Source: Bacteroidia bacterium
GTDB lineage: Bacteria > Bacteroidota > Bacteroidia > DATLTG01
Reading direction: 5' to 3'
DNA length: 48,784 nt
Assembly: GCA_039924845.1 (NCBI GenBank)
Contig: JBDTAC010000047.1
Span: forward strand, 1 to 48,784
In this document: in pieces, positions 1 through 48,784 of the stretch
How the letters are laid out: the number at the start of each line of letters is the position of its first letter
How positions within the stretch are numbered: the first letter of the stretch is position 1
Made by a program: the position numbers and the translations under genes
The notes under the pieces: model-generated
Database searches by the model: none
The model's input: only the letters and a program-made list of their open reading frames with translations
What the model was told of the DNA's origin: nothing

Positions 1-243
1 TAGTTTTGTGCTTCGCCTACTTTTGAAAACAATCGTGTATTGTTTAAAAAGCAAACGAAACGGTTTATACTCAATTATTCTTTAGCTAATAGATATTAGA
101 ATTAAATCAAGTAGGACTGTATCATGCAGTTTTGGTGCGAAGTTTTATTAAAAGGAACCTTTTTTAAATTGTTTTACTATGCTTGTTAAACAACAAACTG
201 TCCTTATTTATTGTATTGGAAACTTTTTTTAACTAAAAAGAGT
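1..243. other. Left-edge stretch without a supported gene
   Basis: I see no convincing coding region here. A short open frame (positions 2-85, ending in TAG) enters from the left edge and could be the tail of a gene outside the window, but its peptide is not recognisable. The stretch is AT-rich and leads directly into the 21-bp tandem repeat array. Confidence 0.4.
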
Positions 244-621
244 CTTTGTTTGCTTACAATGACCCTTTGTTTACTTACAATGATTCTTTGTTTGCTTACA
301 AAGACCCTTTGTTTACTTACAAGGACCCTTCGTTTGCTTACAAGGATTCTTTGTTTGCTTACAAAGACCCTTTGTTTACTTACAAGGACTCTTTGTTTGC
401 TTACAATGACCCTTTGTTTGCTTACAATGATTCTTTGTTTACTTACAATGACCCTTTGTTTACTTACAAGGATTCTTTGTTTGCTTACAATAACTCCTTG
501 TTTACTTACAATGACTCTTTGTTTGCTTACAATGACACCTTGTTTACTTACAAGGGCTCTTTGTTAAACTACAAAGACACTTTGTCTCCTATTTTGAATA
601 ATTTGTTTATTTACAAGGTGT
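244..621. repeat. 21-bp tandem repeat array, about 16 good units plus 2 degenerate
   Basis: Units begin at 244, 265, 286 and every 21 bases after; a typical unit reads CTTTGTTTGCTTACAAWGAC plus one base. The sixth codon-like position alternates between GCT and ACT in a mostly regular way, suggesting an older 42-bp unit. The last two units (580-621) are degenerate. Because 21 is a multiple of three, two forward frames stay open: one gives a heptapeptide LF(A/T)Y(N/K)D(P/S), the other LCLLT(M/K)(T/I). Base changes fall at synonymous and non-synonymous positions in either frame, so there is no clear sign of protein-level selection, and neither frame has a good start context. I treat it as a minisatellite; a small repetitive protein (246-629) is possible but unproven. 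Confidence 0.9.
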
Positions 622-650
622 TCTTTTAAAGAGGAGGTGTTACATTGATG

Positions 651-673
651 TTAAACGAGAGACGCTCGTTTAA
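651..673. other. Perfect 9-bp inverted repeat downstream of the repeat array
   Basis: TTAAACGAG (651-659) and CTCGTTTAA (665-673) are exact reverse complements around the loop AGACG. It lies between the repeat array and the 3' end of the dihydroorotase-like gene, where a terminator would be expected, but neither strand has an immediate T-tract; the nearest is GCTTTTTT at 684-691 on the plus strand. It could be a Rho-independent-like or factor-assisted terminator for minus-strand transcription, or the end of a transcript from the repeat array. Confidence 0.5.
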
Positions 674-718
674 TTATAAAGGAGCTTTTTTAGAAAAAAG
701 AAAAATAAAATTGAAAAA

Positions 719-1999
719 TTATTTTTCCGAATCCGTATTCAGCACCAACAAATTATTATTGAAAATACCGATAGCTTTTCCTTTTAATTTGGTGCCGATA
801 AACGGCGTGTTTTTCGACTTTGAAAAAATATTTTTTTCAGTGAATGTCCAACTCAAATCTGGATTAAACAAAGTCAGATTTGCCTTCGCGCCTTCTTTGA
901 TACTCGGAATTTCAAGATTTAAAATTTTTCGCGGTGCAATGCTTATTTTATGAATTAATTTCTCCAATTTCATATTTCCTTTGCTTGTATTCGCAATCGC
1001 AAAAGCTGTTTCCAAGCCAATCATTCCGAAGGCTGCGTGATCGAATTCTGTCTTTTTATTTTCTTTATTTTCTGGAACATGATCCGAAACAATCACGTCA
1101 ATCGTTCCGTCAGAAAGCCCTTTTTTCAAGGCATCTATATCTTTTTGAATTCGTAATGGCGGATTTACTTTGTAATTCGTATCAAAATCCGAAAGAGAAG
1201 AATCGTTTAAGAACAAGTGATGTGCGTTTACAGAAGCCGTAATTTTTAAACCTTTTGCTTTTGCAGCGCGAATTAACTCCACCGATTTTTCCGTAGAAAC
1301 AGAAGAAATATGAATTTTTGTTTCAGCATATTCCGCCAAATGGATATTTCTGACAATCATTAATTCTTCGGCAAGCGCTGGAATCCCTTTCAAACCAAGC
1401 GATGTACCGACTGCGCCTTCGTTCATTTGTCCGTCTGCGGCAATCGAATCATCGCAGCAATGCGTTAAAATCAAGCCGTTGAAATTTTTAGCGTACAACA
1501 AAGCGCGCAACAAAAGTCCCGCATCTTCTATCGCATGTTTATCATCCGAAAAAGCTACTGCTCCTGAAAGATGCATGTCGTACATTTCCGAAAGTTGTTT
1601 TCCTTCCAATTTATGAGAAACCGTTCCAATCGGATGCACATCCACAGCTAAACCTTTCGCTTTATTTTTGATGTATTCCACTTGCGATTTAGAATGCAAA
1701 GGCGGATTGGTGGAAGACATCACTGAAACTCCTGTAAAACCACCATTTTCAGCCGCTTTTGCACCCGAAGTAATGGATTCTTTGTATTCAAAACCTGGAT
1801 CACAAAAATTGGCTTGCATATCAAACCAGCCAATGGAAACGTGCAAATTTTCGGCTTCCACTACTTGCATATTTTTGTCTGCTTTTATAGCAGTTCCAAT
1901 GCTGATAATTTTTCCACCCTCAATTAAAATATCTTTTGTTTTCCCATTGTAATCGGATTCCGAATCTACAATTTTGGCATTTCTTAAAAGTGTTTTCAT
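719..1999 (-). CDS. Dihydroorotase-like amidohydrolase lacking the HxH metal motif
   Basis: This 426-residue protein has the fold and order of class I dihydroorotases, the enzymes that close carbamoyl-aspartate to dihydroorotate in pyrimidine synthesis. It has an N-terminal beta-sandwich part, then the DPGFEYKE segment, THC near residue 180, the NAHHL stretch and the SDHVPENK segment that carries the catalytic aspartate. The hallmark HxH of the first metal ligand pair is replaced by Q62-A-N64 just before F-CDPG. Loss of HxH is seen in many Bacteroidota homologues and in the non-catalytic PyrC-like subunits that bind aspartate transcarbamoylase, so activity cannot be assumed. It starts with ATG and lies 12 bases after the BatA-like gene, so the two are probably co-transcribed from the promoter at 4080-4087. 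Confidence 0.85.
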   Translation of the reverse strand: MKTLLRNAKIVDSESDYNGKTKDILIEGGKIISIGTAIKADKNMQVVEAENLHVSIGWFDMQANFCDPGFEYKESITSGAKAAENGGFTGVSVMSSTNPPLHSKSQVEYIKNKAKGLAVDVHPIGTVSHKLEGKQLSEMYDMHLSGAVAFSDDKHAIEDAGLLLRALLYAKNFNGLILTHCCDDSIAADGQMNEGAVGTSLGLKGIPALAEELMIVRNIHLAEYAETKIHISSVSTEKSVELIRAAKAKGLKITASVNAHHLFLNDSSLSDFDTNYKVNPPLRIQKDIDALKKGLSDGTIDVIVSDHVPENKENKKTEFDHAAFGMIGLETAFAIANTSKGNMKLEKLIHKISIAPRKILNLEIPSIKEGAKANLTLFNPDLSWTFTEKNIFSKSKNTPFIGTKLKGKAIGIFNNNLLVLNTDSEK

Positions 2000-2011
2000 G
2001 TCTTCGAAAAT

Positions 2012-4072
2012 TTATTTTTTAATCCATCGGATGAGCATTATTTCAGCCGCTAAAAATAAGAGGACTAAAATAATGCAAAGTTTCCAAAGTTTTTTTCCTT
2101 GTTCGTTTTCTGTTAAAACTTGTGTTAGATTTTTTGCTTGATTATTGATTAAAGAAAAGTTCACAAACCCTAATTTAGTTGTTTTTTCGGCGATTTCATC
2201 GGACGAATAACAACTCAAATCCGATTCTTTCCGATCGTAATTAAATGAAATGCTTTTCAAAATTTTATTCCCCAACCACAATTCATAATTACCGGCTTGC
2301 TTAATTTGATCGTGCACAAAAAGTGTCGTTCTGCCTTCTCCCTTGCGGTATTCAGGAATTACATCAAAATTAGTTCCGTTTTGTTTGATGTGAAAAACAT
2401 TGTCGCCCGTTAAATTAATTGTTTCCAAATCAATCGCATCGTCTTTGCCAATGGTGTAAAAAAGTGGCGTCGCTATTTCGCTGTTAATCGCAATATTATA
2501 TAATGTAGGCACAAATAAAGCGTGTTTCGCAATAGTGCTAAATCCGCTGCTGAAAGGCACTGCAGAAAGATATATTTTTCCTTTTCCGAAAACTGATTCA
2601 TTTAAAAATACATCTCCATTTTGCATTTTCAGCAACATATTTTCGTCGGAATGACTGTTTTTTGTGAGGGAATAATGATGAAAAACAATCGGTAAATCAA
2701 TATTGTCTGAATTTTTCTCAAATACATTTTTATAAATAGTACTTTCAAAATTAATATTTGAAATTTTTGTTTTTGCGGTATCTAAATTATTGTAATAATT
2801 GATATTGAATTCACTCAAAAAATCTCGATACGAATTCATTTTAATTTTCTCAGAAGGCACAATCAATAAGCTTCCGCCGTTATTCGTAAACTTTTTTAAT
2901 TCTTGCGCCAAACCAGAAGAAACCGAATCCAATTCGTTCAAAATAATTAATTTATTATCCGCAAACGAAGCGTAATTTAAATTGTTTTCATTCACCGAAT
3001 TAAACACAAAAAGCGAATCGTTTTTAAAAAACTTTTCGAGAAAATGATCGTCTTCGGAAATTATTTTTTCGGAAGCATTTATACACAACACCGGAATGTT
3101 TTTTTGCACTTCAAACGAAAAATAAAAATTATCATCAAACGTAATCGGATAATCGTTTATCTCGATTCGGCATTGCTGCATTCCCGTATCTTTCTGAGCA
3201 AAAGAAAGGCTTACATCACTTCTCGAATTGGCTGCTGCCGAAAAACTGGCGGGCGTTCTTTCTTTTTCATTGATAAATAATTTCATCGAATTATTTTCAA
3301 TCGCTGCTTTGGAAGCATTGCAAATACGCACATTTAATTTCTCCACTTCGCCCAATTGTCGCACTGGATCTGTAAATCCACAAGAATCGATGTAGGCATT
3401 GTTTGTTTGTTCCGCAATTGTCGGAATCAGCGTAACAGAAATGCTGGTGTCGTTTTTTATTTTTTCGAAATCAGTCGTGCTTTTTTGAAAATCAGAAATC
3501 AAAAATATTTTTTTGATTCGTACGGAGCTTTCATTCAATAAATCTGCTTGACGCGCAATGACTTCGTCCGTTGTTTTTACTGCAGGACTTATTTTCACAT
3601 CTTCCAACAATTCTCGAAATTGGTCTTTATTAATAAGCCTTTGCTGACTTCCTTCAAAATCATTTGTCAATAATTGAAAGCGATCAGTCGGTTTATATGC
3701 CTGAATAATTTCGAGTGCTTTTCGTTTGGATTCGTCCAACAAACTGCCACTTTTATTCATCGCATTCATGCTAAATGAATTGTCGATGTAAATGCTGATG
3801 GCTTTATCGCCTGTAATTATTTTTCCGTTTTTGTTAGGAATAAAAGGTTCCGCGAAAGCGAGTACTAAAAAAATCACCGCCAAAATGCGGCAAAGTAATA
3901 TCAATAAATTCCGTAAACGTGATTTAGATTGGGATTCTTGCTGTACTTCTCGTAAAAATTTAACGTTCGTGAAATATATTTTTTTGAATTTCCGAAAGTT
4001 GAAAAGATGAACAATGATGGGAATGGAAATCGCGGAAAGTGCGAAAAGAAAGAGTGGATTGACAAAGTTCAT
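2012..4072 (-). CDS. BatA-domain (aerotolerance N-terminal) membrane protein with vWA-like domain
   Basis: The N terminus has the double-membrane-span BatA/aerotolerance regulator signature: a hydrophobic helix at about 5-24, the IVHLFNFRKF basic stretch, and a second helix at about 57-77 ending in AEPFIP. A von Willebrand A-like domain follows, with a partial metal-site motif (YIDNSFSMNA, DxSxS-type with N in the middle). A long periplasmic-type region comes next, and a final helix with basic tail (LFLAAEIMLIRWIKK) closes the protein. These proteins are common in Bacteroidota, often without a defined role. I place the start at the ATG at 4072 rather than the upstream TTG: a TATATTTG -7 box ends only seven bases upstream, so the mRNA would start at or next to the ATG. 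Confidence 0.85.
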   Translation of the reverse strand: MNFVNPLFLFALSAISIPIIVHLFNFRKFKKIYFTNVKFLREVQQESQSKSRLRNLLILLCRILAVIFLVLAFAEPFIPNKNGKIITGDKAISIYIDNSFSMNAMNKSGSLLDESKRKALEIIQAYKPTDRFQLLTNDFEGSQQRLINKDQFRELLEDVKISPAVKTTDEVIARQADLLNESSVRIKKIFLISDFQKSTTDFEKIKNDTSISVTLIPTIAEQTNNAYIDSCGFTDPVRQLGEVEKLNVRICNASKAAIENNSMKLFINEKERTPASFSAAANSRSDVSLSFAQKDTGMQQCRIEINDYPITFDDNFYFSFEVQKNIPVLCINASEKIISEDDHFLEKFFKNDSLFVFNSVNENNLNYASFADNKLIILNELDSVSSGLAQELKKFTNNGGSLLIVPSEKIKMNSYRDFLSEFNINYYNNLDTAKTKISNINFESTIYKNVFEKNSDNIDLPIVFHHYSLTKNSHSDENMLLKMQNGDVFLNESVFGKGKIYLSAVPFSSGFSTIAKHALFVPTLYNIAINSEIATPLFYTIGKDDAIDLETINLTGDNVFHIKQNGTNFDVIPEYRKGEGRTTLFVHDQIKQAGNYELWLGNKILKSISFNYDRKESDLSCYSSDEIAEKTTKLGFVNFSLINNQAKNLTQVLTENEQGKKLWKLCIILVLLFLAAEIMLIRWIKK

Positions 4073-4079
4073 CAAGGAA

Positions 4080-4087
4080 CAAATATA
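4080..4087 (-). promoter_or_regulatory. TAnnTTTG -7 box for the BatA-like/dihydroorotase-like operon
   Basis: On the minus strand TATATTTG matches the Bacteroidota -7 consensus exactly. Its last base is seven nucleotides from the ATG, implying a leaderless or nearly leaderless transcript. No clear -33 TTTG is seen at the usual distance. Confidence 0.6.
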
Positions 4088-4099
4088 CTATTTTCTTGT

Positions 4100-4120
4100 T
4101 TGAAAAATTATTTTTTTGAA
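4100..4120. repeat. Copy of the A-tract/T-tract near-palindrome
   Basis: TTGAAAAATTATTTTTTTGA is the core of this copy. It lies between the BatA-like promoter and the 3' end of trmD, so it may also act as the trmD terminator on the minus strand. Confidence 0.75.
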
Positions 4121-4146
4121 AGCGTTATTCTCAACTGAATCAACGT

Positions 4147-4824
4147 TTAATCACGAAGTAAATCTGGTCTGCGGGTTTTTGTTCGCTCGATAGATTGCTC
4201 ATGTCGCCATTTGTCAATCTCTCGCTCGTTGCCAGAAAGTAGGATATCGGGTACTTTTAAACCTTTGTAATCTGCAGGGCGCGAATACACGGGTGGTGCA
4301 ATTAAATTATCTTGAAACGAATCGGAAAGAGCTGAGGTTTCATCCGAAATAACACCTGGAATTAAACGTACAATTGCGTCGCAAACGATTGCTGCTGCTA
4401 ATTCTCCACCCGACAAAACATAATCTCCCACCGAAATTTCCTTCGTAATAAAATACTGACGAATGCGCTCGTCAATGCCTTTGTAATGCCCGCAAAGCAA
4501 AATAATATTTTTGAATGTAGAAATCCGATTTGCCAGAGGTTGATTGAGTTTTTCGCCATCAGGGCTCATGTAAATCACTTCATCGTAAGCGCGTTCTGAT
4601 TTTAATTTTTCGATGCAATTGGCAAGCGGTTCCACCATCATCACCATTCCTGCGCCGCCACCGTAAGCGTAATCGTCCACTGTACGGTGTTTGTTAGTTG
4701 AAAAATCACGTAAGTCTATACAATTTATTTCCACCACTTTTTTTTCGATGGCGCGCTTTACAATCGAATGACTGAAAGGACTTTCGAACATTTGCGGAAA
4801 AAGAGTCAATATATCAATACGCAT
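4147..4824 (-). CDS. trmD: tRNA (guanine-37-N1)-methyltransferase TrmD
   Basis: TrmD methylates N1 of G37 next to the anticodon using S-adenosylmethionine, preventing +1 frameshifting. The 225-residue protein begins [13 protein letters not shown] and carries the trefoil-knot SAM-binding segments [13 protein letters not shown] and [11 protein letters not shown], followed by the linker and C-terminal tRNA-binding part with [15 protein letters not shown] and TRRPDLL. Length is normal for the family in this phylum. The frame is open upstream to a TTG at 4845, but that TTG lies inside the TAAATTTG -7 box (4843-4850), so the ATG at 4824 is the real start. Confidence 0.97.
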
Positions 4825-4842
4825 TTTAAAATTGTTGAAGGA

Positions 4843-4850
4843 CAAATTTA
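4843..4850 (-). promoter_or_regulatory. TAnnTTTG -7 box for trmD
   Basis: Minus-strand TAAATTTG matches the consensus and would place the transcription start about a dozen bases before the ATG at 4824. The A/T near-palindrome copy at 4864-4882 lies where the -33 element would be and offers TTTC rather than TTTG. Confidence 0.55.
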
Positions 4851-4863
4851 ACGCAATTTAACG

Positions 4864-4882
4864 TTTGAAAAATTATTTTTTC
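4864..4882. repeat. Copy of the A-tract/T-tract near-palindrome
   Basis: TTTGAAAAATTATTTTTTC, in the divergent region between trmD and the M23 peptidase gene, at the -33 distance from the trmD -7 box. Confidence 0.75.
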
Positions 4883-5001
4883 TAACAGCTTTTTCCGAAT
4901 TTTAGTTTCATGAACTTTTGTTTGTGCAAATCTTCTTCGGAATTTTTTTTTTCGACCGTGTTTGTCAAATACTTTTATCATAACAAATTTAAAATCTAAT
5001 T

Positions 5002-6768
5002 ATGAAATCGTTGATCAAAAAAAGGCGTTCAAAAAATTATTTTTTCGAAACGATTTTTATCCTCTTTTTATTTTTGATAATTATTTTCAACACAAATGCG
5101 CAAGATGAATTTCCGAAAAATTATTTTCAAGCGCCCTTAGATATTCCGCTCAAATTAGCCGGTGATTTCGGTGAAATTCGTCCCAATCATTTTCATACTG
5201 GCATTGATATAAAAACAAATGGAGTGGAAGGTTTAAAGGTTTACGCCATTGCGGATGGCTACGTTTCGCGCATCAGCGTTTCTCCTTGGGGTTACGGAAA
5301 TGCACTTTATATTACATATCCAAATGGTTTAGTCTCCGTTTACGGACATTTAAGTGCTTACAACGACAGCATCACAAAATATTTACGGAAAGAGCAATAT
5401 CGCTTGGAATTATTTGCTGTGGATTTTGATTTAAAACCGACCGATATTCCGGTGAAGAAAGGCGAAATTGTTGCTTTTTCGGGAAACACTGGCGGTTCTA
5501 CCGGACCGCATTTACATTTCGAAATTCGTGATGCTAAAACTGAGCATCCTTTAAATCCTTTGCTTTTTGGTTTTGCGGTGAAAGACAATATCGCACCAAA
5601 AATAAATGCCATTTCCATTTATCCTTTGGACAGTGCAAGTAGTGTAAATGATGAAAATACAGTGGAACGTTTTCCTGTTTCAGAACTTGCCGAGAAGTAT
5701 TTTTTGAAAAATAAGGACACGATAATTCTTCATGGAAATATTGGTTTTGCGATTGATACTTACGATATGATGAACGGATCTGCCAATGAAGACGGCGTTT
5801 TTTCCATCGAATTACAAGTGGACGGAAAAATAATTTATTATAGCGATATGAAAGAATTGGATTTCAGTAAAAGTCGTTATGTAGCCGCATTCATTGATTA
5901 TCCGGATATTTTAAGAACAAGAAAAGCATTTCAAAAAAGTTTTTTATCGAAAAATAATTCTTTGCCCATTTATAAAGATGTGGTGAATAAAGGAGTCGTT
6001 CATTTTTCGGATGATAAAATTCATCAACTCAAATACATTGTCAAAGATATTGCCGGAAACACGTCTGTGCTTGATTTTTCCGCGAAAAGCGAAAGTGCAA
6101 ATAAAATATTTCCGAGCAAGGATAGCATTCAGAAATACGAATCGAATTTCGATTGCACCAAAAATAATTGCTACAAAACAAGCGACTTTTATGTTCAAAT
6201 TCCGCCGAATTGTTTATTTGATGATTTGAAATTTTATTGCAAATCAGAACCTGCAGAGACACGCAGAGAATTGGCGCCACTTTGTACCATTCAAAATAAA
6301 TTTGTCCCGCTGAGTGAAGCATACACCTTGGAAATTAAACCATCGAAAGAAATTAAAAAGGAATTTCAAAACAAAGCAGTCATTGTATTGTTAAACGGGA
6401 AATACGCGTCCAGCCAAGGTGGAGTGTGGAGCGACGGGTATGTAAAAGCCGAGGTAAAAACATTCGGAACATTTACAATTATGTTAGACACTGTTGCGCC
6501 CGTGGCGAAACCGCTGAACATTTTTCCCGGAAAAGACATGAGTAAAGCAACCGATATTGAAGTACAAATGAGCGATAATTTATCGGGCATAAAAAGTTAT
6601 CGAGGCACCATCGACGGAAAATGGGTGTTGATGCAATACAATCCGAAAAAAAATAAATTGTATTATGATTTTGATAATTCCATTACTGCAGGAGAACATA
6701 TTTTTAAAGTCGTTTTAACGGATTATGCCGATAATATTGGTGTTTACGAAGCGAAATTTACAAGATGA
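5002..6768 (+). CDS. Exported M23-family metallopeptidase
   Basis: The protein (588 residues) should be an envelope peptidoglycan endopeptidase or a scaffold of that fold. A basic N terminus and hydrophobic helix (about 15-33, ending FNTNAQ) act as a signal peptide or anchor. The M23 (LytM-type) domain lies at about 45-200 and keeps the zinc ligands: HFHTGID, YGHLS and the terminal HLHFE. The remaining 380 residues are beta-rich with no motif I recognise; they end in an Ig-like part with the phrase SDNLSGIKSYRGTIDGKW. Two copies of the A/T near-palindrome fall in frame in the first 45 codons (KNYFF and KNYFQ), one of them directly before the signal helix. It stands alone between divergent trmD and convergent folD. 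Confidence 0.9.
   Translation: MKSLIKKRRSKNYFFETIFILFLFLIIIFNTNAQDEFPKNYFQAPLDIPLKLAGDFGEIRPNHFHTGIDIKTNGVEGLKVYAIADGYVSRISVSPWGYGNALYITYPNGLVSVYGHLSAYNDSITKYLRKEQYRLELFAVDFDLKPTDIPVKKGEIVAFSGNTGGSTGPHLHFEIRDAKTEHPLNPLLFGFAVKDNIAPKINAISIYPLDSASSVNDENTVERFPVSELAEKYFLKNKDTIILHGNIGFAIDTYDMMNGSANEDGVFSIELQVDGKIIYYSDMKELDFSKSRYVAAFIDYPDILRTRKAFQKSFLSKNNSLPIYKDVVNKGVVHFSDDKIHQLKYIVKDIAGNTSVLDFSAKSESANKIFPSKDSIQKYESNFDCTKNNCYKTSDFYVQIPPNCLFDDLKFYCKSEPAETRRELAPLCTIQNKFVPLSEAYTLEIKPSKEIKKEFQNKAVIVLLNGKYASSQGGVWSDGYVKAEVKTFGTFTIMLDTVAPVAKPLNIFPGKDMSKATDIEVQMSDNLSGIKSYRGTIDGKWVLMQYNPKKNKLYYDFDNSITAGEHIFKVVLTDYADNIGVYEAKFTR
5028..5049. repeat. In-frame copy of the near-palindrome in the M23 peptidase gene
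   Basis: The core AAAAAATTATTTTTT is flanked by TTC and CGAA. It encodes KNYFFE directly ahead of the signal-peptide hydrophobic core. Confidence 0.75.
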
Positions 6769-6786
6769 AAAAATAATTGACAATGG

Positions 6787-6820
6787 AAAATTGATAATGA
6801 TTAAATATTTTATCAATTTT
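6787..6820. terminator. AT-rich inverted repeat downstream of the M23 gene
   Basis: AAAATTGATAA (6787-6797) and TTATCAATTTT (6810-6820) are exact reverse complements with a 12-base loop. The site lies 18 bases after the M23 stop codon and before the convergent folD stop. The stem is weak and AT-only apart from one GC pair, so terminator function is uncertain. Confidence 0.4.
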
Positions 6821-6886
6821 AAAAAGAACGTCATACGGAACTTTTTGCAGCACTTTTTTTACTTTCAGATGCAAGAAATATAGCGT

Positions 6887-6906
6887 TTGAAAAATTATTT
6901 TTTCAA
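6887..6906. repeat. Near-palindrome copy containing the folD stop codon
   Basis: TTGAAAAATTATTTTTTCAA. The folD TGA (minus strand, 6903-6905) is part of its right arm. As a hairpin it could terminate either convergent transcript. Confidence 0.75.
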
Positions 6907-7784
6907 CACCCCTTTTGAGTGGCTGCTTTCAGCGTGTTTGTAAGTAATGAGGCAATGGTCATGGGACCAACGCCGCCAGGAACGGGAGTAATGAAACTAC
7001 ATTTCGGCGCTACTTCTTCGTATTTTACATCGCCTACTAATTTATAGCCGCTTTTTGTTTTATCGGAAACCACGCGCGTAATACCTACATCAATTACAAC
7101 TGCGCCTTGTTTCACCATATCTGCTGTTAAAAACTCTGGTTTCCCCAATGCTGCAATGATAATATCCGCCTCCAGTGTAATTTTTTTCAAGTCTTTTGTT
7201 TTACTGTGGCAAAGCGTAACGGTGGCGTTTCCAGGGTAATTATTGCGCGACATCAACACACTTAAAGGCGAACCTACAATATGACTTCGACCAATAATAA
7301 CGCAATTTTTTCCAGACGTTTCTATTTTATAACGTTCCATTAATTGTATGATTCCGTAAGGTGTTGCTGGCAAATACGTATCCATTCCTAACAACATTTT
7401 TCCGACACTTTGCGGATGAAAGCCATCTACATCTTTTTCGGGTAAAATAGTTTCGATTATTTTTTGTTCTGATATGTGTTTCGGAAGTGGCAATTGCACA
7501 ATAAATCCATCAATATCCTTATTTTCATTGAGCTTTTTTACTTCTTCCACCAATTCTTTTTCTGATGTATTTTCTGGCAAACGAATTAAAGTAGAATGAA
7601 AACCGGCGCGCTCACAAGCTTTTACTTTTCCAGACACGTATGTTTCGCTCGCTCCATCATTCCCCACTAAAATAGCTGCTAAATGTGGAATTTTACCACC
7701 CGAAATTTTTATTTTCTCCACTTCTTTCGCTAATTCTTCTTGTATTTGTAGCGAAGCTTGCTTGCCGTCGATAATTGTTGTCAT
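6903..7784 (-). CDS. folD: Bifunctional methylenetetrahydrofolate dehydrogenase/cyclohydrolase FolD
   Basis: FolD interconverts 5,10-methylene-THF, 5,10-methenyl-THF and 10-formyl-THF in the cytoplasm, feeding purine and formyl-Met synthesis. The 293-residue protein shows all family blocks: [14 protein letters not shown] with the catalytic lysine, [19 protein letters not shown], the dinucleotide site [31 protein letters not shown] and the C-terminal [14 protein letters not shown]. Length is standard. ATG start; a TATTTTTG box lies about 50 bases upstream. It is monocistronic, divergent from the T9SS-sorted protein gene. Confidence 0.98.
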
Positions 7785-7835
7785 TGGTATTTATACTAAT
7801 TTTAAAAATTCTTTTTCATCTTGATGATGAACGAA

Positions 7836-7843
7836 CAAAAATA
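7836..7843 (-). promoter_or_regulatory. TAnnTTTG -7 box for folD
   Basis: Minus-strand TATTTTTG, about 50 bases upstream of the folD ATG, in the divergent 189-base spacer. No clear -33 partner. Confidence 0.5.
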
Positions 7844-7922
7844 GATTTTTTATTCTCTAAAAAGAGGTAAATAATACTTTTAATTTTAAAAACAGAAAAT
7901 CGATATTTTTACAAAAAAAAAG

Positions 7923-7930
7923 TATATTTG
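7923..7930 (+). promoter_or_regulatory. TAnnTTTG -7 box for the T9SS-sorted protein/rnz unit
   Basis: TATATTTG, ending 43 bases before the ATG at 7974. It is preceded by a long A-tract. It should drive the 7974 gene and, if the internal terminator in rnz is read through, rnz. Confidence 0.6.
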
Positions 7931-7973
7931 TAGGATTAAAAAATAATTTCTCGAACTTAAAAAACATATAAAA

Positions 7974-8720
7974 ATGATAAAAAAAATACTCTTACTTATT
8001 GTTTCTGTTGCATTTGTTGGTTTAACCAATTCAAACGCACAATGTACTCCTGGTCCGCAAACAGCAGGCGGAATTTATCCCGATAGCGCGCAGGGATTAC
8101 CGAATGGTTTTGTAGGTACCGCTTATGCTACTACCATGACGGTTGTTGTTCCTACGGACACAGTTGTTTCAGGTATTCCCATTCCGATTGACTCTTTAGT
8201 ATTGATTAATTTTACCGGATTTCCTCCCGTGGGTGGCTTCACTTATATTTGTAACCCTAACCATTGCTCTTGGAAAGGCGGAACAAAAGGCTGTGTGCTT
8301 ATTTCAGGAAACCCGACCGTTGCAGATACGGGAACGTGGCATTTATCAGCTACTGTAAATGCTTATATAGGTGGATCTGGTACTCCAATTCCGGAACATA
8401 TCAATTATTATAAAATAAAAATATTGAACGCTACCGGCATTGCAACATTAGATATGACAAAATTTGAGGTAGGACAAAATAGTCCGAACCCTTTTACACA
8501 AACAACCAAAATTATTTTTACTATGCCGACTGTTGCGCCGATGACTTTATCCGTGTATAACGTGTTGGGTACTTTAATAATGCAATCTAAATTTCAAGCA
8601 GAAAAAGGATATAATTCTTACGAGTTATCAGCCAACGATTTTCCTTCTGGAATTTATATGTATTCATTAAATAACGGAAAAACGAGCATCACCAAACGGA
8701 TGATTGTTGCTGGAAAATAA
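7974..8720 (+). CDS. Secreted protein with C-terminal type IX secretion sorting domain
   Basis: A clear signal peptide (IKKILLLIVSVAFVGLTNSNAQ) precedes a beta-rich body of about 140 residues with two cysteine-containing stretches (FTYICNPNHCSW and GGTKGCVLIS). The last 80 residues form a type A T9SS sorting domain: it opens with QNSPNPF, contains SVYNVLGTLI, and ends SGIYMYSLNNGKTSITKRMIV. Such proteins cross the outer membrane through the Por/Spr machinery, lose the C-terminal domain and are often attached to the surface. The body resembles an Ig-like/cadherin-like fold but I cannot assign a binding activity. The stop codon overlaps the rnz ATG by one base (TAATG). Confidence 0.88.
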   Translation: MIKKILLLIVSVAFVGLTNSNAQCTPGPQTAGGIYPDSAQGLPNGFVGTAYATTMTVVVPTDTVVSGIPIPIDSLVLINFTGFPPVGGFTYICNPNHCSWKGGTKGCVLISGNPTVADTGTWHLSATVNAYIGGSGTPIPEHINYYKIKILNATGIATLDMTKFEVGQNSPNPFTQTTKIIFTMPTVAPMTLSVYNVLGTLIMQSKFQAEKGYNSYELSANDFPSGIYMYSLNNGKTSITKRMIVAGK

Positions 8721-9634
8721 TGCATCCTTTTGATATTACTATTTTAGGTTGTAGTTCTGCAACACCCACTTCTAAACGTAACCCAACCGCTCAGCTTGTC
8801 AATCATGCTGAGCGGTTTTTTTTGATTGATTGTGCCGAAGCGACGCAAATTCAATTGCGCAAATTCAAAATAAAGTTTCAACGGATCAACCATATTTTTA
8901 TCAGTCATTTGCATGGCGATCATTACCTCGGTTTACCCGGATTGCTCGCCAGTATGCACTTATTGGGCAGAACCAACGATTTACATATTTATGCGCAAGC
9001 GGAACTGCAAGAAATCATCGAGATAAATTACAAACATTCCGATACGAGATTGAATTATAAAATCGTCTATCATCCACTGAAATACGATAAAAGCGAAATT
9101 ATTTATGAAGATGAAAAACTTTTTGTCTCTACCATTATTCTCAATCACCGAGTTCCGTGTTGCGGATTTATTTTCAGCGAAAAAGAAAATCAACGGAATA
9201 TTATTAAAGAAAAAATAGAAGAATATTCCATTCCCGTTTCTGAAATAAATAACATTAAAAGCGGAGCAGATTATATTTGTGAAGATGGAAAAATAATTTT
9301 GAATGCGGCACTTACGCTGGATTCTTTTCCTACCAGAAAATATGCCTATTGTTCCGATACTTGTTACGATGAATCCATTATTGAACAAATAAAAAAAGTA
9401 GATCTATTGTATCACGAAGCTACGTTTATGCAAAATATGTTGGCGAGAGCGAAAGCTACTTTCCATTCTACCGCCGCGCAAGCAGGCGAAATAGCGCTGA
9501 AAGCAGAAGTGAAACAGTTGATTATTGGACATTATTCGGCACGTTACAAAGAGTTAGAACCTTTATTAGCCGAGGCAAAAAATATTTTTTCGAACACTGT
9601 TTTGGCTGTGGAAGGTGAAAAATATTTTGTTTGA
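8720..9634 (+). CDS. rnz: Ribonuclease Z
   Basis: RNase Z removes the 3' trailer of tRNA precursors. The 304-residue protein begins with the beta-lactamase-fold strand ITILGCSSATP, then LIDCAEATQ, the zinc motif SHLHGDHYLGLPG (HxHxDH), YCSDTCYDE, YHEATF, and the C-terminal GHYSARY block. Length is standard. The ATG shares a base with the stop codon of the T9SS-sorted gene, so translational coupling is likely. Codons about 22-35 coincide with a perfect 11-bp hairpin followed by eight T (8785-8823); the encoded residues there fit the family, so the ORF is genuine. The stop codon lies in a near-palindrome copy at 9631-9649. Confidence 0.97.
   Translation: MHPFDITILGCSSATPTSKRNPTAQLVNHAERFFLIDCAEATQIQLRKFKIKFQRINHIFISHLHGDHYLGLPGLLASMHLLGRTNDLHIYAQAELQEIIEINYKHSDTRLNYKIVYHPLKYDKSEIIYEDEKLFVSTIILNHRVPCCGFIFSEKENQRNIIKEKIEEYSIPVSEINNIKSGADYICEDGKIILNAALTLDSFPTRKYAYCSDTCYDESIIEQIKKVDLLYHEATFMQNMLARAKATFHSTAAQAGEIALKAEVKQLIIGHYSARYKELEPLLAEAKNIFSNTVLAVEGEKYFV
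8785..8823 (+). terminator. Intrinsic-terminator structure inside the rnz coding region
   Basis: AACCGCTCAGC (8785-8795) pairs exactly with GCTGAGCGGTT (8807-8817) around an 11-base loop; eight T follow (8816-8823). Among the strongest GC stems in the window, it has the textbook form yet sits 65-104 bases inside rnz. It is placed to end most transcripts of the upstream T9SS-sorted gene, with rnz expressed by readthrough, perhaps when translating ribosomes block the hairpin. Function is inferred; the structure is seen directly. Confidence 0.7.
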
Positions 9635-9649
9635 AAAATAATTTTTGAA
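9631..9649. repeat. Near-palindrome copy at the rnz stop codon
   Basis: TTGAAAAATAATTTTTGAA. It includes the rnz TGA (9632-9634) and its right arm supplies the TTTG used as the probable -33 element of the next gene. Confidence 0.75.
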
Positions 9650-9674
9650 GATGTGTTTTATATTCTTATTTTTG
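9644..9674 (+). promoter_or_regulatory. Bacteroidota promoter (TTTG-N19-TATTTTTG) for the LuxR-type regulator
   Basis: TTTG at 9644-9647, 19 bases, then TATTTTTG at 9667-9674. This is the canonical -33/-7 arrangement of the phylum, ending 33 bases before the ATG at 9708. Confidence 0.7.
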
Positions 9675-9707
9675 TCGGGAATTAATTATTTAAAATTATT
9701 CTAAATA

Positions 9708-10391
9708 ATGAAAAAAATAAAAATCGTTGTAGCTGGAAGCAATTATCTCCTCCGTAAAGGTCTGGAATCGGTGATTGCAGATTGCAGTGATTTTGAATGG
9801 ATGACCGAAGCGCAAAACAAAGAAGAGCTTTTGGAGAAATTAAAATTATATCCAACTTCTATTTTGATAATTGATTTTTCAACTCCTTCTTTTAAAATAG
9901 AAATCATCCAACAAATAAAGAAGAAATACACGTCTTTACACGTTTTGGCAATCAATACATTGGAATCTAAAAATGCTATTTCGAAAGCGCTGGAACAAGG
10001 TGTTATCAGTTATTTACTCACAGATTGTGACAAAGAGGAAATTACGGAAGCGATATATAAAACTGCTTCTGGAGAAAAATTTTTGTGCGGACAAATTGTG
10101 AATGCGATGTTGTCTGATAAAAAAGAGGATCCTGAAAATTTTCCTTCTACTTCTTTTTGCAGCGGTATCAATATTACCGATCGCGAAATGGAAATTATTA
10201 AATGCGTGGCAGAAGGTTATTCCAATAAACAGATTGCCGAAAAACTTTTTTTGAGCACACATACTGTTACTACGCATCGCAAAAATATTATGAGTAAATT
10301 GGGCATTAACAATACTGCTGGTGTTGTTTTGTACGCTGTTCGCGAGCAATTGATTTCTCCAAATAAATTTCTTTTTTCCTCCGAAAATTAA
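9708..10391 (+). CDS. LuxR/NarL-type response regulator with degenerate receiver
   Basis: This 227-residue protein joins an N-terminal CheY-like receiver (about 1-120) to a C-terminal LuxR-type helix-turn-helix (about 148-215; ITDREMEIIKCVAEGYSNKQIAEKLFLS, THRKNIMSKLGI). The DNA-binding half is intact. In the receiver, D56 (ILIIDFSTP) is kept as a possible phosphate acceptor, but the acidic pair expected near residues 9-11 is A-G-S-N and the conserved lysine of the GYLLKD block is T105 (SYLLTD). Phosphorylation is therefore doubtful. It has its own promoter and an apparent terminator, and lies directly upstream of a TonB-dependent receptor gene that it may control. No partner kinase lies next to it. 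Confidence 0.92.
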   Translation: MKKIKIVVAGSNYLLRKGLESVIADCSDFEWMTEAQNKEELLEKLKLYPTSILIIDFSTPSFKIEIIQQIKKKYTSLHVLAINTLESKNAISKALEQGVISYLLTDCDKEEITEAIYKTASGEKFLCGQIVNAMLSDKKEDPENFPSTSFCSGINITDREMEIIKCVAEGYSNKQIAEKLFLSTHTVTTHRKNIMSKLGINNTAGVVLYAVREQLISPNKFLFSSEN

Positions 10392-10410
10392 ATACCTTTT
10401 TTAAGGTATT
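10391..10410 (+). terminator. Hairpin at the end of the LuxR-type regulator gene
   Basis: AATACCTT (10391-10398) and AAGGTATT (10403-10410) pair exactly around TTTT, beginning on the last base of the stop codon. A T-rich but interrupted tract follows (10420-10427). A terminator or a regulatory site of the downstream promoter are both possible. Confidence 0.5.
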
Positions 10411-10439
10411 GCATCCGCTTTTTTCTTCTTCTACTTTTG
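10409..10439 (+). promoter_or_regulatory. Promoter of the TonB-dependent receptor gene
   Basis: TTG at 10409-10411 and TACTTTTG at 10432-10439, 20 bases apart. The -33 part overlaps the right arm of the preceding hairpin. Confidence 0.55.
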
Positions 10440-10480
10440 TCGAAAATTATTATTTATATTAATTCTAAATAAAATAATCG

Positions 10481-12898
10481 ATGAATAAAATAAAATACGT
10501 CCTCATTATTTGTTTGATTGTGCAAGCTGGACTTTGTTTTGCGCAGACTGGAAATTTAAAAGGCACTGTAAAAGATAGTAGTGGTAAAGCTATTGTTTAC
10601 GCGAATATAGTGATACAGAATACAAATTTTGTTACACAAAGTAATGAAGAAGGAAACTATCAGATAGTAAAAATTCCTGTTGGAACATATAGCGTTTTAC
10701 TTAGTATCACAGGATCTAAAGCTATTTCAAAAAAAGTCAATATAAAAGAAAATCAATTATCTGAACTTGATTTTAGTGTATCTGAAAAAATTAATTTTTT
10801 GAATGAGGTCGTTATCAATGGTGTACAATCCATCACAGGAATGGGACATCTGGCGGAAGTACACGACGGTGTTATTTATTCCGGTAAAAAAAACGAAGTG
10901 TTGATATTGGACAGTTTGAATGCAAATACGGCGCAAAATAATCCACGACAAATATTGGGTAGAGTTCCAGGATCCAATTATTCTGAAACAGAAGGAGGCG
11001 GATTTCCTTCCAATGGCATTGGTTTTAGAGGTTTAAATCCTACTCAATCCATCGAAACAAATACGCGTCAAAATGGTTATAATATAACCGGCGATATTTA
11101 TGGATATCCGGAATCCTATTATTTACCGCCGCTGGAAGCCATTGAACGCATTGAAATTACACGAGGAGCATCTGCGCTGGAATTCGGTCCGCAGTTTGGT
11201 GGTGTAGTAAATTACATTGTTAAAAGCGCTCCTACAGATAAACCCTTTCAGTTTACAACGGAAGAGACAGGTGGTAGTTATGGATTGATGAATTCTTTTA
11301 ATTCCATTGGAGGGACATATAAAAAAATCAGTTATTATGCTTTTGTAGAAGGGGAATATTCATCAGGCTGGAGACCAAATTCCGATTTTGAACAAGTTAC
11401 AGGATTTGGAAGATTGGAATACAAGGCAAATAATAAATTTAAAATCGGATTAGAATATTCTTTTTTGCGAAATCAATTACACATGCCCGGCGGATTGGAC
11501 GATGCTGAGTTTAATCAAAACCCTGATCAATCGTTTCGTACCCGTAATTGGCTTACTACGCCTTGGAATATTGTCGCGCTTACGGCGGATTATAGTATCA
11601 ATGACCACACAACATTATTTTTAAAATCAGTACAAAATTTCAGCTCGAGAAGTATTGTATGGAGAAATGAAGATGGTGGACCAGCGTCAATGGATACCAT
11701 CAATCCAGCTACTTTAACCTATCAGCCGCGTGAAGTTTTGCACGAGTATTTTAGAAATTCGACTACTGAATTACGATTGGTAAATAAGTATAACATCGGA
11801 AAAGTACATTCTGTTATGGATGCCGGAATACGATTTTTTTATGGTTCTATGAATCGTGAAGAAGGAGGAAAAGGAAATACCGCCTCTAATTTCGATTTTG
11901 CGGATTCTGCTTCATTTTATCCTAAAAAAATTAATTTTTCATCCACTAATATTGCGCCTTATATTGAAAACACATTTCATTTTGGTAACCGTTTGTCTAT
12001 AACGCCAGGTGCCCGATTGGAATACTTGCAATCTAAAGCTTCTGGATACGTTACAAACAATCAAGATTCGATAATCAACATCAATGAAAATAAAGTGAGG
12101 TATTTATTTTTAAGCGGACTGGGAATCCAATTCAAAACCTCTTTTACTACTAATATCTATGCTAATCTTTCTCAGGCTTATACGCCGATAGAATATTCTT
12201 TTCTATATCCACTTGGATTGGATACAAACGCAAAAATAAATCCAAATCTAAAAGACATCAGTGGTTATAATGCAGATTTAGGTTGGAGAGGAAGCATTAA
12301 AAATTTCTTCAGTTTTGATGTGAGCGGTTTTTATATGGCGTACAATAATGCCATTGCTTTTGAAGATTTAAAAGATGCCAACGGAAATATGTATTCCTAC
12401 GAAACCAATGTGGCGGACGCAGTACACTTGGGAGTAGAAAGTTACGTAGAATTAAATCTTGTAAAATTATTTGCGCCCGAATCAAAAATTGGAAGTTTTA
12501 GTTTTTTCAACTCCTTTGCCTACGACAATGCAACGTATATAAATGGTTTGTATAAAGGAAATCAGTGTGAGTATGCACCTCCAACAATTGAACGGATCGG
12601 ATGGACGTATGCGCTAAAAAGTTTTTCTACTACTTTTTTAATCAGCAATACGGCAAAACAATTTACAGATGCAAACAATACTGTATATAGTCCAACTGCT
12701 TTGTTTGGAATTATTCCTGAGTTTACGGTGATGGATTGGTCAAATACTATTAAGATTAAAAATTACAATATTAAATTTGGAATTAATAATCTCGCCAACG
12801 AAAAATATTTTACTATACGTACTGTCGAATATCCGGGTCCTGGAATTATTCCATCCATGGGAAGAAGCGTTTACGTGGGATTTGGAGCAACTTTCTGA
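10481..12898 (+). CDS. TonB-dependent outer-membrane receptor (FecA-like, with carboxypeptidase-regulatory-like domain)
   Basis: The 805-residue protein has a signal peptide ending CFAQ and a carboxypeptidase-regulatory-like beta domain at about 25-105 (GTVKDSSGKAIVYANIVI). A TonB plug follows (about 110-245, with VPGSNYSETEGGG, FRGLNP and RIEITRGASALEFGPQFGGVVNYIVK), then a 22-strand barrel ending with a terminal aromatic (GFGATF). FecA/iron-citrate-type siderophore receptors share this plug pattern, so iron or metal-chelate import is the best guess, but the substrate cannot be read from sequence. No TonB, ExbB or SusD partner is adjacent, which argues against a polysaccharide-utilisation locus. 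Confidence 0.93.
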   Translation: MNKIKYVLIICLIVQAGLCFAQTGNLKGTVKDSSGKAIVYANIVIQNTNFVTQSNEEGNYQIVKIPVGTYSVLLSITGSKAISKKVNIKENQLSELDFSVSEKINFLNEVVINGVQSITGMGHLAEVHDGVIYSGKKNEVLILDSLNANTAQNNPRQILGRVPGSNYSETEGGGFPSNGIGFRGLNPTQSIETNTRQNGYNITGDIYGYPESYYLPPLEAIERIEITRGASALEFGPQFGGVVNYIVKSAPTDKPFQFTTEETGGSYGLMNSFNSIGGTYKKISYYAFVEGEYSSGWRPNSDFEQVTGFGRLEYKANNKFKIGLEYSFLRNQLHMPGGLDDAEFNQNPDQSFRTRNWLTTPWNIVALTADYSINDHTTLFLKSVQNFSSRSIVWRNEDGGPASMDTINPATLTYQPREVLHEYFRNSTTELRLVNKYNIGKVHSVMDAGIRFFYGSMNREEGGKGNTASNFDFADSASFYPKKINFSSTNIAPYIENTFHFGNRLSITPGARLEYLQSKASGYVTNNQDSIININENKVRYLFLSGLGIQFKTSFTTNIYANLSQAYTPIEYSFLYPLGLDTNAKINPNLKDISGYNADLGWRGSIKNFFSFDVSGFYMAYNNAIAFEDLKDANGNMYSYETNVADAVHLGVESYVELNLVKLFAPESKIGSFSFFNSFAYDNATYINGLYKGNQCEYAPPTIERIGWTYALKSFSTTFLISNTAKQFTDANNTVYSPTALFGIIPEFTVMDWSNTIKIKNYNIKFGINNLANEKYFTIRTVEYPGPGIIPSMGRSVYVGFGATF

Positions 12899-12997
12899 AA
12901 ACAATAAATCGCATGATTTGTCGTATCGTTAAATAAATAGTAGTTTTAAAAATTAATTTTTTGAAACAAAAAAAACGATTTAATTACAAAACAAAAA

Positions 12998-13849
12998 ATG
13001 ATTTTAATTGCAGACAGCGGCTCTACCAAAACGGAATGGCGCTTCATTGATGAGGAACAGAAAATCAGTCAATACAATACGATTGGCTTTAATCCCTATT
13101 TTATTTCACCTGAAAAAATAATTGCGGAGTTGAAAAAAAATTTCTTACCACAGTTGAAATCAGAAATAATTTCGGCGTCGCTAAAAATATTTTTTTACGG
13201 ATCAGGTTGTTCGAGTAATGCGAAATGCGAAGAAGTGAAATCGGCATTGCAATTTACTTTTCCGAATGCAGCAATTGAAGTACATCACGATTTATTAGCG
13301 GCAGCTCGCGGCGCTTGCGGACACGAAGAAGGCATTGCAGCTATTCTCGGAACAGGTTCTAATTCGTGTTATTATAATGGTTCTGAAATTATTGAAAACA
13401 GAACGGCTTTGGGATATATTTTGGGCGACGAAGGCAGCGGTTCGCACATCGGGAAAACGTTTATTCAAGCGTATTTGAACAAAGAATTACCGAAAGAGCT
13501 CGAAAAAATATTTTTTGAACGCACTCAATTGACCAAAGAAAAAATTTTCGATTCCGTTTATTCGCAGCCCATGCCGAATAAATTTTTGGCTTCGTTCGCG
13601 AAATTTGTTTATCAAAATAGCCAACATCCTTATTGCGTAAAGCTCATCGCGGATTGCTTTGAAACATTTTTCGACAAACATATTTGTAAATATCCCCAAC
13701 ATAAAACTGTAAAAATGAGTTGTGTTGGCTCGGTTGGATTTTACAACAGCAATATTTTACGCGCTATTGCACAGAAAAAAGAGGTGAACATTGCTCGAAT
13801 TTTAGAAACTCCGATTGCCGGATTAACCTTGTATCACCTCGAAAAATAA
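12998..13849 (+). CDS. BadF/BadG/BcrA/BcrD-type ATPase, N-acetylglucosamine-kinase-like
   Basis: An actin/hexokinase-fold kinase of 283 residues. It opens with the phosphate-1 motif ADSGSTKTEWR, then carries FYGSGCSS, the second-lobe signature AAILGTGSNSCYYNG, and LGYILGDEGSGSHIGK, all characteristic of the bacterial N-acetylglucosamine kinase branch of the BadF/BadG family. It probably phosphorylates an amino sugar recovered from cell-wall turnover. The 2OG-Fe(II) oxygenase gene starts on the base after its stop codon, so the two are co-translated. A C-type near-palindrome copy lies in frame at about 13500 (KIFFE). Confidence 0.9.
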   Translation: MILIADSGSTKTEWRFIDEEQKISQYNTIGFNPYFISPEKIIAELKKNFLPQLKSEIISASLKIFFYGSGCSSNAKCEEVKSALQFTFPNAAIEVHHDLLAAARGACGHEEGIAAILGTGSNSCYYNGSEIIENRTALGYILGDEGSGSHIGKTFIQAYLNKELPKELEKIFFERTQLTKEKIFDSVYSQPMPNKFLASFAKFVYQNSQHPYCVKLIADCFETFFDKHICKYPQHKTVKMSCVGSVGFYNSNILRAIAQKKEVNIARILETPIAGLTLYHLEK

Positions 13850-14443
13850 ATGGAAAATAATTTTGACAATCTCGCGGATTCTTTGGCAGATAAAGCTTGG
13901 GCGATCAGTAAAAATTTTTTATCCAATGAAATTTTAGATGAATTATTGGACGATCAAAAAAATAATTTTTCAGAAGGACATTTTAAGCAAGCTTCGATTG
14001 GCAAAGGTTCTGACAAAAAAATAATTTCTGAAATACGAAATGATTTTATTTTTTGGATGGATGAATTTCAACTTTCTGCTCCTCAAAAAAAATATTGGGA
14101 TCAAATGGAAGAACTTCGAAAACATTTGAACAGAGCGCTTTTTATCGGTGTAAATAAATTGGAAGCGCATCATGCTATTTATCCTAAGAATAGTTTTTAT
14201 AAAAAACATTTAGATTGTTTTTCGAACGATGACGCACGTGTTATTTCTTGTGTTTTGTATTTGAATAAAGATTGGAAACCGAGTGATGGCGGCTATTTAA
14301 GAATGTATGAATCCGAAGAAAAATACACGGACATCGCGCCAGAATATGGTACGTTTGTTTGTTTCATCAGTAATAAAATTCCGCACGAAGTATTGATTTC
14401 CAACGAAAATAGGCACAGTATAACGGCTTGGTTTAAGAGATAA
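13850..14443 (+). CDS. 2-oxoglutarate/Fe(II)-dependent oxygenase (prolyl-4-hydroxylase-like)
   Basis: The protein (197 residues) keeps the jelly-roll iron ligands: HLD (HxD) at about residues 122-124, the distal histidine in IPHEVLIS, and the 2OG-binding arginine in NRHSITAWF. Between them is the strand CVLYLNKDWKPSDGGYLRMY typical of the P4Hc/SM-20 family. Members hydroxylate proteins, often elongation factors or ribosomal proteins, or small molecules; the substrate here is unknown. Its ATG abuts the stop codon of the kinase gene. Confidence 0.9.
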   Translation: MENNFDNLADSLADKAWAISKNFLSNEILDELLDDQKNNFSEGHFKQASIGKGSDKKIISEIRNDFIFWMDEFQLSAPQKKYWDQMEELRKHLNRALFIGVNKLEAHHAIYPKNSFYKKHLDCFSNDDARVISCVLYLNKDWKPSDGGYLRMYESEEKYTDIAPEYGTFVCFISNKIPHEVLISNENRHSITAWFKR

Positions 14444-14444
14444 A

Positions 14445-14463
14445 TCAAAAATAATTTTTCGAA
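14445..14463. repeat. Near-palindrome copy after the oxygenase gene
   Basis: TCAAAAATAATTTTTCGAA, directly behind the stop codon; placed as a possible weak terminator. Confidence 0.7.
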
Positions 14464-14525
14464 AAAGCACTCTTTAATTAATTACTACCTTCGCGTTTTC
14501 AAAAAATAAAATAGCGAAAGCGGCG

Positions 14526-15275
14526 ATGATAATTTTCAAGAAAGATGCGTTCGGACATTACATATTCCTAAAACGAATATTGATTTTTTTTATAGGAATC
14601 ATAACTTTTCCAAGATATAATTGGCTGAATAAAACCAAGATTTCTGGGACAGAACACCTCGAAGGTTTGGAGGATAAAAATGTATTGTTTGTGTCCAATC
14701 ATCAAACGTATTTTGCAGATGTAATTGCGATGCTGCATGTGTTTTCCAGCTTAAAATGGAAGTTTAAAAATAAAATTAGCAATCCTGTTTTTTTACTTCG
14801 CCCACGCACCAATTCGTATTTTATTGCTGCGGAAGAAACGATGAAAGCAGGATTGTTACCGAAGATTTTTGCGTACGCAGGTTCAGTTTCAATTAAACGA
14901 ACTTGGCGCGAAGCAGGCACGGATATTAATCGCCAAGTTAAAATGCAAGATATTTCCAACATCGGCTTAGCATTGGAAGATGGCTGGGTAATTACCTTTC
15001 CGCAAGGTACCACAACGCCTTTTGTTCCTGCAAGACGCGGTACCGCACACATTGTGAAAAAATTTCAACCCGTTGTTGTTCCTGTTGTTATTGATGGATT
15101 TAGAAGAGCGTTCGATAAAAAAGGATTGAAACTGAAAAAGAAAGGCGTGGAATTGAGCATTCGCTTTAAGGAGCCGATGAAGATGGATTATACGGCGGAT
15201 TCCGATCAAATTATTCAGCAAATTATGGTTGCCATTGAGCAGAGCGAAGAATTTAGATTTAATTCAAAAAAATAA
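14526..15275 (+). CDS. 1-acyl-glycerol-3-phosphate acyltransferase (PlsC-like)
   Basis: A 249-residue membrane-associated acyltransferase with a hydrophobic N-terminal segment (about 12-32). Motif I reads SNHQTYFAD, with one residue more between H59 and D65 than the usual NHx4D. The second motif is TFPQGTTTPF in place of the EGTR type, and a proline-containing VPVVIDGFRRAF closes the core. Similar variants are frequent in Bacteroidota PlsC homologues, so I expect phospholipid or ornithine-lipid acylation. The stop codon TAA lies inside a near-palindrome copy and the tag ATG follows six bases later. A TACCTTCG at 14486 is a weak promoter candidate. Confidence 0.87.
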   Translation: MIIFKKDAFGHYIFLKRILIFFIGIITFPRYNWLNKTKISGTEHLEGLEDKNVLFVSNHQTYFADVIAMLHVFSSLKWKFKNKISNPVFLLRPRTNSYFIAAEETMKAGLLPKIFAYAGSVSIKRTWREAGTDINRQVKMQDISNIGLALEDGWVITFPQGTTTPFVPARRGTAHIVKKFQPVVVPVVIDGFRRAFDKKGLKLKKKGVELSIRFKEPMKMDYTADSDQIIQQIMVAIEQSEEFRFNSKK

Positions 15276-15281
15276 TTTTTC
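15263..15281. repeat. Near-palindrome copy supplying the acyltransferase stop codon
   Basis: TTCAAAAAAATAATTTTTC. The TAA at 15273-15275 ends the acyltransferase and the tag ATG begins on the base after the copy. Confidence 0.75.
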
Positions 15282-15857
15282 ATGATCGAAAAAAATCGTT
15301 GCGACTGGTGTAAAAAAGAAAAAATCTACATGGATTATCACGACACAGAATGGGGAATTCCTGTTTACGATGATAATAAACTATTTGAATTTTTAATTTT
15401 AGAAGGTGCGCAAGCCGGCTTAAGTTGGATTACTATTTTGCGTCGCCGCGAAAATTATCGCAAAGCATTTGCAAATTTTGATGTAAAAAAAGTAGCCAAA
15501 TTTGACGAACAAAAAATTATATTTTTGATGCAAGATGAAGGCATTATTCGCAATCAACTAAAAATACGCAGCGCCGTTTCCAACGCAAAATTATTCATCA
15601 ACATTCAAAAAGAATTTGGCAGTTTCAGTAATTATATGTGGGGATTTTTGCCCAATAAAAAACCAATTATCAATAAACCAAAAACGCTAAAAGACGTTCC
15701 GCCACGCTCAGAAATATCCGACGAAATCAGTAAGGATATGAAGAATAGAGGTTTTAAATTTTTCGGAACTACGATTTGTTATGCGCACATGCAAGCTACC
15801 GGAATGGTGAACGATCACCTTGTTTCTTGCTGGAAATACAAGCCTTCTAAAAAATAA
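15282..15857 (+). CDS. tag: DNA-3-methyladenine glycosylase I
   Basis: Tag excises 3-methyladenine from alkylated DNA. The 191-residue protein has the N-terminal zinc cysteines (RCDWCKKE), YHDTEWG, the core LEGAQAGLSWITILRRRENYR with its catalytic-pocket residues, GIIRNQLKIRSAV, and the C-terminal zinc block CYAHMQATGMVNDH followed by CW. The length fits. It ends in a near-palindrome copy that also holds the stop codon of the convergent ABC-F gene; the two coding regions overlap by 11 bases. Confidence 0.97.
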   Translation: MIEKNRCDWCKKEKIYMDYHDTEWGIPVYDDNKLFEFLILEGAQAGLSWITILRRRENYRKAFANFDVKKVAKFDEQKIIFLMQDEGIIRNQLKIRSAVSNAKLFINIQKEFGSFSNYMWGFLPNKKPIINKPKTLKDVPPRSEISDEISKDMKNRGFKFFGTTICYAHMQATGMVNDHLVSCWKYKPSKK

Positions 15858-15865
15858 TTTTTTCA
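15847..15865. repeat. Near-palindrome copy providing stop codons on both strands
   Basis: CTAAAAAATAATTTTTTCA: the plus-strand TAA (15855-15857) ends tag and the minus-strand TAG (15847-15849) ends the ABC-F gene. Confidence 0.75.
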
Positions 15866-17790
15866 GCTTGCGTTTGTAACTCTTCCCATTTTTTCATTTC
15901 TGTTTCGAGATTTTTTTTCAATTCTTCGTATTTCGCGAAAGCAGAAGCATCATTCATAATAGTATTGTATTGCGCTGGATCGAGCAATTTATCGTCAAAG
16001 TTTTTTATCTCTTTTTCGAGGCGTGCAATTTCACTTTCTGATTTAGAAATTTGATTTTGCACTTGTTTAAGATCTTTTTCTTTTTGCTTTCTCAACTCTT
16101 TATTGGCAGGCGTTTCCTCATTTTTAGGAACGCTAAAAGTAGGAGTAATTGTTTTTTCTTTTTTCTCTAAATCTGCCAAATTCGAAATTTGTCTATTCTT
16201 CAAATATTCGTTTACATCGCCAATATGCGGCTTAATCGTTCCATTTTTAAATTCGAAAACTTTGGAAGTAAGTCCTTGCAAAAAATCACGATCATGCGAT
16301 ACCACAATCATCGTTCCATCGTATTTCAACAAAGCGTTTTTCAGCACATCTTTCGAGCGCATATCCAAGTGATTTGTCGGCTCATCCAACAACAATAAAT
16401 TATACGGATGCAACAATAATTTACACATCGCCAAACGTGCTTTTTCTCCACCCGAAAGCACTTTCACTTTTTTATCTACATCATCACCACCAAACAAAAA
16501 AGAGCCTAATAAACTGCGCACATTTTTTCGAACTTCTCCAACAGCAATGTCATCAATCGTTTCAAAAACAGATTTACTCGGATCCAATTCTTCTGCTTGA
16601 TTTTGCGCATAATAACCAATCTCCACATTGTGTCCAGTTGTCAGCGAGCCATCATATTTTTCGATGCCTGCAATCAATTTCATCATCGTTGATTTTCCTT
16701 CACCATTACGTCCCACAAAAGCAATTTTTTCTTGCCGCTCAATCATGTAATCGATGTCGCTAAAAATTATTTTTTCACCGTATGCTTTTTTCAAATGACT
16801 CGCTTCCACCACCACTTTTCCAGCACGTGCCGCAGGCGGAAAATAAAAACGAATCGACGCATTATCATTTTCATCCACTTCTACAATTTCCAACTTATCC
16901 AATTTCTTTATCAGCGATTGTGCGAAGGATGCTTTGTTGGCTTTCGCCCGATATTTATCAATTAATTGCTCCGTTTTCTCAATATATTTTTGCTGATTTT
17001 TTGCAGCAGATTCTTGTTGCTCTTTGCGCTCTTTGCGAAGTACTAAATATTTCGAATAATTTGTTTTGTAATCGAAAATTTTTCCAGCAGAAATTTCGAT
17101 GGTGCGTGTGGTAATATTATCCAAGAAAAATTTATCATGCGATACCATCACCACCGCTGCATAATAATTTCTCAAAAAATCTTCTAACCATTGAATACTT
17201 TCAATATCCAAGTGATTGGTCGGCTCATCGAGTAAAATAACGTCGGGTTTTTTCAATAAAATTTTTGCCAATTCGATTCGCATTCTCCAACCGCCGCTAA
17301 ATTCATCCGTCAGACGCGTAAAATCCTTTCGCTCAAAACCAAGTCCCATAAGGGTTACTTCAATTTCTGCATCTTTCGCGTAAGCGCCCAACACATTCAA
17401 ATGTTCGTTTACATCGTTCAGCTCCGTGATTAAATTCATATACGCATCACTTTCGTAATCGGTGCGAATACCAAGCTCTTCATTGATTTCTTCGAGGCGT
17501 TTTTCCAAACGTTTCACTTCATCAAAAGCGGTTGCGGCTTCGTCAAAAACAGTTTTTCCCAAACTGTGCGTCATGTCTTGCGGCAAATAGCCGATAGAAC
17601 AGCCACTTGGCATGGACACATCACCAGTAGAAGGTTTTTGTCCGCCAGCAAGAATTTTTAACAAGGTAGATTTTCCAGCGCCATTTTTCCCCGCCAAACC
17701 GATTCTATCTCTGCGATTGATCAAGAAAGAAATATCTTCATACAGATTTCTTCCTCCAAAACTAACCGATAAATTACTGACAGAAATCAT
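15847..17790 (-). CDS. ABC-F family ATPase (Uup/YdiF-like)
   Basis: A soluble protein of 647 residues with two ABC ATPase domains and no membrane segment. Domain 1 has GKNGAGKST, FSGGWRMRIELA and LLDEPTNHLD; domain 2 has GRNGEGKST, LSGGEKARLAM and a second LLDEPTNHLD. They are joined by the charged P-site tRNA-interaction linker (about 240-310). A C-terminal coiled coil of about 90 residues follows a PTFSVPKNEE spacer. ABC-F proteins act on ribosomes to relieve stalling or protect from antibiotics; this subtype is usually housekeeping. A TACTTTTG box and a palindrome sit upstream of the ATG. Confidence 0.95.
   Translation of the reverse strand: MISVSNLSVSFGGRNLYEDISFLINRRDRIGLAGKNGAGKSTLLKILAGGQKPSTGDVSMPSGCSIGYLPQDMTHSLGKTVFDEAATAFDEVKRLEKRLEEINEELGIRTDYESDAYMNLITELNDVNEHLNVLGAYAKDAEIEVTLMGLGFERKDFTRLTDEFSGGWRMRIELAKILLKKPDVILLDEPTNHLDIESIQWLEDFLRNYYAAVVMVSHDKFFLDNITTRTIEISAGKIFDYKTNYSKYLVLRKERKEQQESAAKNQQKYIEKTEQLIDKYRAKANKASFAQSLIKKLDKLEIVEVDENDNASIRFYFPPAARAGKVVVEASHLKKAYGEKIIFSDIDYMIERQEKIAFVGRNGEGKSTMMKLIAGIEKYDGSLTTGHNVEIGYYAQNQAEELDPSKSVFETIDDIAVGEVRKNVRSLLGSFLFGGDDVDKKVKVLSGGEKARLAMCKLLLHPYNLLLLDEPTNHLDMRSKDVLKNALLKYDGTMIVVSHDRDFLQGLTSKVFEFKNGTIKPHIGDVNEYLKNRQISNLADLEKKEKTITPTFSVPKNEETPANKELRKQKEKDLKQVQNQISKSESEIARLEKEIKNFDDKLLDPAQYNTIMNDASAFAKYEELKKNLETEMKKWEELQTQAEKIIF
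16760..16777. repeat. In-frame near-palindrome copy in the ABC-F gene
   Basis: CTAAAAATTATTTTTTCA on the plus strand; on the coding strand it encodes EKIIFS at the start of the second ATPase domain. Confidence 0.7.
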
Positions 17791-17815
17791 ACGAAGAAAA
17801 ATTATTTTTTTGAAT

Positions 17816-17830
17816 CCTTAAAATTTAAGG
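17816..17830. promoter_or_regulatory. 15-bp palindrome at the ABC-F transcription start
   Basis: CCTTAAA-A-TTTAAGG is an exact palindrome with a one-base centre, lying 4 bases downstream of the -7 box, where the transcript should begin. It could be an operator; nothing else identifies the regulator. Confidence 0.45.
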
Positions 17831-17833
17831 CTG

Positions 17834-17841
17834 CAAAAGTA
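17834..17841 (-). promoter_or_regulatory. TAnnTTTG -7 box for the ABC-F gene
   Basis: Minus-strand TACTTTTG followed by CAG; about 44 bases before the ATG, giving a leader that contains the 15-bp palindrome and a near-palindrome copy (17793-17815). Confidence 0.55.
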
Positions 17842-18040
17842 ATAAAAATCCGAGAAATTTAGCGGAATTATTTTCTGTATTTGTCCAGATTACAACGTTT
17901 TTTTTATAGAAGGATAAAAAGATGCTTGAAAAAATATTCTTTCATACTTAATTATAGGTGATAACTATACATCATTTTACTCATTTGGGCGATGAAGCGG
18001 CTTTTTTTGACTTTTAATTTTTTTGTTTCAAATTATTAAT

Positions 18041-18048
18041 TACTTTAG
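18041..18048 (+). promoter_or_regulatory. Probable -7 box for the PorE-like gene
   Basis: TACTTTAG followed by C; one mismatch to TAnnTTTG, 36 bases before the ATG. The rest of the 17842-18084 spacer shows no gene or RNA. Confidence 0.4.
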
Positions 18049-18084
18049 CAGCCGTAAAATTGATAAAAATTAAAAAAAAGATTT

Positions 18085-20217
18085 ATGAAAATAACCAAAC
18101 AACTCTCCGTTTTTTTTATCGCTGTATTTGTTTTTTCAATGAGTTCAGTAAGTGTGAAAGCACAAAAGAATTTCACGAAGGATGCAGACATGGCATTCCA
18201 AGGTCAGCAATACTTCAATGCCATTGAGTTATACAAAAAGGCATACGCTAAAGTGAAAAAGAAAGATGAGAAAGCGCGTATTATTTTCCAGACAGCAGAA
18301 TGTTATAAAGACATCAATGATACGAAACAAGCAGAATCGTGGTATCAAAAAGCCGTAAAGGCAAAATATCCAGACCCAAAAGCAACACTTTATTTGGCGG
18401 ATATGAAAAAAATAAACGGCAAATACGATGAGGCACTTATCGAGTACAATAATTACAAGCAAATGGTTCCTTCTGATCCAAGAGGTGAAGATGGCGCTAA
18501 ATCTTGTGAGTTGGCTCAAAAATGGAAAGACAATCCTACTCGTTACGATGTAGAAAATATGTCGATGATTAATTCGAGAGATGAAGATTTTGCTCCTGCT
18601 TATGGAGATAGAAAACACAAATCTTTGATTTTTTCATCTACCAGACCTGGAGCTATCGGAGATAAAACCGACTTAAATACAGGACAAACATACAGCGATT
18701 TATATACTACAACCGTTGATAAAAATGGAAAGTGGAGTACACCTGTAAGTTTAGCTGCTCCTATAAATTCGGAATACAACGAAGGTGCAGCAGAAATGGA
18801 CAATAAGGACAAAATGATTTATTTTACACGCTGCGGAGTAGTTAAAAACTCGCAAGCTAAATGTCAACTTTACGTGGCTACAAAAAAAGGAAGCGGTTGG
18901 GGAGATCCTGAGTTATTACCTTTTTGCGTAGATAGTTTTGCCTTCGGACATCCTTCTATTTCAGAAGATGGAATGACTTTATTTTTCTCTTCAGATATGC
19001 CAGGCGGACAAGGTGGAAAAGACATTTGGTTTTCTAAATACGATAAAAAAGCAAAAAAATGGGGAAATCCAATCAATGCCGGACCAGAAATTAACACTCC
19101 TCAAGATGAAATGTATCCTTATATACGCGACGACAATACCTTGTATTTTTCTTCCAATGGACATCTTGGAATGGGCGGATTAGATATTTATAGCGCTCAA
19201 AAAATAGGCGATGACAAATGGGGAAAAGTTACCAATATGTTATATCCTATCAATTCTTCTGGAGATGATTTTGCCATTATTTTTGACGGAAAGAATGAAA
19301 GAGGTTATTTATCTTCCAACCGCGATGGCGGAAAAGGAAGCGATGATATTTATTCATTTGTATTACCTCCATTAATTTTTACAATACAAGGTGTAGTTGC
19401 GGATAAAGAATCCAAACAACCTATCCCAAATGCTACAGTTAAATTATTGGGTTCCGACGGTTCTTCTGTAGAAGCTACTACGGATAAAGCGGGTATGTAT
19501 AAATTTGCTGAAAATGGCAAAGATCGTTACGTAAACCCGAATACATCTTATGTGATTTCTGCCAGTGCTACAGATTTTATCAAAACGGCTAACAGTAGTG
19601 CCAAAGAAACAACAGTGGGTGTAAACGAGGCGAAAATTTTCATACATAATTTTGAGTTGCAATCGGCTCCGAAAGGAAAAGAAATTTCTTTCCCTCAAGT
19701 ATTATATGACGTAAACAAAGCTACTTTGAGACCAGAATCAAAAGATTCTTTGAATGCACTTTATCAAACATTGGTGGACAATCCAACTATCACAATTGAG
19801 TTGGATGCAAACACGGATCAACGTGGTAGTAGAGCACTCAACATCAAACTTTCTCAAGCGCGGGCACAATCTTGCGTTAGTTATTTGATTTCTAAAGGAA
19901 TTGATTCTGTGCGTATGACGCCAAAAGGTTGGGCATTCGATCGTCCATTGGTTTCTATGAAAGAAATCAATAAAATGAAAACGAAAGAAGAAAAAGAAGC
20001 CGCTTTCCAAAAAAATAGAAGGACTTCTTTCAGAGTGTTAAGTACTGATTATCACAATCCGAAAGACACTAATAAAACAACAACGCCAACGCAAATTATT
20101 AAAGTAAAAGGTGAAACAGAAGATTACGATCATTCTGACGAGAATGGCGGATCAACACCAGCGCCAACAACTCCGTCCCCAACAAATAATAACAATGCAA
20201 CGACACCTAAAAAGTAA
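18085..20217 (+). CDS. PorE-like OmpA-family protein (TPR, PD40 propeller, CRD, OmpA domain)
   Basis: Domain order in 710 residues: signal peptide (to about 26, VKAQK); tetratricopeptide helices at about 28-150; PD40/WD40-like beta-propeller at about 170-425, with repeated IFSSTRPG, IYFTRCG, LFFSSDMPGGQGGKDIW, LYFSSNGHLGMGGLDIY and GYLSSNRDGGKGSDDIY. A carboxypeptidase-regulatory-like domain follows at about 430-510, then an OmpA C-terminal domain at about 530-655 with TDQRGSRALNIKLSQARA, which keeps the peptidoglycan-binding Asp and Arg. This order is that of PorE, the type IX secretion component that anchors the system to peptidoglycan. Similar proteins exist outside the T9SS, so the role is inferred. 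The tail is rich in Thr/Pro/Asn. It has its own terminator. Confidence 0.88.
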   Translation: MKITKQLSVFFIAVFVFSMSSVSVKAQKNFTKDADMAFQGQQYFNAIELYKKAYAKVKKKDEKARIIFQTAECYKDINDTKQAESWYQKAVKAKYPDPKATLYLADMKKINGKYDEALIEYNNYKQMVPSDPRGEDGAKSCELAQKWKDNPTRYDVENMSMINSRDEDFAPAYGDRKHKSLIFSSTRPGAIGDKTDLNTGQTYSDLYTTTVDKNGKWSTPVSLAAPINSEYNEGAAEMDNKDKMIYFTRCGVVKNSQAKCQLYVATKKGSGWGDPELLPFCVDSFAFGHPSISEDGMTLFFSSDMPGGQGGKDIWFSKYDKKAKKWGNPINAGPEINTPQDEMYPYIRDDNTLYFSSNGHLGMGGLDIYSAQKIGDDKWGKVTNMLYPINSSGDDFAIIFDGKNERGYLSSNRDGGKGSDDIYSFVLPPLIFTIQGVVADKESKQPIPNATVKLLGSDGSSVEATTDKAGMYKFAENGKDRYVNPNTSYVISASATDFIKTANSSAKETTVGVNEAKIFIHNFELQSAPKGKEISFPQVLYDVNKATLRPESKDSLNALYQTLVDNPTITIELDANTDQRGSRALNIKLSQARAQSCVSYLISKGIDSVRMTPKGWAFDRPLVSMKEINKMKTKEEKEAAFQKNRRTSFRVLSTDYHNPKDTNKTTTPTQIIKVKGETEDYDHSDENGGSTPAPTTPSPTNNNNATTPKK

Positions 20218-20220
20218 CAG

Positions 20221-20239
20221 TGAAAAAATAATTTTTGAA
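20221..20239. repeat. Near-palindrome copy after the PorE-like gene
   Basis: TGAAAAAATAATTTTTGAA, just before the strong terminator at 20261. Confidence 0.7.
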
Positions 20240-20260
20240 ACCAATTTTTGAATCTCTAAA

Positions 20261-20292
20261 AACATCCCGATTTTTGTCGGGATGTTTTTTTT
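20261..20292 (+). terminator. Rho-independent terminator of the PorE-like gene
   Basis: AACATCCCGA (20261-20270) pairs exactly with TCGGGATGTT (20277-20286) around TTTTTG, followed by a T-run to 20292. It lies only 10 bases before the purM ATG, so purM is either transcribed by readthrough or from an unseen promoter further up. Confidence 0.92.
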
Positions 20293-20301
20293 ATAAACGA
20301 T

Positions 20302-21489
20302 ATGGACAATCAATTGAAATATAATTTACGTGGCGTTTCCGCTTCTAAGGAAGATGTTCACAATGCGATTAAAAATATTGATAAAGGTATTTTTCCGAAA
20401 GCATTTTGTAAGATCATTCCTGATTATTTAAGTGGAGACAAAGAGTATTGCATCGTGATGCACGCCGACGGAGCTGGTACCAAATCATCTTTGGCATATA
20501 TTTATTGGAAGGAAACCGGCGATATGTCGGTTTGGAAAGGCATTGCACAGGATGCTGTGGTGATGAATACGGACGATTTGCTTTGTGTGGGTGCAACGGA
20601 TAATATTTTGCTTTCTTCGACTATTGGACGAAATAAAAATCTTATTTCTGGAGAAGTTATTTCTGCCATTATCAATGGAACAGAAAATTTGTTGGAAGAA
20701 TTGAGAAACTACGGAATCGGAATTTATTCCACTGGTGGAGAAACCGCTGATGTGGGCGATTTAGTACGTACATTAATTGTGGATTCTACCGTTGTTTGTC
20801 GCATGAAACGTAGTGATGTGATTGACAATGCGAATATAAAAGCAGGCGATGTAATTGTGGGATTGGCTTCTTACGGACAAGCATCGTACGAAAAAGAATA
20901 CAATGGCGGCATGGGAAGTAACGGATTAACATCTGCCAGACACGATGTTTTTGAAAAACAGTTGGCGCAAAAATATCCTGAAAGTTACGATGCTGCAGTT
21001 CCTGAAAATTTAATTTACAGCGGCAATAAAAAGCTCAGCGAAAAAATAATTTTTCAACACGAAAAAAATCAAATTGAAACAACTGTTGGAAAATTGGTGC
21101 TTTCGCCAACTCGTACGTACGCTCCGGTGATAAAAAAAGTATTGGATGAGCATCGTAAAAACATTCACGGAATGGTTCATTGTAGCGGTGGCGGACAAAC
21201 AAAAATTTTACATTTTGTAGATAATTTACACATCGTAAAAAATAATTTTTTACCGATACCTCCTTTGTTTCGTTTGATACAAGAGCAATCTAATACCGAT
21301 TGGAAAGAAATGTACAAAGTATTTAACATGGGTCATCGCATGGAAATTTATTTGCCAAAAGAACACGCACAAAGTATTATTGACATTTCAAAATCATTTG
21401 GAATTGATGCTCAAATAATAGGATTTGTAGAGGCATCTGATAAAAAACAACTCACCATTAAAAGCGAAGTTGGAGAATTTATTTACTAA
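20302..21489 (+). CDS. purM: Phosphoribosylformylglycinamidine cyclo-ligase (AIR synthase)
   Basis: PurM closes FGAM to AIR with ATP in purine synthesis. The 395-residue protein has the long form found in Bacteroidota. It carries the ATP-binding loop HADGAGTKS, the AQDAVVMNTDDLLCVGA block, STGGETADVGD, a glycine-rich loop (IVGLASYGQAS in place of GLxSSGxHSNG), LSPTRTYAPV, GMVHCSGGGQTKI and FNMGHRMEIY. In-frame near-palindrome copies at 21039-21057 (SEKIIFQ) and about 21236 (KNNFL) lie in connecting segments. The stop is followed by a perfect 20-bp palindrome that faces the convergent ispH end. Confidence 0.95.
   Translation: MDNQLKYNLRGVSASKEDVHNAIKNIDKGIFPKAFCKIIPDYLSGDKEYCIVMHADGAGTKSSLAYIYWKETGDMSVWKGIAQDAVVMNTDDLLCVGATDNILLSSTIGRNKNLISGEVISAIINGTENLLEELRNYGIGIYSTGGETADVGDLVRTLIVDSTVVCRMKRSDVIDNANIKAGDVIVGLASYGQASYEKEYNGGMGSNGLTSARHDVFEKQLAQKYPESYDAAVPENLIYSGNKKLSEKIIFQHEKNQIETTVGKLVLSPTRTYAPVIKKVLDEHRKNIHGMVHCSGGGQTKILHFVDNLHIVKNNFLPIPPLFRLIQEQSNTDWKEMYKVFNMGHRMEIYLPKEHAQSIIDISKSFGIDAQIIGFVEASDKKQLTIKSEVGEFIY
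21039..21057. repeat. In-frame near-palindrome copy in purM
   Basis: CGAAAAAATAATTTTTCAA, encoding EKIIFQ between the substrate domain strands. Confidence 0.75.
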
Positions 21490-21499
21490 AAATAACGTC

Positions 21500-21519
21500 T
21501 CGAAAAAATATTTTTTCGA
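21500..21519. terminator. Perfect 20-bp palindrome between convergent purM and ispH
   Basis: TCGAAAAAATATTTTTTCGA is its own reverse complement and is the cleanest copy of the window-wide repeat. It lies 10 bases after purM and 9 bases before the ispH stop codon (minus strand), where a bidirectional terminator is expected. With no unpaired loop, a cruciform or protein-binding site is as likely as an RNA hairpin. Confidence 0.5.
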
Positions 21520-21528
21520 CAACAGAAA

Positions 21529-22755
21529 TTAAAGAAGTTCCCAGTTTTTCAAGGCTTCTTCCAATTGCTTTTCAGTTTCAAAAAAGGAAATTATCTTTTT
21601 TAGAACTGCTTCAATCACAGCATCTGGACACGAAGCGCCACTTGTTAAAAGTACAGTTACTGGATTTTTTTTAGGAAAATAATTTTCGGTACAAAGTTCT
21701 TTGCGTTGATGGTAATTGTAATGATTTATTTTTTCCTTCGATACAATTTCATTTGCTGAAGAAATAAAAAATGTCGGTAATTTTTGTTCACACAATTCTA
21801 CAATGTGCGATGTGTTAGAACTGTTGTAACCGCCCACTACAATTGCTAAATCAGCATTTTCTTTTAGTAAATGATACGTCGCTTCTTGATTTTCATTCGT
21901 GGCGTAACAAAGCGTATCGCGTGTATCAGCAAAATGATTTTTCAAACTTTCAGCGCCGTATTTTTCGATCATTGTCTTTTTTAAAAAGTCGGCAATGTCT
22001 TGCGTTTCCGTTGCCAACATGGTAGTTTGGTTTATCACGCCAATTTTTTCTAAATCTCTCTCCGGATTAAAATTTTCGGAATAACGATTTTTAAAAAACG
22101 AATTAAACACTTCTAAATTTATTTTTTTGAGGATGAAATCAGCTAATTTTACAGCTTCTTCCATATTTTTAATAATGATGCAAGGCGAATTTATTTCGCT
22201 GTGCGAAAACGTAGCACGCGTTTCTTCGTGATTGTATTTTCCATGTATAATTATCGTGTAATTTTCTTGTCCTAACTTTTCAGATTTCTTCCAAACGCGC
22301 TCTACAAAAGGACAAGTGGTGTTGTATTTTTGCAGTTCCATTCCAATTGTTTTGAGCTTTTTTTCGATGTCAAGTGTGGTTCCGAAAGCTGGGATAATCA
22401 CAATATCATTCGCATTCAACTCTTCCCACGGAATAATTTGTTTGCCAGAAGTATCCATAATAAATTTCACGCCGCGTTCCGTCAAATCCTTGTTCACTTC
22501 CGGATTGTGAATCATTTGACTCAATAAAAAAATTTTTTTTTCGGGATTTTCTTCAATCGCTTTAAAAGCGGTTTCGATAGCGTTTTCAACACCGTAACAA
22601 AAACCAAAATGCCGCGCAATGTAAAATCGAATGTTGCCTAAATCAAGCAGAGTAGGAGAGAAATCTTTTTTTTTAGGATCGCGCAGTTTACGGGTTTCCT
22701 TGATTTTTCCGATGATGGCACTTTTGTAAAATTCGGGAATGTTAAAAGTTTTCAC
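21529..22755 (-). CDS. ispH: 4-Hydroxy-3-methylbut-2-enyl diphosphate reductase IspH (LytB), long form
   Basis: IspH is the last step of the MEP isoprenoid pathway and holds a 4Fe-4S cluster. The three cluster cysteines are in RHFGFCYGVENAI, NTTCPFVERVW and TSGASCPD. Substrate-binding blocks are IIHGKYNHEE, NQTTMLA, DTLCYATNENQEA and VVGGYNSSNTSH. The 408-residue length and the N-terminal NIPEFYKSAIIGKIK extension are the usual Bacteroidota form. The start is GTG at 22755; a TAAATTTG box ends four bases upstream, so the transcript is probably leaderless. Confidence 0.97.
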   Translation of the reverse strand: MKTFNIPEFYKSAIIGKIKETRKLRDPKKKDFSPTLLDLGNIRFYIARHFGFCYGVENAIETAFKAIEENPEKKIFLLSQMIHNPEVNKDLTERGVKFIMDTSGKQIIPWEELNANDIVIIPAFGTTLDIEKKLKTIGMELQKYNTTCPFVERVWKKSEKLGQENYTIIIHGKYNHEETRATFSHSEINSPCIIIKNMEEAVKLADFILKKINLEVFNSFFKNRYSENFNPERDLEKIGVINQTTMLATETQDIADFLKKTMIEKYGAESLKNHFADTRDTLCYATNENQEATYHLLKENADLAIVVGGYNSSNTSHIVELCEQKLPTFFISSANEIVSKEKINHYNYHQRKELCTENYFPKKNPVTVLLTSGASCPDAVIEAVLKKIISFFETEKQLEEALKNWELL

Positions 22756-22759
22756 GAAG

Positions 22760-22767
22760 CAAATTTA
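22760..22767 (-). promoter_or_regulatory. TAnnTTTG -7 box abutting the ispH GTG start
   Basis: Minus-strand TAAATTTG, separated from the GTG by CTTC only. The transcription start would fall on or within a few bases of the start codon. Confidence 0.5.
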
Positions 22768-22804
22768 GCGATTTCAAGGAATTTTTGAGTGTAAAATAAG
22801 TGCC

Positions 22805-22824
22805 TCGAAAAAATAATTTTTCAA
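22805..22824. repeat. Near-palindrome copy in the ispH/DUF6913 divergent spacer
   Basis: TCGAAAAAATAATTTTTCAA, between two divergent promoters. Confidence 0.75.
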
Positions 22825-22861
22825 GCTCTATTTTTGAAAGAGTAATTTCATCAAAAATATA

Positions 22862-22869
22862 TACATTTG
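22862..22869 (+). promoter_or_regulatory. TAnnTTTG -7 box for the DUF6913/PepC/GlmU-like operon
   Basis: TACATTTG, ending 19 bases before the GTG start at 22889. Confidence 0.55.
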
Positions 22870-22888
22870 TGAGGTAAAGTGAACGAAG

Positions 22889-23467
22889 GTGGCTCTGATT
22901 CAAAAAGTAAAAGAAAATTTCGGCAAACGTTTCTTGCAAAAAGAAATCGCTTCGATGCATCGGGATAAAACCATGTTGAATTTGTCCGAAGCGAAAACAG
23001 TTGCATTGCTTTTTAATGCAGACGACAGAGAAGAATTTGAACTCGTAAAAAAATACGTAACCTATTTAAAAGAGTTGCGAAAAAAAGTAAAAATAATCGG
23101 CTATTTCACCACCAAAGAATTAATGTCGATGAGTTATTCGAAATTGGACTACACTTTTTTTTCAGCCAAGGAATTAACGTGGTTTCAAAAACCAACGGAT
23201 TTATACATCAACAATTTTATTGCAGAAGAACACGATATTTTATTGGATTTAAACATTCACGATTGCTTTCCGCTTACATACATCGCTGCGATTTCTAAGT
23301 CGAAATGCAAAGTGGGAAAATACACGGAAGAATTCAGTGAAATATATGATTTGATGATTGAAACAGACCTTTCAAAAGGCATGAAATATTTTTTGAGAAA
23401 TGTGGATACGTACATTGATATGTTGAATAAGAAAACAAATCCCGCAGCAGCGGAAAACCAAATATAA
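22889..23467 (+). CDS. DUF6913-like conserved protein
   Basis: This cytoplasmic protein of 192 residues has no signal peptide or membrane helix. The N terminus is basic (LIQKVKENFGKRFLQKEIA), followed by an alpha/beta body with ALLFNADDREEFELVKKYV, IIGYFTTKELMS and DILLDLNIHDCFPLTYIAAISKSKCKVG. It resembles the DUF6913 family of Bacteroidota; its function is unknown to me. GTG is the chosen start because it lies just after the -7 box and the N terminus fits the family; the next Met is at residue 23. It is followed after 18 bases by the C1 peptidase gene. Confidence 0.8.
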   Translation: MALIQKVKENFGKRFLQKEIASMHRDKTMLNLSEAKTVALLFNADDREEFELVKKYVTYLKELRKKVKIIGYFTTKELMSMSYSKLDYTFFSAKELTWFQKPTDLYINNFIAEEHDILLDLNIHDCFPLTYIAAISKSKCKVGKYTEEFSEIYDLMIETDLSKGMKYFLRNVDTYIDMLNKKTNPAAAENQI

Positions 23468-23485
23468 AAAATAAAATATCTGAAA

Positions 23486-24664
23486 ATGACAAAAAAATTA
23501 AACCTTGCTTTGCTTATTGGGATTGGTTTTTCAATCACTTTAAATGCACAAACTGATACCACAAAAATATACAATAAAAAAGGTGGAGGATATATTTTTA
23601 CAGCCGTAAAAGACATCGAAGCCACTTCTGTAAAAGATCAAAGTCAAACTGGAACGTGTTGGGATTTTTCCACTACTTCTTTTTTTGAATCGGAGCTTAT
23701 CCGCATGGGTAAAGAGGATATGGACTTGTCGGAAATGTTTACCGTTTGGCATACTTATTCCGATAAAGCTGAAAAATATGTGCGTATGCACGGAAATTTA
23801 ACGTTTGGTCCAGGCGGTGAAGCGCACGATGTACGCAGTGTGATGGAAAAATACGGAGCAGTGCCCAATGCTGTTTACAATGGTTTGCCGGATGAACAAA
23901 AAAAATACAATCACGATGAATTGGACAAAGCCTTGAAAGCCTTTTTGGATGCAGTTATTAGCGCACCGAGTGGAAAAATATCTGCAGAATGGCATACCGC
24001 TTTCGATAATATTTTGAATGCATATTTAGGTCCATTACCAACTACATTTGAGTATCAAGGGAAATCGTACACTCCACAATCATACTTGAAATCATTGGGT
24101 TTGCATCCGGAAGATTATTTGGAAATCACTTCGTTTACACACCATCCGTTTTACACTCAATTTCCGTTGGAAGTGCAAGACAACTGGGCTTGGGATGAAG
24201 ATTACAATGTGCCATTAACGGATTTAATGTCAATTATCGACAATGCCATTAACAATGGATATACTGTTGCTTGGGGTTCTGATGTGAGTAATCCGGGTTT
24301 TTCATATAAAAATGGAGTGGCAATTCTTCCAGCAAAGGAATGGAGTGATTTTACAAGCAAAGCGCAAATAGACAGTTTGTTTTTACATCCCGTAGAGCAA
24401 ATGAATGTAACGCAAGAAGAACGTCAAAAAGATTTTGATAATTACGTAACGCAAGATGATCATGGAATGCAAATTGTGGGTATTTACAAGGCGCAAGATG
24501 GAACCAAATATTATAAAGTGAAAAACTCTTGGGGCTTAAAAGGAAATGATTTGAACGGTTATTTTTTCGTTTCGGCGGCTTACGTGATGATGAATACGAC
24601 CGATATCATGGTGAATAAAGCAATTATTCCGAAAGAGATTTCGAAAAAAATGGGCGTAAAATAA
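23486..24664 (+). CDS. Exported C1-family cysteine aminopeptidase (PepC/bleomycin-hydrolase-like)
   Basis: A signal peptide (NLALLIGIGFSITLNAQ) precedes a papain-fold peptidase. The catalytic cysteine lies in SQTGTCWDFSTTSF, with oxyanion glutamine two positions ahead of TGTC, histidine in DDHGMQIVGIY and asparagine in VKNSWGLKG. The KDQSQTGTCW and KNSWG phrases and a long insert between lobes match the PepC/bleomycin hydrolase branch (392 residues, slightly shorter than PepC). It likely trims peptides in the periplasm. It lies mid-operon, 18 bases after DUF6913 and 7 bases before the GlmU-like gene. Confidence 0.93.
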   Translation: MTKKLNLALLIGIGFSITLNAQTDTTKIYNKKGGGYIFTAVKDIEATSVKDQSQTGTCWDFSTTSFFESELIRMGKEDMDLSEMFTVWHTYSDKAEKYVRMHGNLTFGPGGEAHDVRSVMEKYGAVPNAVYNGLPDEQKKYNHDELDKALKAFLDAVISAPSGKISAEWHTAFDNILNAYLGPLPTTFEYQGKSYTPQSYLKSLGLHPEDYLEITSFTHHPFYTQFPLEVQDNWAWDEDYNVPLTDLMSIIDNAINNGYTVAWGSDVSNPGFSYKNGVAILPAKEWSDFTSKAQIDSLFLHPVEQMNVTQEERQKDFDNYVTQDDHGMQIVGIYKAQDGTKYYKVKNSWGLKGNDLNGYFFVSAAYVMMNTTDIMVNKAIIPKEISKKMGVK

Positions 24665-24671
24665 TTTTTCT

Positions 24672-25883
24672 ATGAATTATATTTTAGTCGATGATGCGGA
24701 GGTAAGAGAAAATTTATTGCCGCTTACTTTTACGCGGCCGATTGCAGACATTCGCATTGGAATCCTTACCATTCGCGAAAAGTGGGAATATTTTTTAGGC
24801 GAAAAAACATTTTCGGAAACAAGTTCTTATTTGAAAAAAAAATTTCCGGAAGCTCCTCAAAAAGGAAAAAACAATGTGTGGATTAACGGAAGTGTTTTAC
24901 CAAATCAATCACTTGTTGAAGAAATAAAAAAAATAAAGCCGAACGAAATTCTTCAGCACGGAAACACGCTTATCGCTTTTCATACCAGCGAAAAAATAAA
25001 TTTCGAGGACTCTCAAAAAATAATTTTTCAAGCCTTCGAAAAAAAAGCAATCAAAAAAAACAGTCGCGAAAAAATAATTTTTCAAATCCGTTTTTTGCAT
25101 GATATTTTTTCGAAAAATGCCGAAGCCATTGAGGCTGATTTTAAAATACTCACTAAAAATAAAAAGTCGCAAAGCATTTCAAAAACAAACAACGTTATTG
25201 GTGTAAAAAATATTTTTTTAGAGAAAGGAGCTGTGGTTGAATGTGCTGTTTTAAATGCATCTGCAGGACCAATTTACATAGGAAAGGATGCTGAAATTAT
25301 GGAAGGTTCTTTGGTGCGTGGGCCTTTTGCTTTAGGCGAACATGCCACACTTAAAATGGGAACGAAAATTTACGGAGCTACTACTGTTGGTCCACATTCG
25401 AAGGTTGGAGGAGAGATAAATAATTCCGTTATTTTTGGTTATTCGAACAAAGCGCACGATGGTTTTTTGGGAAATTCGGTGATTGGAGAATGGTGCAATT
25501 TGGGTGCGGATACGAATAATTCCAATTTAAAAAATAATTACTCGGACGTTCAATTATGGAATTATCGAAAAAATAATTTTGAAAATACAGGTTTGCAATT
25601 TTGTGGATTGATTATGGGAGATCATTCTAAATGCGGCATTAACACAATGTTTAATACAGGTACGGTTGTTGGCGTGAGTGCAAATGTTTTTGGCGCAGGA
25701 TTTCCTCCAAAATTTATTCCTTCTTTTTCTTGGGGAGGAGTGCAAGGTTTTACGGATTATAAATTAGATAGAGCTTGTGCAGTTGCCGAAAAAGTAATGC
25801 AACGCAGAGGAATTAAGTTTGATTCCATCGAAAAAAATATTTTTTCGAGCGTGTTTAAAATGGATAAAAAGAATCGAAAATAG
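24672..25883 (+). CDS. GlmU-family sugar nucleotidyltransferase/acetyltransferase (alternative Bacteroidota form)
   Basis: The protein (403 residues) starts MNYILVDDAEVRENLLPLTFTRPIADIR, typical of the alternative GlmU family that lacks the classic GxGTRM pyrophosphorylase loop. The N-terminal half (about 1-165) should be the nucleotidyltransferase; from about 175 a left-handed beta-helix of hexapeptide repeats follows (AVVECAVLNASAGPIYIGKDAEI, VRGPFALGEH, GEINNSVIFGYSNKAHDGFLGNSVIGEWCNLGAD). The expected role is UDP-GlcNAc synthesis, but a different sugar is possible. Residues 105-150 carry two EKIIFQ/QKIIFQ peptides encoded by two near-identical repeat copies 54 bases apart. Confidence 0.85.
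   Translation: MNYILVDDAEVRENLLPLTFTRPIADIRIGILTIREKWEYFLGEKTFSETSSYLKKKFPEAPQKGKNNVWINGSVLPNQSLVEEIKKIKPNEILQHGNTLIAFHTSEKINFEDSQKIIFQAFEKKAIKKNSREKIIFQIRFLHDIFSKNAEAIEADFKILTKNKKSQSISKTNNVIGVKNIFLEKGAVVECAVLNASAGPIYIGKDAEIMEGSLVRGPFALGEHATLKMGTKIYGATTVGPHSKVGGEINNSVIFGYSNKAHDGFLGNSVIGEWCNLGADTNNSNLKNNYSDVQLWNYRKNNFENTGLQFCGLIMGDHSKCGINTMFNTGTVVGVSANVFGAGFPPKFIPSFSWGGVQGFTDYKLDRACAVAEKVMQRRGIKFDSIEKNIFSSVFKMDKKNRK
25013..25085. repeat. Two in-frame near-palindrome copies in the GlmU-like gene
   Basis: TCAAAAAATAATTTTTCAA at 25013-25031 and CGAAAAAATAATTTTTCAA at 25067-25085, both encoding KIIFQ in the same frame; a degenerate third copy (EKINFE) is at about 24988-25008. Further copies in the gene are at 25565 and 25835. 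Confidence 0.8.
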
Positions 25884-25908
25884 ACCTTCTTCTAATTCGA
25901 AAAATATT

Positions 25909-25941
25909 TTTGCATTATATCTATATAAAAGCTTATTTTTG
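25909..25941 (+). promoter_or_regulatory. Promoter of the first UspA-family gene
   Basis: TTTG (25909-25912), 21 bases, TATTTTTG (25934-25941), then 26 bases to the ATG. The -33 TTTG belongs to a near-palindrome copy (TTCGAAAAATATTTTTG). Confidence 0.6.
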
Positions 25942-25967
25942 CATATCTACCAAAATAGTTATTACTT

Positions 25968-26852
25968 ATGAGTACCACAAAAAAACAAATTTTAGTACCG
26001 ATTGACTTTTCGGATCAATCCCTTATTGCACTCGAACAATCGTACAACTTGGCGCGCGAATACAAAGCGGAAATTACCATGCTATACGTGGTGGACGACT
26101 CCAATGTGCTGTCTAAATTATTCGGTAAATCGGAAGAGGCTTCTATGAAAAAGAAAATTGAAGCCAAAATGAACGAATTGGCTACCGAAACAGAAAAAAA
26201 GACAAAAATAAAGATCAATGTGTTAATTGCTCGTGGAGTTATTTACGATAAAATTGTAGAAATCGCCGAATTGGTGAAGGCGGTGATGATTATCATGGGA
26301 ACCAATGGAACCGTTGGTGTGAAAAAGAGATTTATCGGTTCCAACGCCTTGCGCGTGGTGAGAGAAGCAAAATGCCCCGTTATTACAATTAAAGGGAAAC
26401 ACCATCGTAATGGTTGCAAAAACATTGTGTTGCCACTGGATTTAACAAAAGAAACAAAAGAAAAAGTAACCAAAGCGATCGAATTTGCAAAATTGGGTAA
26501 CAAAGCTGCTATTCGTATTATTTCTGTTTTATTTACAACGGATGAATTTGTGGTAAATCGTTTAACGCGCCAACTCGGACAGGTGAAAAACTTCATTGAA
26601 AAAACGGGTATCGAATGTACCGCAGAAATCATAAAAGGAATTAAAGGCGAAGAATCGCTCGGACAAAATATCATTGATTACGCTAACAAAGTGGAAGGCG
26701 ATTTGATTATGATTATGACGCAACAAGAAGTGGAATTTACGAAATATTTTATTGGATCAGCGGCTCAAGAAATCATCAATACGTCCGATATTCCTGTGAT
26801 TAGTATCATTCCGTCTATGAAAAAAGACACCACTTCTTTTGTTCCGTATTGA
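25968..26852 (+). CDS. Tandem-domain universal stress protein
   Basis: Two UspA domains make up 294 residues. Domain 1 (about 5-145) begins ILVPIDFSDQSLIALEQS and keeps the ATP-binding signature G-2x-G-9x-G-S (MGTNGTVGVKKRFIGSN). Domain 2 (about 150-290) opens NIVLPLDLTKETKEKV and is degenerate: its corresponding region reads MTQQEVEFTKYFIGSAAQEI. One domain probably binds ATP and the other dimerises. The second Usp gene follows after 87 bases with a similar layout, indicating a tandem duplication. Confidence 0.95.
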   Translation: MSTTKKQILVPIDFSDQSLIALEQSYNLAREYKAEITMLYVVDDSNVLSKLFGKSEEASMKKKIEAKMNELATETEKKTKIKINVLIARGVIYDKIVEIAELVKAVMIIMGTNGTVGVKKRFIGSNALRVVREAKCPVITIKGKHHRNGCKNIVLPLDLTKETKEKVTKAIEFAKLGNKAAIRIISVLFTTDEFVVNRLTRQLGQVKNFIEKTGIECTAEIIKGIKGEESLGQNIIDYANKVEGDLIMIMTQQEVEFTKYFIGSAAQEIINTSDIPVISIIPSMKKDTTSFVPY

Positions 26853-26864
26853 TAAAAAAAGAAG

Positions 26865-26888
26865 CTTCGAAAAATTATTTTTTTGAAG
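26865..26888. repeat. Near-palindrome copy with flanking CTTC/GAAG arms between the two Usp genes
   Basis: The repeat core is enclosed by CTTC (26865-26868) and GAAG (26885-26888), giving an interrupted hairpin that could attenuate readthrough between the two genes. The preceding GAAGCTTC (26861-26868) is itself palindromic. Confidence 0.55.
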
Positions 26889-26939
26889 TGTAAAAATCAC
26901 GATAAGTATAAAATAGAATCAAACAATAAATAAAAAAAT

Positions 26940-27830
26940 ATGACAGCATTTAAAATACAAAAAATATTAATTCCGATTGACTTTTCGGAAACGTCCTTAT
27001 TAGCGGTTAAACATGGTGCTTTTATGGCAAAATTGTATAAAGCAGACATTTGTTTGTTACATGTTTTTGAAAAGCAATGGTCGCATTTTAATGTTATTTT
27101 ACCTCAAGTGCAGATCGAGGATTTATCGGGATTTACCAATAAAATAGAAGCAAAATTAGCCGAAATTGCTGAAGGTATTCGGAAGGAATATGCTGTAAAA
27201 ACGACAAGTATTTGTGCTCCCGGAAATATTTTTAGCGAAATTGTAACGATTGTAAACAACGAAAAGATTGATGTAGTAGTAATGGGAACACACGGCGTAT
27301 CGGGGGCAGAGGAGTTCTTTATGGGAAGCAACACGTTCAAAGTAGTTACCAAATCTCCTTGTCCCGTACTCTCGGTGCAAACACACGCTAAAAAATTAGG
27401 ATTCTCTACTATTTTATTGCCGATTGACGATTCATCGCACTCACGTCAAAAAGTGATGCAAGCGATTGAATTGGCTTCGCATTACAATTCGAAAGTGCAT
27501 ATTTTAGGAATTGTAGATAGCGATGTAAATTTGGATAAGTTCAAATTGAAGATCAATCAAGTTGAAAATTTCTTGACAAAGCACAACGTGAATTTTATTG
27601 CCGAAACGATAAATAATGATAATCCTGCTACGGCTACCTTGGCTTATGCAAAGAAAATATGCGCTGACTTAATTATGATTATGACCGATCAGGAAGAAAG
27701 TTTAACTGGATTTTTGCTTGGAAATTATGCACAACAAATTGTGAATCATTCCAAAATACCTGTTTTTAGTATCAGACCAATTGAAGGAGAATATAAATTT
27801 GTTGATTTAACAGGTGATTGGAGAATGTAA
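26940..27830 (+). CDS. Tandem-domain universal stress protein
   Basis: This protein has 296 residues with the same two-domain plan as its upstream neighbour. Domain 1 begins ILIPIDFSETSLLAVKHG and has the ATP motif MGTHGVSGAEEFFMGSN; domain 2 begins TILLPIDDSSHSRQKVMQAIE and is degenerate (MTDQEESLTGFLLGNYAQQI). The pair is clearly paralogous, yet diverged through most of its length. It could respond to redox or nutrient stress; nothing in the sequence names the signal. Followed by a strong terminator. Confidence 0.95.
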   Translation: MTAFKIQKILIPIDFSETSLLAVKHGAFMAKLYKADICLLHVFEKQWSHFNVILPQVQIEDLSGFTNKIEAKLAEIAEGIRKEYAVKTTSICAPGNIFSEIVTIVNNEKIDVVVMGTHGVSGAEEFFMGSNTFKVVTKSPCPVLSVQTHAKKLGFSTILLPIDDSSHSRQKVMQAIELASHYNSKVHILGIVDSDVNLDKFKLKINQVENFLTKHNVNFIAETINNDNPATATLAYAKKICADLIMIMTDQEESLTGFLLGNYAQQIVNHSKIPVFSIRPIEGEYKFVDLTGDWRM

Positions 27831-27900
27831 TTTAAAAATAGTTGTTGGGATTAGCGTAATTCGACACTAAAATAAATCAAAAATTTCGTACAATAATATC

Positions 27901-27934
27901 ACGTCCAAAGTTCTAAACTTTGGACGTTTTTTTT
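27901..27934 (+). terminator. Rho-independent terminator after the Usp genes
   Basis: ACGTCCAAAGTT (27901-27912) and AACTTTGGACGT (27916-27927) pair exactly around CTA and are followed by a T-run to 27934. It sits just before the convergent LytTR gene stop; only the plus strand has a good T-tract. Confidence 0.93.
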
Positions 27935-27938
27935 ACAA

Positions 27939-28679
27939 TTATACTTTGGGCAGTTTTTTCAGGAAAGCGTCTTTTTTACGTTTGGATATAGTAACATTAT
28001 CGCCATTCGACATAACTATATAGCCGCCGTCGCCTTTAAAATAATTTTTGATGTGTTCTAAATTCACTAAATGTGCGTGATGAATACGGAAAAAATTATT
28101 GGGAACTAAGAGTTCTTCAAAATCTTTTAAACTACGCGTGGAAATAATTTTTTTACCTGAAGTTAAAATGCAAATCGTGTATTTTCCGTCGGCTTCGCAG
28201 CGGATAATATTTTTTATCTCAATAAATTCCAATCCAATTTGTGTGGGAAGTGCTATTTTACTCACTATTGGCAGGTTGTAGGTATTCAATAAATATTTAA
28301 CAGATTCATTCAACTGCTTGCTGTCTGTTTTTTTCTCTATTTTTTTAATAGCATTTTTTAATTCGTCTGCATCAATTGGCTTCAACAAATAATCAACTGC
28401 GGAAAACTTAAAAGCTCTGATGGCATATTGGTTATAAGCCGTTGTGAAAATAACGGAGAAAGTGTAGTTTTCCAATTTCTCGAGCAAACTAAAGCCCGAA
28501 CCACCGGGCATTTCGATGTCTAAAAATACGACATCCACGTGTGTTTTTTTTAATATCTCCAAACTTTCTTTCACGGATTTTGCTTCCACAATGGAGGTAA
28601 TTTCTGGACAGTGCTTTTTGATTAAATGTGCTAAAGCCGATCGTCCTAAATCTTCGTCATCTACAATAAGTGCGTGCAT
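27939..28679 (-). CDS. LytTR-family response regulator
   Basis: A receiver domain (about 1-120) with acidic pair VDDED, phosphate acceptor in DVVFLDIEMPGGSGF, TTAYNQYAI and the lysine of YLLKPID is joined to a C-terminal LytTR DNA-binding domain (about 145-240; IRCEADGKYTICILTSGKKI, TRSLKDFEELL, FRIHHAHLVNLEHIKNYFKGDGGYIVM). All receiver residues are intact. The gene starts 13 bases after the histidine-kinase stop codon; the two form a LytS/LytTR-type pair. DNA target unknown. Confidence 0.96.
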   Translation of the reverse strand: MHALIVDDEDLGRSALAHLIKKHCPEITSIVEAKSVKESLEILKKTHVDVVFLDIEMPGGSGFSLLEKLENYTFSVIFTTAYNQYAIRAFKFSAVDYLLKPIDADELKNAIKKIEKKTDSKQLNESVKYLLNTYNLPIVSKIALPTQIGLEFIEIKNIIRCEADGKYTICILTSGKKIISTRSLKDFEELLVPNNFFRIHHAHLVNLEHIKNYFKGDGGYIVMSNGDNVTISKRKKDAFLKKLPKV

Positions 28680-28692
28680 CGTATTTTTATTT

Positions 28693-31683
28693 TTAAATCG
28701 GAATTTCTATTCTGATGGATGTGCCGAGTGATTGATGATTCACATCCATTTTATCAATAATACTTAATTTAATTTGTGCTTTTTCCATCGAGTTTAAAAC
28801 ATGTATTCGCTCGTTGATAATTTCCATTCCTCTGGAAATATGTTCTGCAGAGGTTTGAAAATTATTTTTTTCGAAAGCTCTTCCCACACCGTCATCGTCC
28901 ACGATACCAATGATGCAATTATTCTCCAAACGGAAGGAAATAGTCAAGCTGCCCTTCCTTTCTAAATTTCGCAAGCCGTGGTTAATCGCATTTTCTACAA
29001 ACGGTTGAAACAACATACTCGGAATTTCCACTTCAAACGCATTTATTTCCGGAGCGATTACAAAGATATAATTAAATCGTCCATTAAATCGTAAGCTTTC
29101 TAATTCGACGTACAATTTTAATAAATCGCATTCCTCTTGTAATGTGATACGATTTTTTTTGGAGTGTTCTAAATAATTGCGCATTAGCGTTGCAAATTTT
29201 GTTAAATATTTATTTGCTGAAACTTCGTCGTTTATCAATACAAAATGTTGAATGGCATTTAAACAATTAAAGAGAAAATGAGGATTCATCTGTGCTTGCA
29301 ATGCTTTCAATTCGATGTTGGCATATTTTTGATGCAATTCCGTTTTTGCTTTTTCACGCTTTTCGATGTGTTTGATTCGAATCCATGTGAAGAATAGAAG
29401 GAGTAGTGCAAAGAGAAGAATAGCAATTACAATAAATTCTTCGGTTTCCCAAATAGGTTGACGATGAATGATATAAATGATTTTTTCAGAATTAAGTGGC
29501 GTATTTATGGTGCGGATGCGCAACATTAAAAATCCGTAAGGTAAATTAGAAAGTTCTATTTCACGGGTAGTTCCCACATTTATCCAAGCATTGGAAGAGC
29601 CCGTTAATTGATATTGAAATTGTATTTTATCTGCATTGTTAAAACACGGAATACTGTATTTAATTTTGATTTCCTTTACAAAATAGGAAAGGGGTATCGT
29701 ATCCGATACAGGTATTTCGGACGTATTGGCAATTATTATTTTTTCAATAATTATATTTGATGGGACAGTAGGGGTGGAAAGTTGTTTCGGATGGATGAGA
29801 ACCATTCCTTTCACCGTCGGAAAAAAAAGTAAACCAGCATTCGTTTTTAATGCGGAACCTTGAAATCCACCATTAAATTCACTGTTTTTAATTCCATCTT
29901 CGTTCGATAAATAGGTAATGTTTAAGGGAATTGTAGGGTTCTCTGAAAAGTTAATTAAGTTATTTTTGTTTACTACATACATCCCACTGTTGGAACTCAT
30001 CCAAAAATTATTTTTTTCATCTTCTACAATGCAAGATGTATTTATTCCCAACACATTGGTATAGTGTAGAAAGGAGAAAAAATTTCCATTTTTATATTTA
30101 AAAAGCCCATTTCCGTATGTTCCAATCCATAGTGTGCCATCGGCATCTTCGTATATGGAGCGTACATTTTTTAGTTTTAAGGTGCTGTCTTTTTGATCGT
30201 TCAGCCATTTTACTTTATCGTTTTCTAATTCACCTAAGCCCTTATCGGAAGCAATGAATAATCGTCCAGAGGCATCTTCCATCATTTGTTTTACATTGGA
30301 TGTGAAATTAGGATCGTATCTTTTCAAAAGATTGTGATCCACAAAGCATAATCCAGAATCAGTTCCGAGCCATATTGTTCCTTGATTATCTGCATAAGTA
30401 ACAAATACAACGTTACTCGGTAAGCCATCTTTATAGCTGTATTTTTTTATTTCGCCCAATGGATGTATCGCATATACACCATTTCCATAAGTACTAATCC
30501 ATTGTGTCGATTGATTGTCTTCGGCGATGCTGTAAACACAGGCATTTTTGGGTTCGTTCAAATGACTTATTTTTCCGGAGAGGTAACAACTCATTCCTCC
30601 ACAGAAATTTCCAAACAAAATACTGCCATTTTTTAATTGTGTAATTCCAGTAATGTCGTCTGCATTTTGCGCATCTTTTACTAAGAGAATCGAGGCTATT
30701 TTTCTTTTTAATTTACACAAGCCTGCGTTACCTGTACCAATCCACAAATTATTTTGACGATCCTTATAAATGGATGAAATACTGTTGGAAGGTAAACCGT
30801 CAGAGCTGTTCATCACAGTAGCTGAAGTGTCTGTTAATTCTATAAAACCATTGTCGCTTAATAAGGTTAAATTATTTTTATCATCAAATCCGATGTCATT
30901 GATAATATAGTTCGAGTATTTTTTAGGCAGTTGAATAAATGTTTGTTTTTTATTTTTTAAAACGAAATATCCTTCGGAAGAATGACCGAATAATGTATGC
31001 TCACTGTTGCTTTCTAACCAATCTACATTTATGTTTTTAAGGTTTTTTATCGGAATTAATTGCTTGTCTAAATAATGGAATAATCCTTGGTAACTCGCAA
31101 TAAATAATTCATCTTCGGCAGAAAAACAAAGTGCATTGATATCTATCTGTTGCGACAAATGAATGCGGGTAAAAATACCCTTAGCGAATTGATAAAGATG
31201 GTTGTTTTTGCTCAGTAAAAAAAGTTCATTCGTAGTGGCATTGTAAGCAACAGAGCCATTGCTGGTATTAAAACTCTCGGGTTGATTTTTGATTTCCGAA
31301 AAAATATTTTTTTGATACGCCAATAATTCTCCATCTGCGGTAAGCGTAAACAATTGATGATCATTGGCAACAAACACTCTTTTGATAGCATTTGATTTGA
31401 ATGCCGGATTATTGGCCGTGTTGTAATAGGTAAATGTAATGCCGTCAAACCGAGCAATTCCGTCGAATGTAGCTATCCACAAATAGCCATTATCAGTTTG
31501 AGTAATATCGTTTATCGAGTTTTGCGGAAGCCCGTTTTCCGTATTCCATGTTTGAACGGAGTAGGGACTATTTGCATCTAAACTTTTTTCTGAAATGACT
31601 GGCGAAAAAGTTTGAGCAAAAGAGCAGATACTGCTGCCTGCGAGCATTGAAACCACTAAGAAAATACGTAATTTGTTTTTCAT
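28693..31683 (-). CDS. Propeller-sensor histidine kinase (LytS-type)
   Basis: 996 residues. Signal peptide (to about residue 23, CSFAQ); two-component regulator propeller repeats over about 40-700 with NGLPQNSINDI, GYLWIATFDGI, NNLWIGTGNAGL, GTIWLGTDSGLC and GTLWIGTYGNGLF; a Y_Y_Y-type domain; one membrane span near 770 (VIAILLFALLLLFFTWI); a short coiled coil; then the kinase. The phospho-acceptor is the histidine of MNPHFLFNCLNAIQHFV (PF06580 type) and the ATP lid has VENAINHGLRN and DDDGVGR. The propeller should sense an extracytoplasmic ligand, by analogy with hybrid kinases of sugar utilisation. An in-frame near-palindrome copy encodes EKNNFQ in the catalytic domain. Confidence 0.95.
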   Translation of the reverse strand: MKNKLRIFLVVSMLAGSSICSFAQTFSPVISEKSLDANSPYSVQTWNTENGLPQNSINDITQTDNGYLWIATFDGIARFDGITFTYYNTANNPAFKSNAIKRVFVANDHQLFTLTADGELLAYQKNIFSEIKNQPESFNTSNGSVAYNATTNELFLLSKNNHLYQFAKGIFTRIHLSQQIDINALCFSAEDELFIASYQGLFHYLDKQLIPIKNLKNINVDWLESNSEHTLFGHSSEGYFVLKNKKQTFIQLPKKYSNYIINDIGFDDKNNLTLLSDNGFIELTDTSATVMNSSDGLPSNSISSIYKDRQNNLWIGTGNAGLCKLKRKIASILLVKDAQNADDITGITQLKNGSILFGNFCGGMSCYLSGKISHLNEPKNACVYSIAEDNQSTQWISTYGNGVYAIHPLGEIKKYSYKDGLPSNVVFVTYADNQGTIWLGTDSGLCFVDHNLLKRYDPNFTSNVKQMMEDASGRLFIASDKGLGELENDKVKWLNDQKDSTLKLKNVRSIYEDADGTLWIGTYGNGLFKYKNGNFFSFLHYTNVLGINTSCIVEDEKNNFWMSSNSGMYVVNKNNLINFSENPTIPLNITYLSNEDGIKNSEFNGGFQGSALKTNAGLLFFPTVKGMVLIHPKQLSTPTVPSNIIIEKIIIANTSEIPVSDTIPLSYFVKEIKIKYSIPCFNNADKIQFQYQLTGSSNAWINVGTTREIELSNLPYGFLMLRIRTINTPLNSEKIIYIIHRQPIWETEEFIVIAILLFALLLLFFTWIRIKHIEKREKAKTELHQKYANIELKALQAQMNPHFLFNCLNAIQHFVLINDEVSANKYLTKFATLMRNYLEHSKKNRITLQEECDLLKLYVELESLRFNGRFNYIFVIAPEINAFEVEIPSMLFQPFVENAINHGLRNLERKGSLTISFRLENNCIIGIVDDDGVGRAFEKNNFQTSAEHISRGMEIINERIHVLNSMEKAQIKLSIIDKMDVNHQSLGTSIRIEIPI
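28854..28875. repeat. In-frame near-palindrome copy in the kinase ATPase domain
   Basis: The core AAAATTATTTTTTT is flanked by TTTG and CGAAA; on the coding strand it gives FEKNNFQ. Confidence 0.7.
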
Positions 31684-31684
31684 G

Positions 31685-31706
31685 TTCGAAAAAAATAATT
31701 TTTCAA
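31685..31706. repeat. Near-palindrome copy directly upstream of the kinase gene
   Basis: The core AAAAAAATAATTTTT is flanked by TTCG and CAA; it sits in the leader of the kinase mRNA, two bases before its ATG. Confidence 0.75.
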
Positions 31707-31713
31707 CGTCATC

Positions 31714-31731
31714 CGCTCTAAATTTTGAGCG
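31714..31731. promoter_or_regulatory. Interrupted palindrome upstream of the kinase gene
   Basis: CGCTC-TAAATTTT-GAGCG; the inner AAA/TTT also pair with one mismatch. A possible operator or leader hairpin of the kinase/LytTR operon. Confidence 0.35.
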
Positions 31732-31825
31732 TGAAGTTATTCTATTTTTAGGAGTTATTCGACCGTTTTCGGTTTCCTATTAAAAGGAATCTTAAAAAAT
31801 ATTTTCTCGTATTAAAAGACTTTAC

Positions 31826-31833
31826 TATATTTG
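31826..31833 (+). promoter_or_regulatory. TAnnTTTG -7 box for the DUF6089 gene
   Basis: TATATTTG, with only seven bases (CCCTTCG) to the ATG at 31841, the same spacing as at the BatA-like gene; implies a leaderless transcript. Confidence 0.6.
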
Positions 31834-31840
31834 CCCTTCG

Positions 31841-32761
31841 ATGCGAAAAATACATACACTACTCGTTTTTATTTTTTTGATCTCTTCCGTTGCCTTTTCT
31901 CAATATAGATGGGATTATGGACTTCGTTTGGGCGTGTCCAATTACCTCGGAGATATTGGTGGAACAGATCTCACCAGACGAAATTTTGTAAGCGACATGA
32001 AATTGGCAGAAACAAAATTTAGCGGAGGTATTTTTGTGCGTACGCGTTTGGGCGAATCCTTCGGTTTAAAAGCCAGTTTGAATTATGGACGCATCGCTGG
32101 TGCCGACAGCCTTTCCACAAATTATGGCAGACGTGGAAGAAATTTAAGTTTCAGAAACGATATTTTTGAATTAGCCGTTACTGGAGAATATTATTTTTAT
32201 CAAGTGAATGATTTGGGGCATACATATCGTTACAGGAACGATTTTAAAGCATATATTTTTGCTGGTATTGCAGGCTTTCACCACAACCCGGAGGCTTATT
32301 ACGGAGGAACTTGGGTAGATTTACAACCTTTGAAAACAGAAGGACAAAAAACACCTTACAGCCTTTGGCAAGCTTCTATTCCTGTTGGTGCCGGAGTTTA
32401 TTTTACATTAAACCGTAAATTCAGAATTGGTTGGGAACTCGGCTGGAGAACCACATTCACAGACTATTTAGATGATATAAGTACCAAATATCCAACAACT
32501 CCTTTTACAGGTTCAAATGCTGCTTTAGCTTCGGCTTTGTCCAACAGAAGTGGTTCTTACATCGTAAACGATCCTGTTTATTTGGCACAATACGGTCCTG
32601 GACAAAAACGAGGCGATCCTACGCACAATGATTCATATATTTTTACAACTATTGATTTCAGTTACGTCATTCGTGGACAAAGTAATTTTTACCACTCGCA
32701 CTATTCGAGTCTTTTTGGTGGTAAAAAATACAGAAAAAGAAAAATTAGAGCGAAATTCTAA
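31841..32761 (+). CDS. DUF6089-like outer-membrane beta-barrel protein
   Basis: A signal peptide (IHTLLVFIFLISSVAFSQ) is followed by a beta-rich protein of about 290 residues that opens RWDYGLRLGVSNYLGDIGG and runs through alternating strands (GGIFVRTRLGESFGLKASLNYGRI, FELAVTGEYYFYQ, YIFAGIAGFHHNPEAYY, GVYFTLNRKFRIGWELGWRTTFTDYLDDIS). It ends in a basic tail (GGKKYRKRKIRAKF). DUF6089 proteins are small outer-membrane barrels of unknown function, widespread in Bacteroidota. It is monocistronic and shares a bidirectional terminator with the polysaccharide cluster. Confidence 0.9.
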   Translation: MRKIHTLLVFIFLISSVAFSQYRWDYGLRLGVSNYLGDIGGTDLTRRNFVSDMKLAETKFSGGIFVRTRLGESFGLKASLNYGRIAGADSLSTNYGRRGRNLSFRNDIFELAVTGEYYFYQVNDLGHTYRYRNDFKAYIFAGIAGFHHNPEAYYGGTWVDLQPLKTEGQKTPYSLWQASIPVGAGVYFTLNRKFRIGWELGWRTTFTDYLDDISTKYPTTPFTGSNAALASALSNRSGSYIVNDPVYLAQYGPGQKRGDPTHNDSYIFTTIDFSYVIRGQSNFYHSHYSSLFGGKKYRKRKIRAKF

Positions 32762-32777
32762 ACTTCGCTTATCTTAA

Positions 32778-32817
32778 AAAAAGAGCTTCAAAAAATTATT
32801 TTTTCGAAGCTCTTTTT
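32778..32817. terminator. Bidirectional terminator built on the near-palindrome
   Basis: AAAAAGAGCTTC (32778-32789) pairs with GAAGCTCTTTTT (32806-32817), and the interior AAAAAAT-T-ATTTTTT pairs again, leaving only one unpaired C. Both strands end in a T-run (CTTTTT on plus, CTTTTTTT on minus). It lies between the convergent DUF6089 and GT2 genes. This is the clearest case of the window-wide repeat serving as terminator core. Confidence 0.88.
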
Positions 32818-33574
32818 ATTGTCCGAAAAACTGTTTTATTTTGGAGAATGGTTTCAACCAAAGAGTTAGAAAATTGGGCTGCAAATTATTTATTTTCCAA
32901 GCAAAACGGTCTTCTTTATTGGCTTTAATGCGGTTGATGAAAGACGCATTACTTTTACCTCCAACACGCATTTTTACAAGTACTTCAGGAAGATAATGCG
33001 TGGAAATTTTATGTTTATGGAGGAAACGTAGCATCAATTCATAATCTGCTGCAGATTGAAATATCGTATTAAAAAAACCGTATTGAAAAAATATTTTTTT
33101 AAGCACAAAAAAAGAAGGATGCGGCGGCATCCAGCCTTTCAAAAATAAGTTTTCGGAATAATGTCCAGCTTTCCAATGACGAATAATCTTGTTGCTCACA
33201 TTATCTATGTACTGTAAATCCCCGTAAACACTATCACTCTGCGTTTCTGTAAATAATTTCATCACTTTTGTGAGAACATTTTTATTCATATAAAAATCAT
33301 CCGAATGTAAAATTCCAATTACCTCGCCCGATGCCATTTCAATGCCTTTATTAATCGCGAAATAAAGTCCTTCGTCTTTTTCGGAAATAAATTTTTGTAT
33401 ATTATTTCTGTATTTTTCAATGATAAAAAGTGTTGCGTCTGTTGATTTTCCATCAATCACAATGTATTCGATATTCGGGTAATCTTGCGAAATAACAGAT
33501 TTCAACGTTTCTTCAATCGTTGCTTCGCTGTTAAAGCAAACGGTGATAATGCTTATTTTTAAAGGAGAAATCAT
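32816..33574 (-). CDS. Family 2 glycosyltransferase
   Basis: This 252-residue cytoplasmic GT-A enzyme has ISIITVCFNSEATIEETLKSVISQDYPNIEYIVIDGKSTDAT at its start, the DxD-type LHSDDFYMN, and GWMPPHPSFFVLKKIFF near the acceptor site. It is closest to the WcaE-like group. The frame extends to a TTG at 33583, but the ATG at 33574 lies one base after the wcaF stop (TAAGATG) and is the better start. It is the last gene of the minus-strand polysaccharide cluster. Confidence 0.92.
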   Translation of the reverse strand: MISPLKISIITVCFNSEATIEETLKSVISQDYPNIEYIVIDGKSTDATLFIIEKYRNNIQKFISEKDEGLYFAINKGIEMASGEVIGILHSDDFYMNKNVLTKVMKLFTETQSDSVYGDLQYIDNVSNKIIRHWKAGHYSENLFLKGWMPPHPSFFVLKKIFFQYGFFNTIFQSAADYELMLRFLHKHKISTHYLPEVLVKMRVGGKSNASFINRIKANKEDRFAWKINNLQPNFLTLWLKPFSKIKQFFGQ

Positions 33575-33575
33575 C

Positions 33576-34130
33576 TTATTCAAAAATTCGTTCTTTGATT
33601 TTTTGAGCCGGATTTCCTTGATAAATGGTGTATGCTTCGAGATTTTTTACAGCAACGGAACCAACCGATAAAACAGCGTGCGAAAAACATTTTACGTCCG
33701 GAGAAACCACGGATTTTGCACCAATCCAAACGCCATTTTCTAACAAAATTTCTCCAATCATCAAATCAAAAGTTTCTTTTTTATAATTGTGATTTCCTGT
33801 TAAAAGCATGGCGCCTTGTGAGATACAAACGTTATCTTGAATCGTTACGGTTGCTAAATTATCAATCCACACATTTTCGCCAATCCACACATTTTCTCCA
33901 ATAATTAATTTCCAAGGATATTTAATATTTACGGAAGGTTTTATCACCACGTTCTTTCCGACTTTCGCACCAAAAATTCGTAAAAAAAAGAGTTTTAGAT
34001 TATTAATGGGACAAAAACTTTTGAAGAAACAAGCACTTATAAAATACCATAAACCTCTTTTGAATAGCGAAGCATCGGTGTTGTACCAATCGTTGTTAAA
34101 TTGAGAAAGATGCGTGCTTTTTTTAGACAT
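33576..34130 (-). CDS. WcaF-like sugar O-acetyltransferase
   Basis: A 184-residue left-handed beta-helix acetyltransferase. The N-terminal FNNDWYNTDASLFKRGLWYFISACFFKS and the hexapeptide coils (IGENVWIGENVWIDNLATVTIQDNVCISQGAML, GNHNYKKETFDL, NGVWIGAKSVVSPDV) match colanic-acid WcaF and its relatives. It should acetylate a sugar of the repeat unit. Directly followed by the GT2 gene. Confidence 0.9.
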   Translation of the reverse strand: MSKKSTHLSQFNNDWYNTDASLFKRGLWYFISACFFKSFCPINNLKLFFLRIFGAKVGKNVVIKPSVNIKYPWKLIIGENVWIGENVWIDNLATVTIQDNVCISQGAMLLTGNHNYKKETFDLMIGEILLENGVWIGAKSVVSPDVKCFSHAVLSVGSVAVKNLEAYTIYQGNPAQKIKERIFE

Positions 34131-34139
34131 ACAACAAAA

Positions 34140-35291
34140 TTAAGAATTTAAAAACAATGTTCGATTTTGTTTTACATTTTCTTCGTCTTCGGAAATCTTT
34201 TTGGCGTAATCGAAAGCAGAAAAAGAAAAAAGATTGTATTCCTCTTGGCTCATCGCAGCAGCCTTTTCAAGGGCTTCCAAAAAAATATTTTTTTGAGACA
34301 AGGAAATATCCCAACCAATATTTTTTGAATTTAAATTTTTCCAAGGTGTTTGATCGCTTATAATCACAGGACATCCAGCAGCAAGTGATTCAAAAATAAT
34401 ATGTCCGAAGTTTTCGCCAAGTGTAGGCATAAATAAAAAATGATAATCAGATAAAGTGGAATTTATTTTTTCGCGCTCCAAACTATTTTTATATGAGACC
34501 GTAATATTTAAAGGCATTTTAGCAATTAATTGTTTGCATTTTTCAAAATAAATTTTGTCGTAAATAGGTCCGTAAAAATCGAAAATGATTTCACTTTTTA
34601 TTTCTTTTAAAATTTCCAAAGCAAAAAATAAATTTTTTTCAGGAGCAATTCGCGCTACGTTTATCAGGCGTAATTTTCCGGTTGTTTTCGTTTTTCTAAT
34701 AATGTTATTTTCTTTTCTCTTTGCAGGTAAATTAGGCGCAACTCCAATAGTTACAGTATCTCCAAATTGTTTTCGGATGTCTTTTTCTTCTGCAAGAGAA
34801 GTAGCGTGAAAAATTATATTTTTAAATAAACCGATTCTTTTTACGAGCGCCAAAAATATTTTTTTCTTTGTTTTTTTTACTGAGATAGCACTCTCAGCCA
34901 ACATTCCTCTTGTAGATAAAATAATTTTTTGATCTTTCTTTTTATTTAGTAAATACAAAGGAATCAAAGTAAAATAGAACGAATAAATTCCATTCAAATA
35001 AATCAAATCATAGTCGTTCGAAAAAATAATTTTTTGAATATTCTTTTTAGTTAATTCCTCTTTAGAAAAATAAAAAACCTTTATTCCATCTGAAAAATCA
35101 AGCCATTTATTACTTTCTATTTTTGGATAAGGAATTGTTTCGCAATAATCGGTGTTACGTGTTATTACAAAAAAATCAACTTCCTCTTTGAGGTGATCCA
35201 TCAAGTTTGCGCAGGATTGAATCGGACCTCCGGCTTTAAATCCGGGAAGAAACCAATCTATCAAAACCAATATTTTTTTTTTCGTTTTCAA
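34140..35291 (-). CDS. Family 4 glycosyltransferase
   Basis: GT-B fold, 383 residues. N-terminal KILVLIDWFLPGFKAGGPIQS is the acceptor-side glycine loop; C-terminal LRLINVARIAPEKNLFFALEIL and the nucleotide-sugar site PTLGENFGHIIFESLAAGCPVIIS carry the E-x7-E motif. Sugar donor not predictable. Four or more near-palindrome copies lie in frame (for example EKKIFL, QKIIL, QKIIFSN), unusually many. The 5' end starts in another copy (about 35287-35304). Confidence 0.92.
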   Translation of the reverse strand: MKTKKKILVLIDWFLPGFKAGGPIQSCANLMDHLKEEVDFFVITRNTDYCETIPYPKIESNKWLDFSDGIKVFYFSKEELTKKNIQKIIFSNDYDLIYLNGIYSFYFTLIPLYLLNKKKDQKIILSTRGMLAESAISVKKTKKKIFLALVKRIGLFKNIIFHATSLAEEKDIRKQFGDTVTIGVAPNLPAKRKENNIIRKTKTTGKLRLINVARIAPEKNLFFALEILKEIKSEIIFDFYGPIYDKIYFEKCKQLIAKMPLNITVSYKNSLEREKINSTLSDYHFLFMPTLGENFGHIIFESLAAGCPVIISDQTPWKNLNSKNIGWDISLSQKNIFLEALEKAAAMSQEEYNLFSFSAFDYAKKISEDEENVKQNRTLFLNS

Positions 35292-35302
35292 AAAATATTT
35301 TT

Positions 35303-37198
35303 TTACTCGATGTTATTTTCTTGCAACCAATTTTCGAGCACTACTAAATGCCAAATCCTCGACCACGTTACACGCGGATTGTCTTTTAAAAAATCCTTCC
35401 ACAATTGAATCACTTCTTTTTCATTGAAAAAAATTCTTTTGGAAAGAGCGATTATTCGTTGTTCGCAAAAACTATTTAATTCGTTTTTTAACCAGTGTTT
35501 CCAAGGGAAAGTAAAGCCCATTTTCGGACGATTGATAATTTCCGGTGGTAATAAATCGCCTAAAGAATCTGTCAATAACTTTTTTGGTGTGATCGGAAAT
35601 TTTGATTTGTCGGAAAGCATTAAAACGTATTCAACTAAAGTGTGATCTAGGAAAGGGACGCGTACTTCTAAAGCGTTCGCCATGCTCATTTGGTCGGTAT
35701 CACGAAGTAAAACATTTTGCATATAAGTAGAAATTTCCGCGACAGAAACTTTTGAAATTTCAGATTTAATATTTGCTATTTTTTGTTTTTTTAGAAATTC
35801 AGATACACTGTTTGCCGGCAAATTTTCGGAGCGAAGAATGTTTAATTGATTGTCCAATAAAGTTTGTCGTGATAAACTATAAAACGCATTAAAATCAATT
35901 ACTTCATTTTTCAATAGTGCCGCTTTTTTCTCAGAAGCCACGCTTGGTTTGATGTTTGTCAAGATTGTTCCTCCAAGATTTCTAGCAAAAGGAGGAATCA
36001 TATTCAGCCAAAATTTACTTTTCAACTCCATCCATTGTTTGAAAACGGGGTAACCTGCAAAAAGTTCATCGCCGCCCAAACCCGACAAAGCCATTGTAAT
36101 TCCTGCATTTTTTGTTGCTTTCGAAACCACAAATGTATTAGGTCCATCGCCGCTCGGATGATCCATCGCTTTTAATGCATCAGGTAAATCTTCAATAAAA
36201 TCAATAGGTTTCAACTTTATTTCGTGATGATCAGTATCGTATTTTTTTGCGATGAGCTGCGCATATTTTGCTTCACTAAATTCACTTTCATCAAATGTAA
36301 CAGAAAATGTTTTTATTTTTTTTGAAGAAACTTGACTCATTAAAGCCACAATCGCACTGGAATCAATACCTCCAGAAAGAAATGCGCCAAAAGGAACATC
36401 TGCTACCAAGCGTCTTTCAACGGCATCTCCTAATAATTTTTTTACGTCTTTACAGATATGCTCGTATTTTTTTTCTTTCGAAGTATCGTAATTTTTCGGA
36501 ATTAATTTCCAATAATTTTCAATCTCTATTTCCGTATTTGTAATTTTCATGCAATGCCCTGGAAGAAGCATTTTCACATTTTCTACTATCGTGGAAGGCG
36601 CATGAACAGTTTGATAGCGTAAATAATCTACTAAACTATTTTGATCTATCTTTCGCGGAATACATTCGGAAGAAAGCAATGCTCTGAGTTCTGAAGAAAA
36701 AAGAAATAAATTATTTTTCTGAAAATAATACAATGGTTTTATTCCAAGTCGATCGCGTGCGATGAACAATTCTTTTTTCAAATTATCCCAAATCGCAAAA
36801 GCAAACATTCCATTAAACTGTTGCAAACAAGCCTTTCCCCAACGAATATAGGCAGCGAGAATTACTTCTGTATCTGTGTTGGTACGAAAAACAAAACTCG
36901 AAATTTCATCAGTATTGTCGCGCGTTACGCGCTGTAAATCGAGTTTGATATTTTTATAGTTGTATAATTCTCCGTTGTAAACGATTGTATAACGACCGTC
37001 GTGTGAAGTCATCGGTTGATGTCCGGCAGCTGAAAGATCAATGATAGAAAGTCTTCTGTGTCCGAGTGCGATTTCGTTATTTAAAAAAACACCTTCATCG
37101 TCAGGTCCTCGATGTGCCAAAGCAGTATTCATTTGCTTTAGTTTTGCAAGTGCCTCTTCGCTATTGTTAATACCGTATATCCCGTTAATTCCGCACAC
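35303..37198 (-). CDS. asnB: Asparagine synthase (glutamine-hydrolysing)-like amidotransferase
   Basis: The protein is 631 residues with nucleophile Cys2 after the initiator (MCGINGIYG), glutaminase motifs AHRGPDDEG, LGHRRLSIIDLSAAGHQPM and YNGELYN, and a synthetase domain with the pyrophosphate loop FGAFLSGGIDSSAIVALMS and DHPSGDGPNTFVVSKA. Complete and of usual length. In polysaccharide clusters, AsnB-like enzymes often amidate uronic acids or other carboxyls; a plain asparagine synthase is also possible. It lies between two GT4 genes. Confidence 0.93.
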   Translation of the reverse strand: MCGINGIYGINNSEEALAKLKQMNTALAHRGPDDEGVFLNNEIALGHRRLSIIDLSAAGHQPMTSHDGRYTIVYNGELYNYKNIKLDLQRVTRDNTDEISSFVFRTNTDTEVILAAYIRWGKACLQQFNGMFAFAIWDNLKKELFIARDRLGIKPLYYFQKNNLFLFSSELRALLSSECIPRKIDQNSLVDYLRYQTVHAPSTIVENVKMLLPGHCMKITNTEIEIENYWKLIPKNYDTSKEKKYEHICKDVKKLLGDAVERRLVADVPFGAFLSGGIDSSAIVALMSQVSSKKIKTFSVTFDESEFSEAKYAQLIAKKYDTDHHEIKLKPIDFIEDLPDALKAMDHPSGDGPNTFVVSKATKNAGITMALSGLGGDELFAGYPVFKQWMELKSKFWLNMIPPFARNLGGTILTNIKPSVASEKKAALLKNEVIDFNAFYSLSRQTLLDNQLNILRSENLPANSVSEFLKKQKIANIKSEISKVSVAEISTYMQNVLLRDTDQMSMANALEVRVPFLDHTLVEYVLMLSDKSKFPITPKKLLTDSLGDLLPPEIINRPKMGFTFPWKHWLKNELNSFCEQRIIALSKRIFFNEKEVIQLWKDFLKDNPRVTWSRIWHLVVLENWLQENNIE

Positions 37199-37202
37199 TT
37201 TA

Positions 37203-38270
37203 TTAATTATTAATAAGGGATAAAATTGTAGATGTCCATTTTTCCGGAGTTATTTGAAGTGCTTTTTCAGCGCTAATTTCAGCCATTTCAAACAGCTCTT
37301 TATCCGATTGAAAAAATATTTTTTTCAGCATGTTTTTTAGCTCTTTTATATTTCCTGATGGGTAAATGTAGCCATTCTTATTTTGTTCTATAAAAGCAGA
37401 AGCTGCACCCACTTTATCACTGCATATCAACGGAAAACCAGCTGCTGCAAATTCGTGAACCACTACGCCCCAAGGTTCTTTATGGCTCGGTAAAACAAAA
37501 ACGCTCGTTTCTTTGATAAAATGTGCCATTTCAGAAGCTTGTATAAATCCAAAATGTTTGATGTTAGGATGTTGGATCGGAGCTATATCACCTACGCCTA
37601 AACACCATAATTCCCAATCGTTTTCAGTTTCTTTTTTTAATTCGATAAATGCTTGCCAAAGATCTTTGATGCCTTTAAATTCATAATATCTACCGACAAA
37701 AATAAGGCGATGCGGCATTTTATTTTCTTTCTGTTTTTTAGTATCAATATATATATTACGAAAAAAATCAACATCTGCGCTGTAAAAGCCTTTCAAAATA
37801 TTTTTTTTCGGGAAGCCTAATTTTTCAGCGTAACTTAATTGCGGTTTTCCAGGAATCCAGCAATGAGAAAAAGATTTTAGAATGGTAAAAGGGCTGATTA
37901 AGGTGGCTATTTTTTGTTTAAAAGTCTCTTCCCAAGAATTATCCAAGCCAAGAATTACCGGAATTTTATTTTTAAATTTTTTGCAAATTTTCAAATAGTC
38001 TTTTTCGATCCAGCCACTGCAATAAATAAGATCAGGTGAAATTATTTCTCCTAAATTTTCTAATTCTTTCGCTGAAAAATTATTTTTTTCATACACTTTT
38101 ATTTTTTCATTTAAGAAAAATTGAAAAGGAGCTTCTTTGTTTACGGGCAATCTGACAAGATGAATTTCGATATTACTCGCGTTGGATAATACATTCAAAC
38201 AAGCTGCGAAATACGAAGCCAGCTCAGTGTACAAGAAGAGTATTTTCTTCGGCTTTTGTGTAGAATTCAT
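37203..38270 (-). CDS. Family 4/1 glycosyltransferase
   Basis: A GT-B enzyme of 355 residues: start PKKILFLYTELASYFAACLN, interdomain PHRLIFVGRYYEFKGIKDLWQAF, donor site SHKEPWGVVVHEFAAAGFPLICS with the E-x7-E pattern. Its ATG lies 47 bases inside the end of the O-antigen ligase-type gene. No later Met precedes the first strand, so the long overlap looks real. Sugar donor unknown. Confidence 0.9.
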   Translation of the reverse strand: MNSTQKPKKILFLYTELASYFAACLNVLSNASNIEIHLVRLPVNKEAPFQFFLNEKIKVYEKNNFSAKELENLGEIISPDLIYCSGWIEKDYLKICKKFKNKIPVILGLDNSWEETFKQKIATLISPFTILKSFSHCWIPGKPQLSYAEKLGFPKKNILKGFYSADVDFFRNIYIDTKKQKENKMPHRLIFVGRYYEFKGIKDLWQAFIELKKETENDWELWCLGVGDIAPIQHPNIKHFGFIQASEMAHFIKETSVFVLPSHKEPWGVVVHEFAAAGFPLICSDKVGAASAFIEQNKNGYIYPSGNIKELKNMLKKIFFQSDKELFEMAEISAEKALQITPEKWTSTILSLINN

Positions 38271-39531
38271 CGCTGGTGATAATGGTTAATATCATAAAAA
38301 GTTGGATGGTAAAAGGATTGAGCGAGGCGCAGAGCCAAGATTCAAAATTAATAGAAAATAATACCGCATACATAATGGGTATGGAAATACGTGTTTTTTT
38401 TGCCGCTTGGATAAATGTTATAAAAAAACCGCGGAAGTAGAGCAACAAGCCGATTAAGCCAGTATCCAACCAAAAAGTAAGATATGAATTGTGTGCATTT
38501 CCTTGATGTCCGAGTTTACTCAATTCTGTATAATTTGAATGAAAAAGATATTCGGTGTAATTAAATCCTTTGCCGATAAGAATATTTTTTTTGATGTTCT
38601 CCCAAGCAAAATCCCATGCGATGAATCTTCCGGAAGCGTCGGCAAATGTTTTTACTCGGAAAAAATGTTGTAATCCTAAAGCATTGATAACGCCTTCAAT
38701 ATTGTTAGAGATGACTTGGTAACCCACGATAAATAACAGGAATAAAATGAATCCTAAAAAAGGAGAAAGTTTATAAAAATATTTAAAGACGAGGAAAATT
38801 AAAATAGCGAAAATGGCACTGCGCGAATCGGACAAAATAACGGAAGCAAAAATGGCGATATAAATAATGATTTTATCTGTTTTCGAAAATAAATCAGGAA
38901 AATAATCGAAGACAATGGCGCAAAGTAAAAAATACATGGTAACAAAAATTCCAAGTCCGTTTGGATTTCCGAGTATTCCGCAGTACCTATCTTCCAGCGT
39001 AGTAAATGCTGGATCTATAAATTTCATGATAAATCCGACGAATAACAAAAACGTGACGAACCAAATAAGTGTTTTGATAAACTCTTCGCCTTGATCTCGA
39101 AAAACTTTCGACATATAAACAGGAACGATTAATAACATTAACAAATACGAAAGTGTTTTCTCAAAACTAATGGCAAATGACTCTGTGAAAAATAAGCAGA
39201 AAAATGCAAATAAAAAAAAAGGAATAAATCTTTTGTAGAGCAGATTTAAGGGCTGAAATTTTTTAATATCTAAAATAATAAACAAGGCTAATAATACAAT
39301 GTATTCATTTTTTACATTTTCGGCAAAAGATAAAAGCACTTGTCGGCTATCTGAAATAGTGAGCATGAAAAAAAAACCAATAAATAATTCCATATAACGC
39401 TCTCGTCTTTTCAAAAGCAGCAAAGTAATCGGGAGGTATCCATAAATAACAGGACCTCCGTAACCGCCTATTACAACCCATGAAAGAAGCAAAATAAAAA
39501 ATTGGAGGTTATCTTTTAGTACGATTTTCAC
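38224..39531 (-). CDS. O-antigen ligase/polymerase-family membrane protein
   Basis: This 435-residue polytopic protein has about eleven hydrophobic segments. The periplasmic loop contains LGHQGNAHNSYLTFWLDTGLIGLLLYF, the hallmark of the Wzy_C/WaaL superfamily (PF04932 type), with conserved arginine-rich SDSRSA and ADASGRFIAW before it. It either polymerises repeat units (Wzy) or transfers finished chains to lipid A (WaaL); sequence alone does not decide. The last 47 bases overlap the downstream GT4 gene. Confidence 0.9.
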   Translation of the reverse strand: MKIVLKDNLQFFILLLSWVVIGGYGGPVIYGYLPITLLLLKRRERYMELFIGFFFMLTISDSRQVLLSFAENVKNEYIVLLALFIILDIKKFQPLNLLYKRFIPFFLFAFFCLFFTESFAISFEKTLSYLLMLLIVPVYMSKVFRDQGEEFIKTLIWFVTFLLFVGFIMKFIDPAFTTLEDRYCGILGNPNGLGIFVTMYFLLCAIVFDYFPDLFSKTDKIIIYIAIFASVILSDSRSAIFAILIFLVFKYFYKLSPFLGFILFLLFIVGYQVISNNIEGVINALGLQHFFRVKTFADASGRFIAWDFAWENIKKNILIGKGFNYTEYLFHSNYTELSKLGHQGNAHNSYLTFWLDTGLIGLLLYFRGFFITFIQAAKKTRISIPIMYAVLFSINFESWLCASLNPFTIQLFMILTIITSDEFYTKAEENTLLVH

Positions 39532-39534
39532 GCT

Positions 39535-39554
39535 TTGGAAAATTATTTTTTCGA
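39535..39554. repeat. Near-palindrome copy containing the wecE stop codon
   Basis: TTGGAAAATTATTTTTTCGA. The TAA of the aminotransferase (minus, 39543-39545) is inside it. Confidence 0.75.
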
Positions 39555-40676
39555 TGAGAAAAATCGGTGAATAGCATCACAAATGTAAGTTACTTCCTCC
39601 GTTGTGAGATCATAAAAAAGAGGTAAACGAATCAAACAATCTGTAAAGTGGTCGGAATTGGGGAGTACTCTGCCATCGTGCTTGTGTTTATAAAAATCGC
39701 TTTCGTGAAGAGATAAATAATGAAAAACGGCGTAGATATTATTCTCTTTTAAATGTTGAAGGAGTTCCGTACGTTGTTTTATATTTTCGCAAACAATATA
39801 AAACATGTGTGCATTATTTGTTGCGTATTCAGGAAGCACAGCGAGTTTTATTTGCCCGTTTAATTCAAGTGTTTTGAGTTTTTTGTAATAAAGATTCCAA
39901 GTGTTTTTTCTTTTTTGTTGGATGTCTTCGAGGTGTTCAATTTGTGCATATAAAAATGCTGCAATAATATCAGAAGGTAAAAAAGACGAACCAATATCCA
40001 CCCAACCGTATTTATTTACTTCTCCTCTAAAAAAAGCAGAACGGTTGGTTCCTTTTTCCCGAATAATTTCTGCGCGGTGAATAAATTGTTCATCGTTAAT
40101 AACCAGCATTCCGCCTTCTCCAGAAATAATATTTTTTGTTTCGTGAAAAGAAAATGCGGCTAAATGACCGATGGAACCCAAGGGTCTTTTTTTGTAGTAG
40201 GAATCAATGGCTTGAGCCGCATCTTCCACAACAAACAAATTGTATTTAGTTGCTAATTGCATTATTTTATCCATATCACAAGCCATTCCCGCGTAATGGA
40301 CAGGTATAATTACGCGTGTTTTAGGGGTGATCAGCGCTTCAATAGCATCCACATTCATGTTTGGATTTTCCAAATTACTATCTACAAATACTATTTTTGC
40401 ACCTCTCAATACAAAAGCGTTTACTGTTGATACGAAGGTGTAGGAGGGAGCTATGACTTCATCACCTTCTTTAATATTGAGGAGAATGGCTGCCATTTCC
40501 AACGCATCGGTACAGGAAGTGGTTAATAAAACTTTTTTAAAACCGTATTTTTTTTCAAAAAATTGATGACATTTTTTTGTGAATATCCCATCGCCTGAAA
40601 TTTTCATAGATAATACAGCTTCCTTGATGTAGTCTGTTTCTTTACCAGTGAGGTAGGGTTTGTTAAAATTAATCAT
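39543..40676 (-). CDS. wecE: dTDP-4-amino-4,6-dideoxygalactose transaminase (WecE/RffA)
   Basis: A PLP-dependent DegT/DnrJ/EryC1 aminotransferase of 377 residues, using the ATG at 40676 (INFNKPYLTGKE), which lies four bases after the preceding stop. The upstream extension MLEILQNLYDKT overlaps that gene and is not family-like. Key blocks: TTSCTDALEMAAILLN, APSYTFVSTVNAFVLRGAKIVFVD, VVEDAAQAIDS and the PLP-lysine region FSFHETKNIISGEGGML. It converts a 4-keto-6-deoxy sugar nucleotide into the 4-amino form; the next gene probably acylates it. No dTDP-glucose pathway genes (rmlAB) lie in the window. Confidence 0.93.
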   Translation of the reverse strand: MINFNKPYLTGKETDYIKEAVLSMKISGDGIFTKKCHQFFEKKYGFKKVLLTTSCTDALEMAAILLNIKEGDEVIAPSYTFVSTVNAFVLRGAKIVFVDSNLENPNMNVDAIEALITPKTRVIIPVHYAGMACDMDKIMQLATKYNLFVVEDAAQAIDSYYKKRPLGSIGHLAAFSFHETKNIISGEGGMLVINDEQFIHRAEIIREKGTNRSAFFRGEVNKYGWVDIGSSFLPSDIIAAFLYAQIEHLEDIQQKRKNTWNLYYKKLKTLELNGQIKLAVLPEYATNNAHMFYIVCENIKQRTELLQHLKENNIYAVFHYLSLHESDFYKHKHDGRVLPNSDHFTDCLIRLPLFYDLTTEEVTYICDAIHRFFSSKK

Positions 40677-40680
40677 AGTT

Positions 40681-41298
40681 TTATCGTATAAATTTTGCAG
40701 TATTTCCAACATATAACCCAGGGTTTGTAATATCTTTTATGACAACCGTTCCACCACCAGTTTGCGTATTATCAACGATATTTATGTTGTCAATAATAGT
40801 GGTACTAATGCCAATATTGCAGCATTCTCCAATGGTTACAAACCCTGCAACATTCACTCCAGGAGAAAGAAACGTATGCGAATGTACCACAGAATCATGA
40901 GCAATGACACAATTTAGATTTATGATAACATTGGAGTGAATGATTACGTTTTTATCTATTGTCGTTCGAGGATAAATAACACATCCTTTGTTTATTGTGG
41001 CTGTCGAATCTACCCAAGCTGACGAATGAATAATGATCCCAAACGGAATTTTGTCACAAAACAATTTAAATTTTTCTTGACGTTCCTTCAGAAAATTGTA
41101 GCCAATACCAATAATGAGTTCATTAAATTTCTTATCATTAAAATCATGGATTAGATTGCTTGAATTTCCGCAGATTAAATTCCCAGTATTAAAATCATCA
41201 TAAAATAAAATTTTATCATAATGATAATCGGCAATAGCTAAGTTGGCTATTTGCTTCCCTAATTCTCCTGCACCCAATATGGCAAGCGTTTTACTCAT
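40681..41298 (-). CDS. NeuD/PglD-type sugar acyltransferase
   Basis: The protein (205 residues) has a Rossmann-like N terminus (TLAILGAGELGKQIANLA) and a left-handed beta-helix C terminus (IHSNVIINLNCVIAHDSVVHSHTFLSPGVNVAGFVTIG, IVDNTQTGGGTVVIKDITNPGLYVG). The layout matches PglD/NeuD-like N- or O-acetyltransferases that act on nucleotide amino sugars. It stands right before wecE, consistent with acylation of the 4-amino sugar. It overlaps the upstream GT2 by eight bases (ATGAGTAA). Confidence 0.9.
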   Translation of the reverse strand: MSKTLAILGAGELGKQIANLAIADYHYDKILFYDDFNTGNLICGNSSNLIHDFNDKKFNELIIGIGYNFLKERQEKFKLFCDKIPFGIIIHSSAWVDSTATINKGCVIYPRTTIDKNVIIHSNVIINLNCVIAHDSVVHSHTFLSPGVNVAGFVTIGECCNIGISTTIIDNINIVDNTQTGGGTVVIKDITNPGLYVGNTAKFIR

Positions 41299-42217
41299 AT
41301 ATTTTTTTTATAATATAATTTGGTCTTCCTTGTACTTGTCGGAATATTTTAGAAACGTAAATTCCAATTATCCCTAAAAAAGTAGAAAGAATACCCAAAA
41401 CTAAAACATTTAAAGCAATAATAGATGTCCATCCCAATTCGACGGCATCTTTATGTATTAGTTTATCTACAAATAAATACAGAATGAAAATGAAACTCAG
41501 TAAGGAAATAATAATACCGAAATAAAAGAGCCATTCTAAAGGCTTTGCTGAAAAAGACGTGACAGCTTGAAACATAAGTTGCATCCTCTTCTTCAACGAA
41601 TAAGTGCTTTCGCCATCGCGAATTCCTTTTATTACAGGAATTCCTTTTTGTTCAAAACCTGTCCAATGCATTAAACCACCCATAAATAAATTAGCATCTT
41701 GCATCCGGAGTAATTCTTGTACATATTGGTATGACATTAATCGTTCGGTTAGGATATTGTGTGGAATTTTGACATCTGACATTTTATTTAAAATGCTCCA
41801 AAAAAGAGCTCCTCCTTTTTTCTCGATAAAACTACCTTTTCGAATATCCTGAAAGCCATATACAACGTCTAATGAAGGAGTTTTTTGTAATTCATTATAA
41901 AAGGTTTGCAGTATCGCTGGGGATGTCTCTAAGTCATTGTCTATCAAAAAAATAAATTTTCCTTGACAAAAACGTAATCCAGCTTGGATGGCGTAATGAT
42001 GACCGAAATTTCGAGATAAATCCATTATTTTTATTTGCGGAATTTCCATTTTTCGTTCTAATAAATATTTGACAGAATCATCCGGCGAGCCATCGTTTAC
42101 AAAAACCAATTCATAAGAATTAATATTTAATTGTTGGATGGTTGCTATCGTTTCCGACAAAAATCTTCCCAGAAATGGTTTTGATTTATATAAAGTTGTA
42201 ATGACTGATAATTCCAT
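41291..42217 (-). CDS. Family 2 glycosyltransferase with two C-terminal membrane spans (GtrB/ArnC-like)
   Basis: An N-terminal GT-A domain (about 1-215; LSVITTLYKSKPFLGRFL, VFVNDGSPDDS, DLSRNFGHHYAIQAGL, LIDNDLETSP in place of the usual DxDLQDPP) is followed by two hydrophobic helices (about 230-255 and 265-290). The 308-residue form acts on polyprenyl phosphate. It makes a lipid-linked sugar, often for side-chain glycosylation or the first repeat-unit step. Its N-terminal half resembles the broken GT2 at 43207-43542. Confidence 0.92.
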   Translation of the reverse strand: MELSVITTLYKSKPFLGRFLSETIATIQQLNINSYELVFVNDGSPDDSVKYLLERKMEIPQIKIMDLSRNFGHHYAIQAGLRFCQGKFIFLIDNDLETSPAILQTFYNELQKTPSLDVVYGFQDIRKGSFIEKKGGALFWSILNKMSDVKIPHNILTERLMSYQYVQELLRMQDANLFMGGLMHWTGFEQKGIPVIKGIRDGESTYSLKKRMQLMFQAVTSFSAKPLEWLFYFGIIISLLSFIFILYLFVDKLIHKDAVELGWTSIIALNVLVLGILSTFLGIIGIYVSKIFRQVQGRPNYIIKKIYE

Positions 42218-42314
42218 TATAATTTATTTTTTTATTTAGAGGATAAATCGAAAGTGGGCGTAAAAAAATCTTCAACTGGTAAATATCGTTGATTATTTCG
42301 AATAAATATAAATT
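42218..42314. other. Spacer with a possible short protein remnant
   Basis: On the minus strand, an open frame with no start codon lies between the wbqC end and the GT2 ATG (tail NNQRYLPVEDFFTPTFDLSSK without its first residue). It may be a remnant of a lost gene, or chance. No promoter or terminator seen. Confidence 0.3.
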
Positions 42315-43004
42315 CTAATCTTCTGCATATTTCAAATATTCCTTCGCATCGTTACCTGTATTAAAAATCAAATCTAGAATTGTAACTCCATGCGCAAATG
42401 GCTCGTGCAGCTGATTGTATTCTTGGTAGCCACTGTAGTCCATCCATTCCACGTCAATACCTTCTTGTTTAAATAAATCTGTTTGTAAATAATTTTTTGC
42501 TGCAGGACCAGATATATATACATCTGCATTTAATTTTTTACATGCTTCTAATAGCCTTAGATTTCTATCTCCATCTAAATTTAATTCTCTCGAATCAATA
42601 ATCTGAGTTTTAATATCAAGTATTTTGCAAATAGCTTTAATAAAGGAAGTATTGACTTCTGAAATAAAATCACTTTGATTTTCATACAGGCTAAATATTT
42701 GATCTTTGTATTCAGCAAAACAAGTTGCTTTAGAGTAATTCCCTTGTAAAGAGGAAATATGTTTTTTGTGCCAGTTATTGCTTGAAATTTTAGATTCAAA
42801 TATTTTTTGAGTAAGATTTTCCTGTCTTACAGGTATCGTTAGCCATTTCAACCCATCTTTTGTACTGATTAAGTTCCTATTTCTCCAATCATTCTTTGTG
42901 TATTGCACCTCATCGTATATCACAAATACATCCGACTTTGCTATTAAATCAAAATATCCTTTCCATGGAATGTAATTAGATTGTAGTATAGAAATTTTTT
43001 TCAT
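42315..43004 (-). CDS. WbqC-like family protein
   Basis: 229 residues beginning KKISILQSNYIPWKGYFDLIAKSDVFVIYDEVQYTKNDWRNRN, the signature of the WbqC family found in O-antigen and capsule clusters. Further blocks are WLTIPV, NNWHKKHI, SGPAAKNYL and DLIFNTG. Biochemical role is not settled; it has been linked to sugar-nucleotide or glycine/ester modification. Its ATG overlaps the TGA of a small open frame by the ATGA arrangement, implying translational coupling. Confidence 0.93.
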   Translation of the reverse strand: MKKISILQSNYIPWKGYFDLIAKSDVFVIYDEVQYTKNDWRNRNLISTKDGLKWLTIPVRQENLTQKIFESKISSNNWHKKHISSLQGNYSKATCFAEYKDQIFSLYENQSDFISEVNTSFIKAICKILDIKTQIIDSRELNLDGDRNLRLLEACKKLNADVYISGPAAKNYLQTDLFKQEGIDVEWMDYSGYQEYNQLHEPFAHGVTILDLIFNTGNDAKEYLKYAED

Positions 43005-43174
43005 ATTATTTTATTAGAAAATTCGGCGTAAATAACAATAGAATTTTGATTCTTTGTGTTTAATTTTTGAATCAAATAAAAAGGATAAAGAACATATTCA
43101 TTTAATATTAATTTTAAATATATGCGCAAGGTTATTTTATTTCTATTACCTGATAAAATAATTTGCTCTTGCAT
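43001..43174 (-). CDS. Small ORF (57 codons) coupled to wbqC, or a gene remnant
   Basis: From the ATG at 43174 the frame gives 57 residues starting MQEQIILSGNRNKIT and ending YAEFSNKII, with TGA overlapping the wbqC ATG as ATGA. The same frame stays open upstream to 43240, where it overlaps the broken GT2 in a -1 frame. That suggests a frameshifted C-terminal part of the GT2 or of a lost neighbour. I do not recognise the peptide; hydrophobic-aromatic LRIYLKLILNEYVLYPFYLIQKL could be a membrane-associated helix. The overlap with wbqC is the best evidence that it is or was translated. Confidence 0.45.
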   Translation of the reverse strand: MQEQIILSGNRNKITLRIYLKLILNEYVLYPFYLIQKLNTKNQNSIVIYAEFSNKII

Positions 43175-43206
43175 ATCCAATTGTTGTTTATATCCTTCAC
43201 TTTTTT

Positions 43207-43542
43207 TTAAAATAAAGAGAATAAAATATTTGAAACTGGATTATCTTGTAAACCACAATCCGGCACAACTACCTCTTTTTCTTTTAAATAATCTAGTCCT
43301 GCAGTTATAGCATGATGTTGCCCAAAATCTCGGCTCAGTTGAATACCTCTAACTCGTGTGTCTTTTTTGCAGTTCTCAAGAATTTTTTTTCGCGATTTAT
43401 CAGATCTTCTATCATCCACCAACACGATTTCAAAACCGCTTGAAATTGTGCTTAATTCAATCGTTAACTGTAGGATTAATTCGTCCATACAGAATTCTCC
43501 GTTGTAAACGGGAGTAACAACACTTTTTAACGGTCGATACAT
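43207..43542 (-). pseudogene. Truncated, degenerate GT2 glycosyltransferase
   Basis: 111 residues correspond to the first third of a GtrB/DPM1-like GT2: SVVTPVYNGE, VLVDDRRSDKSRKKI (normally DDGSPD), QLSRDFGQHHAITAGLDY, then VVPDCGLQD where the family has MDCDLQDPP. The reading frame then stops. Two changes hit the nucleotide and metal-binding region and two thirds of the enzyme, including the membrane part, are missing. It is very probably a decayed copy of the neighbouring GT2 (41291-42217) or of a relative. The next 200 bases on the same strand hold the small frame at 43001-43240. Confidence 0.8.
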
Positions 43543-43624
43543 TTTTAATAATAATACGTTTCTTACTTTAAGAAAAAGATTTTAAATATAGGTATTATTT
43601 AAGAAATGAAGGTGCTGCCCTCGT

Positions 43625-44812
43625 TTATCTAAACCCAAAAATAGGCGATTTTAAAATGTAAATTATTCCTGTAAAAATATGTGCGCAAAAAATCAGTAAA
43701 AGTATTTTATCCTTTATGTGCAAACTTATTTTAGTTGCACATTGTTTGTAAAAAGCGATGGCGGTGGTTAAGAACAAAATATAATAACAAATAATAATTT
43801 GCCATGCAAAATTAGCATCAAATTGCCGGATGCCGGATTCTGTAAAAATGATATATACCAATAAAGCAACTGTAAAAAGAGCAATGCTGTATTTTAAGAG
43901 TAAATTATTTTTTACTTCTTTAAAATAAACGATCATAAAAACCAATGGGAATAATAATGAGCTTAAAAAGGACAAAGGGATGTTGTCCGACCAATGTGCC
44001 CAAACACTAAAAGGTGCTATTTTTATGGAAATGACAGTGCTGCCAATATAGACGCCAATTTTAGATTCTACCAATAAACCCAAAGCCCCTATAAATGTTA
44101 TTCCTGCTGCTAAAAAAAAAAATTTGGAAAGCCCAAAACGTAGCAAACAAAATAAAGGAAATGCGATAATAAAACTCATAAAAAAACTCGGCTTTATGAT
44201 TAAATTCAAGAGAATTAAAAATAAAATAATCCATAATTTTTTAGAATCAGGATGTAAAAGATATTGGTATGATTGATAAAAAAGTAATAATGCAAAAGGC
44301 ATTAAAAAAATAGTTGTTGAATTATGCCAAGTATTTAGCGGAATATATCCCAAAAACATGGTGGCAGAAAACTTCCAAATAATATTTTCGCTAATCATCA
44401 CTAAAAATGGAATTAGCAAACAGAAAAACAAAACTGATTTTTTTGCCAAAAAATCTGCAGAAACTGAATCTTGCAGGCTATTGCTGAATATTCGCTGACT
44501 GATTTTATATTTATACAACACACTCAGCGTTAAAATAATGACTGAAAAAATATGTACTGCAATGATATTTTTAAAAAATAACTGAGGGATTTGCAAAATC
44601 AAAAAATACAGAAAATGCACAGGTAAAACCTCGTGTCCGTGAAAAACAGCAAAAGCGAATGCGTTGTGATCTGGAATGTCTGGAAATTGTTTTAAAATGC
44701 AAAAAGAAAAGTCAAAAATACTGATGAGAGCAAGAAGCGCGTAAATAGAAATTTTGAAAAATTTCAAATTTGTTTTATCAATGTATTTAGATTGAAAGCT
44801 AAGAAATTTCAT
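43625..44812 (-). CDS. Polytopic membrane protein of the polysaccharide cluster
   Basis: 395 residues with about ten to eleven hydrophobic segments, starting with a cytoplasmic basic stretch (MKFLSFQSKYIDKTNLKFFK). Notable short motifs are DHNAFAFAVFHGHEVLPVHFLYF and LNTWHNSTTIFLMPFA. No motif identifies it; flippase, polymerase and GT-C transferase are all possible given context. The gene starts 14 bases inside the upstream GT-C-like gene. Confidence 0.75.
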   Translation of the reverse strand: MKFLSFQSKYIDKTNLKFFKISIYALLALISIFDFSFCILKQFPDIPDHNAFAFAVFHGHEVLPVHFLYFLILQIPQLFFKNIIAVHIFSVIILTLSVLYKYKISQRIFSNSLQDSVSADFLAKKSVLFFCLLIPFLVMISENIIWKFSATMFLGYIPLNTWHNSTTIFLMPFALLLFYQSYQYLLHPDSKKLWIILFLILLNLIIKPSFFMSFIIAFPLFCLLRFGLSKFFFLAAGITFIGALGLLVESKIGVYIGSTVISIKIAPFSVWAHWSDNIPLSFLSSLLFPLVFMIVYFKEVKNNLLLKYSIALFTVALLVYIIFTESGIRQFDANFAWQIIICYYILFLTTAIAFYKQCATKISLHIKDKILLLIFCAHIFTGIIYILKSPIFGFR

Positions 44813-46289
44813 GTGTTTTTTTCTGATTTGAAATTACGGATAATAAATACATTAAAAATAAAATACATACTGGATACCCGCATAAGAAATAACGATTTTC
44901 GATGACAAATGTAGAATTAAAGATAATCGTAAAAACAATAATCAAAGGAATCGAAATAAGAATAATCCATTGTGTTTTATAGACTCGTTTTAAAAACATT
45001 ATAATTGCTCCGAAAATTCCTCCTAAAACCACAATAAAATAAAGTCCGACGTAAAATAATTTTATCAACTTTTCATAGATTTTCATTTCACTAAATTTCG
45101 GCAAAGGCATCAACAAACTTGGGTTCGAAAAAATAAGTTTTTGAATGCGAATAAAAGGCGTAATAAAATACACTCGAAATTTATTTTCTTGCGAGTAAGA
45201 TTCTTTAAACCGAATAGCCGTTTGTTCCGCCAATAAATTGAAAGAATCTTTTTTAGCGTCAGAAATAGTATTATCCGCACCTTCATTAAAAAGTGTTTTG
45301 AGGCGTAGCAAAGAATCTTTATTAAAATCAGCTCTGAAAACAGATGGACTAAATTGATATCTATTTATTTCCGAGCCTTTTGCATAATGAAACCACCAGG
45401 CATCGGAATTGTCGTAAAACTCGCCAGACTCGCCTCCCCAAGTGCAAATCATTTGGCGGATTGCAATAGCAGATGGGCGATAAGAGCCATATTTTTCGTA
45501 GGATTCGCTCAGTGGTGTTTCCAATGGAACAAATTCATGCAAAGCTTTGTAATTTCGAGCAATCCAAGCCGTTTCGAATATACCAAAAGAAATTATAAAT
45601 AAAGCGGCATGAATGAACGCGATTTTAAAATTTTGTTCTTTAAAATAATGTAGAAAAATGAGAAGAGGAATTACAACAATGCTAAGGCCTAAAAAAGGAC
45701 GCAGGAATATCGCCCACGCAAGAAAAAATCCAGAAAGAATCAAATTTATTTTTGTGTTGGAAACAAAAGCTTTGAATAAAAAATACAAATAAAAAATAAA
45801 TGCAGATACCGAAAAACTTTCTGACAAAGTAAAAATATCGAAGATGGAAGTATAAGCGCTTATGGCAAATAAAAAGAAAGTGATGTAAAAATATTTTTCT
45901 TGTTTAAGCAGTATTAATGCGATGCGAGCCAAGATGTAAACACTGATTGCGTCCAATAGTATTTGCATTAAAACAAGCAGAACCAAAGCGATATGCGGAT
46001 TAAAAATAGATCCTAACAAAAGATACGGAAAACTATAACCCGGCATTCTTCCTGCAAAAGGCACGCCTCCGTGTAAACTCATTGTTCCCGATGCAAAATA
46101 CGTGTCAACCGGACCTAAAAACATGTAGTAATCATTTTGTTTTACCACAATTTTGCTCACCATTCTATCGGGAGTTAGATGATGTGATTGCAAAATAAAA
46201 AAGCTAACAATAAGCGTTTTAATAATTACTGAAATCAGTATCCAGAAAAAATAATTTTTCGGCGCGATGTATTTATTAATTTTTTTCAT
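44799..46289 (-). CDS. GT39-like (GT-C) membrane glycosyltransferase
   Basis: 496 residues, about ten membrane segments. After the first helix comes a periplasmic loop with GGVPFAGRMPGYSFPYLLL, reminiscent of the acidic/proline loop of dolichyl-phosphate-mannose-type transferases, and a large loop at about 245-400 with REMICTWGGESGEFYD-like sequence. It probably transfers a sugar from a polyprenyl-phosphate donor. It overlaps both neighbours by 14 bases, a compact arrangement suggesting coupled translation. Confidence 0.78.
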   Translation of the reverse strand: MKKINKYIAPKNYFFWILISVIIKTLIVSFFILQSHHLTPDRMVSKIVVKQNDYYMFLGPVDTYFASGTMSLHGGVPFAGRMPGYSFPYLLLGSIFNPHIALVLLVLMQILLDAISVYILARIALILLKQEKYFYITFFLFAISAYTSIFDIFTLSESFSVSAFIFYLYFLFKAFVSNTKINLILSGFFLAWAIFLRPFLGLSIVVIPLLIFLHYFKEQNFKIAFIHAALFIISFGIFETAWIARNYKALHEFVPLETPLSESYEKYGSYRPSAIAIRQMICTWGGESGEFYDNSDAWWFHYAKGSEINRYQFSPSVFRADFNKDSLLRLKTLFNEGADNTISDAKKDSFNLLAEQTAIRFKESYSQENKFRVYFITPFIRIQKLIFSNPSLLMPLPKFSEMKIYEKLIKLFYVGLYFIVVLGGIFGAIIMFLKRVYKTQWIILISIPLIIVFTIIFNSTFVIENRYFLCGYPVCILFLMYLLSVISNQKKTHEIS

Positions 46290-47397
46290 TGTCCGATTTA
46301 AGAATATTAAAAACTTCTATATGTTTTTCTGAAATTAATTTCCATGTAAAATTATTTTTTATTTTAGTAAAAGAATTATTTGATAATTTATTTTTTTCTT
46401 CTGCGCTCAAATTATAGAAATCTAAAATAGATTTTTTTAATGCACTGACATTATTTTTTTCAATTAAATAACCGTTATTTTCATCCACCAATTCAGCTGT
46501 TGCTCCTACATTCGACACAATAATCGGCATGCCGTAACTCATTGCTTCCAACACAACGGTGGGCATTCCCTCGAACAATGTGGGCAATACAAATAAATCG
46601 TTTCCCTTGTAAAGTGTTATCAATTGTTCGTCAGAAATAAAACCAAGATACTCCACATTTTTTAATTGGAAATGCGTACGATATGTTTCAAACAATGGTC
46701 CTTTTCCGCCAAGATGAAAATTTATTTTATCCGAATATCCTTCTGCGTTTAATTCTTTTATCGCTTGTAATAATACGTGAATTCCTTTGTTGTGTGCAAA
46801 ACGCGCGACAAATAAAACGTTTAATTTCGATGAATTTTCTGTTCGTTCAAAATGCGGTGGTAAAATAACAGCATTGGGCAATACTACTATTTTTTGTTTT
46901 GAATTTTGAATTCTCTTGGCGAGAATTTCTGTCAATTTTCCACCTAAGGAAACCACTTTCGTGGAATGTTTAAAAAGGTAATTAAAAATAATTCGAAACG
47001 GAATTCCTGTTAATTTATCTTTTAACGAGATGCTTTGATACGCTTCTAATCCGTGAGGATTGACAATTATTTTTTGGTTAATTTTTTTGATGTTGTACCA
47101 AACCGAAAGTCCTTGCGAATAAATAATATAATCTGGATAATTTGCTAAAACAGCATAAACACGTTTCGAATAATGATAGCATTCCAATAAATAATTTTTG
47201 TCCTTATCAATAGGGGAAATAAATTCTTCTTTAATATTTAATTGAGGATCAAAAACAGAGACTTGATGCGGATGAATTACCACTAATTTTATGTTTTCGT
47301 TTTTTGCTAATTCTTCCATCAACAAACGCGAATGCCTCTGCATGCCGCCTACTTCGTGCGGAAAAATTCCATCGGTGCAAAAAATAATTTTTAGCAT
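46276..47397 (-). CDS. Family 4 glycosyltransferase
   Basis: GT-B, 373 residues: KIIFCTDGIFPHEVGGMQRHSRLLMEEL at the acceptor loop, LNVLFVARFAHNKGIHVLLQAI between the domains, and LPTLFEGMPTVVLEAMSYGMPIIVS (E-x7-E) at the donor site. Predicted to add a hexose in repeat-unit assembly. It starts 48 bases after the epimerase stop codon; a near-palindrome copy (47400-47420) fills part of the gap. Confidence 0.93.
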   Translation of the reverse strand: MLKIIFCTDGIFPHEVGGMQRHSRLLMEELAKNENIKLVVIHPHQVSVFDPQLNIKEEFISPIDKDKNYLLECYHYSKRVYAVLANYPDYIIYSQGLSVWYNIKKINQKIIVNPHGLEAYQSISLKDKLTGIPFRIIFNYLFKHSTKVVSLGGKLTEILAKRIQNSKQKIVVLPNAVILPPHFERTENSSKLNVLFVARFAHNKGIHVLLQAIKELNAEGYSDKINFHLGGKGPLFETYRTHFQLKNVEYLGFISDEQLITLYKGNDLFVLPTLFEGMPTVVLEAMSYGMPIIVSNVGATAELVDENNGYLIEKNNVSALKKSILDFYNLSAEEKNKLSNNSFTKIKNNFTWKLISEKHIEVFNILKSDNEKN

Positions 47398-47399
47398 CG

Positions 47400-47420
47400 T
47401 TGAAAAAATAATTTTTCGAA
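47400..47420. repeat. Near-palindrome copy in the leader of the GT4 gene
   Basis: Core GAAAAAATAATTTTTCGAA, between the epimerase stop codon and the GT4 ATG. Confidence 0.75.
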
Positions 47421-47445
47421 GAGGTATTTTTGGAGCAAAATCAAA

Positions 47446-48390
47446 TCAGTTTTTTACGTTTTGTTTTTCTGATTTTTGAAAAATTAATGTTTTGATGCCT
47501 TCGTCAATACCAATTTTTGGAGCCCATCCCGCAAAGACTTTTAATTTTGAAACGTCTGCCAATAAGTGCATACGTTCTACTTTTCGTACGCGCGACGCTT
47601 CTATTTCTATTGTAATTTTCTCGCCTAATTGTCGTTCAAAAGCGTCCACAATTTCGGTAACGGAATATTCTACACCTTGTCCTAAATTAAAAGTATCAAT
47701 TCCTTTATCGAATTTTGTAATTAATAAATGAACCGCATTTGCCATATCGGAAGTATGAATAAAATCGCGCTTTGGAGTAAGATTTCCTAATTTAATAGTT
47801 CGTAAACCGGAATTAATTTGTTGCTGAATCTCTGGAAATAAATGTGGATTGGTTTCGTTCGGACCAAAAGCATTAAAAAATCGACAAATAATAGTTGGAA
47901 TTTTCGTTTTCAAATGAAATTCGGTGCACAAATGTTCTCCGGTCAATTTCGATAAACCGTATACATCTAAAGGATCCAATTGATGGTTTTCTTTTACAGC
48001 CGAATCAGAAATCGGATAAACAGCCGCCGTAGAAGCGAACAGAAAAGATTCCAGTGAAGTTAATTTTTCGGCAGACTTTAAAATATTAATCGTGCCCTGA
48101 ATGTTGATATTGCTCGATTCAAAAGGATGTTGGTTGCAATACGGAATAAAATGAATGGCCGCAAGGTGTATTATTTGATGCGGATTAATTTTAAGGATGG
48201 TTTTTTCAATTTCTTCTTTATTGAGAATATCTATATTGAAAAAATGAGATTCTGGGATAGAAATAAAATTCTTGTTGCCAAAAGATAAATTGTCGATTAC
48301 ATATATATCGTTGTCGTATTCTTGCAATTTTGCAATAACGGCAGAACCTATAAAACCAGCACCTCCGGTAACTAAAATCTTTTTTTTCAT
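47446..48390 (-). CDS. NAD-dependent sugar-nucleotide epimerase/dehydratase
   Basis: Extended short-chain dehydrogenase of 314 residues: KKKILVTGGAGFIGSAVI (GxxGxxG), HLAAIHFIPYC, the active-site YGLSKLTGEHL (YxxxK) after TAAVYP, and RRFFNAFGPNE-like RFFNAFG. It resembles UDP-glucose 4-epimerases but lacks a family-specific tail, so the exact sugar is open. The ATG at 48390 is chosen over the upstream one at 48420, because a TACATTTG -7 box at 48418-48425 covers the latter. It is the first gene of the polysaccharide cluster. Confidence 0.92.
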   Translation of the reverse strand: MKKKILVTGGAGFIGSAVIAKLQEYDNDIYVIDNLSFGNKNFISIPESHFFNIDILNKEEIEKTILKINPHQIIHLAAIHFIPYCNQHPFESSNINIQGTINILKSAEKLTSLESFLFASTAAVYPISDSAVKENHQLDPLDVYGLSKLTGEHLCTEFHLKTKIPTIICRFFNAFGPNETNPHLFPEIQQQINSGLRTIKLGNLTPKRDFIHTSDMANAVHLLITKFDKGIDTFNLGQGVEYSVTEIVDAFERQLGEKITIEIEASRVRKVERMHLLADVSKLKVFAGWAPKIGIDEGIKTLIFQKSEKQNVKN

Positions 48391-48417
48391 CTTTATTTTT
48401 AAAGGATTCAGAAAAGG

Positions 48418-48425
48418 CAAATGTA
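48418..48425 (-). promoter_or_regulatory. TAnnTTTG -7 box of the polysaccharide cluster
   Basis: Minus-strand TACATTTG followed by C, giving a leader of about 20 bases to the epimerase ATG at 48390. It probably drives the genes from 48390 downward. No clear -33 element. Confidence 0.55.
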
Positions 48426-48575
48426 CTATTTTTAAAGAATTCTAAAATGTACGGTCTTTGTCGCGATGGATACCGTTTTAAAAGAAATAATGCTTTGGAA
48501 AAATATTTTTTTGCAGATTACAATAAAATATACGTTCTTTGCACTCCATTTTTCGAATCATTAATACAAAATACG

Positions 48576-48784
48576 ATGTCAAGAATTTGTGAACTAACAG
48601 GAAAAAAAGCGGTAGTAGGGAATAAGGTATCGCATTCTAATCATAAAACGAAACGGAAATTTTATCCGAATCTGAAGGTGAAAAAGTTTTTTATTCCGGA
48701 AGAAAATAAGTGGATTACTTTAAAAGTATCTACTTCTGCAATCAGAACAATTAATAAAAAAGGCATTTTTGCCTGCATGAAAGA
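48576..48784 (+). CDS. rpmB: 50S ribosomal protein L28, cut by the window edge
   Basis: The ATG at 48576 opens MSRICELTGKKAVVGNKVSH, continuing with HKTKRKFYPNL, KKFFIPEENKWITLKVSTSAIRTINKKGIFA. This is the bL28 pattern, ending in mid-protein at the window edge after 69 codons. L28 is a large-subunit ribosomal protein; rpmB is often followed by rpmG. A possible -7 box (GTTCTTTG, one mismatch) lies upstream near 48528, after a near-palindrome copy at about 48495. Confidence 0.95.
   Translation, partial: MSRICELTGKKAVVGNKVSHSNHKTKRKFYPNLKVKKFFIPEENKWITLKVSTSAIRTINKKGIFACMK

Follow-up and report, generated by a model that had tools for sequence, protein, structure and literature searches.

The window analysed here is the whole 48,784-nucleotide stretch of contig JBDTAC010000047.1 (GenBank assembly GCA_039924845.1), from a Bacteroidia genome of 2.66 Mb. 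It contains rnz and, directly upstream in the same orientation, a gene predicted to encode a secreted protein with a type 9 secretion system (T9SS) sorting domain (Table 1). The genomes used here are unannotated, and rnz and its neighbors were identified by similarity and open reading frames. A first-pass annotation of this DNA had stated that the encoded residues fit RNase Z and that the end of the upstream gene overlaps the rnz start codon. Both statements hold: rnz scores above the NCBIfam cut-offs for RNase Z, and the TAA stop codon of the upstream gene (8718-8720) shares one base with the ATG at 8720.

The upstream gene belongs to an uncharacterized T9SS-secreted family of approximately 250 aa that recurs directly before rnz at 70 related loci across Bacteroidia; its N-terminal part has no Pfam match and carries a CNPxHCxWKGG-like motif. 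The candidate promoter element TAnnTTTG was found upstream of this family at 19 of the 70 loci, with 6.2 expected. Codon adaptation among the 35 genes of the window ranks the secreted-protein gene 14th, which is middling, and rnz 30th, giving no indication of unusually high expression. Elsewhere in the window, a 21-base unit (TCTTTGTTTGCTTACAATGAC) is repeated about 15 times at positions 237-585, and the array has a higher-order period of 63 bases. On the minus strand, another hairpin resembling a terminator (TTGCCGCATTTTGGCGGTGA, then TTTTTTT) lies at 3893-3874, about 180 bases into a BatA-domain gene (2012-4075, minus) that comes just after a trmD-like gene (4147-4845, minus). This hairpin is possibly another in-gene terminator, weaker than the one in rnz.

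Table 1. Features of the rnz locus in the window.
Feature	Position	Strand	Basis
Candidate promoter -7 element TAnnTTTG (TATATTTG) of the secreted-protein gene	7923-7930	+	Consensus match 51 nt before the start; predicted
Upstream gene, 248-aa secreted protein with T9SS C-terminal sorting domain	7974-8720	+	TIGR04183/PF18962
rnz, RNase Z, 304 aa, containing the putative terminator	8720-9634	+	NCBIfam NF000801 and TIGR02651 above cut-off
Stem of the putative terminator, 5' arm, AACCGCTCAGC, rnz codons 22-26	8785-8795	+	Exact complement of 8807-8817; covaries with the 3' arm across Bacteroidia
Loop TTGTCAATCAT	8796-8806	+	Folds as a U-U mismatch, 2 bp and a 5-nt loop; codons 26-28 without synonymous constraint
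Stem of the putative terminator, 3' arm, GCTGAGCGGTT, codons 30-33	8807-8817	+	Uncommon Arg codon CGG and Glu codon GAG kept
T-run (U-tract), TTTTTTTT, coding for Phe-Phe-Leu	8816-8823	+	Mean T content and TTT bias in hairpin-bearing rnz

Positions 8785-8823 read AACCGCTCAGC - TTGTCAATCAT - GCTGAGCGGTT followed by TTTTTT. The description given in the first-pass annotation, a GC-rich stem of 11 bp and eight T located 65 bases after the rnz start, was confirmed as written. The stem is exact, 7 of its 11 pairs are G-C, it begins 65 nt past the rnz ATG, and two of the eight T at 8816-8823 belong to it. Together, hairpin and T-run span rnz codons 22-35. The RNA is predicted to fold at -21.6 kcal/mol (z = -5.4; none of 200 shuffles was equally stable), and the hairpins of relatives fold at -20 to -24 kcal/mol. 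The stem sequence occurs a single time in the 2.66-Mb genome. Two characteristics of an intrinsic terminator are present, a stable GC-rich hairpin and a U-tract directly 3' of the stem. Just 5' of the stem, codons 20 and 22 of hairpin-bearing rnz genes (8777-8779 and 8783-8785 in the window) favor codons that end in A (AGA, CCA), which may form an A-tract facing the U-tract.

We compared the corresponding 57 bases, codons 21-39, of 88 Bacteroidia rnz genes. Many genes with an N-terminal part only about 50-84% identical carry the same stem at the same codons, and others have no stem at all. The carriers include relatives throughout the class that share no more than roughly 50-70% protein identity. 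The usual form in relatives is ACCGCTCAG...CTGAGCGGTTTTTTTT, with as many as 14 bp closed by five loop bases, for example TTAAT or TAAAT. We aligned 30 carriers or near-carriers and found double-sided changes at 10 of the 14 pairs. In the same alignment 90% of cells are paired, a percentage biased upward because the 30 genes were picked for having the stem; none of 500 shuffles came near it, and sliding the partner by 1-3 columns left 28-41% paired. The double changes and the synonymous and codon tests are fairer evidence than the percentage paired. Some of the compensation runs across the protein code, as where a synonymous change of Ala GCT to GCC is offset by Glu GAG becoming Gly GGG (L127, L133). 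Among the outcomes that the first-pass annotation had named as counting against its terminator was the lack of a conserved or compensatory stem in relatives; the stem proved to be conserved and to covary, which favors a terminator.

As a synonymous null, each gene was randomly recoded with its own protein and its own codon usage, and a stem was counted when eight or more of the nine outer pairs formed. Recoding of the 88 rnz genes predicted 0.18 stems and 25 were observed, although these are not 25 independent events because the genes are related. The 11-bp run of the window was not reproduced once in 20,000 synonymous recodings. When stem conservation was set against conservation at synonymous sites, excess codon identity between distant carriers was confined to codons 22-25 and 29-35, the two arms and the T-run. 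The excess is zero at loop codons 26-28 and absent from rnz genes without the hairpin, and elsewhere in rnz the similarity at synonymous sites is lost at the divergence of the carriers. The hairpin is real and no accident of codon choice.

The pattern of substitutions was then used to ask about strand. At the stem positions of 72 carriers there are 56 G-U and 18 A-C combinations, versus 75 and 155 at the same positions of 68 non-carriers. G-U thus exceeds A-C only in hairpin-bearing genes, indicating the sense RNA as the acting molecule. The eight bases after the stem core contain a mean of 7.7 T in hairpin-bearing rnz versus 5.7 in the others. Phe33 and Phe34 of carriers are encoded by TTT 128 times and by TTC three times, against a TTT share of 73% in the rest of those genes; at Leu35, 69 of the 72 have TTA or TTG (comparison figure, approximately 49%). 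An intrinsic terminator is expected to look like this, with a stem and a selected U-tract in the sense RNA.

A search of 395 Bacteroidia genomes with a covariance model of the element matched 134 of them at E 0.01, 67 at or above 45 bits. All 67 of these matches lie inside rnz at the same codons; of the matches that could be placed outside rnz, the best reaches 33.8 bits. In a wider sample of the phylum, none scored above 34 bits apart from the window. No Rfam family matched the element, the best score being 21.8 bits versus a gathering score of 59. A general repeat was considered and rejected, the exact pattern CCGCTCA..TGAGCGGTTTTT occurring in only four of 296 genomes of the phylum. Strict carriers with named records include Marinilabiliales, Bacteroidales, Flavobacteriales, and Saprospirales. 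On an rnz tree built without the hairpin region, using a simple model and with many weak inner branches, the hairpin is patchy, requiring at least 25-27 changes by parsimony, nine of them forced by well-supported branches.

By sequence, three main families occur directly upstream of rnz: the T9SS secreted protein at 70 loci, a STAS-domain protein at 52, and ribosomal protein S1 at 4, the last encoded by rpsA, a highly expressed gene. Members of the secreted-protein family were grouped by similarity including the sorting domain, and all 70 stayed together when the sorting tail was removed. The rnz tree implies no fewer than 16 switches in the class of the neighboring gene. Perfect stems occur in five STAS carriers whose gene order is rpsA-STAS-rnz. 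At most other STAS loci different genes precede STAS, often pyrB-like (pyrB being read from the sequence start). The order rpsA-STAS-rnz was seen at L051, L052, L056, L070, and L125, and L080 has rpsA, one further gene, and rnz. We defined a strict hairpin as one with all core pairs formed and at least six T. It is present in 58 of 82 rnz genes behind a T9SS gene or rpsA, versus none of 47 behind STAS without rpsA. Because some carriers had been found via the hairpin itself, a separate count was made with loci found by rnz protein similarity alone and free of selection on the hairpin, which gave 13 of 26 versus 0 of 40 (p = 5e-7, kinship ignored).

Among independent switches of the upstream gene on the tree, the hairpin follows the gene in 4-6 of 8 pairs and is opposed to it in none; a tree-aware sign test is borderline (median p 0.0625) because well-supported switches are few. 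Within one genus (g20), members behind the secreted-protein gene mostly have a full stem, and in those behind STAS the third pair is broken, with CGT for CGG, and the fold is -14.4 kcal/mol versus about -22 to -24. Where a gap precedes rnz at one T9SS locus (L050) and two rpsA loci (L061 and L067), an ordinary T-tailed terminator lies in the gap and the rnz stem is weak or missing. The stem begins a median of 64 nt past the upstream stop codon. The association has exceptions: 24 of the 82 loci with a T9SS gene or rpsA upstream are without a strict hairpin, several of them showing no other terminator, and at one locus (L008) the hairpin is present even though about 108 nt separate the genes. 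These comparisons suggest that the putative stop signal is kept mainly where the upstream gene is the secreted-protein gene or rpsA, across many distant Bacteroidia relatives.

Other roles for the hairpin were weighed against these observations. It is possible, though we doubt it, that the element is a regulated attenuator of rnz in which readthrough senses early translation of rnz or the action of RNase Z on its own mRNA. Any full-length rnz mRNA must cross the hairpin, the overlapping start codon makes a coupling to translation natural, and the element always lies in rnz regardless of the upstream gene. However, its presence tracks the upstream gene and not rnz alone, codons 4-18 show no excess conservation over hairpin-less genes that would suggest an antiterminator fold 5' of the stem, and the present data give no sign of regulation. 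We consider it improbable that the hairpin has a stabilizing role at the upstream mRNA's 3' end or labels a site for processing, for instance by mimicking the tRNA acceptor and T arm as a substrate of RNase Z. Some RNases control their own mRNA, and a 14-bp stem with a 5-nt loop is close in size to an acceptor-T minihelix, but the selected T-run is a hallmark of terminators that neither a stabilizer nor a substrate needs, and the gaps described above hold ordinary T-tailed terminators. The loop is encoded by Leu-Asn, has no T-loop consensus, and its codons are under no extra constraint. Judged by inspection, a stem of 14 bp with a 5-nt loop does not match a tRNA minihelix with a 12-bp stem and a 7-nt T-loop of the TTCRANY type, and this candidate was rejected.

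An operator bound by a dimeric protein would account for an inverted repeat with conserved outer bases CCGCTCA/TGAGCGG, yet the inner pairs vary freely among GC, CG, UA, and AU provided that pairing holds, G-U is preferred over A-C on the sense strand, the T-run is one-sided, and the pattern is very rare elsewhere in the genomes; a DNA palindrome of this kind is therefore very improbable. We give equally little credence to the idea that the hairpin stimulates programmed slippage of the transcribing polymerase on the T-run. Eight or nine T after a hairpin in the nascent RNA is a site where polymerase can slip, but the shifted frames are short, with medians of 3 or 11 codons, and do not exceed those of hairpin-less genes in length; slippage was rejected since these frames are not conserved. 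A coincidence of conserved residues (T-A-Q-x-L-N-x-x-E-R-F-F-L) and codon usage, with no nucleic-acid element at all, has next to no chance of being correct. The residues do belong to the conserved N-terminus of RNase Z and are partly present in hairpin-less genes. Such a coincidence is refuted by the covariation, by the gap between stems observed and expected under synonymous recoding, and by the profile of codon conservation, and some compensatory changes alter the protein.

Based on the sequence comparisons, the element is very probably an intrinsic (Rho-independent) terminator of the upstream gene, embedded in rnz codons 22-35 because the two genes abut and leave no other room, with rnz expressed from readthrough. 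It would belong to the upstream transcription unit, here the T9SS gene and in other lineages rpsA or rpsA-STAS. A fraction of the polymerases coming out of the upstream gene is predicted to halt at about 8820-8824, so that termination would occur at the hairpin in vivo and rnz would be expressed at a lower level than the upstream gene. The element may exist to shield rnz from strong upstream transcription. Full-length rnz mRNA would come solely from readthrough since the rnz start precedes the hairpin. The median distance of 64 bases from the upstream stop would give the stem room to form once the upstream ribosomes are gone. Strong comparative support for a selected terminator, one that would stop upstream transcripts and restrict rnz as the first-pass annotation had proposed, comes from the covariation, the T-run, the sense bias, the dependence on the upstream gene, and the intergenic replacement.

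A ribosome that starts rnz at the overlapping ATG could cover the 5' arm and favor readthrough, and we put the chances that ribosomes entering in this way raise readthrough at about even. More tentatively, the terminator might act as a translation-gated switch passed only by polymerases with an rnz ribosome close behind, such that the supply of RNase Z, which matures tRNA, reports on translation and on its coupling to transcription in Bacteroidia; we think this rather unlikely. Bacteroidota are absent from the phyla classed as having runaway transcription (PMC13323073), making such a gate possible. The further proposal in the first-pass annotation, that ribosomes reinitiating at the overlapping start cover the hairpin and make rnz expression depend on translation, is plausible; it fits the anatomy and the finding that codon conservation gives no sign of an antiterminator.

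The element resembles known intrinsic terminators in its GC-rich stem, short loop, immediate U-tract, and position about 60-70 nt past the upstream stop. Unlike the usual ones, it is contained entirely in the next gene's coding sequence, where codon choice and even amino acid changes preserve it. Partial terminators within operons set expression ratios between neighbors and are usually intergenic. The rnz element would likewise allow a strong first gene and a weakly expressed second gene, but here there is no intergenic space and rnz itself must be read through. Attenuation by leader peptides, as in trp, depends on translation. In the rnz element, too, a ribosome could decide whether the terminator forms; by contrast with the trp type, there is no leader peptide, codon conservation gave no sign of an antiterminator, and the translated gene would be the regulated one.

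Transcripts ending within genes have been described before. Excerpts of the published reports place RNA 3' ends inside open reading frames in Escherichia coli, with intrinsic termination suggested for at least one (PMC7815308), and in Borrelia burgdorferi, one example being 148 nt into potB, the primary start site of potB lying inside potA (PMC10319736). Such in-gene ends are thus not new as such. In the excerpts of both papers (PMC7815308, PMC10319736) these ends are experimental, come from a single organism each, and are not tied to a conserved covarying hairpin, whereas the rnz element is conserved class-wide and is known here from sequence alone. Among open-license papers, the literature contained no report of the rnz element or of a class-wide conserved covarying terminator inside the following gene. 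The rnz element is a conserved, context-dependent variant of known in-gene termination.

Pipelines that leave coding sequence out of searches for terminators or structured RNAs would miss such elements. The family also offers a natural experiment, the putative stop being present with one type of upstream neighbor and absent with another, and a test of the coupling of transcription and translation in Bacteroidota: if ribosomes closely follow polymerase, translation of rnz should suppress the terminator. In these bacteria the coding sequence of rnz appears to carry a second selected message, the transcription stop of its neighbor, written through codon choice and paired amino acid changes.
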